From an uncultured Pelagibacteraceae bacterium (lineage in GTDB: Bacteria; Pseudomonadota; Alphaproteobacteria; Pelagibacterales; Pelagibacteraceae): 64,000 bases of DNA. Where the stretch lies: positions 62,001-126,000 of the forward strand of contig CACHSP010000002.1 of assembly GCA_902582605.1 (NCBI GenBank). The letters run 5' to 3'. The notes under the pieces were generated by a model, which worked only from the letters and a program-made list of their open reading frames with translations, did not search any database and was not told the DNA's origin. Of the stretch, positions 1-64,000 are shown one piece after another. How positions within the stretch are numbered: the stretch's first letter is position 1; each line of letters opens with the position of its first letter. Both the position numbers and the translations under genes were made by a program.

Positions 1-13
1 ACATTTAGAGGGT

Positions 14-349
14 GTGCTAAAGGATAAAAATAGAAAACGTGGTTGGCATGAACCATGGATAATTACTTTTGGAAATTTAGGTGATGATATTATTGATAAA
101 GTTAACATTCAAGAATTTGAAGACATTGGCAAAATACCAAATAAAGAATTTATTGATATGTCTATTCCACAGGGTCAAATAGATAACATTAGAGATAAAT
201 TTATTAAGCTTGTTGCAAAGTATATTGCGGAGTTAAATTTATTAAATGGAATTGAAATAAGAAAATTAATAGATGATCATTTTAAATCTGATCAAAAAAA
301 TCTTCCACTTAGAACAATTATTAATTCTATAGACAATTACGTGAAATAG
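14..349 (+). CDS. hypothetical protein (possibly 5'-truncated by the window edge)
   Basis: ORF of 111 aa; no recognised motif. Confidence 0.5.
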   Translation: MLKDKNRKRGWHEPWIITFGNLGDDIIDKVNIQEFEDIGKIPNKEFIDMSIPQGQIDNIRDKFIKLVAKYIAELNLLNGIEIRKLIDDHFKSDQKNLPLRTIINSIDNYVK

Positions 350-400
350 GAACTAAGTCATTTCACTAACAATATTTGTAATTTATATTATATTTAAGAT

Positions 401-952
401 ATGAAAACTCAATTAAATATGAAAAAAAACTTAGATAAATTTATACCCATTACTAAAGTTGTTGATTATTGCCCCCCAAAATTTGTAGATAATTGGGATG
501 GTAGTTTTAACAAAATAAAAATTGGTAAAACATATTATTTTAGACCAAATAAAGAATTTTCAAATTTTAAATTAAAGATTAATGAAAATAATCTTTTAAA
601 TTTGAAAACTAATTCAGAGGGTATTTATGTAATTGTTGATAAGTATTTAAAATATTTTTATATTGGTAAAACTTTATCAAATATTAAACAAAGACTTGGA
701 TCTCATATTCAAAAATTAACTAGCACGAATAATAACAAAAATACTACCCCCAAAAAGTGGCAGAAAATTTCTTTTGAAAGATATAAAAAATTAGGGAAAG
801 AAAGTGTTAATCTTAATGATTTATTTATCAATTTTTATCATAGAGATGGCGACTCTACGATTAGCTTGGAACAATTCGAAAATTTAATTTACAAAGAGTA
901 TAAAGAAAGTTTTTCTGACTATACTTTTTTAAATGATCCAAGGGCTCTATAA
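401..952 (+). CDS. GIY-YIG-like domain protein
   Basis: ORF 183 aa containing EGIYVIVDKYLKYFYIGKTLSNIKQRLGSH, matching the GIY-(x)-YIG core layout. Confidence 0.6.
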   Translation: MKTQLNMKKNLDKFIPITKVVDYCPPKFVDNWDGSFNKIKIGKTYYFRPNKEFSNFKLKINENNLLNLKTNSEGIYVIVDKYLKYFYIGKTLSNIKQRLGSHIQKLTSTNNNKNTTPKKWQKISFERYKKLGKESVNLNDLFINFYHRDGDSTISLEQFENLIYKEYKESFSDYTFLNDPRAL

Positions 953-965
953 AAATATTGATTAA

Positions 966-1244
966 TTATTTTAACTCATCTCCAGGATAATTTTCTTTAA
1001 ACCAATTTTCCACAGAAGAATAAAATTTATCATCCTCATCATTTGAAAGATGTGCAAATATCGATCCAGGACTAGGCATTTCTTCCTCGTCACCTCCATT
1101 TTCATCCATTAGGTCTTTTTTTGCTCCATCGTATGCCTTAGGAAATTTACTTTTTAAAAACTCAATTACTTCCTCCTCAATGCCATCAGCATGCATATCG
1201 TAGTTTTCACAAAATTTATTATATCTATCATAATCTTTAGACAT
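966..1244 (-). CDS. acidic hypothetical protein
   Basis: ORF 92 aa, Asp/Glu-rich. Confidence 0.55.
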   Translation of the reverse strand: MSKDYDRYNKFCENYDMHADGIEEEVIEFLKSKFPKAYDGAKKDLMDENGGDEEEMPSPGSIFAHLSNDEDDKFYSSVENWFKENYPGDELK

Positions 1245-1324
1245 GATTTATCTTAAAATAATTAGTGAAACAGATCAATAGTCACTTCACTAACATTATT
1301 TCATAATTAGTTTAAAGTCTAAAT

Positions 1325-1540
1325 ATGAAAACATTTAAACCTTTTAAAATAAAAAAATACAAACCTTTCAAGTTCAAGATAAAAAAGAGACCTGTCTATA
1401 AACCAATACGTGTAAAAAAGCCTAAACCTCCAAAGAGAGGTCGATGGTTAAAAAATGGAACTATTCAGCACATGAAAGTTACTGCATCAGGTAGGCGTTA
1501 TTGGACACCAAAACTAATTAAACACAACTTAACAATTTAA
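1325..1540 (+). CDS. small, strongly basic Lys/Pro-rich protein
   Basis: ORF 71 aa with repeated K-P-F-K motifs (FKPFKIKKYKPFKFKIKKRPVYKP). Confidence 0.5.
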   Translation: MKTFKPFKIKKYKPFKFKIKKRPVYKPIRVKKPKPPKRGRWLKNGTIQHMKVTASGRRYWTPKLIKHNLTI

Positions 1541-1548
1541 TAATAAAT

Positions 1549-1929
1549 ATGATTAAAAACAAAAATACCTTAGCATTATTTCTTTTTATTCCTGCGGGAT
1601 TATTAATTATTTCTAATTTGATTGCTTTTACTGCAGGATTTGACGCATTTGTTAAAATGATAATTTGTTTTTCCTCAGGAACAATTATCTTTTATGGATT
1701 TAAATCAGCAAAAGGAATAAATGAAACAATAATAATTTTTTCCTTAATTTTAATTTTATTTAATCCAGTATTTCCAATTCATCTAGAGAAAGAACTTTGG
1801 TTACCTATTAATCTTTTAACCAGTGGTATTTATATTTATGGTTATTTTAATGTTTTAGAAAACACCAAAGTTTCATCAAGTAAAAAATTTGAGGAAGATA
1901 AAGAATTATTTGAATTAATTAATAGATAA
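1549..1929 (+). CDS. small integral membrane protein
   Basis: ORF 126 aa, several hydrophobic segments. Confidence 0.55.
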   Translation: MIKNKNTLALFLFIPAGLLIISNLIAFTAGFDAFVKMIICFSSGTIIFYGFKSAKGINETIIIFSLILILFNPVFPIHLEKELWLPINLLTSGIYIYGYFNVLENTKVSSSKKFEEDKELFELINR

Positions 1930-1970
1930 AATTAATCTTACTAATCTAAAAGAAAATGTTACAATAAAAT

Positions 1971-2123
1971 ATGAAAACGTTTAAAGTAAGAGTAAGACTT
2001 CATGGTGGCAGAATAGTAGATATAAATATTCAAGCACCCGATGTTCATGCGGCGTTAAATATGGCTAAATCACAATATGGTGAAGGTAATGTGTTAGGTG
2101 CACCAATATTAGTGAGATCTTAG
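1971..2123 (+). CDS. small hypothetical protein (50 aa)
   Basis: Read by hand; below the ORF-track cutoff: MKTFKVRVRLHGGRIVDINIQAPDVHAALNMAKSQYGEGNVLGAPILVRS*. Confidence 0.6.
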   Translation: MKTFKVRVRLHGGRIVDINIQAPDVHAALNMAKSQYGEGNVLGAPILVRS

Positions 2124-2130
2124 ATTTACC

Positions 2131-2748
2131 ATGACAGATATTAATGACCTTAAGTTCACGATAGAGCCTGATGAAACCATTGAAATGGAACAATTTGTTA
2201 ATAGTGATAACAAAGAAAAAGAAAAAAAAATTTGGATACAAGTAAATTGGGGATTTTATCGAAGAAGAGAATTCACTATTCACGATTTCAATGTTTTTGA
2301 TGATTGTAAGACCTTAGAAGACATTCAAAAAAAAATGGATGAAAAAGTTAAAGAAGCAACACCTATAGTTAAAGATACAGAACACGAATTATCAAAGTTG
2401 TTTGTTCACGATGTTAACTTAAATGTTTATGAGACATCAGGATTATCTGAAATTCTTGGCGCAGAAGAAGGCGATGTATTTTTGAATGAAAGCAGTGGTG
2501 GAGGAGCTTTTTCTAATGTCTTTCATTCAGAAAATATAGATGATGCCGATTGGAATAAAACTGTAAGTGAAAGTGTTAGAGGTGAAACTGATGTATCACT
2601 TGAAGCTGCTGCAGAAGGTTGGCAAGATGATGTTTTGGTGGAAGATTTTAACTATACTAGCATGGCACATGACACTTTTTATAGAGCACCTCTTAGAGTA
2701 GTTGAGATTAAAAAAGATGATAAAAAAAATGATAGAAACCAAAAATGA
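2131..2748 (+). CDS. hypothetical protein, duplicate A of a tandem pair
   Basis: ORF 205 aa; shares blocks with the next ORF (W..FRR-EF, DC-I--I, TPI-KD, SGGG-FSN-FH). Confidence 0.6.
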   Translation: MTDINDLKFTIEPDETIEMEQFVNSDNKEKEKKIWIQVNWGFYRRREFTIHDFNVFDDCKTLEDIQKKMDEKVKEATPIVKDTEHELSKLFVHDVNLNVYETSGLSEILGAEEGDVFLNESSGGGAFSNVFHSENIDDADWNKTVSESVRGETDVSLEAAAEGWQDDVLVEDFNYTSMAHDTFYRAPLRVVEIKKDDKKNDRNQK

Positions 2749-3287
2749 GATTTAAGATTATTCCAGCTCAACATTTAGTCATTGAAACATTAATTGATCT
2801 TCATCCTGAATATCACAAAGATGATAAATATAAAGATGCAAAGCATAATAAATGGATAAGTTTTCAAAGAGATTGGGGAAGAATAGATCGTGAATTTATA
2901 GACTCTAATGAGGTTAAAATATTTAAAGATTGCAATGACATATCGCAAATACAAAATTTGATAAACAATTCAATAAATTCCTTAACACCAATTTCCAAAG
3001 ACAAAAATGAAAAGAGTTTTTATAATAATGAAGATTATAATAATTTTTATAATATCAGAAATATTGAGAATAAATTAGATTTAGATATTGATTATTTATG
3101 GGCAGGATCAACTGGTGGCGGAAGCAGTTTAAATATGATTTTTCACAATGGAGTTGATGATAATGAAATTTCAAAAGTTGAAAATATGCTAAATGATATG
3201 GTTCCACTTGATACTGTAGCTGATGAGTTGAATTATAGTTTTGAAACAGAAGAATATCACCAAACTCCAATAAAGGTTGAGGAATAA
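2745..3287 (+). CDS. hypothetical protein, duplicate B of a tandem pair
   Basis: ORF 180 aa; ATGA overlap with the upstream ORF; collinear similarity to it. Confidence 0.6.
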   Translation: MRFKIIPAQHLVIETLIDLHPEYHKDDKYKDAKHNKWISFQRDWGRIDREFIDSNEVKIFKDCNDISQIQNLINNSINSLTPISKDKNEKSFYNNEDYNNFYNIRNIENKLDLDIDYLWAGSTGGGSSLNMIFHNGVDDNEISKVENMLNDMVPLDTVADELNYSFETEEYHQTPIKVEE

Positions 3288-3337
3288 ATTAATTATGGAA
3301 GATAAAAAATTGGATTAAATTAAATAATTTTTATTTT

Positions 3338-3775
3338 ATGAAAAACGTAGAAAAATATCCCCACATTCTTGAAAATTGGCTTAAACATTATATCTCGTCA
3401 ATGAATGATACCGGTAACCTAATACCTGGTGATAATACTGGTGAAGCTCCATTTGGAGTGAAAATAATTTTTGATGGATATGCTGAAAATGACAATGGAG
3501 AACCAATTAAAGAAAGGTTAAATTTTGCGATATTTATTCATAAAGACTCTTTAACTAAAGAATTTAAAGAACATGAATTTACTCCGTGGGCTTTAAAGCA
3601 CCGTCGCGAAGAAGAATGTTGTGTTAGTTACTGGTTTGATAAATCTGATAAAAGTTTTCACCCCGTTAATTATATAGAGGAAGAAAATGATGATTGTACT
3701 AAACTAGATAGGAATTTTGTTATTGATTTAATTTGCGCAATAGATGAAAGAGATAAAAAAAGTTTATTGAAATAA
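3338..3775 (+). CDS. hypothetical protein
   Basis: ORF 145 aa, no recognised motif. Confidence 0.5.
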   Translation: MKNVEKYPHILENWLKHYISSMNDTGNLIPGDNTGEAPFGVKIIFDGYAENDNGEPIKERLNFAIFIHKDSLTKEFKEHEFTPWALKHRREEECCVSYWFDKSDKSFHPVNYIEEENDDCTKLDRNFVIDLICAIDERDKKSLLK

Positions 3776-3810
3776 AATTTAAATTGATTAAAAAGTTTTA
3801 ATTAAAACTA

Positions 3811-5100
3811 TTGATGACTATAACATATCTAAAAAAATCACCAAAAACATCATCAACAGATGACAATAAAACAACGGGGATTGTTCAAGATTTATTAAAA
3901 GATATTGAAAGTACAAAAGAGCAAGGATGTATTGATTTAACCAAAAAATTCGACAAATACGATGGTGAAATCATTGTTTCAAAAGAGAGAATTGAAGAAA
4001 TTAAAAAAACTTTAGATCAAAAAACTAAAGATGATATTCAGTTTTCATTTGATCGAGTAAGAAAATTTGCCGAAGCTCAACTTAAAAATTACGGACAAGA
4101 TTTTGAAGTTGAACTATCCGATGGTTTGTATGCAGGTCAAAAATTAGTTCCGGTTAATACGGCAGGTTGCTATATACCAGGAGGAAGATATGCTCATATC
4201 GCTTCTGCAGTAATGAGTGTGACGACAGCCAAAGTTGCTGGTGTTAAAAATATTATAGCGTGTAGTCCACCAAAAGAAGGTGTTGGTGCCCACCCTACTA
4301 TTGTCTATACTGCTGATCTTTGTGGGGCAGATGTAATTTTAAACCTAGGTGGTGTTCCTGCAATTGCTGCAATGACTAATGGATTATTTAAAAACCCTCC
4401 AGCAGACATAATTGTTGGTCCAGGAAACCAGTTTGTTGCTGAAGCAAAAAGAATTTTATATGGCAAGGTGGGAATTGATTTGTTTGCAGGTCCAACTGAA
4501 ATTGGAATAATTGCTGATGCAAAAGCTGATCCAGAAATAGTTGCTGTTGATTTAGTAGGCCAAGCAGAACATGGTTATAATTCTCCATGTTGGCTTTATA
4601 CAACTAGTAAAGAATTAGCTGAGAAAGTTATGAAGAGAGTTCCAGAATTAATTGCAGAGTTACCGGAGGTTCCAAGAACTAGTGCAGAAGCAGCTTGGAG
4701 AGATTATGGTGAAGTTATTCTTTGTGACACTGATGAAGAGATCTTAAAAATTAGTGATGAATACGCTCCAGAACATTTAGAAGTTCAAACAGAAAATCTA
4801 AAGTGGTTTCACGAACGATTAACTAATTATGGATCATTATTTGTCGGTGAAGAAACTACAGTTGCCTATGGAGATAAATGTTCAGGTACAAATCATATTT
4901 TACCAACTAAAGGAGCTGGTAGATATACTGGTGGTTTATTTGTTGGTAAATTTATTAAAACTTTAAGTTTTCAAAGAATGACAAAAGAATCTACTGAACT
5001 AGTTGGTGCTGCTGCCGCAAGAATATCTAGATATGAAGGAATGGAAGCTCATGCTAGAACTGGAGATGTAAGGCTCAAAAAATACGGCTATTCGAATTAA
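3811..5100 (+). CDS. histidinol dehydrogenase family protein; resembles HpsN-type sulfopropanediol dehydrogenase
   Basis: ORF 429 aa; HisD-family blocks (VNTAGCYIPGGRYAHIASAVMSVTTAKVAGV, ADIIVGPGNQFVAEAKRILYG, DLFAGPTEIGIIAD, YAPEHLEV, GDKCSGTNHILPTKGAGRYTGGL). Confidence 0.8.
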   Translation: MMTITYLKKSPKTSSTDDNKTTGIVQDLLKDIESTKEQGCIDLTKKFDKYDGEIIVSKERIEEIKKTLDQKTKDDIQFSFDRVRKFAEAQLKNYGQDFEVELSDGLYAGQKLVPVNTAGCYIPGGRYAHIASAVMSVTTAKVAGVKNIIACSPPKEGVGAHPTIVYTADLCGADVILNLGGVPAIAAMTNGLFKNPPADIIVGPGNQFVAEAKRILYGKVGIDLFAGPTEIGIIADAKADPEIVAVDLVGQAEHGYNSPCWLYTTSKELAEKVMKRVPELIAELPEVPRTSAEAAWRDYGEVILCDTDEEILKISDEYAPEHLEVQTENLKWFHERLTNYGSLFVGEETTVAYGDKCSGTNHILPTKGAGRYTGGLFVGKFIKTLSFQRMTKESTELVGAAAARISRYEGMEAHARTGDVRLKKYGYSN

Positions 5101-5106
5101 AGACAA

Positions 5107-6891
5107 CTAGAAATTCATTTTATAAAAAGCGTTACCACCTAAACTCAATGTATTTTGGCTAGAGAGTAAGCCATAATAGGAGACACCTATTTTACTATTT
5201 TCGTAAATATATTTTTCATAATTCATGCTAGCTGACAATGATATTTCTCTTTTTAAATCATTATCTGGTTTATATATTGCAGTTGTACCATTAACTGAAT
5301 ATGTCTGTTCATCATCTCCAATTGCACTTCTAAGATCTAAAGCCCAATTTAAATTTAATTTTTCCTCTTTGTCATCTCTAATTAAATAATCATCAGAAAG
5401 ATAAATTGACAAGTTTCCAACTACTCTATTTCGCCAAGAATAAAATTTACTCTCATCATATGTTGGTGTTATTGACATACTTGATGTAAATCCGATATCT
5501 GGAATGATATTTAGATTATTTTTTTTTGCTCCTAATTGGATATCATAAGTTTGAAAATTACTATCAGAGTCTACTGTTCCTGATGACACTGTGTTAGTTA
5601 AAACTTTTCTTTTTCCGTCTTTTAAAGTAACTCCACTAGTAATAAAAGTGTCTAAATTAAAAAATTTATCATTATCAGGAGTATGGATACCTCCAGAGAT
5701 ATTTTGATATGTAATCCTATAGTCTTTTGCAAAATCTTGTATTCCACCCTCAAACATCATAATAAAATTAGAATTTTCTAATGGATAAATTAAATTTGCT
5801 CCTAAATTGATTAAATTATATTCCATCGCTAAACTGTTAGAATCTTCACTCCTATTAAGAAGAGTTGAGTATAATTCTCCCCAACCTCCTTTATGATTAA
5901 ATAAATTTGAGTTTTCGTATCTATTAAGGAAATTTCTAAGATTAATTGATTTATAACTTAACATTTCATCAATTGTTTCACTTCCTCCTTGACCGACTGA
6001 TCCTGCAGAGCCTTTAACTACTTGGTTTCCATCTAAATCTTCAAAAGAAAAGTCTCCGTCAATGTCATAGTAATAAGCTTGACCAACACCATGTTTCATT
6101 TTTAAAGTACTTCCAGTTATGCCAGCTCCATGAGCGATTTTACCAACTACAATACCTCCATCTTTCAGGGTGATTGTTGAATTATTCCCATATAACTTTA
6201 TTGAGTCGTAGCCAACATCATTCTTTATTGATCCACTATTGGTAACATTTGAGTTAACCCCGACTCTTATAGTGGCATTATCACTATCAGAGTTAGTCAT
6301 TTCCCCTCCAGCTTTATTGGTAATTGTTGCTGTATTACCAGCAGCGGTTCCAAAAATGGCAGATCCGTTTGTGGCTGTAATTTTCCCTGAGTTAATAATT
6401 GTCATACCAGTAGTATTTGTGCCACCCGTTTTGCTTATTCTAATAGTATTTCTATTTGACGAAATTGTACCTCCAGAGTTATTTGTAATTGTTGCATCAG
6501 TTGTTGCCTTTGCATCGATCGCAGTTGTACCACTTGCTGTAATTGTTCCTGAATTAGTTACTGACAAATCAGATGTCGTATCTCCAAAAACAGTTTGAGT
6601 ATTAGCGCTGATAGTTGAACCAGACTCGACAGTTACTGAAACACTATCTCCAGTGACATTTGCCGCTGGAGTAGTTGCACCCGTAGCTAATGTTGAATTG
6701 CTTTTTACAGTTAAAATTTCTCCATTTCCATCAAGATTTTGTTGATCGGTGGTAGTACCTCCGTCTTGAATAGTATTACTATCAGCATATGCAGGATTAA
6801 ATAAAAAAATAAAAAATAATAGAATAATTAAAGATATTGAAGAAAATAATCTTAATTTTAAAAATGATTTTTTATTAAATTTAGCAAACAT
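5107..6891 (-). CDS. autotransporter-like outer-membrane protein
   Basis: ORF 594 aa; signal peptide, Thr/Ser/Gly/Asn-rich passenger with repeating 'ITNSGTI'-like beta-helix motifs, C-terminal beta-barrel-like region ending in aromatic F. Confidence 0.75.
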   Translation of the reverse strand: MFAKFNKKSFLKLRLFSSISLIILLFFIFLFNPAYADSNTIQDGGTTTDQQNLDGNGEILTVKSNSTLATGATTPAANVTGDSVSVTVESGSTISANTQTVFGDTTSDLSVTNSGTITASGTTAIDAKATTDATITNNSGGTISSNRNTIRISKTGGTNTTGMTIINSGKITATNGSAIFGTAAGNTATITNKAGGEMTNSDSDNATIRVGVNSNVTNSGSIKNDVGYDSIKLYGNNSTITLKDGGIVVGKIAHGAGITGSTLKMKHGVGQAYYYDIDGDFSFEDLDGNQVVKGSAGSVGQGGSETIDEMLSYKSINLRNFLNRYENSNLFNHKGGWGELYSTLLNRSEDSNSLAMEYNLINLGANLIYPLENSNFIMMFEGGIQDFAKDYRITYQNISGGIHTPDNDKFFNLDTFITSGVTLKDGKRKVLTNTVSSGTVDSDSNFQTYDIQLGAKKNNLNIIPDIGFTSSMSITPTYDESKFYSWRNRVVGNLSIYLSDDYLIRDDKEEKLNLNWALDLRSAIGDDEQTYSVNGTTAIYKPDNDLKREISLSASMNYEKYIYENSKIGVSYYGLLSSQNTLSLGGNAFYKMNF

Positions 6892-7514
6892 TAAATATTT
6901 TTATAAAATTCTAATACATCTCTTAGAATATAAAGTGTTATTAAAAACATGAACAAAATAATGAAAATATTTATAAATTTCCATATTTTTTTATCATTTA
7001 AATATCTAGCAAAATATTGAGATAAATACCCTATTGAGAAAAAAAATAAAAAAGAAGCTATAGTCGCGCCAATACCAAAAAAATATTTCTCTACAAGTAA
7101 AAAGCTTTTAGAGAAATTGCCCAGGAAAAACACAGTATCTGAATAAACGTGTGGATTTAAAAAGGTAAAACCTAGTGTTTTTAGTACTACGTTTTTTTTT
7201 TCATTAAAATTTGAATTTTGATCAAGATATACCTGAGTGTTAAATGACTTAATTTTTGAATAAATAAAATGAACAAGAAATATTATTAATAGAATATTAA
7301 GCATCAATTCAATTACTGGGCTAAAATATTGCGTAAAATAATGAAAAAGAAAAATGCCTAAAAATATAAGAATAAAATCAGAAATAGAGCAAATTAAACA
7401 AACTAAAAAAACATGTTGTTTTCTTAAACCTTGTTCTATGACAAAAATATTTTGAGCACCAATTGCTAATATTAAGCTTAATCCTGTAAAAAAACCCAAT
7501 AAAGCAAATTCCAT
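6891..7514 (-). CDS. LysE/ArgO family amino acid exporter
   Basis: ORF 207 aa; N-term LSLILAIGAQNIFVIEQGLRKQH typical of LysE/ArgO. Confidence 0.8.
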   Translation of the reverse strand: MEFALLGFFTGLSLILAIGAQNIFVIEQGLRKQHVFLVCLICSISDFILIFLGIFLFHYFTQYFSPVIELMLNILLIIFLVHFIYSKIKSFNTQVYLDQNSNFNEKKNVVLKTLGFTFLNPHVYSDTVFFLGNFSKSFLLVEKYFFGIGATIASFLFFFSIGYLSQYFARYLNDKKIWKFINIFIILFMFLITLYILRDVLEFYKNI

Positions 7515-7573
7515 AAATTATATATTTGAATTTTTTGAACTTACTTTAAATCTTTAGAAAATAAAAATAATTA

Positions 7574-8035
7574 TCAAGTTTCAGGGATAAACAATAAACA
7601 TAGCCCATTATTACAAAATCTTTTACCAGTTGAGCTTGGCCCATCGTCAAAAACATGTCCATGATGAACACCACACTTAGCGCAATGATATTCGATCCTT
7701 TTCATGCCAAATGAATAATCTATCTTTGTTTTAAAGGCACCTGGCAAAGCTTCACTAAATGATGGCCAGCCAGTGCCACTATCAAATTTAGCCTCTGAGG
7801 AAAATAATTTGTTTCCACAATTGGCACAATGATAAAAGCCTTTTCTTTTCTCTTGCAGTAATTCACTAGTAAATGGTCTTTCAGTACCTTCATTAAACAT
7901 AATTTCTTTTTGTTTACTGGTAAGGTTCTGATTGATTATTTTTTTGGTTTCTGAAAGTACAAATTTATATGGATACAAAATCCATGATAAACAGGATACA
8001 CCAATAATCTTTAATAGATTTCTTCTATTGCTCAT
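7574..8035 (-). CDS. msrB: peptide-methionine (R)-S-oxide reductase, exported
   Basis: ORF 153 aa; signal-like N-term; CANCGNKLFSSEAKFDSGTGWPSF, CAKCGVHHGHVFDDGP, RFCNNG. Confidence 0.88.
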   Translation of the reverse strand: MSNRRNLLKIIGVSCLSWILYPYKFVLSETKKIINQNLTSKQKEIMFNEGTERPFTSELLQEKRKGFYHCANCGNKLFSSEAKFDSGTGWPSFSEALPGAFKTKIDYSFGMKRIEYHCAKCGVHHGHVFDDGPSSTGKRFCNNGLCLLFIPET

Positions 8036-8066
8036 TAAAACACGCCTGAAAATAATTTAATAAAAA

Positions 8067-8477
8067 TTATTCAGGATTTGCCGTTAATGTTTTAATTTCT
8101 AAAATATTTTCGTTGGGGTCTTTAACAAAGAATGTTTCCTGCTCATACTTTGTGCCTTTAAATCTTAAGTAAGGCTCATCATAGTACTTTGCACCTTTAT
8201 CTTTTAATCTTTGTTTTAACGTATCGAAATCTTTTCTAGATAAATGAACACCAAAGTGAGGTACTGAAACATTACCCATATCGACATCGTGTCTTTCATT
8301 ATCTAATTTATGTTCACTTGCATGAAGTGTTAATTCATTTCCCCAAAAATCAACATCAGCCCACTCTTGAGCAGAATTATCTAATCTGCAGCCTAATGTT
8401 TCGCTGTAAAATTTTTTTGCTGTCTCTAAATCACCACATGGTATTGCTAAATGAAAGCAGTTTGTGTTTTTGTACAT
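8067..8477 (-). CDS. VOC/glyoxalase family protein
   Basis: ORF 136 aa; HLAIPCGDLETAKKFYSETLGCR...FFVKDPNENILEIK. Confidence 0.85.
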   Translation of the reverse strand: MYKNTNCFHLAIPCGDLETAKKFYSETLGCRLDNSAQEWADVDFWGNELTLHASEHKLDNERHDVDMGNVSVPHFGVHLSRKDFDTLKQRLKDKGAKYYDEPYLRFKGTKYEQETFFVKDPNENILEIKTLTANPE

Positions 8478-8549
8478 AATTTCTCCTTTAAATACTTAAC
8501 AAAATAACTATATAAGCATTAATTTTTTAAATCAAGTTGGCAAATAATA

Positions 8550-9131
8550 ATGAATGATTTTTTACAATCTATAATAGACAGAGACCCTGCGGCAAAATCA
8601 AAGGTGAGTTTGATTCTTACCTACCCAGGAGTAAAGGCTATTTTTTTTCATAAAATTGCAAACTTTTTTGCAATAGCTAAATTTGATTTAGTTGCAAGAA
8701 TCATTTCTCAATTTTCAAGATTCTTAACTGGTATAGAGATTCATCCAAAAGCAAAAATAGGAAAAAATTTATTTATCGATCATGGAATGGGTGTTGTAAT
8801 TGGTGAAACTTCAGAGATAGGAGATAATGTCACGATCTATCACAACGTTACCCTTGGTGGGATTGCTCCAAGTATTAATGCAAATGATCAAAGAAATGTT
8901 AAAAGACATCCAACATTAGAAGACAATGTAGTTGTTGGATCTGGTGCTCAAATTTTAGGACCAGTTGTAATTGGAAAAAATTCTTTAATAGGTGCTAATG
9001 CAGTGGTTACAAAAAATGTTCCTGAGAAATCCATCATGGTTGGAATTCCAGCCACAAGAGTTGGGGATGCCACAAAAGGATTTCAACCTTATGCGGTTAC
9101 TGATAAAGATAAAGACAATGACACAAATTAA
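8550..9131 (+). CDS. cysE: serine O-acetyltransferase
   Basis: ORF 193 aa; hexapeptide left-handed beta-helix; [44 protein letters not shown]. Confidence 0.92.
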
Positions 9132-10119
9132 AAATAGCTTTCTTGAATCGATTGGAAATACTCCTTTAATTAAATTAAAAGCAGCCTCTGAAATCACGGG
9201 ATGTCATATTTTCGGTAAAGCGGAATATCTTAATCCCGGTGGATCAGTTAAAGATAGAGCTGCTCTTGCTTTAATAAAAGATGCACAAGAAAAGAAATTA
9301 ATTTCAGAGGGGGGAATTGTAGTTGAAGGCACTGCTGGTAATACTGGAATTGGTTTATGTCTTTTAGGAAATTCTTTAGGTTATAAAACAATTATTGTGA
9401 TGAATGACAATCAAACACAAGAAAAAAAAGATACTTTAAAAAATATTGGAGCAGATCTTAGATTGGTACCACCCAAACCATATAAAGATGATGGCAATTA
9501 TGTAAAAGTTGCAGGTCGTCTTGCCGAAGAATTAAAAAGTACTAATAACAATGGTGTAGTTTGGGCAAATCAATTTGATAACACTGCCAATGCAAAAGGT
9601 CACTATGAAACCACGGGACCAGAAATCTGGGAACAAACTGATGGAAAGGTTGATGGTTTTGTTTGTGCTTCTGGAACAGGTGGAACTATAGGTGGTGTAA
9701 GTAAATTTTTAAAAGAAAAAAATAAAAATGTTAAAATTTATTTATCTGATCCAACAGGTTCTGCTCTTTATAATTATATTACGAATGGTGAATTAAAAGC
9801 TGAAGGAGGATCAATTACTGAGGGAATTGGCTCAAGTAGAGTAACTAAAAATTTTGCTGAGGCAAAAATTGATGGTGCTTATTCAATTAGTGATGAGGAG
9901 TCCTTACCAATACTTTATGATTTAATTCAAAATGAGGGTTTAAGTTTAGGAACCAGTTGTGGTGTAAATATTGCAGGTGCAATTAGACTTGGAAAAGAAC
10001 TTGGCCCAGGAAAAACTATTGTAACTATTCTTTGTGATAAGTCTGACAAATACAACTCAAAGATGTTTAATAAATCTTTTTTAAAGGAAAAAAACCTTCC
10101 AATACCCAGCTGGCTATAA
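9118..10119 (+). CDS. cysK: cysteine synthase A
   Basis: ORF track starts at 8992; likely start is ATG 9118 ([21 protein letters not shown]), overlapping cysE by 14 nt; PLP fold motifs [29 protein letters not shown]. Confidence 0.92.
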
Positions 10120-10134
10120 TATCGCATATCAGCC

Positions 10135-10158
10135 ATGTAACAAAACAGTTACATTTTT
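10135..10158 (+). terminator. probable intrinsic terminator after cysK
   Basis: ATGTAAC-AAAACA-GTTACAT (7-bp perfect stem) followed by TTTT. Confidence 0.6.
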
Positions 10159-10181
10159 AGAATAATATTAATTAACATTGA

Positions 10182-10562
10182 ATGGTTATGAATAAATATA
10201 TAGCAGTAATACTATCATTATTAATTTTTACTTCCGCACATGCAGGTATGAGTAAAGATGACAAATCTAAAGCCTGGGATTGTATTGGAATTTATATGGC
10301 AAATTACTTTTTACCATCTGGTGAAAAATTTGAATATGGCATGAAAGAAAAATCTATTTCAACAGTAAAAGTATTAAAAACGTATGCTCTTGAAATTGGT
10401 ATTCCAGAAAAAGAATGGGATGAAGGAGTAAATAAAGCAGTTGATAAGCATTATGGCTCCAAATACGACCAAGCTAAAACTGAAAAATGTCATACATTTG
10501 TTGAAGCTTTAGTTCCGAATGGAGCTGAACGAGTAAAAAAAGTAGTTCAAACTTTATATTAA
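10182..10562 (+). CDS. small exported hypothetical protein
   Basis: ORF 126 aa; signal peptide MNKYIAVILSLLIFTSAHA. Confidence 0.6.
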   Translation: MVMNKYIAVILSLLIFTSAHAGMSKDDKSKAWDCIGIYMANYFLPSGEKFEYGMKEKSISTVKVLKTYALEIGIPEKEWDEGVNKAVDKHYGSKYDQAKTEKCHTFVEALVPNGAERVKKVVQTLY

Positions 10563-10579
10563 TAAAAAAGGAGAAAAAA

Positions 10580-10870
10580 ATGGAAAAAGAAATGTTAGTA
10601 CTTCTTAAGCTTAAAGAGGGTAAATTAGAAACTTTCATGGGTTGGATGCAATCAGATGAAGGGATGGGTGTTAGAAAAAGCGTTGCCTATCCAGAAAAAA
10701 CTGTTGGAGCCATGATTCCAGATAAAAGTGGGATGTTATTTAAAGTGAATGTTCATAATGAAGCTGGAATGAAAGAATTTGTAACTGGGAATAATCCTAC
10801 CGCGAAGGCTATTTACGCAGAATGTGTAGAGAGTGCTAAATTATATGAACTATCTGAAGTAAATTTATAA
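10580..10870 (+). CDS. small hypothetical protein, possible ferredoxin-like/dimeric alpha-beta-barrel fold
   Basis: ORF 96 aa with AAGGAG SD. Confidence 0.6.
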   Translation: MEKEMLVLLKLKEGKLETFMGWMQSDEGMGVRKSVAYPEKTVGAMIPDKSGMLFKVNVHNEAGMKEFVTGNNPTAKAIYAECVESAKLYELSEVNL

Positions 10871-10879
10871 GGAGTATAA

Positions 10880-11086
10880 ATGAAAAAAATAATGTTAACG
10901 CTTTGTTTGATCTTATTTATGAGCTCAGCATATGCAGGTTCATGTCCGATGTTAGCTAAAAATATTGATGAAAAAATTAAAAAAGCTCAAGAACTTAAAG
11001 ATCAAGGTATGGATGCCCATAATAATGGTGATCATGCTAAGTCTGAAAAACTTTTAAATGAAGCTCTTGCTTTATTTAAAAGCTAA
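10880..11086 (+). CDS. small exported hypothetical protein
   Basis: ORF 68 aa; signal peptide; helical TPR-like tail; AAGGAG SD. Confidence 0.6.
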   Translation: MKKIMLTLCLILFMSSAYAGSCPMLAKNIDEKIKKAQELKDQGMDAHNNGDHAKSEKLLNEALALFKS

Positions 11087-11101
11087 ACACAAAGGAGAAA
11101 A

Positions 11102-11392
11102 ATGAAAAACTATATGGTAACTCACACTTTCAAATCTAAAGAAATGAAAGAGAAATTTAGCGAAACAGTAGCCTCAATGAAAATGGAGGATATTATTAAA
11201 TCAATGACCAGTGATAAAGCTGCGTGTCAAATGACTTGGAATACGCCAGCTGATACAATGCAAATGTTTTGCTGGTGGAAAGGAAATAGTGAGGAAGATA
11301 TAATTAATCAACTAGGTCAAATGAATGACTTCTTTGAACCTCACAAATTTACTGAGTGCACTGATCAAGTGATGGACTATAACGCAAAATAG
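11102..11392 (+). CDS. small hypothetical protein
   Basis: ORF 96 aa with AAAGGAG SD. Confidence 0.6.
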   Translation: MKNYMVTHTFKSKEMKEKFSETVASMKMEDIIKSMTSDKAACQMTWNTPADTMQMFCWWKGNSEEDIINQLGQMNDFFEPHKFTECTDQVMDYNAK

Positions 11393-11401
11393 GGATAAAT
11401 A

Positions 11402-11716
11402 ATGAAAGCAATCTACACAAGAACCATCGGAGTTTATGATGACAAGCTTGGTGAGGCAATGGAAATTTCCAAAGGTTTAGCTGAAGTAAGAAAAAAATAT
11501 TATCCTGATCATGAAGTTTATTTTTCTTTTCAAATTGGTGGAAATCCAAGAACAGTTAGAGAAACTCTTGTAGGAGAACAGTTTACAGACAAAGCATTTG
11601 AAAATGATCAAAACATGTCTGCAGATCCTAAATTTATAGAACTTCAAAAAAAAATGAAGGGTGTTTTTAAAGAAGGTACAATACAAGATGAAATGAGAAT
11701 GGTCTTTAACGACTAG
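11402..11716 (+). CDS. small hypothetical protein, possible ferredoxin-like/dimeric alpha-beta-barrel fold
   Basis: ORF 104 aa, collinear with neighbours. Confidence 0.6.
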   Translation: MKAIYTRTIGVYDDKLGEAMEISKGLAEVRKKYYPDHEVYFSFQIGGNPRTVRETLVGEQFTDKAFENDQNMSADPKFIELQKKMKGVFKEGTIQDEMRMVFND

Positions 11717-11724
11717 GAGATAAA

Positions 11725-12141
11725 ATGATAGAAAAATTTAACGGAATATTTTATTTAGCAGTTTTTATAATCCATTTTATAGGGTTTGCTTATTATGGTT
11801 TTAGATGCGTTTTCCAGACAAAGTCCTTCTTAGATAAATATGGTATCGATGATACTGGTGCAGGAATGGTTAGATTTTTTGGATCAATATTTCTTGGTTC
11901 AGTAGTTATGGCTATTTATGTTGGTTTTATAAGACCTAATGGTTTAGAGACAACATGGGCATTCTTTAACTTGATCTTTTTGCAAAACTTATCTGCATTT
12001 ATTGTTGGCTTTTATAATACAAAAATTAATAAACTTGGACACACAGACAAAACATCGGATGAGGGAATTTATGCTCCATTAGTGTTGACAATACTTAGTG
12101 CTGTGATGATTTATGGTTTTAGTGACAAAATCTATATTTAA
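11725..12141 (+). CDS. small integral membrane protein
   Basis: ORF 138 aa, about four hydrophobic segments. Confidence 0.6.
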   Translation: MIEKFNGIFYLAVFIIHFIGFAYYGFRCVFQTKSFLDKYGIDDTGAGMVRFFGSIFLGSVVMAIYVGFIRPNGLETTWAFFNLIFLQNLSAFIVGFYNTKINKLGHTDKTSDEGIYAPLVLTILSAVMIYGFSDKIYI

Positions 12142-12158
12142 CAACAAAGGAGTTTAAG

Positions 12159-12479
12159 ATGTCTATGTTAGAGAAATATACCAATGCAATTGATAAAAAA
12201 GATGAGTCAACTATGAATGAACTTTTGCATGATGACTTTAAATTCACAATGCACAAATCAGGAAACACCATAGGTAAAGCTGATGTTATAAAGTGGGCAA
12301 TGAGCGGTGATATAAACCAAGATAAAGCTAGAGTAGTCTATGAAAATGATCAAATTGGAGTTCACCATTCAATAGTTACATTTAATGACGGAAATGTTGA
12401 GGCGGTAATGGCAGTTTATAAATACAAAGATGGAAAAATTATAAGTTTAGAGACTGGCGCCACTCCAATGCCAAAATAG
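12159..12479 (+). CDS. NTF2-like/SnoaL-like protein
   Basis: ORF 106 aa; YTNAIDKKDESTMNELLHDDFKFTMHKSG pattern typical of NTF2-like folds. Confidence 0.6.
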   Translation: MSMLEKYTNAIDKKDESTMNELLHDDFKFTMHKSGNTIGKADVIKWAMSGDINQDKARVVYENDQIGVHHSIVTFNDGNVEAVMAVYKYKDGKIISLETGATPMPK

Positions 12480-12698
12480 GTGAGTCAATTACTCTTTATT
12501 TGTATTGCTATAACTGCACTTGATATTTTTTTAATCATCTACGCGTTGACTATCCCACTTTATCCAAAAAAATGGCAAAAAGAGGTAAATAAAAAATACA
12601 AAAATGAGACAGCTACTGGAGTAACAATAATTTTTGTAACGATGGCAGCTTGTTTTTTATGGGTAATTTATTTTTATTTCTTAATTTTTGATTTATAA
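12480..12698 (+). CDS. small membrane protein
   Basis: ORF 72 aa, GTG start directly after the upstream stop. Confidence 0.5.
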   Translation: MSQLLFICIAITALDIFLIIYALTIPLYPKKWQKEVNKKYKNETATGVTIIFVTMAACFLWVIYFYFLIFDL

Positions 12699-12704
12699 TT
12701 TTCT

Positions 12705-12926
12705 ATGTTTCCAAAAAAATATTCAAAATTAATATTCATATTTTTTATGGGCCTCGGCATGAGCTTGATCATGACACTTATAATTACATATATCAATACA
12801 GGTTATGATGAACTTTATTATAAGAGATTTTTTAAAGCTTGGTCAGTAAGCTTACCTGTTGCATTAGTTGCCACAACAATTGTAGCTCCTATAGTTGAAA
12901 AATTTGTAGATAAAATTACCAAATAA
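12705..12926 (+). CDS. DUF2798-like small membrane protein
   Basis: ORF 73 aa, two TM segments (FFMGLGMSLIMTLIITYIN...FFKAWSVSLPVALVATTIVAPIVEK). Confidence 0.6.
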   Translation: MFPKKYSKLIFIFFMGLGMSLIMTLIITYINTGYDELYYKRFFKAWSVSLPVALVATTIVAPIVEKFVDKITK

Positions 12927-12942
12927 TAATACTCTTTATATT

Positions 12943-13278
12943 GTGAGTAATATAATTGCCTACATACTTCTTATACTTGCAGTAATTTTGGGGACTGCAG
13001 CAAATGGTTTTGCTAAAGGAGCTAATGGTTTTACATTATTATTACCAAGCTTATTAACAGCAATAACAATAGTTGCTTGTATGTTTACATTATCAATTGT
13101 TATGAAAACTATTCCTGTAGGTATTACTTACGCCTCATTTGCAGGTCTATGTATTATCGCTACAACAATTGTTGGAGTATATAAATTTAATCAAATGCCA
13201 GACGTTTACACTATTGTTGGTTTAACTTTAATTATTTCAGGAGTGTTAATAGTTAATCTTCTTGGTAAAACAAATTAA
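12943..13278 (+). CDS. SMR family transporter subunit (pair member 1)
   Basis: ORF 111 aa, GTG start; four TM, IPVGITYASFAGLCIIATTIVGVYKFNQMP...SGVLIVNLLGKT. Confidence 0.82.
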   Translation: MSNIIAYILLILAVILGTAANGFAKGANGFTLLLPSLLTAITIVACMFTLSIVMKTIPVGITYASFAGLCIIATTIVGVYKFNQMPDVYTIVGLTLIISGVLIVNLLGKTN

Positions 13279-13282
13279 ATTT

Positions 13283-13618
13283 ATGACTAATTTATCTGGA
13301 TATATATTTCTTCTACTGGCAATTATCTTAGGCATTACTTCAAATGGTTTTTTAAAATCAACTAATGGATTTACCAATATTGGCCCAACAATTTTTTGTG
13401 CAATATCAATAATCGCTTGTATTTTTTGTTTATCAAAAGCAATGAATATCATTCCTGTAGGTTTCACTTATGCTACGTACGGAGGACTAACAATTACTGC
13501 AGTAACTTTATTTGGTGTGTTTAAATATAATCAAATACCAAATCTCTATGGTATTATTGGGATAGCTCTAATTGTTGTTGGTGTAATTCTTTTAAATACT
13601 CTTGGTAAAACTACTTAG
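13283..13618 (+). CDS. SMR family transporter subunit (pair member 2)
   Basis: ORF track starts at 13262; likely start ATG 13283 (MTNLSGYIFLLL); IPVGFTYATYGGLTITAVTLFGVFKYNQIPN. Confidence 0.82.
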   Translation: MTNLSGYIFLLLAIILGITSNGFLKSTNGFTNIGPTIFCAISIIACIFCLSKAMNIIPVGFTYATYGGLTITAVTLFGVFKYNQIPNLYGIIGIALIVVGVILLNTLGKTT

Positions 13619-14417
13619 TTATTGGTCTAAGTATTTTTAAAATTTTATTATGAATATTATTGTTAACTGAAGCAACAATATTTCCGCCTTTAACTGCATC
13701 TGTATTTTTCCATGTACTAACAACTCCACCAGCTGCTTTTATAATTGGTATTAAAGGATGAATATCCCAAATTTTATTTCCACATTGAATAACTACATCA
13801 ACTTTACCTTCTGCAAGATGTGAGTAACTAAGAGCATCTGCACAAGGAAATTGCATTAGTTTTAAAATTTTGGGAATCTTTTTTTGTTTATTTAAAGATA
13901 GCATGCCATGAAAAGCTGCGGACATTTTTATATTTTTGAATAAGATTTTTTTATTAACTTTTATTTTTCTTTTTTTTCTTTGATCCACAACATATGCAAC
14001 TTTATCTGACGCGTTATAATAATATTTTTTAAGAACAGGATAATTTGCTAGTCCAATTACAGGGTTCCCTTTATAATTCAAAGAAATTAAGTTACTCCAA
14101 GTAGGATTACCAATTACATAAGATCTGGTTCCATCGATTGGATCAATAACCCAGGTAAAATCACTTTTGGTTTTCTTTTTGCCAAACTCCTCGCCTATGA
14201 CTTGATGATCAGGAAACCTTTTTCCTATCTCTTTCCTGATAAATTTTTCAAAAGCTTTATCTGATGTTGTAACAGGATCGAATCCCTTGCCTCTTAATTT
14301 GTTAGAGACTTTAAAAGTTCTATTGAGCTTAGAGTAATAAAACTTAGTAAGTTTTCTAGCTAAGCTATCAACAAACTTAGAATACCTTTTAAAATCTGAT
14401 GAATTTAATTTTGACAC
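13611..14417 (-). CDS. inositol monophosphatase family (histidinol-phosphatase-like)
   Basis: ORF 268 aa; GEEFGKKK, WVIDPIDGTRSYVIG, WDIHPLIPIIKAAGG. Confidence 0.85.
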   Translation of the reverse strand: MSKLNSSDFKRYSKFVDSLARKLTKFYYSKLNRTFKVSNKLRGKGFDPVTTSDKAFEKFIRKEIGKRFPDHQVIGEEFGKKKTKSDFTWVIDPIDGTRSYVIGNPTWSNLISLNYKGNPVIGLANYPVLKKYYYNASDKVAYVVDQRKKRKIKVNKKILFKNIKMSAAFHGMLSLNKQKKIPKILKLMQFPCADALSYSHLAEGKVDVVIQCGNKIWDIHPLIPIIKAAGGVVSTWKNTDAVKGGNIVASVNNNIHNKILKILRPITK

Positions 14418-14483
14418 ATGGGACTATTACTATTTAATTTATATTGATTAAAGTAAAATTTTAAATAATTCTCTTATTATTGT

Positions 14484-15584
14484 ATGAAAATAGAATTAAC
14501 CAATAACAAAGTGTTTTTTGAAAAACAGGGTGCAAAAAAAGAAATCCACCCTTTCTGGCTAAGAGAACGAGTGAATAGCGAGAACTTTTTAGACCAAAAA
14601 ACTCAACAAAGATTATTTGATCCAACAATGCTTAAAAATAGCTCAGAAATTTCAAAAGTGAATATTTCAGATAAATTTCTTGAGGTAAGTTTTAAAGATG
14701 GTGCATACGCAAAACTAGTTATCGAAAATATACTTAAAGAATTTGAGAAAGATAATGAATTATACTTTATCAATAAAATTTCATGGAAATCAGACTTTCA
14801 AAATAACAATATTTATAAGTTTAATAAAAATTTTTTTGAGGAAAAAATAATGTATGAGTCTTTACTAGACTTTTACAAATATGGATTTGTTATATTTGAA
14901 AATGTTCCTACCCAAGATAACTTTATTGTCAATTTCGCTAATTCAATTGGAAGTATAAGACGAACTAATTTCGGTGAGTTTTTTAATGTCAAATCAAAAC
15001 CAAATCCAAATGATCTTGCCTATACTTCATTACCTTTAGCACCACATACTGACAATCCTTATAGAAAACCAGTGCCCTGTATACAATTGCTACATTGCAT
15101 CGAAAATGAAGTTGGTGGTGGCTTATCAACATTAGTTGATGGTCTTGCTGTAACGGAAGAATTAAAAAAAGAGCATCCAACTTTTTTCCAAATTTTGACC
15201 GAAATCAAAGTTAGATTTCAATTTGTCGATGATAATGTTGTTTTAGAAGACTGGGCAGAAATGATCCAACTTGATGAAAACGGAAGACTTAAACAAGTCA
15301 GATTTAGTCCTCGATTAGATTTTGTGCCCTTAATGGATAAGGAAAAATTAGAATTATATTACGCAGCTAGAAACAAAATATCGGAAATGTACAACTCAGA
15401 AAAATTCAGAATTGAATTTAAATTAAAACCTGGTGATCTATTGATGATGGATAACTATAGACTTCTTCACGGCCGAACCGAATATAATGCTAATGAAGGT
15501 AAACGATTTTTACAAGGTTGCTATATAGATTATGATAGCACTGAGGGAAAACTTAAACACTTGAAAAGAAAATTTAATATATAA
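14484..15584 (+). CDS. gamma-butyrobetaine dioxygenase-like TauD/2OG-Fe(II) oxygenase
   Basis: ORF 366 aa; N-term HPFWLRERV, APHTDNPYRKPVPCIQLLHCIEN...GGLSTLVDG, LLHGRTEY. Confidence 0.8.
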   Translation: MKIELTNNKVFFEKQGAKKEIHPFWLRERVNSENFLDQKTQQRLFDPTMLKNSSEISKVNISDKFLEVSFKDGAYAKLVIENILKEFEKDNELYFINKISWKSDFQNNNIYKFNKNFFEEKIMYESLLDFYKYGFVIFENVPTQDNFIVNFANSIGSIRRTNFGEFFNVKSKPNPNDLAYTSLPLAPHTDNPYRKPVPCIQLLHCIENEVGGGLSTLVDGLAVTEELKKEHPTFFQILTEIKVRFQFVDDNVVLEDWAEMIQLDENGRLKQVRFSPRLDFVPLMDKEKLELYYAARNKISEMYNSEKFRIEFKLKPGDLLMMDNYRLLHGRTEYNANEGKRFLQGCYIDYDSTEGKLKHLKRKFNI

Positions 15585-15585
15585 A

Positions 15586-15765
15586 TTATTTGTTAAAGCA
15601 ATTGTTAACTAATATTGCCATTAATATCCAAATTACAAATGTTTCCCCATGACTAAATGTGTAGTCAGCTCCAGCAAAACCTGCTGCAATATTGATAGCG
15701 TAAATAATTATCGTAGAAACAATTAGGCTTACAAGTAAGTTAATCAATCCTTTTACATATTTCAT
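15586..15765 (-). CDS. small membrane protein (59 aa)
   Basis: Read by hand, just below the ORF-track cutoff: MKYVKGLINLLVSLIVSTIIIYAINIAAGFAGADYTFSHGETFVIWILMAILVNNCFNK*. Confidence 0.6.
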   Translation of the reverse strand: MKYVKGLINLLVSLIVSTIIIYAINIAAGFAGADYTFSHGETFVIWILMAILVNNCFNK

Positions 15766-15860
15766 AATGAAACAATATAGATATTAAAACTCAATTCAAT
15801 TCTTAATTTTCTATTTTTAAGTGAAATTTTTTTAAGATGTGGGAAGACTAATAAATAGTT

Positions 15861-15919
15861 AGGTTGTATTCAAGAAATATATTTAATTAATTTGCAAATA
15901 AATATCTTGAATACAACCT
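15861..15919. repeat. 15-bp perfect inverted repeat
   Basis: AGGTTGTATTCAAGA (15861-15875) / TCTTGAATACAACCT (15905-15919). Confidence 0.9.
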
Positions 15920-15941
15920 TGCTGGAATTTAACTTCTAATT

Positions 15942-15983
15942 AAGGAGGTAGTTTTAATGAATCAAATGCCACCTGACACTTAG
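15942..15983 (+). promoter_or_regulatory. perfect SD (AAGGAGGT) plus 8-codon mini-ORF (MNQMPPDT*)
   Basis: AAGGAGGT at 15942-15949; ATG at 15957; TAG at 15981. Confidence 0.45.
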
Positions 15984-16026
15984 CTGGGTAGCTTTATATT
16001 TCATAAAAACGAAAACAAAAAACTTA

Positions 16027-16107
16027 AAGTCCATTTGGACTTAAATGCCATCAAGGCGACTTAAGGGAGCTCTTTTGGCTGGAGAGCAAAAGGGCAATCC
16101 CTTAAGT
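16027..16107. ncRNA. candidate structured RNA / 3'-UTR element (hairpin series; strand uncertain)
   Basis: AAGTCC-ATTT-GGACTT, then ACTTAAGGGA-GCTCTTTTG-GCTGGAGAG-CAAAAGGGC-AA-TCCCTTAAGT (10+9 bp). On the minus strand the first stem is followed by TAAGTTTTTTGTTTT. Confidence 0.6.
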
Positions 16108-16116
16108 AAGTTGGAT

Positions 16117-16833
16117 TTACTTTTTTAAAATCAGACAAATAAGTTTGTCATTAAACCTTAGATTTTTCCTATATTTAGTGCTAATTTCATTAATCCCTTC
16201 ATTGATTTCCTTTGATTTAAAATTTAGCAGTGTTGAAATATACCTGTTCCTGATCATTTGAATATATTTTTTCCTTGTTATTTTTACTTTGAAAACAAAT
16301 TTTTTTATTAGGATTTTGAAATCTAAATTTAATATGAATTGAATTATTTGCTTATCCCTATTTAATGAATTTTTTAATTTTTTTTTCATTAATGAAAAAG
16401 TTGGGATTTCATTTTGATTTGTATTTAATGAAAATATGATTATTTTTCCCTTAGGATTAAGGGCTTCATTACATAAGAATAGTAATTGTTTAATTTCTTT
16501 AAATTTTAATAAATGAATTGTTTGCTTAATTAAAATTAAATCAAATTTTTTTTTATTTTTTTTAAAATATTTAATTGCATCAATTTTTTTAAAAATTATT
16601 TTTTTATCTTTATCTTTATGTCTCTCTATATCTATACCTGTTGGCTTATTTTTTAATCTCAATATTAAAGATAAAGAGCCTAATATTTTTCCTCTTCCAC
16701 ATCCAATATCTAAAATTTGAGAATTTCTGTTTAACTCAATTTGTCTTAATAAAAAATTATTAAAAGTCTGAATATATCTTTTTGAAGAAAGCCAAGTTTT
16801 ATTATCCCAATTTTTAATATTTTTTTTTACCAT
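16117..16833 (-). CDS. class I SAM-dependent methyltransferase
   Basis: ORF 238 aa; SQILDIGCGRGKILG, FDLILIKQTIHLL. Confidence 0.8.
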   Translation of the reverse strand: MVKKNIKNWDNKTWLSSKRYIQTFNNFLLRQIELNRNSQILDIGCGRGKILGSLSLILRLKNKPTGIDIERHKDKDKKIIFKKIDAIKYFKKNKKKFDLILIKQTIHLLKFKEIKQLLFLCNEALNPKGKIIIFSLNTNQNEIPTFSLMKKKLKNSLNRDKQIIQFILNLDFKILIKKFVFKVKITRKKYIQMIRNRYISTLLNFKSKEINEGINEISTKYRKNLRFNDKLICLILKK

Positions 16834-16851
16834 AATTTTTTAAATCTTAAA

Positions 16852-18165
16852 TTAAGCTTTAAATCTTTGATAAATTTTATCCAAATAATAAAATAATGAT
16901 AATCCTCTTAAAATCATAAAGAAACAGAGTGAAATCCAAATTCCTGTATTAGACAAATACTTTGTTAAAATTAATGAAATTAATAAATAGCAAAATACAG
17001 AAAAAATCATAGCATTTCTCAGCTCTTTTGTTTGAGAAGATCCAATAAAAATACCATCAAACTGATAACAGAAAGATGCAATAAAGGGCAACAAGATTAA
17101 CCAAATTACATAAGATGAACTTAACTTTCTGATATTTTCTATATCTGACATTAAATAAATTACATTTTCATTTATAAAAAAATAAATAATTGAGATCAAA
17201 AGACCTGTTAAAGAACTTAATATAAAAGAATTTTTAATAATTGTTTTAAAAAGTATTAAATTTTTTTTTCCCAGAGAGTACCCAACCAATCCTTCGGTAG
17301 AAAATGCATAAGCATCTAATATAAATGCTGACAAGAAAACTAAATTTATTAAGATAGCATTAACCGCAACATAATCCTCTCCTATTTGTGTTCCTAAATA
17401 AGTGAACCATAAAAAAGAAAATGTTAATAAAATGGTCCTAATAAAGATATCAAAATTAATATTAAAAATATCTTTCATCTTTTTTAAATCAAAAAGACTC
17501 ACTACATCAATCTTGATATTAAAAAATTTTTTTAAATAATTAAAAGTATAAATCAAAAATATTATAGACGTAATTAATGCTGAAAAAAAAGTGCCATAAG
17601 CCACTCCTTTTATATTTAAATCAAATTTTGTAACTAAAACGATACTTAAAAATATATTTAGAATAGAAAAAAAACCTATTATTAAGCTAGAAATTTTAGT
17701 TTTCTGTAAACCAACAAATAAACCTGTGAGAATATATAAAGTTAGTTCCCCAGGGGCTGAATAAATTCTAATTTTGAAATATTGAATATAAAATTCTTTA
17801 GTTAACTCAGATAAATCAAATATTTCTAAGCTTAAATTAAGAATTAATATTTGAGATAAAAAAATTAAGGCTGAAACTATCAATACAAACAATAAATTTC
17901 TTAAAATTATATTTAAAATTTCTTGGTAACTATTTCGCCCCAAGGCTTGAGAAACCATACCTACAGTTCCCATTCTTAAAAAACCAAAACTCCAAAATAT
18001 CATAGAGAACAAATTTGCAGCGACCGATGTTGCTGTTAAATAAGAAAGGTTTCCAAGATTTCCCATCAAGGCTGTATCAATAATACCAACTAAAGGAATT
18101 GCTAAATTTGCAAAGAAAATAGGGAAAGATAATTTTAAAATATAAGATATCGAAGATTTTTGCAT
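16852..18165 (-). CDS. MATE/DinF family efflux transporter
   Basis: ORF 437 aa, about 12 TM; IDTALMGNLGNLSYLTATSVAANLF. Confidence 0.85.
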   Translation of the reverse strand: MQKSSISYILKLSFPIFFANLAIPLVGIIDTALMGNLGNLSYLTATSVAANLFSMIFWSFGFLRMGTVGMVSQALGRNSYQEILNIILRNLLFVLIVSALIFLSQILILNLSLEIFDLSELTKEFYIQYFKIRIYSAPGELTLYILTGLFVGLQKTKISSLIIGFFSILNIFLSIVLVTKFDLNIKGVAYGTFFSALITSIIFLIYTFNYLKKFFNIKIDVVSLFDLKKMKDIFNINFDIFIRTILLTFSFLWFTYLGTQIGEDYVAVNAILINLVFLSAFILDAYAFSTEGLVGYSLGKKNLILFKTIIKNSFILSSLTGLLISIIYFFINENVIYLMSDIENIRKLSSSYVIWLILLPFIASFCYQFDGIFIGSSQTKELRNAMIFSVFCYLLISLILTKYLSNTGIWISLCFFMILRGLSLFYYLDKIYQRFKA

Positions 18166-18192
18166 TTAATCAACTTAATTTAAAATTTTTGA

Positions 18193-18639
18193 TTAATGGC
18201 AAGCAACACCAAATTTTTTAAGTCTCCAATAATTATATGGCCATGGTGTTACAAAACCTGCTAAGAGCATAATCGGCACAACCCACCATGTTAATATTGC
18301 ACCACCAGTTAAAAAGTAATCAGTTAAGTTCATAGCAACTTCCATGCTAATCATTGATATAAAGCTCATTCCAATTGCAGTTTTAAATGCCTTAGAAAAA
18401 TCAAAACTTTGTTTCATTAAAATAATTGTTTCTAAAATGATACTTGTAATCAAACCATTAATGATGGCTAAAATCATAATACCTAAAACAGGAAATGGAA
18501 TTTTTGTAAGCTGAAAAAATAAAATTGTACCTAAATCTCCGATGGCACAACCTAATAAACACCAAGCAGTGTTTTTAGCACTTCTTTTCCAAGTATGTCT
18601 GCACGACCAATGAAAATTGGCCTTGGCTGTTGTGTCCAT
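18193..18639 (-). CDS. DUF4396-like membrane protein
   Basis: ORF 148 aa; NTAWCLLGCAIGDLGTILFFQ...WWVVPIMLLAGFVTPWPYNYWRLKKFG. Confidence 0.7.
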   Translation of the reverse strand: MDTTAKANFHWSCRHTWKRSAKNTAWCLLGCAIGDLGTILFFQLTKIPFPVLGIMILAIINGLITSIILETIILMKQSFDFSKAFKTAIGMSFISMISMEVAMNLTDYFLTGGAILTWWVVPIMLLAGFVTPWPYNYWRLKKFGVACH

Positions 18640-18642
18640 TGA

Positions 18643-19146
18643 TTAATTTATATCAACTTTAGCAATCATTCCAACTTGATAATGACCAGGAACATTGCAA
18701 GCTACCTCAATGTTAACTGCATTATCAAATTTCCAGATGATTTCTCCCTTTTGTTTTGGCTCAAGCAAAACACTATTACTATGTGAGTGGGCCATGGCTT
18801 TATCCATTTTTGCCATTTTTTTCATCTTTTCTTTGTCAATAGAATCAGCCAAAAGTATTTCGTTCTCAACCATTTTAATCATTTCTGGTTGATGTTTCAT
18901 ATGCATCATTTTATTTGCAATATTAAATTCATGGACAAGCATACCAGCATTTTCCACTTCAAATTTAATTGTTTCACCAGCTTTAATTTGAAATGAACTT
19001 GGTTCATAATAGTTGTCATACATCACAACTTTAACTACACGTGAGACTTCACTTTCTTTACCTTTAGAGCCGATTTTCATATTTTTATCAGCATAGGCAA
19101 ATGTGTAAGTAAATAAAAAGATAATTAAAAATTTTAATATTTTCAT
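18643..19146 (-). CDS. exported cupredoxin-like copper protein
   Basis: ORF 167 aa; signal peptide; YYEPSSFQIKAGETIKFEVENAG-LVHEF, CNVPGHYQVGM copper-site layout. Confidence 0.85.
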   Translation of the reverse strand: MKILKFLIIFLFTYTFAYADKNMKIGSKGKESEVSRVVKVVMYDNYYEPSSFQIKAGETIKFEVENAGMLVHEFNIANKMMHMKHQPEMIKMVENEILLADSIDKEKMKKMAKMDKAMAHSHSNSVLLEPKQKGEIIWKFDNAVNIEVACNVPGHYQVGMIAKVDIN

Positions 19147-19219
19147 AATGTGTTTAGAAATAATTCCTCGTATTATTTTTACAATGGGTCAATTTGTACT
19201 TATGTGTTATTATAATTAA

Positions 19220-19900
19220 ATGATTTTCAAACAATTATTCGACAAAAACTCTTCTACATATACTTATTTAGTCTCGTCTGGAAAAGGAAGAGAAGCATTA
19301 ATTATTGATCCTGTGTTAGAAAATGTTGGCGAATACATAAATTTACTAAAGAAGTTAGATTTAAAATTAGTAAAAGTAATTGATACCCACATACATGCAG
19401 ATCATGTAACAGGGGCATCTAAGCTTAAAAATATTACTAAATGCTCTACTATCATGGGCGCCCATACTCCTGCGGATGCCGTTGAAATAAAAGTTAAAGA
19501 TGATGAATATATCAGTCTAGATAATTTTAAAATTAGAGCGATGTATACTCCTGGACATACTTCAGATAGTTATAGCTTTTTAATGGATAATTATCTTTTT
19601 TCAGGTGACACACTTCTAATTAACGGGACTGGTCGAACAGACTTTCAAAATGGTAGTTCAAAAGATGCTTATAATTCAATTTTTAATAAACTTCTAAAAT
19701 TACCTGAGGAAACTCTTTTGTACCCTGCTCATGATTATAAAGGCGAAAAAGTAAGCACGATTGGAAAAGAAAAAAAACAAAATCCAAGATTACAAGTAAG
19801 CAGTGTTGATGAATATATTGAAATCATGAACAATCTTAATTTAAAAAAACCTGCTCAAATTGATTACAATGTATCTAAAAATATTAATTTAGGTGTTTAA
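19220..19900 (+). CDS. MBL-fold persulfide dioxygenase-like (ETHE1-like) protein
   Basis: ORF 226 aa; DTHIHADHVTGA, YTPGHTSDSYSF, FSGDTLLINGTGRTDFQNG, PAHDYKGEKVSTIGKEK. Confidence 0.85.
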   Translation: MIFKQLFDKNSSTYTYLVSSGKGREALIIDPVLENVGEYINLLKKLDLKLVKVIDTHIHADHVTGASKLKNITKCSTIMGAHTPADAVEIKVKDDEYISLDNFKIRAMYTPGHTSDSYSFLMDNYLFSGDTLLINGTGRTDFQNGSSKDAYNSIFNKLLKLPEETLLYPAHDYKGEKVSTIGKEKKQNPRLQVSSVDEYIEIMNNLNLKKPAQIDYNVSKNINLGV

Positions 19901-19901
19901 A

Positions 19902-20270
19902 TTAAATAGAAGATCTTAAAGCTTTGTAGATTAGTTCTTTAGAAGTCTCTCCAAGACTCCGATAGACTTCTTTATTGTCTTTAAAAATTAAAAGTGTGGT
20001 TTGATATTGCACATTAAAGAAATTAGCAATTTCCTTGTTAGTAACATCAAATGAAAAATATTCAATATTTTTAAAATCATTTTTTGCTTTTTGCAAAACT
20101 TTCATTTGACTAGCGCATGACATGCAATACTTAATCCATGAGCTAACTACTACAACTTTGCCTTCAGATTGTGCTTTATCAAATAATTCTTTTTTAAAAG
20201 TTGTCTCTTTTTCCATTGCATTGACATTGAATGCAAATAAAAGAAAACAAAAAGTTAAAATTTTTTTCAT
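19902..20270 (-). CDS. exported thioredoxin-fold protein
   Basis: ORF 122 aa; signal peptide; WIKYCMSCASQMKVL active-site-like motif. Confidence 0.75.
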   Translation of the reverse strand: MKKILTFCFLLFAFNVNAMEKETTFKKELFDKAQSEGKVVVVSSWIKYCMSCASQMKVLQKAKNDFKNIEYFSFDVTNKEIANFFNVQYQTTLLIFKDNKEVYRSLGETSKELIYKALRSSI

Positions 20271-20276
20271 GATTAT

Positions 20277-20591
20277 TTATACAACAAATATTAAAAACCA
20301 ATAAGAAGCTAATCCTGAAAATATTGTCGCAATTATACTTCTAGAGAAAATACCAATAACCATTGCAATTATTGCAGCTAATATCTTTGGATTATCATCT
20401 ATTTCGAACAAGCCTTTGTCATTAATAAAAATTGCCGGAAAAATTATTGCAGGAAATATTGCAGATGGCACAAATGACAATATTTCTCTAATTCTATCAT
20501 TAAACATTTCCTTTTTAATTAAAGCTATCATAGAAAATCTTGTTAGATACGTAATCAATCCACAATATAGAATTAATGCCCAGTTGCTCAT
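20277..20591 (-). CDS. azlD: AzlD family branched-chain amino acid transport protein
   Basis: ORF 104 aa; overlaps azlC; YLTRFSMIAL, FVPSAIFPAIIFPA. Confidence 0.8.
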   Translation of the reverse strand: MSNWALILYCGLITYLTRFSMIALIKKEMFNDRIREILSFVPSAIFPAIIFPAIFINDKGLFEIDDNPKILAAIIAMVIGIFSRSIIATIFSGLASYWFLIFVV

Positions 20592-21280
20592 ACTTTTTTA
20601 TTTTTCGTTGTTAAAATCATTGCAGTGAATAATCCTGCTAAAGCAGCAACTATGACGTAGGCTTTAAAAGGAATATAATTATATCCCAACGTAGCAACCA
20701 ATCCTGAAATAATTATTACAATCACATTTATAAGTTTTCTAAAATCATTAACTAATAGAGCTAAGAAAGTTAAAGGAACTGCAAAACTTAGACCAAGTTT
20801 TTCTGGGATTGCTGCTCCAAGTATAATTCCTAAAAATGTTGTTGATTGCCATATCACCCAACAAGTAGCTCCACCACCCACTAAGTGAAAATATCTATTA
20901 TTATCTTTATTTTTTTTTAAATATTCATTTGAAATTGCAAATGCCTGATCAATTAAAAAGTATGAAATAATTATTTTCCAGATTAATTTTAAATCAGATA
21001 GATGTTCAGATACAACTGCGCCATAAAGTAAATGTCTTGAATTAACAGCCCCAACAGAACTTATTATTACTAAAGATGAGGCTCCTCCTGAAAATAATTG
21101 CAATAATACTATTTGTGAAGCACCACCAAAAATAATTAGAGACATTGCCATTGTTTCAATTGGAGTAAACCCAATATCAATAGCTAATACGCCAAATATC
21201 AAACCAAAAGGGACCACTGGTATCATCAGTGGGCTTACGTCAATAATTCCCTTTAAAAAAACTTTAAAGTTACTTTTCAT
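20588..21280 (-). CDS. azlC: AzlC family permease
   Basis: ORF 230 aa; PLMIPVVPFGLIFGVLA, FGGASQIVLLQL, NSRHLLYGAVVS. Confidence 0.85.
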   Translation of the reverse strand: MKSNFKVFLKGIIDVSPLMIPVVPFGLIFGVLAIDIGFTPIETMAMSLIIFGGASQIVLLQLFSGGASSLVIISSVGAVNSRHLLYGAVVSEHLSDLKLIWKIIISYFLIDQAFAISNEYLKKNKDNNRYFHLVGGGATCWVIWQSTTFLGIILGAAIPEKLGLSFAVPLTFLALLVNDFRKLINVIVIIISGLVATLGYNYIPFKAYVIVAALAGLFTAMILTTKNKKV

Positions 21281-21297
21281 TTTCTAAAAGGTTTTTA

Positions 21298-22359
21298 TTA
21301 GAAGCAAACTATATGATCAATATGAATTGGTCTTTTGATACCAAATTTTTCATCCACTTCATGTTGATGTATATGGTGTGAGTGAACAAATACTGGAATT
21401 AAAGTATTACTTGGAGCTCTAAGAGTATAAATAAAATTAGTGCCTCTAAATTTTCGATCAACTACCTCAAGTTTTAAATTACTTGTATCATCATGCTCTA
21501 AATCTTCTGGCTGAAGTAATAGTTGAACATTAGCACCTTCTGGATACTCTTTTATAAAATTCCCTTCAATAGTGCCTAAATCCCAGTTTTCTAAAGTATT
21601 TTTTCCAGTCACCTTTGCTGGAACCAAAATTCCTCTATTTAAAAAATTTACAACTTCAATAGAATTTGGCAAATGATAAACCTTGTAGGGATCATCAAAT
21701 TGTTTCAGTTCTTGATTTAAAATTATTCCGCATTTAGATCCTAAATAAAATGCCTCATAAGAGTCATGTGTAACAATGATTGTTGTGATCTTTAATTTAT
21801 TTAAAATTTTTTTTAATCTTACTTGGATTTCTTCTTTAAAACTTTGATCTACATTTGATAATGGCTCATCAAGTAACAACAAGTCTGGTTGCATTATCAA
21901 TGATCTTGCTAATGAGGCTCTTTGGGCTTCACCAGCACTTATTTCATGAGGATATTTATTAAGAATGTGAAATATATCTAATAAATCTACTATTTCTTTT
22001 AAACTAATTTTTTTCTCTTTTTTTTCCTTATTTCTTTCAGAACCAAGCGAAATATTTTTTTCAATAGTGTAATGTGGGAATAAGCTGTTATCTTGAAAAG
22101 CAAGTGAAACATTTCTTTCTTCTGGCTCTAAGTTAATATTTTCAGAAGATAAAGTTTTTCCATTTAATATGATTGATCCTTTTTTTAATTTTTCAAGGCC
22201 TGCAATCGTTCTTAAAATTGTAGTTTTGCCAATTCCTGAAGGACCTAAAAGACATATTACGTCACCTTGATTTTCAATTGCAAAAGAAACATTTTTAACT
22301 TTAGTTTTATTACCTACATTAAAATCAACGTTGTTAACTTCAAAAAAATTTTTAGTCAT
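21298..22359 (-). CDS. fbpC: iron(III) ABC transporter ATP-binding protein
   Basis: ORF 353 aa; LLGPSGIGKTTILR, EISAGEAQRASLARSL, LLLDEPLSNVD. Confidence 0.85.
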   Translation of the reverse strand: MTKNFFEVNNVDFNVGNKTKVKNVSFAIENQGDVICLLGPSGIGKTTILRTIAGLEKLKKGSIILNGKTLSSENINLEPEERNVSLAFQDNSLFPHYTIEKNISLGSERNKEKKEKKISLKEIVDLLDIFHILNKYPHEISAGEAQRASLARSLIMQPDLLLLDEPLSNVDQSFKEEIQVRLKKILNKLKITTIIVTHDSYEAFYLGSKCGIILNQELKQFDDPYKVYHLPNSIEVVNFLNRGILVPAKVTGKNTLENWDLGTIEGNFIKEYPEGANVQLLLQPEDLEHDDTSNLKLEVVDRKFRGTNFIYTLRAPSNTLIPVFVHSHHIHQHEVDEKFGIKRPIHIDHIVCF

Positions 22360-23971
22360 TATTATCTCTTAAAATATATTTAGATGTAACAATTATGAAG
22401 AAAGTTGCAATCAAAATCAAAAATAATGAAGGTACCGCAGCAGCCTCAAGTAAATCCTCTGATGCAGAGATATAAGCTGTTGTTGCAAAAGTTTCAAAAT
22501 TAAAAGGTCTTAAAATGAGAGTAATTGGTAGTTCTCTTATTATTTCTAAAGAGACTAATATTCCAACAAACAATAAAGAATTTCTCAAAAAAGGAATATG
22601 GATATTCATAAACGTTTTTCTTTTTGAGTAACCAAGTAAATATGAGCTTTCATCAACTGAAATATTAATTTTCTCATAGCCTGATTTAATTCCATTGTAT
22701 GCAAGTGAATAAAATCTAATAAAGTATACAAGTACTAATCCAACAATTGATCCTATAAAAACTTTTTTGATAGAAACAAAACCCAAATTTTTAATCACAC
22801 TATCATCAAACCATGCAATAAAGGTTATGAACGCAACAGCTAAAATTACTCCAGGAATTGCATAACCTGAAATAGATAATGTGGATAAAATATTTAACGT
22901 TTTATTTTTGTTTACTCTATTTCCATAATTGGAAACCAAACCAAATATTATCAACAGCAGACTTGATAAAATTACTAGATAAAGAGTATTCATTAATAAA
23001 TCTAAGATTTTTAAATCAAACAAGTTTTCTGGAAATTTAATTGTCCAATACATCATCTGACTAAGCGGAAATAAAAAGCTTAGAAAGAATACTAAAAAAC
23101 AAAAAGAAAATGCCAAGAAAGCTTTTTTACCTGAAAGTTGTATTTTTTGTTTTTGTTTAAATCCTGCCTTGGTATTGAAGTGATATTTGGCATTTTTTCT
23201 CGATAAATTTTCTAAGATAAAAAGTGCAAAAATAAATAACAATAAAAAGAAAGATAATTGATTTGCAAATGCTAAATCGTCAAAGGCAATCCATGAATTA
23301 TAGATACCTGTAGTTAACGTATTTATTGAGAAGAAATCTACTGCACCAAATTCAGCTAGTGTTTCCATAGCCACTAGCGATAAACCAGCAACTATAGCAG
23401 GCCGCGCAGCTGGGAGAATAATTGAATAAAAGGCTTTAAACTTTGTAAACCCTAGGTTTTTTCCCAAATCAATTATGTTTTGCGATTGATATAAAAATGA
23501 CGCTCTCGCTAGAATATAGACATAGGCATAAAGTGAAAAAGAAATTGATAATACTACACCTAATAAACCATCAAACTTAGGAATGCTTTGGTTGTAATTA
23601 CCCTCACCAAATAAATTTTTTAAAATAGTATAGGCGGTTCCATAATTTTCAAAAAAAGCTGTTAAAGAATACGCATAGATATAAGGAGGTACAGCAAAAG
23701 ATAGAATTAGTGCCCATTTAAAAAAATTACTAAACGGAAAATTAAAAAATGAAACTAAGTAAGCCGATCCTGTCCCTATAATAAAAGTTAAAATTAAAAC
23801 ACTCACCAATAAGATTAAAGAGTTAAAAATATACTCCAATAAAAAAGTATCTTTTAATACTTGATAGTAATTAGAGGTATTATCAAAAAAACTAGAAAAG
23901 ACAGTTAAAATTGGAATGATTACAAATAATGAAATTACAAAAGAAGATATATACCAAAAATTTATTCTCAT
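22352..23971 (-). CDS. fbpB: iron(III) ABC transporter permease
   Basis: ORF 539 aa, two-domain permease; METLAEFGAVDFFSINTLTTGIYNSW. Confidence 0.87.
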   Translation of the reverse strand: MRINFWYISSFVISLFVIIPILTVFSSFFDNTSNYYQVLKDTFLLEYIFNSLILLVSVLILTFIIGTGSAYLVSFFNFPFSNFFKWALILSFAVPPYIYAYSLTAFFENYGTAYTILKNLFGEGNYNQSIPKFDGLLGVVLSISFSLYAYVYILARASFLYQSQNIIDLGKNLGFTKFKAFYSIILPAARPAIVAGLSLVAMETLAEFGAVDFFSINTLTTGIYNSWIAFDDLAFANQLSFFLLLFIFALFILENLSRKNAKYHFNTKAGFKQKQKIQLSGKKAFLAFSFCFLVFFLSFLFPLSQMMYWTIKFPENLFDLKILDLLMNTLYLVILSSLLLIIFGLVSNYGNRVNKNKTLNILSTLSISGYAIPGVILAVAFITFIAWFDDSVIKNLGFVSIKKVFIGSIVGLVLVYFIRFYSLAYNGIKSGYEKINISVDESSYLLGYSKRKTFMNIHIPFLRNSLLFVGILVSLEIIRELPITLILRPFNFETFATTAYISASEDLLEAAAVPSLFLILIATFFIIVTSKYILRDNND

Positions 23972-24007
23972 AATTTATAATCCGCCTTATAAACATGAAA
24001 GTATTAT

Positions 24008-24052
24008 GTTCAAGACCTTAATAAGGAGACAACTTAATTAAGGCGCTTGAAC
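24008..24052. other. hairpin between the small Cys-rich ORF and fbpB
   Basis: GTTCAAG-A-CCTTAAT ... ATTAAGG-CG-CTTGAAC. Confidence 0.65.
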
Positions 24053-24062
24053 ACCCAGAAAA

Positions 24063-24233
24063 TCAAAAATCAAATACTTTTAGGATATGCGGAACCTCCT
24101 CAGTTTTAATTTCTGAAAGCTTTCTGTTATTTACTCTTTTATTGATTTTTTCACACTCCAAACTACATGGGGAACATGCTTTGGAAGACTTATTTAAATC
24201 AACTTCAGAAATAAATTTCTTTTTTTCTTCCAT
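24063..24233 (-). CDS. small Cys-rich protein (56 aa) within the fbp operon
   Basis: Read by hand, not in track: MEEKKKFISEVDLNKSSKACSPCSLECEKINKRVNNRKLSEIKTEEVPHILKVFDF*; starts 3 nt after the fbpA stop. Confidence 0.6.
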   Translation of the reverse strand: MEEKKKFISEVDLNKSSKACSPCSLECEKINKRVNNRKLSEIKTEEVPHILKVFDF

Positions 24234-24236
24234 TGG

Positions 24237-25265
24237 TTACTTCCAACCAGCGGCTGTCATTACTTCTACTGCAGCAGCTTGATTTTTTCCATAAGAAGCT
24301 AATTTAGTTTTCATATCTTGTTTGAAATCTAATCCTAAATTATTGACTACTAATGGACTTGGTGAAACACCATCAATCATTGGGAACTCAAAAGTATTAT
24401 TTGTAAAATGCTCTTGAGACTCTGGAGTTAATAAAAACTCTACAAGTTTAACAGCGTTAGCTTTGTTAGGTGCACCTTTTACTAAAGCAGCACAACTAAC
24501 ATTCATATGCGTTCCTCTATCATTTTGATTAGGAAAGAAAGCTTTTACTTTTTTTGCAGCTTCCTGTTGCTCTGCACCTTTTTTACCAGATAACATAAGA
24601 GCTAAGTAGTAAGTATTAGCTACCGCAATATCAGCTTCGCCAGCAGCAACTGCCATAATTTGTGCTCTATCATTACCTGTTGGTGTTCTTGCCATATTTG
24701 CCACAACTCCTTCAGCCCATGCTGCTGTTGCAGCTTTTCCATTATTTTTAATCAAAGACGCTACAAGAGATTTATTATAAATGTTACTAGATTTTCTTAT
24801 TACTAATCTACCTTTCCACTTTGGATCAGCTAAACCTTCATAAGTCATTCCAGATAATTCAGCACCAGTTACTCTCTCTGGTGAGTAATAAATTATTCTT
24901 GCTCTTTTTGCGATTCCAACCCACTTGTTTGTTCTAAAGCTTTTTGGAACAGCATCTTTAATTTCTGCAGATGTTAAACCACTTTGAAGTGCACCTTTTG
25001 CATCCATTGCACCACATCTACCTGCATCTGCAGTGATGTATAAGTCAGCAGATGAGTCTGCACCTTCACTTATGATTCTTTTTTCTAAAGCACCTGATTT
25101 TCCGTTTATCAAATTAACTTTAATCCCAGTCATATTTGTAAACTTAGAATAAAGCTCAGAGTCTGCTTTATAATGTCTTGCGTTAAAAACATTAACTTCG
25201 TTGGCAATTGCAAATGATGATGCAATTACTGAAAAGATTAACGTTATAATTGATATCTTCCTCAT
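24237..25265 (-). CDS. fbpA: iron(III) ABC transporter substrate-binding protein (FbpA/FutA-like)
   Basis: ORF 342 aa; signal peptide; EVNVFNARHYKADSELYSKFTNMTGIKV, IAVANTYYLALM. Confidence 0.9.
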   Translation of the reverse strand: MRKISIITLIFSVIASSFAIANEVNVFNARHYKADSELYSKFTNMTGIKVNLINGKSGALEKRIISEGADSSADLYITADAGRCGAMDAKGALQSGLTSAEIKDAVPKSFRTNKWVGIAKRARIIYYSPERVTGAELSGMTYEGLADPKWKGRLVIRKSSNIYNKSLVASLIKNNGKAATAAWAEGVVANMARTPTGNDRAQIMAVAAGEADIAVANTYYLALMLSGKKGAEQQEAAKKVKAFFPNQNDRGTHMNVSCAALVKGAPNKANAVKLVEFLLTPESQEHFTNNTFEFPMIDGVSPSPLVVNNLGLDFKQDMKTKLASYGKNQAAAVEVMTAAGWK

Positions 25266-25301
25266 TTATTCTCCGTTACTCCTAGTTCTTCCGCATGATT
25301 T

Positions 25302-25340
25302 AATGAGAATGAGAACTATTCTCATTGAGAATGATTATCA
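25302..25340. promoter_or_regulatory. tandem Fur-like boxes upstream of fbpA
   Basis: AATGAGAAT-N7-ATTCTCATT (25302-25326) overlapping TGAGAATGATTATCA (25326-25340), one mismatch from TGATAATGATTATCA. Confidence 0.8.
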
Positions 25341-25359
25341 ATCGCAATAGTGTCGCAGT

Positions 25360-26253
25360 CTATTGGGACTTCCAATCGCCTATTTTGCTAAATAAAAAAT
25401 TTCTAAAAGCTGTAACTCTAGCTGTGTTTTTTAGAGATTGAGGATATACAAAGTGTGCTTCTGTGATTGGTCCCTCTGATTTTGGGAGAACTTTTATTAT
25501 ATTTCTTGAATTACTGACAAGATATTCTGGTAATGCAGCTAGACCAACACCAGCTTCTACTGCTAAAAGCAGTCCCATTACGCTATTAACCTTCATAATA
25601 GTCTTTCGTTTTTTTCCATCATGCATTCCTAATTTAAGCGCCCAATCTGGATTATAAACTGGTGATGGAGCCCCTTTGCCAAAAGATATAAATTTATGCT
25701 TATTTAAATCAGCTATAGTCTTCGGCATACCATGTTTCTCTAAGTACTTATTTGAACCATATATAAAGTACTTAAGATCAATTAATTTTTTTTGAATATA
25801 ATTAAGTTGTTTTGGTCTTCTCATAAAAATACCAATATCAGCTTGTCTAGTGCTTAAATCTAGCTCTTTGTCCTCAAAAATAAGTTCTATTTCTACTTCA
25901 GGATTTAGGCGCATAAATTCCTCAATTCTTGGTGTTAACCAATGCGTGCCAAAACTTCTAACAGTTGTAATTGTTAATTTGCCAGTAGGTTTATTTTTTT
26001 GATCTCCTAGAGAGGTTTCAACTTCTTTTAATTTGCTAATAACTTCATGAGCAGTCTTAAAAACATATTCTCCATTTTCTGTAAGTGTCAGCCCTCTTGC
26101 ATGTCTTTCAAATAATTGAACTTTTAGATCCTGTTCTAAAGATTGAATTTGTCTACTAATTGCAGATTGACTAAGATTTAAATTAACAGTGGCATTAGTA
26201 AAACTTCCTGCCTCCGCTACTGCATGAAAAATTTTAAGCTTATCCCAATCCAT
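25360..26253 (-). CDS. LysR family transcriptional regulator
   Basis: ORF 297 aa; FHAVAEAGSFTNATVNLNLSQSAISRQIQSLEQDLKVQLFERHARGLTLTENGE. Confidence 0.92.
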   Translation of the reverse strand: MDWDKLKIFHAVAEAGSFTNATVNLNLSQSAISRQIQSLEQDLKVQLFERHARGLTLTENGEYVFKTAHEVISKLKEVETSLGDQKNKPTGKLTITTVRSFGTHWLTPRIEEFMRLNPEVEIELIFEDKELDLSTRQADIGIFMRRPKQLNYIQKKLIDLKYFIYGSNKYLEKHGMPKTIADLNKHKFISFGKGAPSPVYNPDWALKLGMHDGKKRKTIMKVNSVMGLLLAVEAGVGLAALPEYLVSNSRNIIKVLPKSEGPITEAHFVYPQSLKNTARVTAFRNFLFSKIGDWKSQ

Positions 26254-27254
26254 TATTTATTCAAATCAACCAAAACTCTCCCAGAAATTTCACCCTTTAA
26301 TATTTTTGGATAAGTTTCAATTAACTCCTCCAAGCTAACTGTTTGAATTGATTTTTCTATTAAATTAAAGTCAATTAGTTTTGCTGCTTCGCCCCAAATA
26401 AATTCTCTTCTTTTGATACTGCAATTAGCAGAGTCCATTCCCCAAAGTTTTATTCCTCGTAACATAAATGGAATAACATTAGTGTTAAGTTCATTAGTAC
26501 TAGCATTACCGCAGACTGCAATAATTCCATTTGAATTCGTTTGAACAATTGCATTTGCTAAAATTTTTCCACCGACTGTATCAACTACTCCATCCCATAA
26601 ACCTTTATCTATAAGCTTAGGGTCTTTATCAAATTCACTACGATTTATAACATTTTTAGCGCCTAACGATTTAAGATAATCTGCTTTTGAGTCTTTGCCT
26701 GATACAGCTGTTACATTGTATCCCATTTTATTTAGTATCATTACCGCAATACTTCCTACTCCTCCTGATGCTCCAGTAACTAAAACATCATTTACTTTTG
26801 CACCAAGTAATATTTCTTCTCTTGCTTTAATTGCAAATGCAGCCATTAAAGAAGTAAAGCCTGCAGTTCCTAAAATCATTGCTTGCTTACTAGTTAAGTC
26901 ATCTGGTTTCTTTACTAAAAAATCACCATTGACTTTAGCCATTTGCGCGTAACCACCAAAAAATATTTCTCCAACTCTAAACCCAGTTAAAATTACTTGA
27001 TCACCTGACTTAAACTTTGAATTTTCACTGTCAACAACAGTTCCTGAAAAATCAATTCCAGGGATGTGAGGAAATTCTTTTACTAATCTTCCACCATTTT
27101 TTAAAATCATTCCATCTTTAAAATTTAGATCTGAATAATCTACTTTGATGGTGACATCACCATGTTTTAAAAAACTTTTATCTACTGATTTTACTTCTCT
27201 TGTAAAGTTGTCACCTTCTTGATTTAAAACTAATGCTTTAAATTGATCTGACAC
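26253..27254 (-). CDS. quinone oxidoreductase family protein (AcuI/YhdH-like acryloyl-CoA reductase)
   Basis: ORF 333 aa; DYSDLNFKDGM, FPHIPGIDFSGTV, VLVTGASGGVGSIAVMILNKMGY. Confidence 0.85.
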   Translation of the reverse strand: MSDQFKALVLNQEGDNFTREVKSVDKSFLKHGDVTIKVDYSDLNFKDGMILKNGGRLVKEFPHIPGIDFSGTVVDSENSKFKSGDQVILTGFRVGEIFFGGYAQMAKVNGDFLVKKPDDLTSKQAMILGTAGFTSLMAAFAIKAREEILLGAKVNDVLVTGASGGVGSIAVMILNKMGYNVTAVSGKDSKADYLKSLGAKNVINRSEFDKDPKLIDKGLWDGVVDTVGGKILANAIVQTNSNGIIAVCGNASTNELNTNVIPFMLRGIKLWGMDSANCSIKRREFIWGEAAKLIDFNLIEKSIQTVSLEELIETYPKILKGEISGRVLVDLNK

Positions 27255-27256
27255 TT

Positions 27257-27871
27257 TTAATCTTTTGAATTGCTAATTAACCTTAAATATCTATTTTGAT
27301 AACTTAGGTCTTCTTTGAATTGACCTAAATAATAATTTGTAACTGTTGTTGCTTGTTCTTTTTTAATTCCTCTCATCGTCATGCACTGATGAGTTGAGTC
27401 TATTGTCACCGCTACCCCTTTGGCATCCAATGCCCCCATTAGTGTATTCGCAATTTGCATAGTTAATCTTTCCTGAGTTTGTAATCTTTTTGAGAAAACC
27501 TCAACAACTCTCGCCAATTTACTTAATCCAACAACTCTTTCATTGGGAATGTAAGCCACATGAGCTTTACCTATAATAGGTGCCATGTGATGCTCGCAAT
27601 GACTTTGAACAGAAATATTCTTTTGGATAACCATGTCATCATATCCATCGACATCACCAAATGTTTTATCTAAAACCTGTATAGGGTCTTCTTTATAACC
27701 TTTGAAATATTCTTTGAATGCTTTAACCACTCTTTTTGGTGTCTCCAATAATCCTTCTCTACTTGGATCTTCACCCATCCAAGCTAAAATAGTTTTAAAA
27801 GCTTCTTCAGCTTCCTTATCAGAAATCTTTTTAGAATTTTGATTATTATCTATATCTTTAACTAATTTCAT
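27257..27871 (-). CDS. folE: GTP cyclohydrolase I
   Basis: ORF 204 aa; SVQSHCEHHMAPIIGKAHVAYIP, VGLSKLARVVEVFSKRLQTQERLT. Confidence 0.95.
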   Translation of the reverse strand: MKLVKDIDNNQNSKKISDKEAEEAFKTILAWMGEDPSREGLLETPKRVVKAFKEYFKGYKEDPIQVLDKTFGDVDGYDDMVIQKNISVQSHCEHHMAPIIGKAHVAYIPNERVVGLSKLARVVEVFSKRLQTQERLTMQIANTLMGALDAKGVAVTIDSTHQCMTMRGIKKEQATTVTNYYLGQFKEDLSYQNRYLRLISNSKD

Positions 27872-27947
27872 GGTGGGTTTTATACCTATAAATGCGTATT
27901 TTTAAAATATTTAATATATCGAGATATGTGCTACATAATCACCGAAT

Positions 27948-28415
27948 ATGTTCAAAAAAAGAGAAAATGTGCTGGAAATTGAAGAGGGGAATCTACTTTC
28001 TCCTAAATTTGATAATGATGGATTAATCCCTGTTATTACAATGTGTTCTCAAACAAAAGAAATTTTAATGCATGGTTATATGAATGTTGAAGCGTTAAAA
28101 AAAACTATTGAAACAAAAGAGGCTCATTATTACAGCAGATCAAGAAAAGCTATCTGGCATAAAGGTAAAACAAGTGGTTTTGTTCAAAAAGTAACTGAAA
28201 TCAAAATTGACGATGACCAAGATTCTGTTTGGTTAACTGTTGATATTGGTGATGGCGCTAGCTGTCATGTTGGTTATCGATCTTGTTTTTATAGATCTAT
28301 TCCACTTGGACCAATTGAAAATGGTCGAGAAGTGCAGATGAAATTTACAGAAAAAGAAAAAAAATTTGACCCTGAAAAAGTTTATAAGGGCCAACCCAAT
28401 CCAACAAAAATTTAA
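27948..28415 (+). CDS. hisI: phosphoribosyl-AMP cyclohydrolase
   Basis: ORF 155 aa; HYYSRSRKAIWHKGKTSGFVQ, GDGASCHVGYRSCFYR. Confidence 0.93.
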   Translation: MFKKRENVLEIEEGNLLSPKFDNDGLIPVITMCSQTKEILMHGYMNVEALKKTIETKEAHYYSRSRKAIWHKGKTSGFVQKVTEIKIDDDQDSVWLTVDIGDGASCHVGYRSCFYRSIPLGPIENGREVQMKFTEKEKKFDPEKVYKGQPNPTKI

Positions 28416-28422
28416 TATCACT

Positions 28423-29031
28423 ATGAGAGTATTTAATCCTTTTGGTCCTAAGATTGCTATAACTAAAATTCCAAAAAAAATAATAAATAGAATAAATAAA
28501 GAAGTGGATTTAATTATAAATAATAAATCTAGATCAAAAAAAAGTGATTATTCCAAAGAACTTGTTGGTCAAGTAAAACAAGAGATAAGATTATCAAATA
28601 AATTTGTAAATAAATATATTCTGAAATTCATTAAATTAAATGTGAAAAAATATATCAAGCAATGTACCAACAAGAATGTAAAAAAGATGAATTTAAAAAG
28701 TTTTTGGGTAGTAAGGCAATATAAGAATGAATATAACCCTGTTCATTTTCATAATGGTAACATCTCAGGAGTTGGCTATTTAAAGATACCAAAAAATATT
28801 ACTAAAGGGACAAAAAGACTTAAAACAAACGGGACTATAGATTTTATACATGGTTCAAAATCTTTTTTAAGTAATAGTTTACATAATCACAATCCTAAAG
28901 TTGGTGATATGATTATATTTCCAAATTATTTAATGCATACTGCTTATCCTTTTAAAAGAGAGGGTGAGAGAAGATCTTTTTCATTTAATTTAGATATTGA
29001 TAAAAAAACATTTAATGTTTTCTATGGATAA
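28423..29031 (+). CDS. 2OG-Fe(II) oxygenase-like protein
   Basis: ORF track starts 28366; probable start ATG 28423; NPVHFHNGNISGVGYLKIP...PKVGDMIIFPNYLMHTAYPF. Confidence 0.7.
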   Translation: MRVFNPFGPKIAITKIPKKIINRINKEVDLIINNKSRSKKSDYSKELVGQVKQEIRLSNKFVNKYILKFIKLNVKKYIKQCTNKNVKKMNLKSFWVVRQYKNEYNPVHFHNGNISGVGYLKIPKNITKGTKRLKTNGTIDFIHGSKSFLSNSLHNHNPKVGDMIIFPNYLMHTAYPFKREGERRSFSFNLDIDKKTFNVFYG

Positions 29032-29398
29032 AATTCAAAAAAATGTTCTTGGTGAAAAGTTAGAGGAATGTTCTCTAGATCCTTTAACGGGTTGGTATCG
29101 AGATGGCTGTTGTAATACTGATGAAAATGATCATGGTTTACACACAGTTTGTGCAAAAGTTACAACGGAATTTTTAGAGTGGTGTAAAGAAGCTGGGAAT
29201 GATCTAATTACCCCACACCCTGAATTTGGATTTCCCGGCTTAAAAGATGGTGATGGATGGTGTGTTTGTGCTACTTGGTATGCTCGTGCAGTAGAAGCTG
29301 GTAAAGGTTGTCCAATATTTTTAAAGAGCACTCACGAAAACACACTTAAAATTTTACCAATCGAAACTTTAAAAAAATTTGCAATAGATCTATCTTAA
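29024..29398 (+). CDS. DUF2237 family protein
   Basis: ORF track starts 28997; probable start ATG 29024; DPLTGWYRDGCCNTDENDHGLHTVCA..FPGLKDGDGWCVCATWYARA. Confidence 0.85.
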   Translation: MDKIQKNVLGEKLEECSLDPLTGWYRDGCCNTDENDHGLHTVCAKVTTEFLEWCKEAGNDLITPHPEFGFPGLKDGDGWCVCATWYARAVEAGKGCPIFLKSTHENTLKILPIETLKKFAIDLS

Positions 29399-31024
29399 TT
29401 ACATGTTGCCATACTTAGGTCCACCACCACCTTCTGGGGTAACCCAAGTAATATTTTGTGATGGCTCTTTAATATCACAAGTTTTACAATGAATACAATT
29501 TTGAGAATTAATCACAAACTTTTGGACATTGTTTTCATTTTGAACCTCATAAACTCCAACTGGACAATATCTTTGAGCAGGTTCATCAAATTTTTCTAAC
29601 GTATAACTAATTGGCAAATTTGGATCTTTCAATTTCAAATGCACCGGTTGATTATCAGCGTGATTTGTACCAGTTAAATATACCGAGCTTGTTTTATCAA
29701 AAGTGATGATATTATCAGGTTTTGGGTACTCAATTTTTGGCATTTCATTTGCTGGCTTAAGTGTTTCGTGATCAGCATGTTTATGTTTTAAGGTAAAAGG
29801 CATTCTACCTCTAAATAAAATTTGATCTATTCCTGTAAAAATAATACCCAAGATAAGACCCCAGCTAAAACTTGGTTTAACATTTCTAGCCTTATAAAGT
29901 TCGTCATAAACCCAACTATTTTTGAACTTTTCCTCAAAGATCGACAAATCTTTTTTCAATTTAAAGTGTTCATCAATTGTTTCAGCGGCTATCATTCCAC
30001 TTTTCATGGCTGTATGCGAACCTTTTATCTTAGGCATATTAAGCGTACCCGCATCACATCCAACAAGTAATGCTCCAGGCATAAACATTTTTGGTAAACT
30101 TTGAAAACCACCTTCGATTAAAGCTCGCGCTCCATAAGAAATTCTTTTTCCACCTTCAACAATTTTTCTAATTGCTGGATGAGTTTTAAATCTTTGAAAT
30201 TCATCAAAAGGAGATAAGTGAGGATTTTTATAATCTAATCCAATGACATAACCTAAGAAAACTTGTTTGTTCTCAGCGTGATATATAAAACTTCCACCAT
30301 AAGTATTTTTATCTAATGGCCAACCAGCTGTATGCATGACCATCCCTTCCTCGTGATTTTTTTCATCTATTTCCCAGATTTCTTTAAAACCAATTCCATA
30401 TTGCTGAGGATCTTTGCCTTTATCTAATTCAAACTTGTTAATTAATTGTTTACCTAAATGACCTCTGCAACCCTCTGCAAATACAGTTACTTTACCAATA
30501 AGATCAATGCCAGGCTCATAACTATCTTTTTTGTTTCCTTCTTTATCTAAACCCATATCTTGAGTTGCAACTCCTTTAACAGAGCCATCATCATTATATA
30601 ATATTTCACTTGCAGGAAATCCCGGAAAAATTTCAACACCAAGTGCCTCAGCTTGTTCTGCAAGCCATCGACATAAGTTTGCAAGACTAATAATATAATT
30701 TTTATGATTTTTTTGAACTGCTGGAAGTAACCAGGTTGGCCAGCTCAAGGATTTATTCTTTCCTAAAAATAAAAATTTTTCTTTAGTAACTTTAGTTTTG
30801 ATGGGTGGGTCTAATTCTTTCCAACCAGGAATTAGTTCATCTAAAGCTCTTGTTTCAAAAACGTTTCCACTTAAAATATGTGCACCTATTTCAGATGCTT
30901 TCTCTAACAAACAAATATTTAATTCAGAATTTAGTTGTTTTAATCTAATAGCTGTAGCGAGTCCTGATGGACCTCCACCTACAATAACTACATCATATTC
31001 CATTGTCTCTCTGGACATACTCAA
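29399..31024 (-). CDS. electron transfer flavoprotein-ubiquinone oxidoreductase
   Basis: ORF 541 aa; FAD motif VVIVGGGPSGLATAIRLKQ, GGFQSLPKMFMPGALLVGCDAGTLNMPKIKGSHTAMKSG, C-terminal ferredoxin NCIHCKTCDIKEPSQNITWVTPEGGGGPKY. Confidence 0.93.
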   Translation of the reverse strand: MSMSRETMEYDVVIVGGGPSGLATAIRLKQLNSELNICLLEKASEIGAHILSGNVFETRALDELIPGWKELDPPIKTKVTKEKFLFLGKNKSLSWPTWLLPAVQKNHKNYIISLANLCRWLAEQAEALGVEIFPGFPASEILYNDDGSVKGVATQDMGLDKEGNKKDSYEPGIDLIGKVTVFAEGCRGHLGKQLINKFELDKGKDPQQYGIGFKEIWEIDEKNHEEGMVMHTAGWPLDKNTYGGSFIYHAENKQVFLGYVIGLDYKNPHLSPFDEFQRFKTHPAIRKIVEGGKRISYGARALIEGGFQSLPKMFMPGALLVGCDAGTLNMPKIKGSHTAMKSGMIAAETIDEHFKLKKDLSIFEEKFKNSWVYDELYKARNVKPSFSWGLILGIIFTGIDQILFRGRMPFTLKHKHADHETLKPANEMPKIEYPKPDNIITFDKTSSVYLTGTNHADNQPVHLKLKDPNLPISYTLEKFDEPAQRYCPVGVYEVQNENNVQKFVINSQNCIHCKTCDIKEPSQNITWVTPEGGGGPKYGNM

Positions 31025-31040
31025 TTTTTTACAGATTATA

Positions 31041-31994
31041 TTATTTTTGTATAGTGTTTAATTTGTTCAATTCCTCTAAGAACTGAGGAACTGCTTCAAA
31101 AAGATCAGCTTCAAGTCCATAATCTGCGACACTAAAAATTGGCGCTTCACCATCTTTATTGATCGCCACGATCACTTTACTTTCCTTCATACCAGCTAAA
31201 TGTTGAATAGCACCTGAGATACCAACAGCGATATATAAATCAGGAACAACAACTTTTCCAGTTTGACCAACCTGATGATCATTACTTATATATCCTGCAT
31301 CAACTGCTGCTCTTGAAGCTCCAATAGCTGCATTTAATTTATCAGCTAAAGAAGTAATTAATTTAAAATTATCACCACTCTGCATTCCTCTTCCACCAGA
31401 AACAACAACTCTAGCTGTACCAAGTTCAGGTCTGTCTGATTTTACTTCTTCCCTTTTGATAAATTTTGTTTTTGCAAATTCTTCAACAGGATCTGCTTTT
31501 TCTATAGGAGCCGATCCACCTAAGCTTTCACATGGATCAAAAGATGTGGGTCTAATAGTTACACATTTTTTTGCATCCTTACTTTTAACTGTCGCAAAAG
31601 CGTTTCCTGCATAAATTGGTCTTAAAAAGGTATCAGGCGCAATAACTTTAATAATATCACTTATTTGAGATGTATCTAAAGCAGCAGCAATTCTTGGCAT
31701 TAAATTTTTGCCAAAGGTATTTGCTGAACTGATAATATGTGAATAATTTTCAGCTAATTTTACAATTACTGGCGCGAAATTTTCAGCAACAAAATTTTCA
31801 TAGTGAGGAGCTTCAACTTGGATGACCTTTTTGATTAATGGTAATTCTGAAAGCGCTTTTGCAGCTTCATCACAATTATGTCCAATAATAACTGCATGTA
31901 CATCACTATCAATTTGAGAAGCTGCTGTACTTGCATTTAGTGTGAATGGCTTTAACTCTTTGTTATTATGTTCTGCAACTAATAAAACCGACAT
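31041..31994 (-). CDS. etfA: electron transfer flavoprotein subunit alpha
   Basis: ORF 317 aa; VVVSGGRGMQSGDNF, VGQTGKVVVPDLYIAVGISGAIQHLAGM. Confidence 0.94.
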   Translation of the reverse strand: MSVLLVAEHNNKELKPFTLNASTAASQIDSDVHAVIIGHNCDEAAKALSELPLIKKVIQVEAPHYENFVAENFAPVIVKLAENYSHIISSANTFGKNLMPRIAAALDTSQISDIIKVIAPDTFLRPIYAGNAFATVKSKDAKKCVTIRPTSFDPCESLGGSAPIEKADPVEEFAKTKFIKREEVKSDRPELGTARVVVSGGRGMQSGDNFKLITSLADKLNAAIGASRAAVDAGYISNDHQVGQTGKVVVPDLYIAVGISGAIQHLAGMKESKVIVAINKDGEAPIFSVADYGLEADLFEAVPQFLEELNKLNTIQK

Positions 31995-32743
31995 TATATT
32001 ACCTTAGCTTCATTTTTTAATTTTTGAACCAACTCAGCAACACTTGAAACTTTTATTCCAGCTTTTCTCTTTGGTGGCTCTTCAACTTTAACTTGCTCGA
32101 TTCTAGGAGTTATATCTACCCCTAAATCTGACGCATTTAATTGCTCAATAGGCTTTTTCTTTGCTTTCATTATATTTGGTAATGAGGCATACCTTGGTTC
32201 GTTTAATCTTAAATCACAAGTTACTATTGCTGGAACATTAATTTCAATTGTTTCCAAACCTTCATCTATTTCTCTGGTAACTTCTAATTTCCCATCTTTG
32301 ATTTCAATTTTAGATGCGAAAGTTGCTTGAGGCCAATTTAAAAGTGCACTTAGCATTTGACCTGTTTGATTACAGTCATCATCAATTGCTTGTTTACCCA
32401 TAAAAACTAAATCTGGTTTTTCTTTCTCAACAATTTTTTGCAACAATTTTGAAACAGCAAGCGGTTCAATTATACCATCTGTCTTAACAAGTATTCCTCT
32501 ATCTGCTCCTACTGCTAAAGCTTTACGAACTGTTTCTTGAGCTTTCTCTTCACCAATACTTACTGCAACGACTTCTGTTGCTTTACCAGCTTCTTTAATT
32601 TTAACTGCTTCTTCGATTGCATTATCATCAGGTGGATTGGTAGACATTTTAACATTGTCAGTTACAACACCTGTATTGTCTTCTTTAACTCTGATTTGAA
32701 CGTTGTAATCAATTACTCTTTTTACTGCTACCAAAATTTTCAT
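31994..32743 (-). CDS. etfB: electron transfer flavoprotein subunit beta
   Basis: ORF 249 aa; [57 protein letters not shown]. Confidence 0.94.
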
Positions 32744-33717
32744 TAAGCTCTCAATAATTTATTTTCAGCGTCATAAGGACTTTCATCTAATATTGTAGCT
32801 TCATACATCTTGCCTAAAATATCAACCTTAAGTTTTTCCCCTACATTAGCTAAGTCTGGTTTTACCATTGCTAATGCAATTGACTTATCTAATCTAAATC
32901 CATATTCACCACCTGTCGCTCTTCCAACAACTTTGTCATCTTTATAAATTGGATTATTGCCTAATACATCTGAGTCAGTTGTATTATGAACTTCGAGAGT
33001 AACTAATTTATTATCAAAACCTTTTTCTCTCCACTTGTTTAATGCTTCTAACCCTATGAAATTTCCTTTGTTGGGGTGGACAAATCTATCTAAGCCTGAC
33101 TCATATGGTGAATATTCTATTGATAATTCTGTTCCAACTAATTTGTAAGATTTTTCAATTCTTAAACTATTCATTGCCCTGATTCCAAATGGTTTCAGCC
33201 CTAAATCTTTTCCAGCTTCCATTAATTTATCGAAAATATGATTTTGATATTCGATTGGATGATGTAATTCCCAACCCAGTTCTCCAACAAAGTTTACTCG
33301 CATCGCATTTACTGGAGCATAAACAACATTAACATTTTTAGCTGTTAACCATTTAAAGTTTTCATTAGAAAAATCATCTGTAGAAACTTTTTGCATTAAT
33401 TGTCTTGCTTTTGGTCCAGCCACAACAAGTACCCCTGTGCTATTAGTTAAATCTTCAAATATTACTGATCCATCAGTTGGCATCCACTTTTGTATCCAAT
33501 CATGATCTAGTCTTAGATTTGCACCTGCTGAAACAAGGTAATAGCTGTTTTCGGCCTCTTTCATGATTGTAAATTCTGAATGAACTCCACCTTTTGTATT
33601 AAGTGCATGACATAGATTTATTCTGCCAATTTTTTTTGGAAGTTTATTTGCCACTAAATAATCTAAAAATTCCTCAGCTTTAGGGCCTTTTATTCGACAT
33701 TTTGCAAATGCCGTCAT
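32743..33717 (-). CDS. dimethylglycine dehydrogenase-like protein, C-terminal GcvT part (frame-split from 33741..35174)
   Basis: GcvT-fold; open in-frame coding continues upstream of its ATG as [39 protein letters not shown]. Confidence 0.85.
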
Positions 33718-33740
33718 ATCTAACAGGCCAACATTTTCTT

Positions 33741-35174
33741 TTACATTCTGACACTCTTTCTTAATTGCATCAAACCATTTTGATCTTCTAAATGACCAAT
33801 CATCTTTTGCTCCATACCATCTGTTGCAAAAAAATTAGGTCTTTCCCAACCAAACTTTTGACCAAACACTGCACCTAAATCTTTCATTCTCTCATAACAA
33901 GGAGATGTTCTTAATGGTCTTGCAGCTGGTCTTTCCTCATCAGGATAATGAACAATAAAAACATGGCTGTAAGCTTCCTCATTTTTTGCTTTTAAATAAG
34001 ATTTGGTTGCGTAATTTCCGTAACGTCTAGGTTCTACACCAAGCATATCAATTGTTGGTTCTCCATCAACAATCCACTCTGCCAGTTGCCAGCCCGCTCC
34101 ACCAGCAGCTGTGATACCAAAACTATGCCCCTCATTAATCCAAAAATTTTTCAATCCCCAAGCTGGACCAACTATTGGATTGCCGTCTGGCGTATAACAA
34201 ATTGCTCCATTGTAAACTTTTTTAACTCCCACTTCGCCAAAAGCAGGAACTCTATGTATAGCGCCTTCAATATGAGGAGCTAATCGATCTAAATCTTCTT
34301 GGAATAATTCATACTCAGAGTCTTTTGAAGGTCCTTCAACATAACAAGCTGGAGCACCATCTTCATAGGGACCTAATATTAATCCTCCTGCTTCTTCTCT
34401 CATATACCATCTGCTATCACTATCTCTTAAGACACCCATCTCAGGTAGTCCTGCTTTTTTTCTTTTTTGAATTTCTGGATGAGGTTCTGTGACGATATAT
34501 TGATGTTCAACAGGTATTACTGGAATATCTAATCCAACCATTTCACCTGTTTGACGTGCAAAATTTCCTGAGCAAGAAATAACATGCTCACATTCAATTG
34601 AACCTTTATCAGTTTCAACTACCCAACCACTTTTTGTTTGTCGGATTGCTGTTACGGCAGTATTTCTATAAATCTCTGCCCCTCTATTTCTTGCACCTGC
34701 AGCTAAAGCTTGAGTTAAATCAGCTGGCTGAATATATCCATCTTCAGGGTGTTGAATTGCACCAATTAAATCATCGGTATGACATAAAGGCCAAATTTCT
34801 TTTACTTGTTGTGGTGATAAAAATTTTACATCAACACCAATTGTTTTAGCAACACCAGCATACTGGTGATATTCATCCATTCTATCTTTCGTACTTGCTA
34901 AACGAATATTCGAAACAACACTAAAGCCAACATTTTTTCCAGTCTCTTCCTCTAATGTTTTATAAAGATTGACTGCATACTTATGCAATTGACCAACTGA
35001 GTAACTCATATTAAACAGCGGAAGTAATCCTGCTGCATGCCAAGTTGATCCAGATGTAAGTTCTTTTCTCTCAACTAAAACAACATCAGACCAGCCTTTT
35101 TTTGCTAAATGATAAAGAGCACTTACTCCAACGACACCACCACCAACTACAACAACTTTAGTTTTTGATTTCAT
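33741..35174 (-). CDS. dimethylglycine dehydrogenase-like protein, N-terminal FAD oxidoreductase part (frame-split)
   Basis: ORF 477 aa; VVVVGGGVVGVSALYHLAKKG, GSTWHAAGLLPLFN; last ~20 aa out of family frame. Confidence 0.87.
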   Translation of the reverse strand: MKSKTKVVVVGGGVVGVSALYHLAKKGWSDVVLVERKELTSGSTWHAAGLLPLFNMSYSVGQLHKYAVNLYKTLEEETGKNVGFSVVSNIRLASTKDRMDEYHQYAGVAKTIGVDVKFLSPQQVKEIWPLCHTDDLIGAIQHPEDGYIQPADLTQALAAGARNRGAEIYRNTAVTAIRQTKSGWVVETDKGSIECEHVISCSGNFARQTGEMVGLDIPVIPVEHQYIVTEPHPEIQKRKKAGLPEMGVLRDSDSRWYMREEAGGLILGPYEDGAPACYVEGPSKDSEYELFQEDLDRLAPHIEGAIHRVPAFGEVGVKKVYNGAICYTPDGNPIVGPAWGLKNFWINEGHSFGITAAGGAGWQLAEWIVDGEPTIDMLGVEPRRYGNYATKSYLKAKNEEAYSHVFIVHYPDEERPAARPLRTSPCYERMKDLGAVFGQKFGWERPNFFATDGMEQKMIGHLEDQNGLMQLRKSVRM

Positions 35175-35228
35175 TAAGCGATTCCTACTAAATTTTTATT
35201 CATAACGAAACAAAATTGTCATTTTTAA

Positions 35229-35702
35229 TCATATGGAGCTCCCTAATGGGATTGGGCTGGAGACCATGGTTGTTAGCCAGCAATCTTTTAGTGGACCATC
35301 TGTCTCATACTTTTCAACTTGCCAGTTAAACTTATGATAAATTTTATCTTTATCTAAAAGGATCACTTCAAATTGAGCCCAATTTTCACCACTTCCAAGC
35401 TTTGTTATGGTGTGACTTAAGTGATTAATCATCATTTGATAAGAATCTCCTTTAATCATTCTTTTAAATTTATCTAAAGGTCCAGTAACTTTTTTATTGT
35501 TAGGATGGGCAAAGTTCCAAGTCTGCTCTATGCCACTATCCTTATAAATAAGGTCATTATTTTGAAGTCCTGATAATTGAATTTCTATAACTCTATCAGG
35601 TTTGATGTCGCTATTGGGTTTTAGTAATTCTGCCTTTGCTATTGTTATAAAAATAAAAAAAATAAAAAGAGTTTTTGATATTATTTGAATTTTTCTTATC
35701 AT
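35229..35702 (-). CDS. DUF4864-like exported protein
   Basis: ORF 157 aa; signal peptide; TWNFAHPNNKKVTGPLDKFKRMI. Confidence 0.65.
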   Translation of the reverse strand: MIRKIQIISKTLFIFFIFITIAKAELLKPNSDIKPDRVIEIQLSGLQNNDLIYKDSGIEQTWNFAHPNNKKVTGPLDKFKRMIKGDSYQMMINHLSHTITKLGSGENWAQFEVILLDKDKIYHKFNWQVEKYETDGPLKDCWLTTMVSSPIPLGSSI

Positions 35703-35721
35703 TTTCTAAAAAATTTTGATT

Positions 35722-36156
35722 TTAGTCTTGTAGAACAGGAAAGGCTTGACGTATTTTTAAAAAATGTTTTTGATATTCCATTTTGGTACATCTGTCCTCA
35801 ATATATTCAATGTTGTTTTTAATAACTAATTTCTTTGCTTGTTCATTTTTAATTCCGAGCTGTAACCACAAAACTTTTGCTTTAATATTAACTGCATCTT
35901 TTGCAATATCTAAAGCTTCTTTTGAAGGTCTAAATACATTTACTATATCAACTTTATCTTTAATATCGGTAATTTTACCACACACGTCTTCTCCTAAAAT
36001 TTTTTGACCTTCAGCTTTAGGATTTACCGGGTAAACTTTAAAACCATATTTCTGCATATATTTCATTACAATAGTTGATGCTTTTGTGGGATCATTGCTG
36101 ACCCCAACCATTGCAATCTTTTTATATTTTGAAAGGATTTCTTTTATATCATTCAT
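35722..36156 (-). CDS. CoA-binding domain protein
   Basis: ORF 144 aa; IAMVGVSNDPTKASTIVMKYMQKYGFKVYPVNP, VDIVNVFRPS, VLWLQLGI. Confidence 0.88.
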   Translation of the reverse strand: MNDIKEILSKYKKIAMVGVSNDPTKASTIVMKYMQKYGFKVYPVNPKAEGQKILGEDVCGKITDIKDKVDIVNVFRPSKEALDIAKDAVNIKAKVLWLQLGIKNEQAKKLVIKNNIEYIEDRCTKMEYQKHFLKIRQAFPVLQD

Positions 36157-36338
36157 TGTTTATTTTGGATTTTTTGCTTACAAAACTCTTTAGCTTCTTC
36201 GACTGTCATAGGGGTGTCTAACTTTTTACTCCCAGCAATGCATGCTTCAATTGCTTTATTTTGATTGTGGCCTCTAAAGTTATAAATAATGATTATTCCA
36301 ATTATTAAAAAAAAAATAAGTAAAATATTTTTTTTCAT
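36153..36338 (-). CDS. small membrane-anchored protein
   Basis: ORF 61 aa, one TM; 4-nt overlap downstream. Confidence 0.5.
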   Translation of the reverse strand: MKKNILLIFFLIIGIIIIYNFRGHNQNKAIEACIAGSKKLDTPMTVEEAKEFCKQKIQNKQ

Positions 36339-37114
36339 TATCTATTTTTCCATTTAGGCTTTCTTTTTTCTAAAAAAGCAGAAATCCCTTCTTTAGCATC
36401 CAAAGCCATCATATTAATTGTCATCATTTTACTTGTATGAGCGTACGCTTTTCTAAGAGGCATCTCTAATTGTTTATAAAATGTTCGTTTACCAATTTTA
36501 ATTGTTAAATTTGATTTAGATGCAATCTTTTTTGCAATTTTTAAAACCTCGTTATTTAATTTAGATTTTGAAAAACAATCATTTATTAAACCAATTTCTT
36601 TTGCAAAATTTGCTTTAATTGGCTCGCCTGTAAGCAACATTTTCATCATTGGTTTTTTATTAATTTTTCTACTTACAGCAACCATTGGTGTACTACAAAA
36701 TAATCCAATATTTACGCCAGGAGTTGCAAATAATGCATCTTTAGTACTATAGGCTAGATCACAACTAGCAACTAATTGACAACCAGCTGCATATGCCGCT
36801 CCATGCACTTTGGCAATGACGGGCTTATTACCCTCTACTATTTGAAGCATTAACTTAGAACAAAGATTAAATAATTTTTGATATTTGTTTCTTACCTTTA
36901 AACTTTTTACTTCTTTAAGATTATGACCTGCACTAAAACCTTTTCCAGCACCTTCTATGATAATTACTTTTGTTTTTTTATCTTGATCAAGTTTTTTTAG
37001 AACTTTAATTAGATCATTTAAATTTTTAAAAGATAATGAATTATATGTTTTAGGATCATTAATTTGAACTATAGATATACCGCTGGATAAGTTCTTCACT
37101 AATATATTCATCAA
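36338..37114 (-). CDS. enoyl-CoA hydratase/isomerase family protein
   Basis: ORF 258 aa; IIEGAGKGFSAGHNLKEV, VHGAAYAAGCQLVASCDLAYST. Confidence 0.9.
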   Translation of the reverse strand: MMNILVKNLSSGISIVQINDPKTYNSLSFKNLNDLIKVLKKLDQDKKTKVIIIEGAGKGFSAGHNLKEVKSLKVRNKYQKLFNLCSKLMLQIVEGNKPVIAKVHGAAYAAGCQLVASCDLAYSTKDALFATPGVNIGLFCSTPMVAVSRKINKKPMMKMLLTGEPIKANFAKEIGLINDCFSKSKLNNEVLKIAKKIASKSNLTIKIGKRTFYKQLEMPLRKAYAHTSKMMTINMMALDAKEGISAFLEKRKPKWKNR

Positions 37115-37119
37115 AAATT

Positions 37120-37494
37120 CTATTTGAGTTTGCCTTCTTCTCTCATTTTGGCTCTTATCTTAGTTGCCGATATTTTTTGTATTTCCTCTGACAACACTAT
37201 CTCCTCAATTTTGTAACCAACCCCTCTACCATAACAAATATTTGTAATATTAGGGACTAACATAATTTTAAAACGACCTTCAAACTCTGGATTAAGTCTA
37301 TCTTCTATATTTTTTTTAACTGTATCAAAATCGAAAGGATTATCATCTACACCTTGTACATCTCTTATTTGAATACAAACTTGTCCTGTTTTTTGGATAA
37401 TTTCTTTAAATAAGGTGTAATGGCCATCGTGAAATGGTTGCCATCTTCCTAGCATTTGTGCTGTTGGCTTTTTATTATCCCACTGATATGTCAT
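37120..37494 (-). CDS. cytidylyltransferase-like nucleotidyltransferase
   Basis: ORF 124 aa; GRWQPFHDGHYTLFKEII (HxGH-like), ISATKIRAKM. Confidence 0.75.
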   Translation of the reverse strand: MTYQWDNKKPTAQMLGRWQPFHDGHYTLFKEIIQKTGQVCIQIRDVQGVDDNPFDFDTVKKNIEDRLNPEFEGRFKIMLVPNITNICYGRGVGYKIEEIVLSEEIQKISATKIRAKMREEGKLK

Positions 37495-37901
37495 TTTTTT
37501 ATGTCCTTATATATTTTTGGTGCCCAATTTTTAGCATCTTGTGTAGTAACATGAAAGTTATACTTGTCTGGTTTGACAAACATCTTATTGGTATCATCAA
37601 ACCTACCCTCTTTAATAGTATCAACCCAAATAACATAATCTGAGGGAAATAAGCTTCTGGCCTGTGGTGTTGGACAGATAAAATCTGCAACAACATAGTG
37701 ATTATCTTTTCGAAGTTTTAAGGCAAAATCAGCCATTCTTTTAGCCTGTCTTTTTCTTCCTTCTTCAGAGAAATCCCAATCATTTGCCTCTTTTCTTACT
37801 TCATCCGCGTTAAGTCTTTTAGCATTTAATAATGGTGCAAGTTCATTAGCTAAAGTTGTTTTTCCAGAGCCTGGTAGACCCATTATTAATATAATTTTCA
37901 T
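37491..37901 (-). CDS. adenylylsulfate kinase-like P-loop kinase
   Basis: ORF 136 aa; IILIMGLPGSGKTTLANELAPLL, RLNADEVRKEANDWDFS, VVADFICPTPQARSLF. Confidence 0.75.
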   Translation of the reverse strand: MKIILIMGLPGSGKTTLANELAPLLNAKRLNADEVRKEANDWDFSEEGRKRQAKRMADFALKLRKDNHYVVADFICPTPQARSLFPSDYVIWVDTIKEGRFDDTNKMFVKPDKYNFHVTTQDAKNWAPKIYKDIKK

Positions 37902-38000
37902 TAATTTATTTTGTTTGATTATAAGGCATTAAATAGATTGAGATTATATTACACGATTAATTTCTTTGACAGCATTTTCAAAAAATATAATCATCATTAG

Positions 38001-38729
38001 ATGAATTTTTCTTTAGAAATTGGGCCTCAGACAGATCTGGATACTGTTCCAGCTGTAAAAGATATTTATATCACCATGCTACCTGGGGGAGATTATAAAG
38101 AAACAGCTCAACAAGCGGTTGAGTTAGTAAAAAAGGGTTTCAATCCAGTTCCTCATTTTCCAGCTCGATCTATGCAGGATGAAAAACAGCTAAAAGATTA
38201 TGTTTCGAGATGTAAAGATGGTGGCGTGAAACAAGTTTTAGTTATAGGAGGAGGAAGAGAGCCAATGGGAAAATTTGATAGCTCTTTTCAACTTTTGGAG
38301 ACTGGTTATTTTGAGAAGATGACGATAGGAATTGCTGGACACCCAGAGGGGAGTCCTGATATATCCGATTCAGATTTAGAAAAAGCTATGAAAGATAAAA
38401 AGCCTTACGCTGATTATATTGTAACTCAATGGTTACTAGATCCTCAGCCAATTATAGACTTTATTTCTAAACAAAGCGTACCAGTGCATGTGGGAATTAC
38501 TGGGCCTCTAAAAATATCTAGCTTAATAAAATTTGCTAATATAGTTGGTGCAAAAAATTCCCTAAATTTTCTTAAATCTAATTTTAGTAAGGCGTTAGAT
38601 TTATTAAAACCTAAAGACCCTAATGATTTAATTGGGAAAATTAAATCTCATACTGATTTTTTCCACATTTATACATTCGGCGGCTTGAAGGAAACTAACA
38701 AGTGGTTGAAGGAGAATAGTTATGTCTAA
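38001..38729 (+). CDS. methylenetetrahydrofolate reductase (MetF) family protein
   Basis: ORF 242 aa; NPVPHFPARSMQDEKQLKDYVSRCKDGGVKQVLVIGGG, GIAGHPEGSPDIS. Confidence 0.8.
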   Translation: MNFSLEIGPQTDLDTVPAVKDIYITMLPGGDYKETAQQAVELVKKGFNPVPHFPARSMQDEKQLKDYVSRCKDGGVKQVLVIGGGREPMGKFDSSFQLLETGYFEKMTIGIAGHPEGSPDISDSDLEKAMKDKKPYADYIVTQWLLDPQPIIDFISKQSVPVHVGITGPLKISSLIKFANIVGAKNSLNFLKSNFSKALDLLKPKDPNDLIGKIKSHTDFFHIYTFGGLKETNKWLKENSYV

Positions 38730-40080
38730 AGAGTTTGACTATACTAATTTAAAGCATGTTACTTCTGTAGATCAATCAGATCGAAAAGTACCATATAACT
38801 TAAGACAAAGTGGACCAACAAAAGTTGAAATGTTAATTTCAACAAGAGTAAGAAAATCACCTTATTGGCATTTATCTATGCAAGCAGGTTGTTGGAGAGC
38901 GACAGTTTATAACCGTATTTATCATCCAAGAGGTTATGTAAAACCAGAAGACGGTGGTGCAATGGTTGAATATGATGCAATTGTTAATCATGTAACTATG
39001 TGGAATGTTGCAGTTGAAAGACAAATTCAAGTTAAGGGTCCAGATGCAGAAAAATTTGTTGATTATGTAATCACAAGAGATGCAACAAAAATTTCACCAA
39101 TGAGAGCAAGATACGTTATTTTGTGTAATGCTTATGGTGGGGTTTTAAATGATCCAATTCTTTTAAGAATTTCTAAGGATGAGTTTTGGTTTTCATTATC
39201 AGATTCTGATATTGGTTTGTACTTACAAGGTGTTAATGCAGATGGAAGATTCAATTGTACCATTGAAGAAATCGATGCTTGTCCTGTTCAAATACAAGGT
39301 CCAAAATCAAAAGCTCTAATGAAAGATTTGTTAGGTGATCAAGTTGATTTAGAAAATATGCCGTTTTATGGTTTAGCTGAAGTTAAAGTTGCTGGGCGAA
39401 GTTGTGTGATTTCTCAATCGGGTTTTTCTGGAGAAGCTGGTTATGAGATTTATTTAAGAGATGCAACTTTATATGCTGATGACATGTGGAATGCTGTGCT
39501 TGAGGTTGGAAAAAAACACCAGTTAATGGTTATTGCACCTGCTCACCACAGAAGAATCCAGGCTGGCATTTTGTCTTGGGGTCAAGATATGGATCAACAA
39601 CATAATCCTTATCAATGTAACTTAGGCTACCAGGTTTCTTTATCAGGAAAAGGTGAATGGAACAAAACATCTGACTATGTTGGTAAAGCGGCTCTAGAAA
39701 AAATGGGTAAAGAACTTAAAGATGGTAAGAAACCATACGCACTTCAGTTAGTTGGATTGGAGTTGGGTGGAAAACCTATTGATGATTATGCACCAGATTT
39801 TTGGTTAATATCAAATGAGAGTGGTGGGGATCCAGTTGGTTTCATTACTTCACCCTGGTGGCATCCTGAAAAGAAAACTAACATTGCAATGGGATATGTT
39901 CCTTTTGATGGAACATTAAATGCAAATGGATTTCCAAAAGGTAAGGTTGGAACCAAATACAAAGTACATTTACCTGAAAAATACTCTGATACTCCAGGTA
40001 AGCCTGTAGATGCAGTAATAGTAGATATTCCATTTAAAGAATCTTTCAACGCTAATACAAGAGAAGTTTCAAAAGGTTAA
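38722..40080 (+). CDS. GcvT/aminomethyltransferase family protein, probable THF-dependent demethylase (DmdA-like, substrate unknown)
   Basis: ORF 452 aa; WNVAVERQIQVKGPDAEKFVDYVITRDATKISPMRARYVILCNAYGGVLNDPILLRIS; 8-nt overlap with MetF-like ORF. Confidence 0.8.
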   Translation: MSKEFDYTNLKHVTSVDQSDRKVPYNLRQSGPTKVEMLISTRVRKSPYWHLSMQAGCWRATVYNRIYHPRGYVKPEDGGAMVEYDAIVNHVTMWNVAVERQIQVKGPDAEKFVDYVITRDATKISPMRARYVILCNAYGGVLNDPILLRISKDEFWFSLSDSDIGLYLQGVNADGRFNCTIEEIDACPVQIQGPKSKALMKDLLGDQVDLENMPFYGLAEVKVAGRSCVISQSGFSGEAGYEIYLRDATLYADDMWNAVLEVGKKHQLMVIAPAHHRRIQAGILSWGQDMDQQHNPYQCNLGYQVSLSGKGEWNKTSDYVGKAALEKMGKELKDGKKPYALQLVGLELGGKPIDDYAPDFWLISNESGGDPVGFITSPWWHPEKKTNIAMGYVPFDGTLNANGFPKGKVGTKYKVHLPEKYSDTPGKPVDAVIVDIPFKESFNANTREVSKG

Positions 40081-40089
40081 TCTGATTTT

Positions 40090-40107
40090 GGGGGAGTTTA
40101 CTCCCCC
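40090..40107 (+). terminator. GC-rich hairpin after the GcvT-like gene (no obvious T-tract)
   Basis: GGGGGAGTTTACTCCCCC, 10 nt after the stop codon. Confidence 0.5.
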
Positions 40108-40117
40108 ACTATCTTAA

Positions 40118-40222
40118 ATGACAAAAGGTTTCTTAATAGTAATTTGCATTATTATAGCTATTGCTTTAATAATATTCCCATTAATCGTATCTTACAAAGA
40201 GCAAAAAAATAAAAAAAAATAA
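40118..40222 (+). CDS. very small membrane protein (34 aa)
   Basis: Read by hand: MTKGFLIVICIIIAIALIIFPLIVSYKEQKNKKK*; stop abuts the next ATG. Confidence 0.4.
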   Translation: MTKGFLIVICIIIAIALIIFPLIVSYKEQKNKKK

Positions 40223-40765
40223 ATGTTCGGTGAATTTCTAAGTATTATTTTAAAATCTATCAAACTAGATAAAACACTTTATTCCGATAGTAAAAATTTT
40301 GGTGAAGCCTCAGTTTATTTTGCGGGTATCATTATGATTCTAGATGGTATTGCTGGGGCAGTTGCTGCAAACACAGTTTTTAAAACAGCCGTTGCAATGT
40401 CAGGAGTGACTGCAATATTAACTTGGTTTGTCTGGGCAATATTAATCTTTGTTATTGGGGTCAAACTATTTCCTGATAAAAATAGTAAAGTTCCATTTAA
40501 AAAAGTATTAACTGCAGTTGGTTTCGCTCACGCACCTGGTCTGTTAAGATTTTTTGCTGTGACACCAGAATTAATGATACCTATTATTTTTCTTACACAA
40601 TTTTGGATTTTTGCTGGATTAATTATTTCAACGCGACAAGTTCTTAATCTTAAATCAAATTTAAAATCATTTGGAATAGTCTTTATGTCATTTTTGATTA
40701 TTGTCTTTTTATCTATTTCATTTGTGATAAGTCGAATGAACGCCTTACCAATCAATCATATTTAG
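40223..40765 (+). CDS. YIP1 family membrane protein
   Basis: ORF 180 aa, five hydrophobic segments, Yip1-like pattern (VGFAHAPGLLRFF). Confidence 0.7.
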   Translation: MFGEFLSIILKSIKLDKTLYSDSKNFGEASVYFAGIIMILDGIAGAVAANTVFKTAVAMSGVTAILTWFVWAILIFVIGVKLFPDKNSKVPFKKVLTAVGFAHAPGLLRFFAVTPELMIPIIFLTQFWIFAGLIISTRQVLNLKSNLKSFGIVFMSFLIIVFLSISFVISRMNALPINHI

Positions 40766-40920
40766 ATTGGAAAAATTGTCTTAGAAACCCTGCAAGACTT
40801 ACAAATTTTAAAACCAGTTAGAATTAAGTTTTGAGTAACACTTTCATGCTGTTCTTTACATTCATCACAAATATCATCTAAATCCTTAAGATTTTTTTCT
40901 ATTTCTTTATCCTCAGTCAT
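40762..40920 (-). CDS. small zinc-ribbon-like protein (52 aa)
   Basis: Read by hand: MTEDKEIEKNLKDLDDICDECKEQHESVTQNLILTGFKICKSCRVSKTIFPI*; CxxC...CxxC; 8-nt overlap with the upstream ORF end. Confidence 0.6.
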   Translation of the reverse strand: MTEDKEIEKNLKDLDDICDECKEQHESVTQNLILTGFKICKSCRVSKTIFPI

Positions 40921-41524
40921 TATCAGTCAAACCAGCTCCCGCTGCACCCTCTTTTAAACTATCAGTTTCCTCTACAAATGTATCTTCTGCAAGTTTGTAG
41001 AGATTTTTCCAATCTTGATCTGAAAAGTTATCTTCATTGTTTAAAAAACTTATTTCTACTTTTTTTGCTAACTTTGGCATTTCTTTATCCCACATATTAG
41101 AAGAGATACTCACATTAAAATTCAATAAAAATTTACAATCATCAAATGAAATTAATAATTTTTTTCCAATTATTTCTGAAGCTCTACTTAAAAAAGATAA
41201 AAGCAGCAATGGATAAGCAAGATTTTCAACTGAACACTTTTTTAAATTCTCGATGTTTTTTACTTGATCAATAAAATTAACACCTAACATAATTGGACAA
41301 AAAGATGATCCATCTGATTTGTTAATCTTATCGATTAGTTTTATCTCTTCAAAATTTTCTTTTTTTTTATTTTGATAATATTGATTAAGATGCTTGATCG
41401 CTGGAAAACCAAATAATTCGGATAATCTCACAGATTTACCAACTTCCTCTGCTATACCCCATGAATAACCAGCACCTCGACTTGCTCTCTTAGCTGTAGT
41501 TTCTATCTCACTTAAGGATTTCAT
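40913..41524 (-). CDS. DUF3726-like protein
   Basis: ORF 203 aa; MKSLSEIETTAKRASRGAGYSWGIAEEVGKSVRLSELFGFPAIKHL. Confidence 0.75.
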   Translation of the reverse strand: MKSLSEIETTAKRASRGAGYSWGIAEEVGKSVRLSELFGFPAIKHLNQYYQNKKKENFEEIKLIDKINKSDGSSFCPIMLGVNFIDQVKNIENLKKCSVENLAYPLLLLSFLSRASEIIGKKLLISFDDCKFLLNFNVSISSNMWDKEMPKLAKKVEISFLNNEDNFSDQDWKNLYKLAEDTFVEETDSLKEGAAGAGLTDND

Positions 41525-41527
41525 AAT

Positions 41528-43189
41528 TTAAGAATGGGTTTTATAAACCCATTGCTCATCATAATCATTTAACTCATTAGGGAGTGGCGCACCTTGAAAC
41601 ATACATATTCTCAACCACTTGTCAGATCTTGGATCAAATTTTAAAGCTCCAAAAAAAGATAACTTTAACCTCAACATATCAATTGGAACTAAATTTTCTC
41701 CAATAGTATTATCTTGTATTTCTGAATATGGAAATTTTTCAATAATAAAGGCTCTTCTAACAACATGTCTTAAATCAGAATTATCAATTAAAAATTGATT
41801 AATTTTTAAATTATTTTTTAAAGGCGACAATCTTTCATACAGTTTTTTTATATCTCTAGCTATTGCCAAAGGCTGCTCTAAATCTGCACCATTTTCCTCA
41901 AAACGATTAGCTAATCTTGGCTCTTCTTTATTTTTTGAAATAAACCAAAATTTCTGATTGCTCTCTTCCATATTGAAATTAATTTTTAAAATATTCGAAT
42001 ATTTATTTTCTAAAATCTTTTTTAAATCTCCTACATTACGTTCAGTTGGAATATTAAAGTATTTTTCCTCCTCAGAGCTCATTTGCGCAACCAACGGCTG
42101 AACTATATCACCAAATGGCTCCATCATTATTGAGACAACGTATTCTATGCACTCTTCACAAGTTTCTTTCTCTAGCCAAAGATAAATTTCATTAAAAGGA
42201 TAATCTTTTTGAAAATCAAATTCATTTTCTAAGAAATGGATGAATTTTTTAATATCTTTGAGCAAAAGTTTAATTTTTTTGAGTTGATATTCACTCTCTG
42301 TATTCCAGCTAGTTATATTTTTAAGAGAACTTTTCACACAATCTTTAAATAAATCTCTATCTTGTGTTTTAACAATTTTAATTTCTCTTATTTTTTTAAG
42401 TGCAATTTCTCTACTAAGTATCCAATTATTTAATAAAGTTGGATGATTAACAATAAATGGAGCCATTCCTAATCCAGTAGAATTTCCTATACCCAAATTT
42501 CTACAAATTTTAGGATCTAGTTTAACAGCTGAATTAGGATTTTTATTTTTTGCAACATGATTAACTTGATCAAACGTAAATTGTCTAACTAAATAAACTA
42601 ACATCATCTCTAATCTGAATGGTCCGTTAATTTCCTCTCTATTTTTAATTCTGAATCGATCTGCTAAACCAAACTTACCTGATCCATAAACTGCAGTCGT
42701 TCTGTATAAATATCCAACTTTTTCAAGTAACTCTAAATCAGGTTGGTTTCCATTGCTTAAACTTTCAACAACATGATCAAATATCCTAACAGATTTATTT
42801 GCTCTAGATAATGTAAGCTCTTTATAAGACAACCTACCAACTTCCTGTTTTGGAACCTCATTTCTTAATCTGTCAATATCTTCTTTTAAAGGTACTCCAT
42901 CATGTAATGTAAAGGCTGCATCCCACTTAGTTGCTATTACTCTATCCGATCTTTCATCATCATTAATTTTGTTCGCATAACAGATTAAAGAATAAACCCT
43001 GTCTTTTTTTTTAAAGGAGTATAATGCTGTGCCATAACCTTCTTTGTCTAAATCAAACAAGTCTCTATTATATTGCCAATCTTTAAATTCGCTTAAAAAA
43101 CTTCGTAAAAAAGATAATCTTGATTGATGAAAGGAACCAAGTCTTGATAACTTCATTATGATGTTTGGATCTCTTAATTCTATATTCAT
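41528..43189 (-). CDS. conserved-looking protein of unknown function (553 aa)
   Basis: Long ORF sandwiched between the DUF3726-like and M19 dipeptidase genes with 2-3 nt gaps. Confidence 0.6.
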   Translation of the reverse strand: MNIELRDPNIIMKLSRLGSFHQSRLSFLRSFLSEFKDWQYNRDLFDLDKEGYGTALYSFKKKDRVYSLICYANKINDDERSDRVIATKWDAAFTLHDGVPLKEDIDRLRNEVPKQEVGRLSYKELTLSRANKSVRIFDHVVESLSNGNQPDLELLEKVGYLYRTTAVYGSGKFGLADRFRIKNREEINGPFRLEMMLVYLVRQFTFDQVNHVAKNKNPNSAVKLDPKICRNLGIGNSTGLGMAPFIVNHPTLLNNWILSREIALKKIREIKIVKTQDRDLFKDCVKSSLKNITSWNTESEYQLKKIKLLLKDIKKFIHFLENEFDFQKDYPFNEIYLWLEKETCEECIEYVVSIMMEPFGDIVQPLVAQMSSEEEKYFNIPTERNVGDLKKILENKYSNILKINFNMEESNQKFWFISKNKEEPRLANRFEENGADLEQPLAIARDIKKLYERLSPLKNNLKINQFLIDNSDLRHVVRRAFIIEKFPYSEIQDNTIGENLVPIDMLRLKLSFFGALKFDPRSDKWLRICMFQGAPLPNELNDYDEQWVYKTHS

Positions 43190-43191
43190 AT

Positions 43192-44157
43192 TTAGATAGT
43201 TTTATAAAAGTTATACCAATTGTTACCTAATATTCCATTAGTCTCAGTCTCTGAAAAACCAACCTTTTTTAAACCTGCTTCTAAGTTTTTAAAACCTCTT
43301 GCATCCTCAAACCAATTAGGCTGTTTGGGAAACCCTGGTTTATTTTTAGAGCCTTCTCCATAATTTCTATTTTTAGACCAGGTTCCATTTCTCATCCATT
43401 CAACAACCTCATCTGGTTGATTTAAACAAAGATCTGATCCTATACCAATATTATTAATATCCATTATTTCTGCTGTTTTCGCCACCATTTCACAAAAGCT
43501 TTCTAGAGAACAATTTGTATTATCCTTAAGGTGATGCGGATATAAAGATAAACCTAATATTCCTCCGCTTTCACTTAAAGTTTTTAGTAACTCAGAAGAC
43601 TTATTTCTTTTTGCTGCGTGCCAAAAAGATGGGTTTGCATGAGTGATTGCTATTGGTTTTTCACTAAACTCAATTGCATCAAAAGTACTTTTTTCTGCTG
43701 AATGAGACATATCCACTACAATACCCACTCTATTCATTTCACGGATAACTTCCCTACCAAAATTAGTTACCCCACTATCATTTTTTTCATAACATCCTGT
43801 CGCCAACAATGATTGATTGTTGTAAGTGAGCTGCATAAATCTACATCCAAGACTATGAACTTTTTCAACTAAATTGATATCATCTTCTATTGGAGAGCAA
43901 TTTTGAAAACCAAAAAAAATTGCAGTTTTATTCTCATTATTTGCTTTTTCAATATCCTTAAAACTTTGGCCTAAAAAAATTAAATCTGAATTTTCTTTTA
44001 ATAAAGTTTGCCACCTACTTATTTCGTTTTGAAGTTCATCAAAATCTTCATGATAGACTATTGTAACATGAACTGCATCTAGACCAGCCTCACGATTAAT
44101 CTCAAAAACTTTTCTCGACCATTTACAATATTGAAGATTATCGATTTTAAATTTCAT
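43192..44157 (-). CDS. membrane dipeptidase family (peptidase M19)
   Basis: ORF 321 aa; FMQLTYNNQSLLATGCYE, VDMSHSAEKSTFDAIEFSEKPIAITHANP, GIGSDLCLN. Confidence 0.87.
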   Translation of the reverse strand: MKFKIDNLQYCKWSRKVFEINREAGLDAVHVTIVYHEDFDELQNEISRWQTLLKENSDLIFLGQSFKDIEKANNENKTAIFFGFQNCSPIEDDINLVEKVHSLGCRFMQLTYNNQSLLATGCYEKNDSGVTNFGREVIREMNRVGIVVDMSHSAEKSTFDAIEFSEKPIAITHANPSFWHAAKRNKSSELLKTLSESGGILGLSLYPHHLKDNTNCSLESFCEMVAKTAEIMDINNIGIGSDLCLNQPDEVVEWMRNGTWSKNRNYGEGSKNKPGFPKQPNWFEDARGFKNLEAGLKKVGFSETETNGILGNNWYNFYKTI

Positions 44158-44252
44158 TTTAGTTAATTTTGGCTAAGCATACCAAGTTGTTTTTTAAATA
44201 CTATTTATTTTATTGAAATTTTTATCTAATTTTGAAATAAATATTCATCAAA

Positions 44253-44750
44253 TTGATCATGAAAAAAAATAAAAATCTCAAAGTTGCAATCGTCATGGGA
44301 AGCCAATCAGACTTCAAAACGATGAAATTATCCGCAAATATACTAAAAAAAATGGGTGTTCGATTTGAAACTAAAATTATATCTGCCCACCGTACTCCAA
44401 AAAGAATGTATGAATTTGCAGAGAGCGCATCAAAAAACAATATTGGAGTAATCATTGCTGGTGCTGGTGGATCAGCACATTTACCTGGTATGATTTCAGC
44501 TATAACCTCAATTCCAGTTTTAGGTGTTCCCGTTGAAAGTAAAAAGCTTAAAGGACTTGATAGTTTATTATCAATTGCACAAATGCCAAAAGGAATACCC
44601 GTTGGAACCCTTGCAATTGGAGAGGATGGTGCCATAAATGCTGCTTTATTGGCTGCAGCTATAATTGCAAACAGCAATCTTGCTGTAAAAAAGAAATTAA
44701 ATAATTGGCGGTCATCACAAACAAGATCAGTTAAAAAAAATCCAAAATAA
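44253..44750 (+). CDS. purE: N5-carboxyaminoimidazole ribonucleotide mutase
   Basis: ORF 165 aa; VAIVMGSQSDFKTMK, ISAHRTPKRMYEFAESA, GAGGSAHLPGM, GVPVESKKLKGLDSLLSIAQMPKGIPV. Confidence 0.95.
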   Translation: MIMKKNKNLKVAIVMGSQSDFKTMKLSANILKKMGVRFETKIISAHRTPKRMYEFAESASKNNIGVIIAGAGGSAHLPGMISAITSIPVLGVPVESKKLKGLDSLLSIAQMPKGIPVGTLAIGEDGAINAALLAAAIIANSNLAVKKKLNNWRSSQTRSVKKNPK

Positions 44751-44753
44751 AAG

Positions 44754-45194
44754 ATGTCAATAAAAAATTTGGGTATAATTGGTGGTGGTCAACTAGGAAG
44801 CCTATTAGCTGTCGCGGCTAAGAAGTTGAATATCAATACAATAATCTATTGTGATGATGTTGATGCTCCAGCACAAAATTTTTGTAACAAATTTATTCAT
44901 GGCAGATACGATGACAAAGTCAAAATGCAAGAGTTCATAAAAGAAATTGATGTAGTTACTTATGAATTTGAAAATATACCTTATGAAACTCTTAATGAAA
45001 TGAACAAGGTAAAACCAGTTTTACCAAAGCCATCAGTAAATAGATTAATTCAACATCGAATTGCAGAAAAAGATTTTGTCAACAAACTCAATATAAGAAC
45101 TACTAGATACACATCAATAGAAAATAAATCTGATATGGAGCCATTAAGAGATTTCTTACCTGGGATTTTAAAAAACGACTACAATGGGTTATGA
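44754..45194 (+). CDS. purK: PurK N-terminal part (frame-split)
   Basis: NLGIIGGGQLGSLLAVAAKKLN; ends in ...LPGILKNDYNGL*. Confidence 0.88.
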   Translation: MSIKNLGIIGGGQLGSLLAVAAKKLNINTIIYCDDVDAPAQNFCNKFIHGRYDDKVKMQEFIKEIDVVTYEFENIPYETLNEMNKVKPVLPKPSVNRLIQHRIAEKDFVNKLNIRTTRYTSIENKSDMEPLRDFLPGILKNDYNGL

Positions 45195-45801
45195 TGGTAA
45201 AGGTCAATACCCGATTAAAAAAATTGAAGACATCGATAAACTGAATATTGATTTTTCAAAAGGATATATACTAGAAAAATTAGTAAAACTTAAAAAAGAG
45301 ATATCTGTCATTATTACTAGATTTGGGAACAATAGTTATGAAATATATGAACCGATAGAAAATACTCATGAAGATCAGATATTGAAACATTCAATAATAC
45401 CAGCTGAAATCACTAAAAAAATATTTGATGAATCTAAAGATTGGTCAATCCGGATTGCAGAAGAATTGAAATATATTGGAACGCTTTGTGTTGAATTTTT
45501 TATTGATAGAAATGAAAATTTATATGTTAATGAAATAGCTCCTCGAGTTCATAACTCTGGTCATCTTACAATTAATGCTTTTAATATTAGTCAATTTGAA
45601 AATCATGTAAGAGCGGTCTGTTCGTTAGAAAAAATTCCACTCAAAAAAATATCTAATGCAAAAATGATCAATCTTATAGGAAATCAAATCAAACCCTATA
45701 GAGAAAATTTTAAATTAAATGAAAATGAATTTTTCTTTGATTATCAAAAAAAAGAGATAAAAGATAAAAGAAAAATGGGCCACATAACAACTTTAATATA
45801 A
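45184..45801 (+). CDS. purK: PurK C-terminal part (frame-split)
   Basis: MGYDGKGQYPI...LCVEFFIDRNENLYVNEIAPRVHNSGHLTINA. Confidence 0.88.
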   Translation: MGYDGKGQYPIKKIEDIDKLNIDFSKGYILEKLVKLKKEISVIITRFGNNSYEIYEPIENTHEDQILKHSIIPAEITKKIFDESKDWSIRIAEELKYIGTLCVEFFIDRNENLYVNEIAPRVHNSGHLTINAFNISQFENHVRAVCSLEKIPLKKISNAKMINLIGNQIKPYRENFKLNENEFFFDYQKKEIKDKRKMGHITTLI

Positions 45802-46269
45802 ATGCTAAAATCTATAGAGGGAAATTTTGATAACCCGGAAGTCAATAAACTACTTACAAAACATTTTATTGAACTTAGAGCAGCATCACCAGAGGGTAGT
45901 GCTCATGTTCTAGATATTCCGGGGTTAAAAGTTTCATCAATTAAATTTTGGAGCCTTTGGGAAAATGATAAAATATTTGGTTGTGGGGCATTAAAGTTCT
46001 TAAACAAAGATCACGGTGAATTTAAATCAATTAGAATACATGATGATTTTAGAAATCAAGGTAATGGTATCAAAGTCATCAAACATCTCATTGATGAAGC
46101 TAAGAAATTAAAAATTAAAAGAATAAGTTTAGAGACTGGTGCTGGAAAATTTTTTGATCCAGCGAGAAAATTATTTAAAAGATGTGATTTTACACCTTGT
46201 AAACCCTTTGCCCATTATAAAGAAGATGTTAATTCTATCTATTTAACTAAGCTAATTGACCACGAATGA
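45802..46269 (+). CDS. GNAT family N-acetyltransferase
   Basis: ORF 155 aa; GCGALKFLNKDHGEFKSIRIHDDFRNQGNGIKVIKHLIDEAK. Confidence 0.85.
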   Translation: MLKSIEGNFDNPEVNKLLTKHFIELRAASPEGSAHVLDIPGLKVSSIKFWSLWENDKIFGCGALKFLNKDHGEFKSIRIHDDFRNQGNGIKVIKHLIDEAKKLKIKRISLETGAGKFFDPARKLFKRCDFTPCKPFAHYKEDVNSIYLTKLIDHE

Positions 46270-46388
46270 TAAAAAAAAGTCTAATTGTGCACTAAATTTG
46301 TTGACAAAACCCTTTAATTTATAAACAAAGCCATCATTACTTAATTATAAGTAATAAATTAATATAACAAAAAGTAAGAAGAAAAAAT

Positions 46389-46595
46389 ATGAGTCTACAA
46401 GGAAAAGTAAAATGGTTCAATCCAACTAAAGGTTTTGGTTTCATTGAACGTGACGATAAAGAAAAAGATGTGTTTGTACATGTTTCAGCTGTAAGAGATG
46501 CTGGTATGAACGGTTTAGATGAGGGTCAAGCTTTGACTTTCGATGTTGAAGATGGTCCTAAAGGTCCTTCAGCAGTTAACTTAAAAACTGCATAA
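46389..46595 (+). CDS. cold shock protein (CspA family)
   Basis: ORF 68 aa; [29 protein letters not shown]. Confidence 0.95.
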
Positions 46596-46610
46596 TTTTC
46601 ACATAAATTA

Positions 46611-46669
46611 ATTGGCTATAAATTTAATTAATTTTTTAAATTAAGAATTAATATATTTTTATAGCCAAT
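46611..46669 (+). terminator. inverted repeat downstream of the csp gene (terminator or stabilising hairpin)
   Basis: ATTGGCTATAAA (46611-46622) / TTTATAGCCAAT (46658-46669), 12-bp perfect arms. Confidence 0.55.
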
Positions 46670-46704
46670 GAACTATTCTATAAACAAAATTTAGAAAATA
46701 ATTT

Positions 46705-46950
46705 ATGATTGGCATTTTAGGTGGAATGGGTACCCAAGCAGGCCTAGATTTTTGTAATAAGCTTGCAATTTTGTATAGAGGTAAGATTGATCAAGATTAC
46801 CCATTGTTTATACTTTATAACAAATCAAATATTCCTGGTAGGCCTGAGTCAATTGGTATCCATACCGGTAAGCTTTCAAGTAAAATAAGTAGTAAAAAAA
46901 CTAAACAAAAATATTTATCTGTTTTAAAAAAGTTTAATCTATGGTTGTAA
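46705..46950 (+). CDS. aspartate/glutamate racemase family, N-terminal part (frame-split)
   Basis: MIGILGGMGTQAGLDFCNKL...DYPLFILYNKSNIPGRPESI. Confidence 0.8.
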   Translation: MIGILGGMGTQAGLDFCNKLAILYRGKIDQDYPLFILYNKSNIPGRPESIGIHTGKLSSKISSKKTKQKYLSVLKKFNLWL

Positions 46951-47053
46951 TCTTTTAAAAAAAAGTAATTGTAAGTTTATAGTCATACCCTGTAACACAG
47001 CTCATTATTGGTATGATGACTTAAAAAAACGAATTAACTTACCTATAGTAAAT

Positions 47054-47455
47054 ATGCCCAAAGAGGTTTTTGTGCATGCTAAAAAGAAATGTAGAAAACA
47101 TTCCTCCATTGGTTTACTTGCTACAGAAGGAACTTTAAAAACAGGTGTTTATAATAAGTTTTTTGATAAAGATTATAATTTAGTGTTTCCAAATAATTCT
47201 ATTCAAAGTAAGTCCGTAAACAAAGCGATCAGGCTTGTAAAAATGGGAAAAGTGAAACTCGCGAGCAAAGCTATTAAGCCAGCAATTAATTATTTAATCA
47301 AAAAAAAATGTAAAAAAATTATTCTTGGTTGTACAGAGCTCCCTATTGCTATTTTTGCTTATAAACCATTTAAGACAATTAAATCATCAAAAATATTTTT
47401 AGACCCAAATTTAATTTTAGCTAACGCTGCTATGAAGAAATACCAAAATAGATAA
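47054..47455 (+). CDS. aspartate/glutamate racemase family, C-terminal part (frame-split)
   Basis: SSIGLLATEGTLKTGVYNKFF, KIILGCTELPIAI; open frame extends upstream through CKFIVIPCNTAHYWYDDL. Confidence 0.8.
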   Translation: MPKEVFVHAKKKCRKHSSIGLLATEGTLKTGVYNKFFDKDYNLVFPNNSIQSKSVNKAIRLVKMGKVKLASKAIKPAINYLIKKKCKKIILGCTELPIAIFAYKPFKTIKSSKIFLDPNLILANAAMKKYQNR

Positions 47456-47865
47456 TGCCATCTAAAGAAAAGCCTTATGTATTACTGGTTGCAGAAGCAA
47501 TTTACTCAAAAGTTTGTGATATTAAGAAAAAAAATCCTGAGCTGACAACAATCAACGCAATTGAAAACTTTATTGGAACAACAACCTACAATGATATAAG
47601 TACTGGAAAATTCCATGATGAACTAATTAAAAAAGTATCAAAAAAGAGGGTGCCTGAAGAAACGATAAGATTACTTCATATTCAAAAAGATTTATCAGTT
47701 AAACAGCTAATTCAATATCCTGAATTATATTATGCGAAGAGCCATTATCCGTTGGAATTATCCCAACGAGCATTTGATCATTTATGGAGAATGTGTGAAA
47801 GCTATGAATTGTGGTGTAAAGAAACTAACCAAAAAAAATTAATTATCTTAAATCTTACTGACTAA
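47455..47865 (+). CDS. hypothetical protein
   Basis: ORF 136 aa, 1-nt overlap with upstream gene. Confidence 0.55.
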   Translation: MPSKEKPYVLLVAEAIYSKVCDIKKKNPELTTINAIENFIGTTTYNDISTGKFHDELIKKVSKKRVPEETIRLLHIQKDLSVKQLIQYPELYYAKSHYPLELSQRAFDHLWRMCESYELWCKETNQKKLIILNLTD

Positions 47866-48244
47866 TTTTTTGTTGAATTAACTTCTTGTGGGTTAATTTA
47901 ACTCTTTTTTCAACTAAAAGTTTAAATTCTTTATCAATTTTATTTTGATCTTTTAATTTTTGATGTGTTATTTTCACTCTTTTTTCAATCAGATTTTTAA
48001 AATCTTCATTAATTTGATTTTCTTTATTATTTTTTGATACCTCCTCTGTAATATAGTTAAGGGAGCTTTTGCCTGTTTTTTTTTTAAATTCATAGTCGAA
48101 TAACAATTGAGCAGTGGCTTGAGCCAAATTTCCTGACTTAGCTATTGTAACTGCAGGACCCATTACAGCGGGTAAATGAACAAAACCTGTCAAAAATAAA
48201 AATGAAGTGAGGTATAAACAAAGTTTAAAAAATTTTAAAATCAC
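47855..48244 (-). CDS. hypothetical protein with internal tandem repeat
   Basis: ORF 129 aa; signal-like N-term; EDFKNLIEKRVKITHQKLKDQNK / KEFKLLVEKRVKLTHKKLIQQK. Confidence 0.6.
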   Translation of the reverse strand: MILKFFKLCLYLTSFLFLTGFVHLPAVMGPAVTIAKSGNLAQATAQLLFDYEFKKKTGKSSLNYITEEVSKNNKENQINEDFKNLIEKRVKITHQKLKDQNKIDKEFKLLVEKRVKLTHKKLIQQKISQ

Positions 48245-48357
48245 CTAGATAAGTTATTTGATTTAGCTGGGAGCTACAATTAATAAATTGTCCAAAATAA
48301 GTTTTATTTTTTGTAGAATATTGTGGTAATTCATTTCATTTTACTGCATTTTTTAAC

Positions 48358-49206
48358 ATGATCAAAATTTTCCCTTTTATTTTTATTATTCTTTGGTCAT
48401 CTGCATTTATTACTACTAAACCAATAATTGATAATAGCGATCCATTTACTGCCTTAGCTTTTAGATTTTTTTTTGTAGCAATTGGATTTTTGTTATTCTC
48501 AATTTATTCTAATTATTCAATTATAATTAAAAGAAAAAACTTAATTGAATCAATTCTAAGTGGTGTTCTTTTCCATGGCTTATATTTAGGAGGGGTTTTT
48601 TATTCAATTTCAATAGGAATGCCAACCGGCTTAGCTGCTCTAATCGTGACACTTCAACCAATTTTAACAAATATTTTGAGCGGACCACTTTTAAATGAAA
48701 AAGTTACATCGCAACAATGGGTAGGTGTTTTATTGGGTTTTATTGGTGCTTCTTTGGTACTAGGAATAGATGTTGGTTCGGGTATTCCTTTACTAGGTTT
48801 GATTGCAACTTTAATTGCATTGTTATCTATAACATTTTCTACTATTTGGCAGAAAAAATTGAGTAATAACTTACCATTATCCGTTAGTAATTTTTATCAA
48901 GCATTAGGTGGTTGTTTATTTCATGTGTTGATAATTATTTTTTTTATAGAGCCCTATATCTATTTTACAAAAACATTTATAATAGCAATGAGCCATCAAA
49001 TTTTTCTTGTTTCCTTTGGTGCATTTACAATATTGATGTTTTTAATAAAAAAAAATTCAGCTAGTAAAACAGTTTCTGTTTTTTTTCTAATACCAGCAAC
49101 CTCTGCTATTATGGCATGGCTTTTTTTAAATGAAACTTTAACGAGTATAGATGTTATTGGTTTTTTAATAGCGTCAGTGGGTGTTTATATCGCAACAAGG
49201 AATTAA
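48358..49206 (+). CDS. EamA/DMT family transporter
   Basis: ORF 282 aa; ILWSSAFITTKPIID, repeated EamA-like halves. Confidence 0.85.
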   Translation: MIKIFPFIFIILWSSAFITTKPIIDNSDPFTALAFRFFFVAIGFLLFSIYSNYSIIIKRKNLIESILSGVLFHGLYLGGVFYSISIGMPTGLAALIVTLQPILTNILSGPLLNEKVTSQQWVGVLLGFIGASLVLGIDVGSGIPLLGLIATLIALLSITFSTIWQKKLSNNLPLSVSNFYQALGGCLFHVLIIIFFIEPYIYFTKTFIIAMSHQIFLVSFGAFTILMFLIKKNSASKTVSVFFLIPATSAIMAWLFLNETLTSIDVIGFLIASVGVYIATRN

Positions 49207-49209
49207 TAT

Positions 49210-49794
49210 CTAATTACTTTGATAACCAAATTCTAACGAGCCGTCTGTTATTGAATGATGCAAAGACTCTCCAAAGCTTCTTAATCCAAAAATTCTTACT
49301 TTTTTTGGATTGTTAGAAATAAAATCAATCGTGATTGATATTCCGTTATAAATTGAATTTGTGCAATCACCCTCATTAAATTTATCAATATTTATAGGAC
49401 ATCCTTTTTTTAAGACTTCATTAACAAGATCACCTTGAATTTCAATTATTGTTCTTGAATGCGATAAATCTGTAATTGCAAAATTGCTTTCATCGAATTG
49501 TTTTCCATCTTTTAAAATTAAATCTGTTTTAGAAGATATAACTATCCAATTCTTTGGTCCCATCCATAAAATTCTAGTATCTGAGTTTGAAGAGGATTTT
49601 AAAGTCGAAGGTAATTTTAGGTCATCAACTTTTATATTTGAGATATCTGAACTTGAATTTTTATATTGAACTATTTGGAATATTAAAAAATTCTTCAACT
49701 CTGAAATTTTTAATAAATCTTTCTCTTTTTTATTTTCAAAATCACCAAATTTTCCATTTTGATGCACATTATTTAAAGAAGAAATTTGCTTCAC
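49210..49794 (-). CDS. soxG: sarcosine oxidase subunit gamma
   Basis: ORF 194 aa; position in B-D-A-G order; RILWMGPKNWIVIS, AITDLSHSRTIIEIQG. Confidence 0.8.
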   Translation of the reverse strand: MKQISSLNNVHQNGKFGDFENKKEKDLLKISELKNFLIFQIVQYKNSSSDISNIKVDDLKLPSTLKSSSNSDTRILWMGPKNWIVISSKTDLILKDGKQFDESNFAITDLSHSRTIIEIQGDLVNEVLKKGCPINIDKFNEGDCTNSIYNGISITIDFISNNPKKVRIFGLRSFGESLHHSITDGSLEFGYQSN

Positions 49795-52787
49795 GATCTT
49801 ACTCTCTTTCCTTCATGATCTACATAATGTGAGGACATAACTTCTACTTCAATAGAAGTATTTTTAAGTGGAGAGACAGCAAAAAGCTTTTTTCCTATCA
49901 TATTTTTTCCATCTTTTAATATTGCAAGAGAAAAAGGGTTATTGTTCTCAACACTCCAACAAGATGAAGAAACGTGACCAAGTTTAGGATTTGGAAGTTT
50001 TGCATTTTTATTTTCTACTAAATGAGATCCCTCTGGAATACTTGATTTCCTGTCCAATGGGACTAAGCCAACAATTTTTTGTCTATCCGCTTTATTAAAT
50101 GCTTCTTTAGCTAAAGATCTCTTTCCAATAAAATCTTTTTTCTTTGATACTAAACCTTCTAACGAAACATCATAAGGTATAGTTCTTCCATCTAGTTCTG
50201 GTCCAGCTACATGACCCATTTCTATTCTAAGTGTCGACAATGCTTCCGTACCATAAGGTTGAATATTAAATTCTTCACCAATTTCAATTATTTTTTCCCA
50301 CATAAATAATCCAAAATCAGACTCAACATTTATTTCGTAAGCGAGCTCACCTGAAAAAGAAATTCTAAAAATTCTTGCTTTGACACCAAATAAGTCTCCC
50401 TCTACATATCCCATAAAAGGAAGTGCCTCATTGCTAACGTCTATTTTAGGGAAAAGCTTTGCTAACAAATCTCTTGATTTAGGTCCTGCAATCGCTGCAC
50501 CAGCCCATTGTTCAGTTGTTGAAACAACATTAACATTTAATTCTGGCCAAACAATTTGAAGATAATATTCCAAATGCGATAATACGTTTGCAGCCTGTGC
50601 AGTAGTGGTTGTCATATGATAATGATTTTCTGAAATTCTGGTTGTTGTCCCATCATCCATCACAATTCCATCTTCCCTGAGCATTACTCCATATCGTGCT
50701 TTACCTATCGGAAGTTTTAACCATGCGTTTGTGTAAACTCTATTTAAGAACTCTGCAGCGTCTGGACCTTTAATATCAATTTTCCCTAAAGTTGTTACAT
50801 CACAAACACCTACGTATTTTCGAACATTTTTTGCCTCTCTTTTTGATGCCTCAAATAAATTTTCATTTCCCCTTTTGTAATATCTTGGTCTTTTCCAAGC
50901 ACCGGCATCTACCCACACTGCATTATTTTTTTCATGCCAATGGTGCATTGGTGTTTTTCTTATAGGCATATATTCTTTTCCTACTTCTCGTCCAACTATT
51001 GTACCAATAGTAACTGGTGTAAAAGGAGGTCTAAAGGTAGTATGACCTACTTGAGGAACAATTTTTTTTTCAACATTCGCAACCAATTGTAATCCGTTTA
51101 AATTACTCGTACGTCCTTGATCCGTTGCCATTCCAAGTGTTGTATATCTCTTAACATGTTCGATTGATCTATAGCCTTCTCTTAAAGCAACTTCTATATC
51201 AGAAACTGCTACGTCATTTTGGAAATCTACAAATCGTTTATAATTTTTACCTTTAGGGAGTGGAGAACACCAAAATTTATCATGAGCACTATATTTTCGT
51301 TCATTAGTATTAGGAATTTGTATTTTTTCATCTTTTTTAGTTATGCTTTTAGAAACTTCTGACCCAGTATTAAAACTGTTTTTTAAAGTATCTTGTAATG
51401 TGAATGTTCCATTAGCAGCACCTAAAGAATGTTCATTTTGTTTTGATTTTTCAGGTACAAAAGCGTCTATCGAGTCGTTAAATTTCAGCTTATTACCTGA
51501 TTGAGATGCTAAATGAACCGTTGGTGTCCAAAATCCAGATACACAAATAGAGTCGCAATCTATTTGTTCTGTATTTTCAAAATCTATCTTCTCTTTATTT
51601 AATTTCCCAATTGTTGCTGATTTTACTTTTTTATATCCATGAGCAACTATCACTGCATAAGAAAACTTTATCTTTATATCTAAATCTTTAGCTTCATTAA
51701 TTAACTCAGAGTTTTGATCCTCTCTAGTATCTAAAACTATTGGATTTACACCATTCTTTTTAAACTCAATAGCTGTTTCATAGCCGCTATCGTTGTTAGT
51801 GAAAATAATTGGTTTTTTACCAATTAGAACACCATAAACTTTCATATATTCTTTTGCAGCAGCTGAGAGAAAAACTCCTGGTGTATCATTATTTCCAAAA
51901 ACAATTGGTCTTTCAATAGATCCTGTTGATAGCAACACTTCTTTTGCTCTTATATACCAAAGTCTTTGTCTTGGTGTGTGCTTAGGTTTTTTTTCTAAAT
52001 GATCTCCTGTTCTTTCAAACATTACCATCATATTGTGATCATAGTATCCAAAAACTTGAGATCTATTTTTAACAATAACATTAGGCATTTCTTTTAATTC
52101 AGATATAATTTTTTCTGACCAATCTTTTCCAGATAAATTATCTATTGTGACATCATCTGTTAAAAGTGTCCCTCCATATCTAGGTTTATCCTCTGCTAAT
52201 ATTACTTTTGCTCCGTTTTTGGCAGCTGCATAAGCACTTGCTAAACCAGCGGGTCCAGAGCCAGTAACTAATAAATCACAATATTCATATTTATGCTCAT
52301 ATCTCTCTTTATCTTTTTCTAGAGAAGCAATTCCTAATCCCGCTGCTTTTCGTATAAAAGGCTCATAAACTCTATACCAAAAACTTTTAGGCCACATGAA
52401 AGTTTTGTAATAAAAACCAGCTGGAAAAAAACGATTTAAGAAATTATTTATTGCACCAATATCAAAATTTACTGATGGCCAACAATTTTGACTAGATGCT
52501 GATAAACCATTTACTAGTTCTATTTCAGTGGCGTTAATATTTGGTTCTGAACAACCATTAATCTCAACTTGCATTTTTGCATTTGGTTCATCAACTCCTG
52601 CACCAAAAAACCCTCTTGGACGATGATATTTAAAACTTCTTCCAATTAAATGTATGCCATTAGCAAGTAGTGCTGAAGCCAGTGTATCACCCTCATACCC
52701 AATATATTTTTTTCCATTAAATTTAAATTCAATAGGTTTGTCTCTATTTATTAAGCCACCAGTATTTAGTCTAAAATTTTGTGACAT
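49791..52787 (-). CDS. soxA: sarcosine oxidase subunit alpha
   Basis: ORF 998 aa; FKYHRPRGFFGAGVDEPNA, DLLVTGSGPAGLASAYAAAKNGAKVILAED, C-terminal GcvT-like domain. Confidence 0.9.
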   Translation of the reverse strand: MSQNFRLNTGGLINRDKPIEFKFNGKKYIGYEGDTLASALLANGIHLIGRSFKYHRPRGFFGAGVDEPNAKMQVEINGCSEPNINATEIELVNGLSASSQNCWPSVNFDIGAINNFLNRFFPAGFYYKTFMWPKSFWYRVYEPFIRKAAGLGIASLEKDKERYEHKYEYCDLLVTGSGPAGLASAYAAAKNGAKVILAEDKPRYGGTLLTDDVTIDNLSGKDWSEKIISELKEMPNVIVKNRSQVFGYYDHNMMVMFERTGDHLEKKPKHTPRQRLWYIRAKEVLLSTGSIERPIVFGNNDTPGVFLSAAAKEYMKVYGVLIGKKPIIFTNNDSGYETAIEFKKNGVNPIVLDTREDQNSELINEAKDLDIKIKFSYAVIVAHGYKKVKSATIGKLNKEKIDFENTEQIDCDSICVSGFWTPTVHLASQSGNKLKFNDSIDAFVPEKSKQNEHSLGAANGTFTLQDTLKNSFNTGSEVSKSITKKDEKIQIPNTNERKYSAHDKFWCSPLPKGKNYKRFVDFQNDVAVSDIEVALREGYRSIEHVKRYTTLGMATDQGRTSNLNGLQLVANVEKKIVPQVGHTTFRPPFTPVTIGTIVGREVGKEYMPIRKTPMHHWHEKNNAVWVDAGAWKRPRYYKRGNENLFEASKREAKNVRKYVGVCDVTTLGKIDIKGPDAAEFLNRVYTNAWLKLPIGKARYGVMLREDGIVMDDGTTTRISENHYHMTTTTAQAANVLSHLEYYLQIVWPELNVNVVSTTEQWAGAAIAGPKSRDLLAKLFPKIDVSNEALPFMGYVEGDLFGVKARIFRISFSGELAYEINVESDFGLFMWEKIIEIGEEFNIQPYGTEALSTLRIEMGHVAGPELDGRTIPYDVSLEGLVSKKKDFIGKRSLAKEAFNKADRQKIVGLVPLDRKSSIPEGSHLVENKNAKLPNPKLGHVSSSCWSVENNNPFSLAILKDGKNMIGKKLFAVSPLKNTSIEVEVMSSHYVDHEGKRVRS

Positions 52788-52792
52788 AAAAA

Positions 52793-53053
52793 TTATTCCT
52801 CAGGTTTAAAAGTTCTAAAAATTTCGTGAGTAGTTGTATCTCTTTCAACTTTAAACCATTGTCTACATCCTGCAATATGATGCCACAATTCAATATGTTT
52901 TCCTCTCGGACTTTTTCTTAGATAAACAAAATTATCCCATTCTTCATCACTTATTTCTTGATTTAGTTTTGGTCTAGTAATTGTTCCATCACCTCCATAG
53001 GCAAATTCTTTTTGAGACCTATCCCCACAATAAGGACACTTAATATTTAACAT
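52793..53053 (-). CDS. soxD: sarcosine oxidase subunit delta
   Basis: ORF 86 aa; KCPYCGDRSQKEFAYGGD, LWHHIAGCRQWFKVERDTTTHEI. Confidence 0.92.
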   Translation of the reverse strand: MLNIKCPYCGDRSQKEFAYGGDGTITRPKLNQEISDEEWDNFVYLRKSPRGKHIELWHHIAGCRQWFKVERDTTTHEIFRTFKPEE

Positions 53054-54310
53054 TTATGAAATCCAAGTTTTTGTTCCAAGGCCCTTCTCATCTAACAAGT
53101 AACCTTTAGAAAATCTATTTAGACTAAATCCCTCATTTAATTCATGAACTCTATCTTGGGCAATGGTATGAGCAAATGTCCATCCAGAAGATGGAACCGA
53201 TTTGAAGCCTCCATAACACCAACCACAATTTAAATATAATCCATCGATATGAGTTTTATCAATAATTGGTGAGCCATCCATTGACATATCCATAATCCCT
53301 CCCCAAGTCCTTAACATTTTCAATCGACTTAAGAATGGAAATAAAGCAACACCTCCGGTTAAGACATGTTGTATTGTTGGAAGATTGCCTTTTTGTGCAT
53401 AACTATTATATCCATCAAGATCTCCACCCATAACCATCTCACCTTTATCTGATTGACTAATATAAAAATGTCCAGCACCAAAGGTTACCACTCCATCTAA
53501 AACTGGTTTCACTGGCTCAGAAACACAAGCTTGTAATAAATGAGTTTCTATAGGAAGTGTCATATTAAGTTTTTCTGCTAAAACATTTGTGCTGCCGGCT
53601 ACACACAATCCAATTTTTTTTGATTTAATATCTCCTCTAGACGTTCTCAAACCTGTTATTTTTCCTGCCTCAATATCAAATCCTGTTACTTCACAATTTT
53701 GAATTATATCGACACCCATTGAGTCAGCTTGTCTAGCATAACCCCATGCGACCGCATCATGTCTAGCAGTACCAGCACTTGGTTGTGCTAAGCCTCCAAA
53801 AATTGGATACCTAACATCTTCAGAAAAATCAGCCATAGGTATAATCTTTTTAACTTCCTCCCTATTAAGTAGAACAGCATCTATTCCATTTAATCTCATA
53901 GAGTTTCCTCGACGAGCATAAGCATTCATTTGTGCATCTGAATGAGCTAAATTTATTATTCCTCTTGGTGAAAACATGACATTAAAATTTAATTCCTGAC
54001 TCATGTTTCTCCACAGGTTCATTCCAAATTCATTGAACCTAGCATTATCATCATACATAAAATTTGATCTTATAATTGTGGTGTTTCTTCCTATATTTCC
54101 TCCACCAATCCATCCTTTTTCAATAACTGCCACATTAGTTATTTGATGCTCTTTAGCTAAATAGTAGGCAGTAGCTAACCCGTGGCCACCCCCACCAATA
54201 ATTACAACATCATATTCTTTTTTAGGTGTAGGATCTTTCCATGCCAAATCCCATTTTTCATGATTAGAAAAAGCATTCTTGATTAGGCTAAATACTGAAT
54301 ATTTTTGCAT
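53054..54310 (-). CDS. soxB: sarcosine oxidase subunit beta
   Basis: ORF 418 aa; DVVIIGGGGHGLATAYYLAKEH, GNIGRNTTIIRSNF, GWCYGGFKSVPSSGWTFAHTIA. Confidence 0.93.
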   Translation of the reverse strand: MQKYSVFSLIKNAFSNHEKWDLAWKDPTPKKEYDVVIIGGGGHGLATAYYLAKEHQITNVAVIEKGWIGGGNIGRNTTIIRSNFMYDDNARFNEFGMNLWRNMSQELNFNVMFSPRGIINLAHSDAQMNAYARRGNSMRLNGIDAVLLNREEVKKIIPMADFSEDVRYPIFGGLAQPSAGTARHDAVAWGYARQADSMGVDIIQNCEVTGFDIEAGKITGLRTSRGDIKSKKIGLCVAGSTNVLAEKLNMTLPIETHLLQACVSEPVKPVLDGVVTFGAGHFYISQSDKGEMVMGGDLDGYNSYAQKGNLPTIQHVLTGGVALFPFLSRLKMLRTWGGIMDMSMDGSPIIDKTHIDGLYLNCGWCYGGFKSVPSSGWTFAHTIAQDRVHELNEGFSLNRFSKGYLLDEKGLGTKTWIS

Positions 54311-54433
54311 GATTAAATTTTATAATAATGAATATAAATAGTTCCTATTTTTTTTATATATAATTTTTAGATATTTCCAAAGCTCCTAAAAAGAGATACT
54401 AATCGAGCAGTTTTTGTATATTTAAAGAATTTT

Positions 54434-56119
54434 ATGGGTGAAATAAAATCAGACATTCAAATTGCAAGAGAAGCTAAAATGCAACCAATCAAAGACATTT
54501 TAGCAAAAATAAATGTTCCTGATGAAAGTTCTGCCTTCAGCCCCATGGGGCGTCACATCGCAAAAATAAATTTAGAATACCTTGATAGTCTCAAGAGTAA
54601 AAAAGAGGGAAAATTAATTTTAGTGACTGCTATAACTCCTACTCCAGCAGGGGAAGGAAAGACCACAACCTCTGTAGGTCTTAATGATGGTCTCAATAAA
54701 ATCGGAAAAAAATCTATCGTCTGTTTAAGAGAACCAAGTTTAGGTCCATCTTTTGGAATGAAAGGTGGAGCTGCTGGTGGTGGCTATGCTCAAGTTGTTC
54801 CTATGGAACAAATTAATCTTCATTTCACAGGTGACTTTCATGCAATTACATCTGCACATAATCTTTTATCTGCATTGATAGACAATCATATCTATTGGGG
54901 AAATAAACTTAATATAGATGTAAGAAGAATTGTTTGGAAAAGAGTTTTAGATATGAATGATAGATCGTTAAGATCAATTAATATTAATCTTGGTGGTGTC
55001 GCTAATGGATTCCCAAGAGAAGATGGTTTTGATATTACAGTTGCTTCAGAAATAATGGCTATCTTTTGCTTGGCTAATAATTTGGAAGATTTAGAAAATA
55101 GAATTGGAAATATTACTGTTGCTTACACAAGAGAGAAAAAACCAATATATGCTAAAGATTTAAAAGCACAGGGACCTATGACTGTTTTGTTGAAAGAAGC
55201 TATAAGACCAAACATAACTCAAACATTAGAAAATAATCCTGCAATAATTCATGGCGGGCCTTTTGCTAATATTGCACATGGGTGTAATTCTGTAATCGCA
55301 ACTAAAGCCGGACTTAAATTAGCTGACTACGTGGTAACTGAAGCTGGGTTTGGTGCGGATCTTGGTGCTGAAAAATTTCTAGATATTAAATGTAGAAAAT
55401 CTGATTTAAAACCAAATTGTGTGGTTATTGTTGCTACAATTAGAGCATTAAAAATGCATGGTGGTGTAGCCAAAGATGATCTTAAAAATGAAAACGTTGA
55501 GGCACTAAAAAAAGGTTTGGTCAACCTTGAAAGGCATGTTGAAAATGTAAAAAAATTTGGTCTTCCTGTAGCGATAGCTGTAAATCATTTTATAAAAGAC
55601 ACTGACGATGAGGTAAAAGCTTTAGTTGATTTTTGTAATAAATTAGGAATAAAGGCAAGTCTTTGTACCCACTGGGCAAATGGAGGAGAAGGTACAAAAG
55701 AATTAGCTTCACATGTTGCTGATTTATGTGAAAAAAATGAAAATAAATTTAAATTTTTATACGAAAGTAAGACACCATTGTTTAAAAAAATTGAAACAAT
55801 AGCAAAAGAAATTTACAGAGCCGATGAGGTTATTGCTGATACAAAAATTAGAGATCAACTTAAAAGTTTTGAAGAAACAGGTTATGGAGAATTACCAATT
55901 TGTGTAGCTAAAACTCAGTACAGTTTTTCAACTGATCCTAATCTCAAAGGTGCACCTACAGGTCACTCATTACCAATTAGAGAAATAAGGCTTTCCTCAG
56001 GAGCTGAATTTATAGTTGTTGTCTGTGGAGCAATAATGACAATGCCTGGATTACCAAGGGTACCAGCAGCAGACTCTATTAAACTTAATAAAAAAGGTGA
56101 AATCGAAGGGTTATTTTAA
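54434..56119 (+). CDS. fhs: formate--tetrahydrofolate ligase
   Basis: ORF 561 aa; [47 protein letters not shown]. Confidence 0.95.
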
Positions 56120-56898
56120 TTCAATTCGTTAAGCCAATTTTTAAGCTCTAACATTCTCTTTTCTTTATCTGAAACTGAAATTTCTTTTTTGATAAAAGCA
56201 ATGTGTTTTTGAACTTCAGTGTTATCTTTAAATACTTTTCTACTTTCAATTAATCTTTCTTTTCTAAACTCAATAAGATTAATCATTTTTTCATAAGTTA
56301 TTTCTGGATGGTATTGTAGCCCCCAAATTTTTGTCTTATTAACCTCAAAATATAAACCTTGAACTTTATTAATCTTGTTCGAGGCTAAACAAATTCCTTT
56401 ATCAGGTATTTTTACCACCTCATCAAAATTGAATGCTGGGGAATTAAATCTTTTATCTTTATTTTTATAAAGAGGATGTTTTATTCCATTTTTGTTTATC
56501 TCTATTTCATTTGCTATACCAATATGTGAATTATCAGCCTTTTTGACTTGGCCACCTGCTGCTGTGACTGCTACTTGCATGCCCCAACAAATTGCCAAAA
56601 TTTTCCCTACTTTATTTTGACAATTTTTCATGAATTCAATTTGCCTTCTAATTTCTGGAGTATCATTATAAATATTTAAACTACTTCCACCCCAAATAAG
56701 ACCATCATACTGCTCGAGTCGATCTGATATTAATTGAATATTTTGATCTGAAGAGGGGTTAACAACATCAAATGAAAGTTCATTAGTAAAATGGCTTAAG
56801 CTATCTTTTAAACTTTCTGTATGTGTTTGAATACCATTTTCTGAAAAGCTCTCATTTTCTTCTCTCAAGTTACCCTCTACAATTAATATTTTTTTCAT
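56116..56898 (-). CDS. class I glutamine amidotransferase-like protein
   Basis: ORF 260 aa; [32 protein letters not shown] (Cys/His/Glu layout). Confidence 0.85.
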
Positions 56899-58055
56899 TC
56901 AAACAATTCTCCTGAAATGCTATGTTGATACATCAGTTTAAGATCCTCTTGATTGATTTTTTTTGGATTACCACTAGTAGATGGATCTTCTAAAGCCATT
57001 AGAGATAATTTATTTAAATCTAGTTTGGAACAATCCATAATGTCAGATAGTTTATGGGGGATTGCTAAATCTTTTCTTAAATTCAAAATCCACGATAAAA
57101 AACTTTCAAAATTTTTATCTAAATCTAAATAATCACAAATTGAGACAATTTTTTTTTCTATAATCGATTTATTAAAAGTTAATACATACGGCATAAATAT
57201 TGCATTACTCAATCCATGGTGAACATTATATTGAGCATTAACAGGATGGCTCAATGAATGAATAGCACCTAATCCCTTTTGAAAAGCTGTCGAACCCATT
57301 GACGAAGCTGCTAAAAGATTTTGTCTAGCTTCAATATTTTTTCCATCTTGGTATGCAACAACAAGTGAATTTTTAATAAGTTTCATTCCCTCCAAAGCAA
57401 TACCATCTGCCATAGGATGAAAGTTTGGTGCACAGTATGCCTCAAGATTGTGAGCTAATGCATCCATCCCTGTTGCAGCAGTTAACCTTGGAGAAAGCTC
57501 AATAGTCAATTTTGGATCTAGAATAACAATTGAAGGTAAAATTTTTGGATGAAATATAATTTTTTTAACACCCGTTTTTTTATTGATGATTGCAGATGCT
57601 CGACCAGTTTCAGATCCTGTTCCTGCAGTAGTCGGAATTGCAATTATTGGAAAAATATTTTTATCATTAGCTCTTTTCCAATAATCTCCAACATCCTCAA
57701 AATCCCAAATAGGTCTACTTTGACCTGACATAAAAGCTATAGCTTTCCCAACATCAATTGCACTTCCTCCGCCAATCGTAATTACACCATCACAATCATT
57801 CTGTTTAAATTCTTTCACACCCTCATCGACATTCTCACCAAATGGATTTCCTGTAAAATTTGAAAATAATCTTAACTTTTTTAACTTTTTTTTAGTTTCA
57901 CTAATTACCTCCTTAATAAATGGAAGATTTACTAAATCTTTGTCAGTAACAAATAATGGATTGTTAATCTTTAAATTATAGCAAGCTTCACCTAAATCTT
58001 TAATTCTATCTTTGCCTACCCAAACTGTTGTTGGATAATTCCAATTAGATTTCAT
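56895..58055 (-). CDS. iron-containing alcohol dehydrogenase
   Basis: ORF 386 aa; GVITIGGGSAIDVGKAIA, IPTTAGTGSETGRASAI, GAIHSLSHPVNAQYNVHHGLSNAIFMPYVL. Confidence 0.9.
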   Translation of the reverse strand: MKSNWNYPTTVWVGKDRIKDLGEACYNLKINNPLFVTDKDLVNLPFIKEVISETKKKLKKLRLFSNFTGNPFGENVDEGVKEFKQNDCDGVITIGGGSAIDVGKAIAFMSGQSRPIWDFEDVGDYWKRANDKNIFPIIAIPTTAGTGSETGRASAIINKKTGVKKIIFHPKILPSIVILDPKLTIELSPRLTAATGMDALAHNLEAYCAPNFHPMADGIALEGMKLIKNSLVVAYQDGKNIEARQNLLAASSMGSTAFQKGLGAIHSLSHPVNAQYNVHHGLSNAIFMPYVLTFNKSIIEKKIVSICDYLDLDKNFESFLSWILNLRKDLAIPHKLSDIMDCSKLDLNKLSLMALEDPSTSGNPKKINQEDLKLMYQHSISGELFE

Positions 58056-58061
58056 ATTTTT

Positions 58062-59021
58062 TTAAGTGACTGTAAGTTTTCTATTATTCAATATTGCTCT
58101 AAATAAACTAATCATTAAAGGAATTTTTTTCTTATTAATTTTTCTCGTAACATATGGGGCTATTTCTCTAACTAACTGTTCTCCTTCAACAGTGTCATTA
58201 GGCATAAATCTTTTTTTTGCATTTTTAAATGTATATCCTTTTCCTAAGTAACTGCCCATTTTACTATTTCGACCGCCCGCAGCGCTTACATATAAATCAC
58301 CCACACCAGCAAGCCCAAGTGTACTTGTTTCTTTTCCTTTAAAATATTTTGTCAAATATTTCATTTCGTTAATTGATCTTTGAAATAAACTTGATGACGT
58401 ATTTAGACTTTGACCAGTACCTATAATCATTGCATATATATTTTTAATTGCTGAGCAGACCTCAACACCAATAATATCTTTCGAGAATTCATTTAAATAA
58501 TATTTTGTAGAAATTCTTTTTCCTATTTTTTTTGCAAAATTTATATTTTTATTTGCAATTATTACACTTGTTTGATGTTTTCTCGCCAATTCTTTTGCTA
58601 AGCAAGGACCTTTTAAAACTGAAATATTTTTTATCCCAGAAACTTTTTGAAGTTTCTCAGAAATAGTAAAAATTTTCTTACTCCTAGATATATATTTTAA
58701 CCCTTTGGTAAGAACCAACAAAGGTGTATTAATCTTATTTTTCTTCAACTCTTTACCAATAAAGTCTATTCCAGGTAAACTTAAAGCAATTATTATTAAA
58801 TCAAATTTTTCTTTTAATAAATCACCAGAATATTTTCGAAATTTAAGTTTTTTTGGCAAATTCATTTTTAATGCAGAATGGTATTTTCTTTTTGAGGATA
58901 ATTCTTTTATGAATTTTTTTGAGTAAGGCTCAGTAATTACAACATCATTCTTATTTTCTAGACAGGGAATTGTGAAAGCAGATCCCATGGCCCCTCCTCC
59001 AATTATTAAAAATTTTTTCAT
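58062..59021 (-). CDS. glycerol-3-phosphate dehydrogenase (NAD(P)+)-like (GpsA family)
   Basis: ORF 319 aa; KFLIIGGGAMGSAFTIPCLEN, VLKGPCLAKELARK, GVEVCSAIKNIYAMIIG. Confidence 0.85.
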   Translation of the reverse strand: MKKFLIIGGGAMGSAFTIPCLENKNDVVITEPYSKKFIKELSSKRKYHSALKMNLPKKLKFRKYSGDLLKEKFDLIIIALSLPGIDFIGKELKKNKINTPLLVLTKGLKYISRSKKIFTISEKLQKVSGIKNISVLKGPCLAKELARKHQTSVIIANKNINFAKKIGKRISTKYYLNEFSKDIIGVEVCSAIKNIYAMIIGTGQSLNTSSSLFQRSINEMKYLTKYFKGKETSTLGLAGVGDLYVSAAGGRNSKMGSYLGKGYTFKNAKKRFMPNDTVEGEQLVREIAPYVTRKINKKKIPLMISLFRAILNNRKLTVT

Positions 59022-59172
59022 ATTAATTTAAATTCAAAAATATTAATTAAACAAAAATTTAAAATGCAACACATACGTGAAAATTTTCTATGTCAATTTT
59101 CGTATTAAGTCATTATTTTATTTTAAATTTTAATATTTTGTTAGTAAAATAACTTAATTTTTATTAAATCTT

Positions 59173-60504
59173 ATGAGTAAAGTAGCTATTATCGGTGCAG
59201 GTCCATGTGGCTTATCAATGTTAAGAGCATTTGAGCAAGCAGAAAAAAAAGGTGAAAAAATTCCTGAAGTGATTTGTTTTGAAAAACAAGAAGATTGGGG
59301 TGGTCTCTGGAATTATAGTTGGCGAACAGGTTCTGATCAGTATGGAGATCCAGTTCCAAATAGTATGTATAGATATCTTTGGTCTAATGGACCCAAGGAA
59401 TGTTTAGAGTTTGCTGACTATTCTTTTGATAAACATTTTGGCAAAGCAATTCCGTCATTTCCTCCAAGGGAGGTACTATACGACTATATTGTTGGAAGAG
59501 CTAAAAGTGGAAATTTAAAAAATAAAGTTAAATTTAATACAAGGGTCATTAATACAATCTTTAAAAATGAAAAATTTGAAATTAGCTATCAAGACAAAGT
59601 AAATGATAAAATTTTAAAAGAAAATTTCGATTTTGTAATTGTCTCAACTGGTCATTTTTCTGTTCCATTTATTCCTGAATATGAAGGAATGAAATCATTC
59701 CCAGGAAGAATTATGCACTCCCACGACTTTAGAGACGCAGAAGAGTTTAGAGGTAAAAATATTGTGGTATTAGGCAGTAGTTATTCAGCTGAAGATATTG
59801 CGCTTCAATGTAATAAGTATGGAGCAAAAAGTGTAACTATTGGATATAGACACAACCCAATGGGATTCAAATGGCCTAAAGGCATGAAAGAAGTCCATTA
59901 CCTAGATAGACTAGATGGAAAGAAAGCTATCTTTAAAGATGGTACTGAACAAGAAACCGACGTTATAATTTTATGTACAGGATACTTACACCATTTTCCA
60001 TTCTTAGAGGAAAACTTACAACTGAAGACAAGAAATAGACTCTATCCACCAAAATTATACAAAGGTGTAGTCTGGCAAGATAATCATAAACTTATGTATC
60101 TTGGCATGCAGGATCAATTTCATACATTTAATATGTTCGATTGCCAAGCTTGGTATGCTCGTGATGTAGTTATGGGTAAAATAAAAATGCCTGATAGTAA
60201 AGAAATTGAAAATGACATAAACAAATGGGTTGCAATGGAAGAAAAACTTGAAAATCCTGATCAAATGATTGATTTTCAAACAGAGTATACCAAAGAGCTA
60301 CATGAAATGTCTGATTATCCTAAAATTGATTTTGAATTAATAAGAAAACATTTTAAAGAATGGGAACATCATAAAGTTGAAGACATATCAACTTATAGAG
60401 ATAAATCTTTCTCATCCCCGGTAACAGGATCTGTTGCACCGGTTCACCACACGCCTTGGGCAAAAGCAATGGATGATACTTTAAAAACTTTTTTGAATAA
60501 ATAA
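59173..60504 (+). CDS. tmm: flavin-containing monooxygenase, probable trimethylamine monooxygenase
   Basis: ORF 443 aa; FAD motif GAGPCGLSMLRAFEQA, NADPH motif VVLGSSYSAEDIA, WGGLWNYSWRTG. Confidence 0.85.
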   Translation: MSKVAIIGAGPCGLSMLRAFEQAEKKGEKIPEVICFEKQEDWGGLWNYSWRTGSDQYGDPVPNSMYRYLWSNGPKECLEFADYSFDKHFGKAIPSFPPREVLYDYIVGRAKSGNLKNKVKFNTRVINTIFKNEKFEISYQDKVNDKILKENFDFVIVSTGHFSVPFIPEYEGMKSFPGRIMHSHDFRDAEEFRGKNIVVLGSSYSAEDIALQCNKYGAKSVTIGYRHNPMGFKWPKGMKEVHYLDRLDGKKAIFKDGTEQETDVIILCTGYLHHFPFLEENLQLKTRNRLYPPKLYKGVVWQDNHKLMYLGMQDQFHTFNMFDCQAWYARDVVMGKIKMPDSKEIENDINKWVAMEEKLENPDQMIDFQTEYTKELHEMSDYPKIDFELIRKHFKEWEHHKVEDISTYRDKSFSSPVTGSVAPVHHTPWAKAMDDTLKTFLNK

Positions 60505-60511
60505 TTAAGTT

Positions 60512-62515
60512 TTAATCAATACCTAGGTGTTTTTTTCTTTTTTCAACCCATGATCTAATCAGGTTATCAAATATAAGAGCTATAAAAGCTACACAAATAC
60601 CAAGTGTTAACCCAATCCCAGCACCTTTTTTATCTGATAGTGCTTTTAATATATATTGTCCTAAATCTTCAGTACCAATGAAAGCTCCAATAATTACCAT
60701 GAATAAAGCAAATACAATTGTTTGATTTATACCAAGCATCATGTGAGGAAAAGCTAAAGGAAATTCTATCTTTGTTAACCTTTGAAATTTATTAACACCA
60801 GACATGGTTGCAGCATCGTGTAAACCAGCAGGAACACTTCTCAATCCCTCAATGGTGTATCTAGTAGCAGGTATTGTTGCATAAACTATAACAGCTATTA
60901 AAACAGATGTATCCGTAATACCAAATAACATCATCACTGGAATAAGATAAACAAATGATGGGAATGTTTGAAAAATATCACATACTCCTAACATGAAATT
61001 AGCAGAGCGTTTATTTTGAAAACATAATGTTCCAACTGTAAATCCAATAGTACAAGATACAATTACTCCAAATGTTGCCATATAAGTCGTTACTAAAGCC
61101 CTATCCCACCAAGGACTTAAGGCAATAAATAGTGTCAATCCACAAACAACTAAAGCTGAACGAATTCCACCAATTAGATATCCCGCACCAACAACCAAAA
61201 CTATAGTTGCTACAGCTGGCATCCTTAAATATAAAGCCCTCATTGGTTGAAGCACCTCTTGAATGAGCCATGTATTAAATGCTTTAATATAAACAAAAAA
61301 AGTATCAAAAATCCAATCAACCCCTTTATTCCAAAAATCAGCAGTTGATATTCCTTTATTATGTGGAACTTCAAATAGATAATTAAAACTACCTTTAAAT
61401 AAAAAGGTTCCAATGTAAGCCAGTACTATTCCAACAATTACTGTTGCTGCAAAAAATAAAATATTTTTATTTCTTTGAAAGAATGTCAGATTACCAAAAT
61501 AATCTGTTTGTTTATTAGCCCAAGCTAATGACATTTTATCTAATAAAATCGCAATTAAGCTAATACACAAGCCTGCTTCTAGTGCTAATCCTATATTTAA
61601 CTGATTTAGCGCCAATAGCAGATTAAATCCTAAACCTTTTGCACCAATAAAAGCTGAAATTACTGCCATGGAAAAACACACCATAATGACTTGGTTAACA
61701 CCAATTAAAATGTCTCTTCTTGCAGTTGGAATTAAAACTTTAAACATTAATTGCCAATTATTACATCCACTCATTCTACCAGCTTCAATTACTTCTGGAG
61801 GTACTGCTCTTAAGCCTAATATGGTTAGTAATATCATTGGTGGTATAGCGACAACCATGGTGATTATTACTGCAGCATGATCACCAACTCCAAAAAGAAC
61901 TAAAGCAGGAACCAGTACCGCATATTGCGGCATAGTCTGCATCACCAATAATATTGGATAAAGAGCTTTCTCGACACGTTTACTTTTAAATGCTGCTATT
62001 CCTAAGCCCAACCCAAAAATAAACGACAAGGGTGCCGCGACTAGTATAAATGAAAGAGTTTGCATAGATGGTTTCCATTGACCAAATATTGAAATATAAA
62101 TCATCGTTAAACCAGCAAACAATGCTAGACCTTTCCCGCTAACTTTATATGAAAGGATTGCTGCACCTGCTGCTACAATAGTCCATGGTAATCCTGGAAG
62201 TTCAGCCCAAGGATTTTTATCGATCCAATCCCAACTACTAAATGCCACTATAGTTTCAAGACCACCTAATAAAACTTCTCTTATTAACTGTATTAAGAAG
62301 GTCATAAACGCTGTTAAATTTCTACTTATTTGTAAAACTATAGGACGACTTTTAAACTCTTGTGTATCTTCATTCCAAACCTCAATTGGCATCCAATCAT
62401 TCATTAAAAAAAATAAAGAGTCGTTTATCCAAATAGGTAGCCAGCCTAGTAATGGAGGTAACCGCCAAAACACATCAAAGGCATAATATCTTACCTCTTT
62501 CCCTAAAAAACACAT
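60512..62515 (-). CDS. ABC transporter permease, duplicated ProW-type, TmoW-like (main part; frame-split at N-terminus)
   Basis: ORF 667 aa with two permease domains (TMPQYAVLVPALVLFGVGDHAAVI; QTFPSFVYLIPVMMLFGITDTSVLI). Confidence 0.85.
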   Translation of the reverse strand: MCFLGKEVRYYAFDVFWRLPPLLGWLPIWINDSLFFLMNDWMPIEVWNEDTQEFKSRPIVLQISRNLTAFMTFLIQLIREVLLGGLETIVAFSSWDWIDKNPWAELPGLPWTIVAAGAAILSYKVSGKGLALFAGLTMIYISIFGQWKPSMQTLSFILVAAPLSFIFGLGLGIAAFKSKRVEKALYPILLVMQTMPQYAVLVPALVLFGVGDHAAVIITMVVAIPPMILLTILGLRAVPPEVIEAGRMSGCNNWQLMFKVLIPTARRDILIGVNQVIMVCFSMAVISAFIGAKGLGFNLLLALNQLNIGLALEAGLCISLIAILLDKMSLAWANKQTDYFGNLTFFQRNKNILFFAATVIVGIVLAYIGTFLFKGSFNYLFEVPHNKGISTADFWNKGVDWIFDTFFVYIKAFNTWLIQEVLQPMRALYLRMPAVATIVLVVGAGYLIGGIRSALVVCGLTLFIALSPWWDRALVTTYMATFGVIVSCTIGFTVGTLCFQNKRSANFMLGVCDIFQTFPSFVYLIPVMMLFGITDTSVLIAVIVYATIPATRYTIEGLRSVPAGLHDAATMSGVNKFQRLTKIEFPLAFPHMMLGINQTIVFALFMVIIGAFIGTEDLGQYILKALSDKKGAGIGLTLGICVAFIALIFDNLIRSWVEKRKKHLGID

Positions 62516-62666
62516 AACTACTCTGATTTGGATCTTTTACAAATTCTGCTTGGCCACGAATAAATTTGTATGTTTCTGGAACTTCAATAGCAAAACATAA
62601 AGCAAAAAAAACGATTAATAAAAATAACCATTGAAATGTTTTGGGGTATCTTTTTAAAAATTCCAT
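62475..62666 (-). CDS. N-terminal piece of the TmoW-like permease (frame-split)
   Basis: MEFLKRYPKTFQWLFLLIVFFALCFAIEVPETYKFIRGQAEFVKDPNQSSYVF, then frame offset. Confidence 0.65.
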   Translation of the reverse strand: MEFLKRYPKTFQWLFLLIVFFALCFAIEVPETYKFIRGQAEFVKDPNQSSYVFFRERGKILCL

Positions 62667-62668
62667 AA

Positions 62669-63706
62669 TTAATTATTATTTTTTCTTCCTCCAAAAACTG
62701 TATTAATAATTTTAGCTGGGTTTATAGAGCCCACAATTTCATTTTCACCATTGATCACAGCTACCGCTTTTTCTTGAGTAAGAATTTTTTCTGCAACATT
62801 TTCGATTATTTCATCCTTTGAAACTTTTAAATCACCTAAATCATTTTTAGATGCATCCATTACATCTTCAATTAATAAAACTTTTTCTCTTGGGACCTCT
62901 TCTGTAAACTTACGTACGTACTCTGTGGCTGGATTTAAAACAATATTAGCAGGAGTATCTAATTGCTCAATTATACCATCTTTCATAATTGCAATACGAT
63001 CAGCAAGTTTTAAAGCTTCATCAAAATCATGAGTTATAAACATAATTGTTTTTTGTAATTTTTCTTGAAGTCTTAAAAATTCATCTTGCATTTCTTTTCT
63101 TATTAAAGGATCTAAAGCTGAAAATGGTTCATCTAAAAACCAAATATCTGGTTCGACTGCTAGAGATCTAGCGATTCCAACTCGTTGTTGCTGTCCTCCA
63201 GATAATTCTCTTGGAAAATAGTTTTCTCTTCCATCAAGTCCAACTAGCTTGACCATATCCATTGCCTTACTAATACTGTCCTCAGTTTTGACACCTTTAA
63301 TCTGAAGTGGAAAAGCAATGTTCTCCACAACTGTTTTATGAGGCAGTAATGCAAAGCTTTGGAAAACCATACCCATTTTATTTCTTCTTAGCTCAATAAG
63401 CTCTTTATTGTTTAGTTGTAATAGATCTTGTCCTTCAATGAAAATTTTACCACCTGTTGCATCTGTTAATCTAGATATACATCTTAATAATGTTGATTTA
63501 CCTGAACCAGATAAACCCATCACAACTAACATCTCACCTTTTGAGACTTCAAATGATGCATTGTTTACACCTACGATACATCCATTTTTTTGAAAAGTTT
63601 TGGCATCAACATTTCCATTTGACTCTTGAAGCATTTTTTTGGCATTTGATCCAAAAATTTTGTAGACATTTTCACATTTGATTACTGTCTCAGCCATAAA
63701 TCTCAA
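62669..63706 (-). CDS. ABC transporter ATP-binding protein, ProV-type, TmoV-like
   Basis: ORF 345 aa; MGLSGSGKSTLLRCISRL, ELSGGQQQRVGIARSLAVEPDIWFLDEPFSALDPLIR; CBS-like C-terminus. Confidence 0.88.
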   Translation of the reverse strand: MRFMAETVIKCENVYKIFGSNAKKMLQESNGNVDAKTFQKNGCIVGVNNASFEVSKGEMLVVMGLSGSGKSTLLRCISRLTDATGGKIFIEGQDLLQLNNKELIELRRNKMGMVFQSFALLPHKTVVENIAFPLQIKGVKTEDSISKAMDMVKLVGLDGRENYFPRELSGGQQQRVGIARSLAVEPDIWFLDEPFSALDPLIRKEMQDEFLRLQEKLQKTIMFITHDFDEALKLADRIAIMKDGIIEQLDTPANIVLNPATEYVRKFTEEVPREKVLLIEDVMDASKNDLGDLKVSKDEIIENVAEKILTQEKAVAVINGENEIVGSINPAKIINTVFGGRKNNN

Positions 63707-63762
63707 TTAAGTTATATGAAAATAAGGTAAAATTAAATCCATAATATTGTAACCATTTCCCC

Positions 63763-63993
63763 TTAAAAATTTTTAATAAAATAAACTCTAGTATCAATTC
63801 CAGTACTTAAGAAACTGAGGGCTTCACCACTAACAGTTATCGACTCATTTACTCCTACATTGTTTCCACTTACCGTAAAACCTGCAAAACACTTATTTTT
63901 TGTGGCATCCCATTTTACAAACGTCTCATCAATTTTATTTCCGTTAATCGTATAAATTTCATGAGCTCTAAAATTTAAAAAATTTGCACCCAT
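63763..63993 (-). CDS. hypothetical protein (near window edge)
   Basis: ORF 76 aa, no recognised motif. Confidence 0.4.
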   Translation of the reverse strand: MGANFLNFRAHEIYTINGNKIDETFVKWDATKNKCFAGFTVSGNNVGVNESITVSGEALSFLSTGIDTRVYFIKNF

Positions 63994-64000
63994 TATCGCA

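Follow-up and report, generated by a model that had tools for sequence, protein, structure and literature searches.

The window analysed here, a stretch of 64,000 nucleotides from an uncultured Pelagibacteraceae bacterium (GenBank contig CACHSP010000002.1, forward-strand positions 62,001 to 126,000), carries nine consecutive plus-strand ORFs between cysK and two genes of the SMR family. According to the ORF listing, these genes, designated A to I, occupy 10182-12926, encode 68-138 aa each and are separated by gaps of 0-17 nt (Table 1). An earlier sequence-only reading of this DNA had placed nine short genes here, and all of them are present, closely spaced and with widespread homologues. Every ORF is under purifying selection at the codon level (median dN/dS 0.06-0.24); for this reason, and because homologues occur in many genomes, we regard A to I as real genes. 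We are confident of the anatomy of the locus as a variable row of small genes between cysK and the SMR/IMP-like genes. Outside the array, a hairpin at 15854-15926 gave sub-threshold Rfam matches to two miRNA families, and is probably a chance hit or a terminator hairpin.

Table 1. Features of the cysK-downstream locus, in window coordinates.
Feature	Position	Strand	Basis or remark
cysK, left anchor	9151..10119 (start approximate)	+	
Conserved upstream element, GCATATC-N5-TGTAACAAAACAGTTACA	10124..10153	+	TGT-N12-ACA dyad at 10136-10153
Putative -10 box TAATAT, 9 nt past the dyad	10163..10168	+	inferred from the TANNNT offset
A: exported, with two invariant Cys; likely start 10188	10182..10562	+	no Pfam family
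B: 96 aa, modelled as an ABM-like dimeric alpha/beta barrel	10580..10870	+	pLDDT 96; strong SD
C: 68 aa, exported, weakly TPR-like	10880..11086	+	signal-like N terminus
D: 96 aa, soluble, invariant Cys42 and Cys57	11102..11392	+	
E: 104 aa, modelled as a NIPSNAP-like dimeric alpha/beta barrel	11402..11716	+	pLDDT 89
F: 138 aa membrane protein without known family	11725..12141	+	
G: SnoaL_2/NTF2-like protein	12159..12479	+	Pfam 31.1 bits (cut-off 27)
H: membrane protein of 72 aa; starts with GTG and lacks an SD	12480..12698	+	
I: DUF2798 membrane protein	12705..12926	+	Pfam 71 bits
SMR-family protein 1, helix 1 without acidic residue	12943..13278	+	Pfam 53.5 bits
SMR-family protein 2, 52% identical to protein 1, helix 1 without acidic residue	13283..13618	+	
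Inositol-monophosphatase-like gene (IMP), right anchor	13611..14417	-	

The products fall into exported, soluble and membrane proteins. The N termini of A and C look like signal sequences, in agreement with the exported proteins that had been assigned to 10182 and 10880, and A also carries two invariant cysteines. The three small membrane proteins of the sequence-only reading correspond to F, H and I by inspection, and I is further identified as DUF2798 by Pfam. Its suggestion that several soluble products adopt small alpha-beta or NTF2-like folds held in part: G is SnoaL/NTF2-like by Pfam, while B and E are predicted to be dimeric alpha/beta barrels and not NTF2 folds. Structural models, computed as single chains, are the basis for giving B and E a common fold; in them E reaches TM scores of 0.71-0.77 to NIPSNAP structures and B only 0.5-0.63 to ABM-type structures, with five matches at E below 0.001. 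In this resemblance to ABM and NIPSNAP proteins they parallel the DUF1330, GYD and ABM cassettes of relatives, which are supported by Pfam; unlike those named barrel families, B and E have no Pfam match. Comparison of the B profile with the D and E profiles gave no match, and we therefore make no claim that the barrel families descend from a common ancestor. Against solved structures, neither the profiles of A, B, D, E and F nor the single cassette proteins produced a credible match; we discounted the FICD matches that protein E gave at E=0.01. In addition to these products, the cassettes of relatives encode DUF1330, GYD, ABM, SnoaL, cupin, glyoxalase, DSBA and TPR proteins. Folds of this kind mostly handle small molecules, often without a cofactor.

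The two SMR-family genes behind the row had been taken for a terminal transporter. They resemble SMR exporters in scoring above the cut-off for Pfam PF00893, in their length of about 110 aa and in their tandem arrangement. Unlike SMR exporters, the pair lacks the defining Glu14, and Trp63 as well, in all 128 SMR-family sequences examined, and 126 of the 128 have no acidic residue anywhere in residues 1-26. Since Glu14 is missing and helix 1 offers no acidic residue, drug/proton antiport is unlikely: these proteins are probably not proton-coupled drug exporters, and a terminal transporter of the drug type is not supported. A half-size DMT-type carrier or a flippase would be our guess. The tandem pair at 12943-13618, conserved without Glu14 and Trp63 in 128 relatives, points to a non-canonical SMR subfamily.

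Translation signals differ among the nine genes. Counting as a strong Shine-Dalgarno sequence (SD) at least 4 nt of the TAAGGAGGT core, we found one ahead of B, C, D, F and G and a weak one (GGGA) ahead of E; none was found upstream of A, H or I, and the GTG of H directly abuts the preceding stop codon. A ribosome binding site for each gene, as had been supposed, is thus not present, with strong sites at five of nine genes. This usage is higher than the local background, 7 of 51 other genes in the window. Among relatives, a strong SD accompanies 84-100% of the copies of B, C, D, F, G, SnoaL127, cupinA and exp155 and 77% of the copies of E, and only 0-10% of those of H, I, SMR, DSBA and TPRexp. 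In relatives the start codon lies most often 34 nt past the upstream element described below, a distance that leads to 10188 here and suggests that A probably begins there and not at 10182. Two in-frame ATGs are found at 10182-10190, and the second is the start used in relatives; these have GAGGGG where the window reads GAATGG, so that the first ATG seems to have arisen through a recent alteration of the SD.

To place the row in a wider context, the cysK-downstream region was taken from most members of the genus having it, and 80 further loci with a close relative of B were collected from named Pelagibacteraceae single-cell and metagenome-assembled genomes. Genes were called and clustered by our own script, and the two locus sets partly overlap, some contigs being identical. 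The cysK locus yielded 94 arrays of at least three genes, from Pelagibacter-like genomes and including some duplicates; they hold 3-12 genes in 56 architectures, a variation in content that speaks against a fixed operon. B, G, A, D, DUF1330, F, I and E are the most frequent members, and the flanks, cysE-cysK on one side and IMP-TauD on the other, are unchanged in most arrays. Across the 94 arrays, the majority order of a gene pair is kept in 2702 of 2849 cases (95%). Some genomes have larger enzymes inserted at the same array position (loci L082, L084, L098, L102, L107, L108 and L110), namely FMN-dependent oxidoreductase, enolase-family and glutathione-reductase-like proteins.

The same families also occur together elsewhere. 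In other SAR11, the series A-DUF1330-B-(D)-F-y2-GYD stands away from cysK, behind an enoyl-CoA-hydratase-like gene, and it is also found behind a TRAP transporter and a dehydrogenase. In a different alphaproteobacterial family, one genome (G150) has a compact B-cupin-E-G operon between thyX-like and mazG-like genes, and another genome (G379) has a B-cupin-G operon. Apart from the home genome, these two are the only members of a 289-genome class sample with B, and G150 is the only one with E; E was not found in a 299-genome phylum sample, again excepting the home genome, and among 121 relatives it is present in 20, all in the home genus. Given this joint recurrence and the rarity of B in the class sample and of E in both samples, independent scatter of B, E and G is judged very unlikely from their distribution. 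F (11725-12141 in the window; loci L120-L125) is a singleton in several small-genome alphaproteobacteria of other families, with one tandem pair. The co-occurrence check that the sequence-only reading had proposed, with independent scatter of the genes as its refutation, thus found scatter for the most part absent, with F alone widely a singleton. Its view of the genes as a functional module and not random hypotheticals gains support from the conserved order, the recurrence of the set and the single upstream element shared by the arrays.

Could the row nevertheless be an ordinary flexible island, in which unrelated accessory genes without a common pathway gather at an insertion-tolerant spot behind cysK? 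The larger, unrelated genes that some genomes also carry at this spot and the occurrence of F as a singleton in other families would fit such an island. It would not lead one to expect an order this consistent, nor the joint recurrence of the same families in at least two other places and in another family; the common upstream element, the unusually high SD usage and the predominance of small single-domain proteins argue in the same direction. We consider the island unlikely.

The upstream element has the consensus GCATA(C/T)C-n-TGT-N12-ACA-N9-TANNNT and stands ahead of the first array gene, be it A, D, B, SnoaL127 or cupinB. In the window it reads GCATATCAGCCATGTAACAAAACAGTTACA, between cysK and gene A, and at up to 3 mismatches this is the sole match, where 0.01 would be expected by chance. 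A relaxed pattern (GCATAYC-N0-8-TGYAAY-N8-WACAT) matched once in the home genome and 24 times in 121 genomes, 20 of the 24 directly after cysK; the reversed control pattern had no match in the same search. In the collected loci, a similar pattern matched 78 times, always on the plus strand; 77 of the matches immediately precede an array gene. In 84 of 115 unique instances, the dyad has TANNNT exactly 9 nt downstream of it. A sigma-70 scan of the region did no better than shuffles, and no terminator was found. We infer a promoter combined with an operator, in which the TGT-N12-ACA dyad would be followed 9 nt on by a -10 box and no -35 box would be used. An operon with a -10 box and no -35 box would probably depend on an activator, and any cassette placed behind the element would be expressed. 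The element is dispensable in some places, since none was found ahead of the G150 or G379 operon. A further conserved block, TTGTAGACA, stands in front of the GCATACC element in loci L174-L194 and is confined to the SAR11 loci away from cysK.

A different reading takes the element as merely the intrinsic terminator of cysK and leaves the array to weak, scattered promoters. Many instances do contain a 7-bp AT-rich inverted repeat followed by TTTTT, and paired changes from TGTAAC/GTTACA to TGTAAT/ATTACA are seen; this terminator-like part may have a second role at the end of cysK. However, GCATACC and the TGT-N12-ACA spacing recur before arrays that lie behind unrelated genes: at the non-cysK SAR11 loci the element is TTGCATACC-TGTAATTAAATTTTAACAT, in which the inner dyad is unpaired and TGT-N12-ACA is kept. 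Together with the fixed distance of TANNNT, this makes a terminator and nothing else distinctly improbable.

Gene content changes one gene at a time. Between otherwise near-identical arrays, single genes are replaced by deep alleles or by another family, as in genomes G045 and G043, where A is 98% and D 99% identical and B between them 46%, or in S160 and S163 (99/58/100). Among pairs whose cysK is at least 93% identical, identity falls below 70% in 35% of the comparisons for D, 50% for E, 45% for F and 37% for DUF1330, and the distributions are bimodal for several array families; these pair counts are non-independent, and some loci are identical contigs from two collections. The upstream controls cysE, glx and msrB fall below 70% in none of these pairs, and IMP and TauD in 6-8%. 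The amino-acid-exporter-like gene y1, also upstream, does so in 38% of pairs and goes down to 61% at the lowest, so that rapid evolution by itself can lead to low identity in some genes. Read at the DNA level, six swap pairs change in similarity at or near gene borders (stop, ribosome binding site or start), and in one of them similarity resumes exactly at the ribosome binding site of the next gene, AAAAAAGGAGTAAAAATG. Half-similar, chimera-like genes number 16, of which 13 are TPRexp, against 973 with low identity along the whole gene (again in non-independent pairs).

We propose to read the locus as a replacement operon, in which one common upstream element governs a row of self-contained small-gene cassettes that varies in content; we put the probability of this reading at roughly 0.55. 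Cassettes would be swapped by homologous recombination through conserved neighbours and through intergenic and ribosome-binding-site sequence, and not by an integrase. Most products would be single-domain ligand-handling proteins with exported and membrane partners, the predicted folds being dimeric alpha/beta barrels, SnoaL/NTF2 and cupins, with DSBA, glyoxalase and ABM types in other strains. The job we favour for them, though tentatively and with the odds somewhat against it, is the processing or detoxification of a changing set of small reactive organics. We are more doubtful still that the locus represents a portable, promoter-tagged cassette operon that works without an integrase, defined by a fixed element, a near-fixed slot order, one-at-a-time swaps at gene borders and a strong ribosome binding site of its own for most genes.

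SAR11 bacteria are among the most abundant cell groups in the ocean and have a small, conserved genome. If such a portable cassette operon exists, these streamlined cells could re-tool one small-molecule pathway without genome growth. Keeping the slot order and one switch while trading single small genes would amount to a finer-grained source of diversity than the islands described so far, and at least 15 mostly unnamed small-protein families would be grouped into one testable unit. The fast turnover of alleles and the modular content also resemble defence islands, but a role as a fast-changing defence or counter-phage island is highly improbable: all nine proteins gave no match in PADLOC or PHROG, no relative of B was found in viral contigs, and those families in the row that are known are of enzyme-like or ligand-binding type.

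Several known systems invite comparison. In integrons, too, each exchangeable cassette holds a single small ORF, and a promoter-like element common to all stands in front, but an integron-like array built by site-specific recombination is hardly credible here, as there is no recurrent repeat between genes, the order is near-constant, and no integrase was recognised in the collected loci. Within SAR11, the hypervariable regions HVR1-HVR4 have been described, and the cysK small-gene locus is not among them (PMC2217521). Replacement flexible genomic islands are also known, those described being swapped whole and coding for surface structures (PMC4033161). In the literature searched, no description of the operon was found, and only flanking genes appear in studies of strain HTCC1062, where SAR11_0785 is tagged DUF952, SAR11_0786 qacH and SAR11_0791 a ring-cleaving dioxygenase (PMC2704228, PMC2864753). 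By gene names, an indirect mapping, the corresponding HTCC1062 locus would lie near SAR11_0785-0791, outside the listed hypervariable regions. The cysK locus shares with hypervariable regions and replacement islands its constant flanks, the different content between those flanks in close relatives, the apparent lack of an integrase signature in the collected loci and an exchange most easily explained by homologous recombination. It differs from them in that no whole block is exchanged: single small genes differ between near-identical neighbours, within a near-constant order behind one regulatory element, and what the locus carries is small soluble proteins instead of surface glycans. What we file as new relative to replacement islands is therefore exchange at the level of the gene, together with a regulatory tag of its own.
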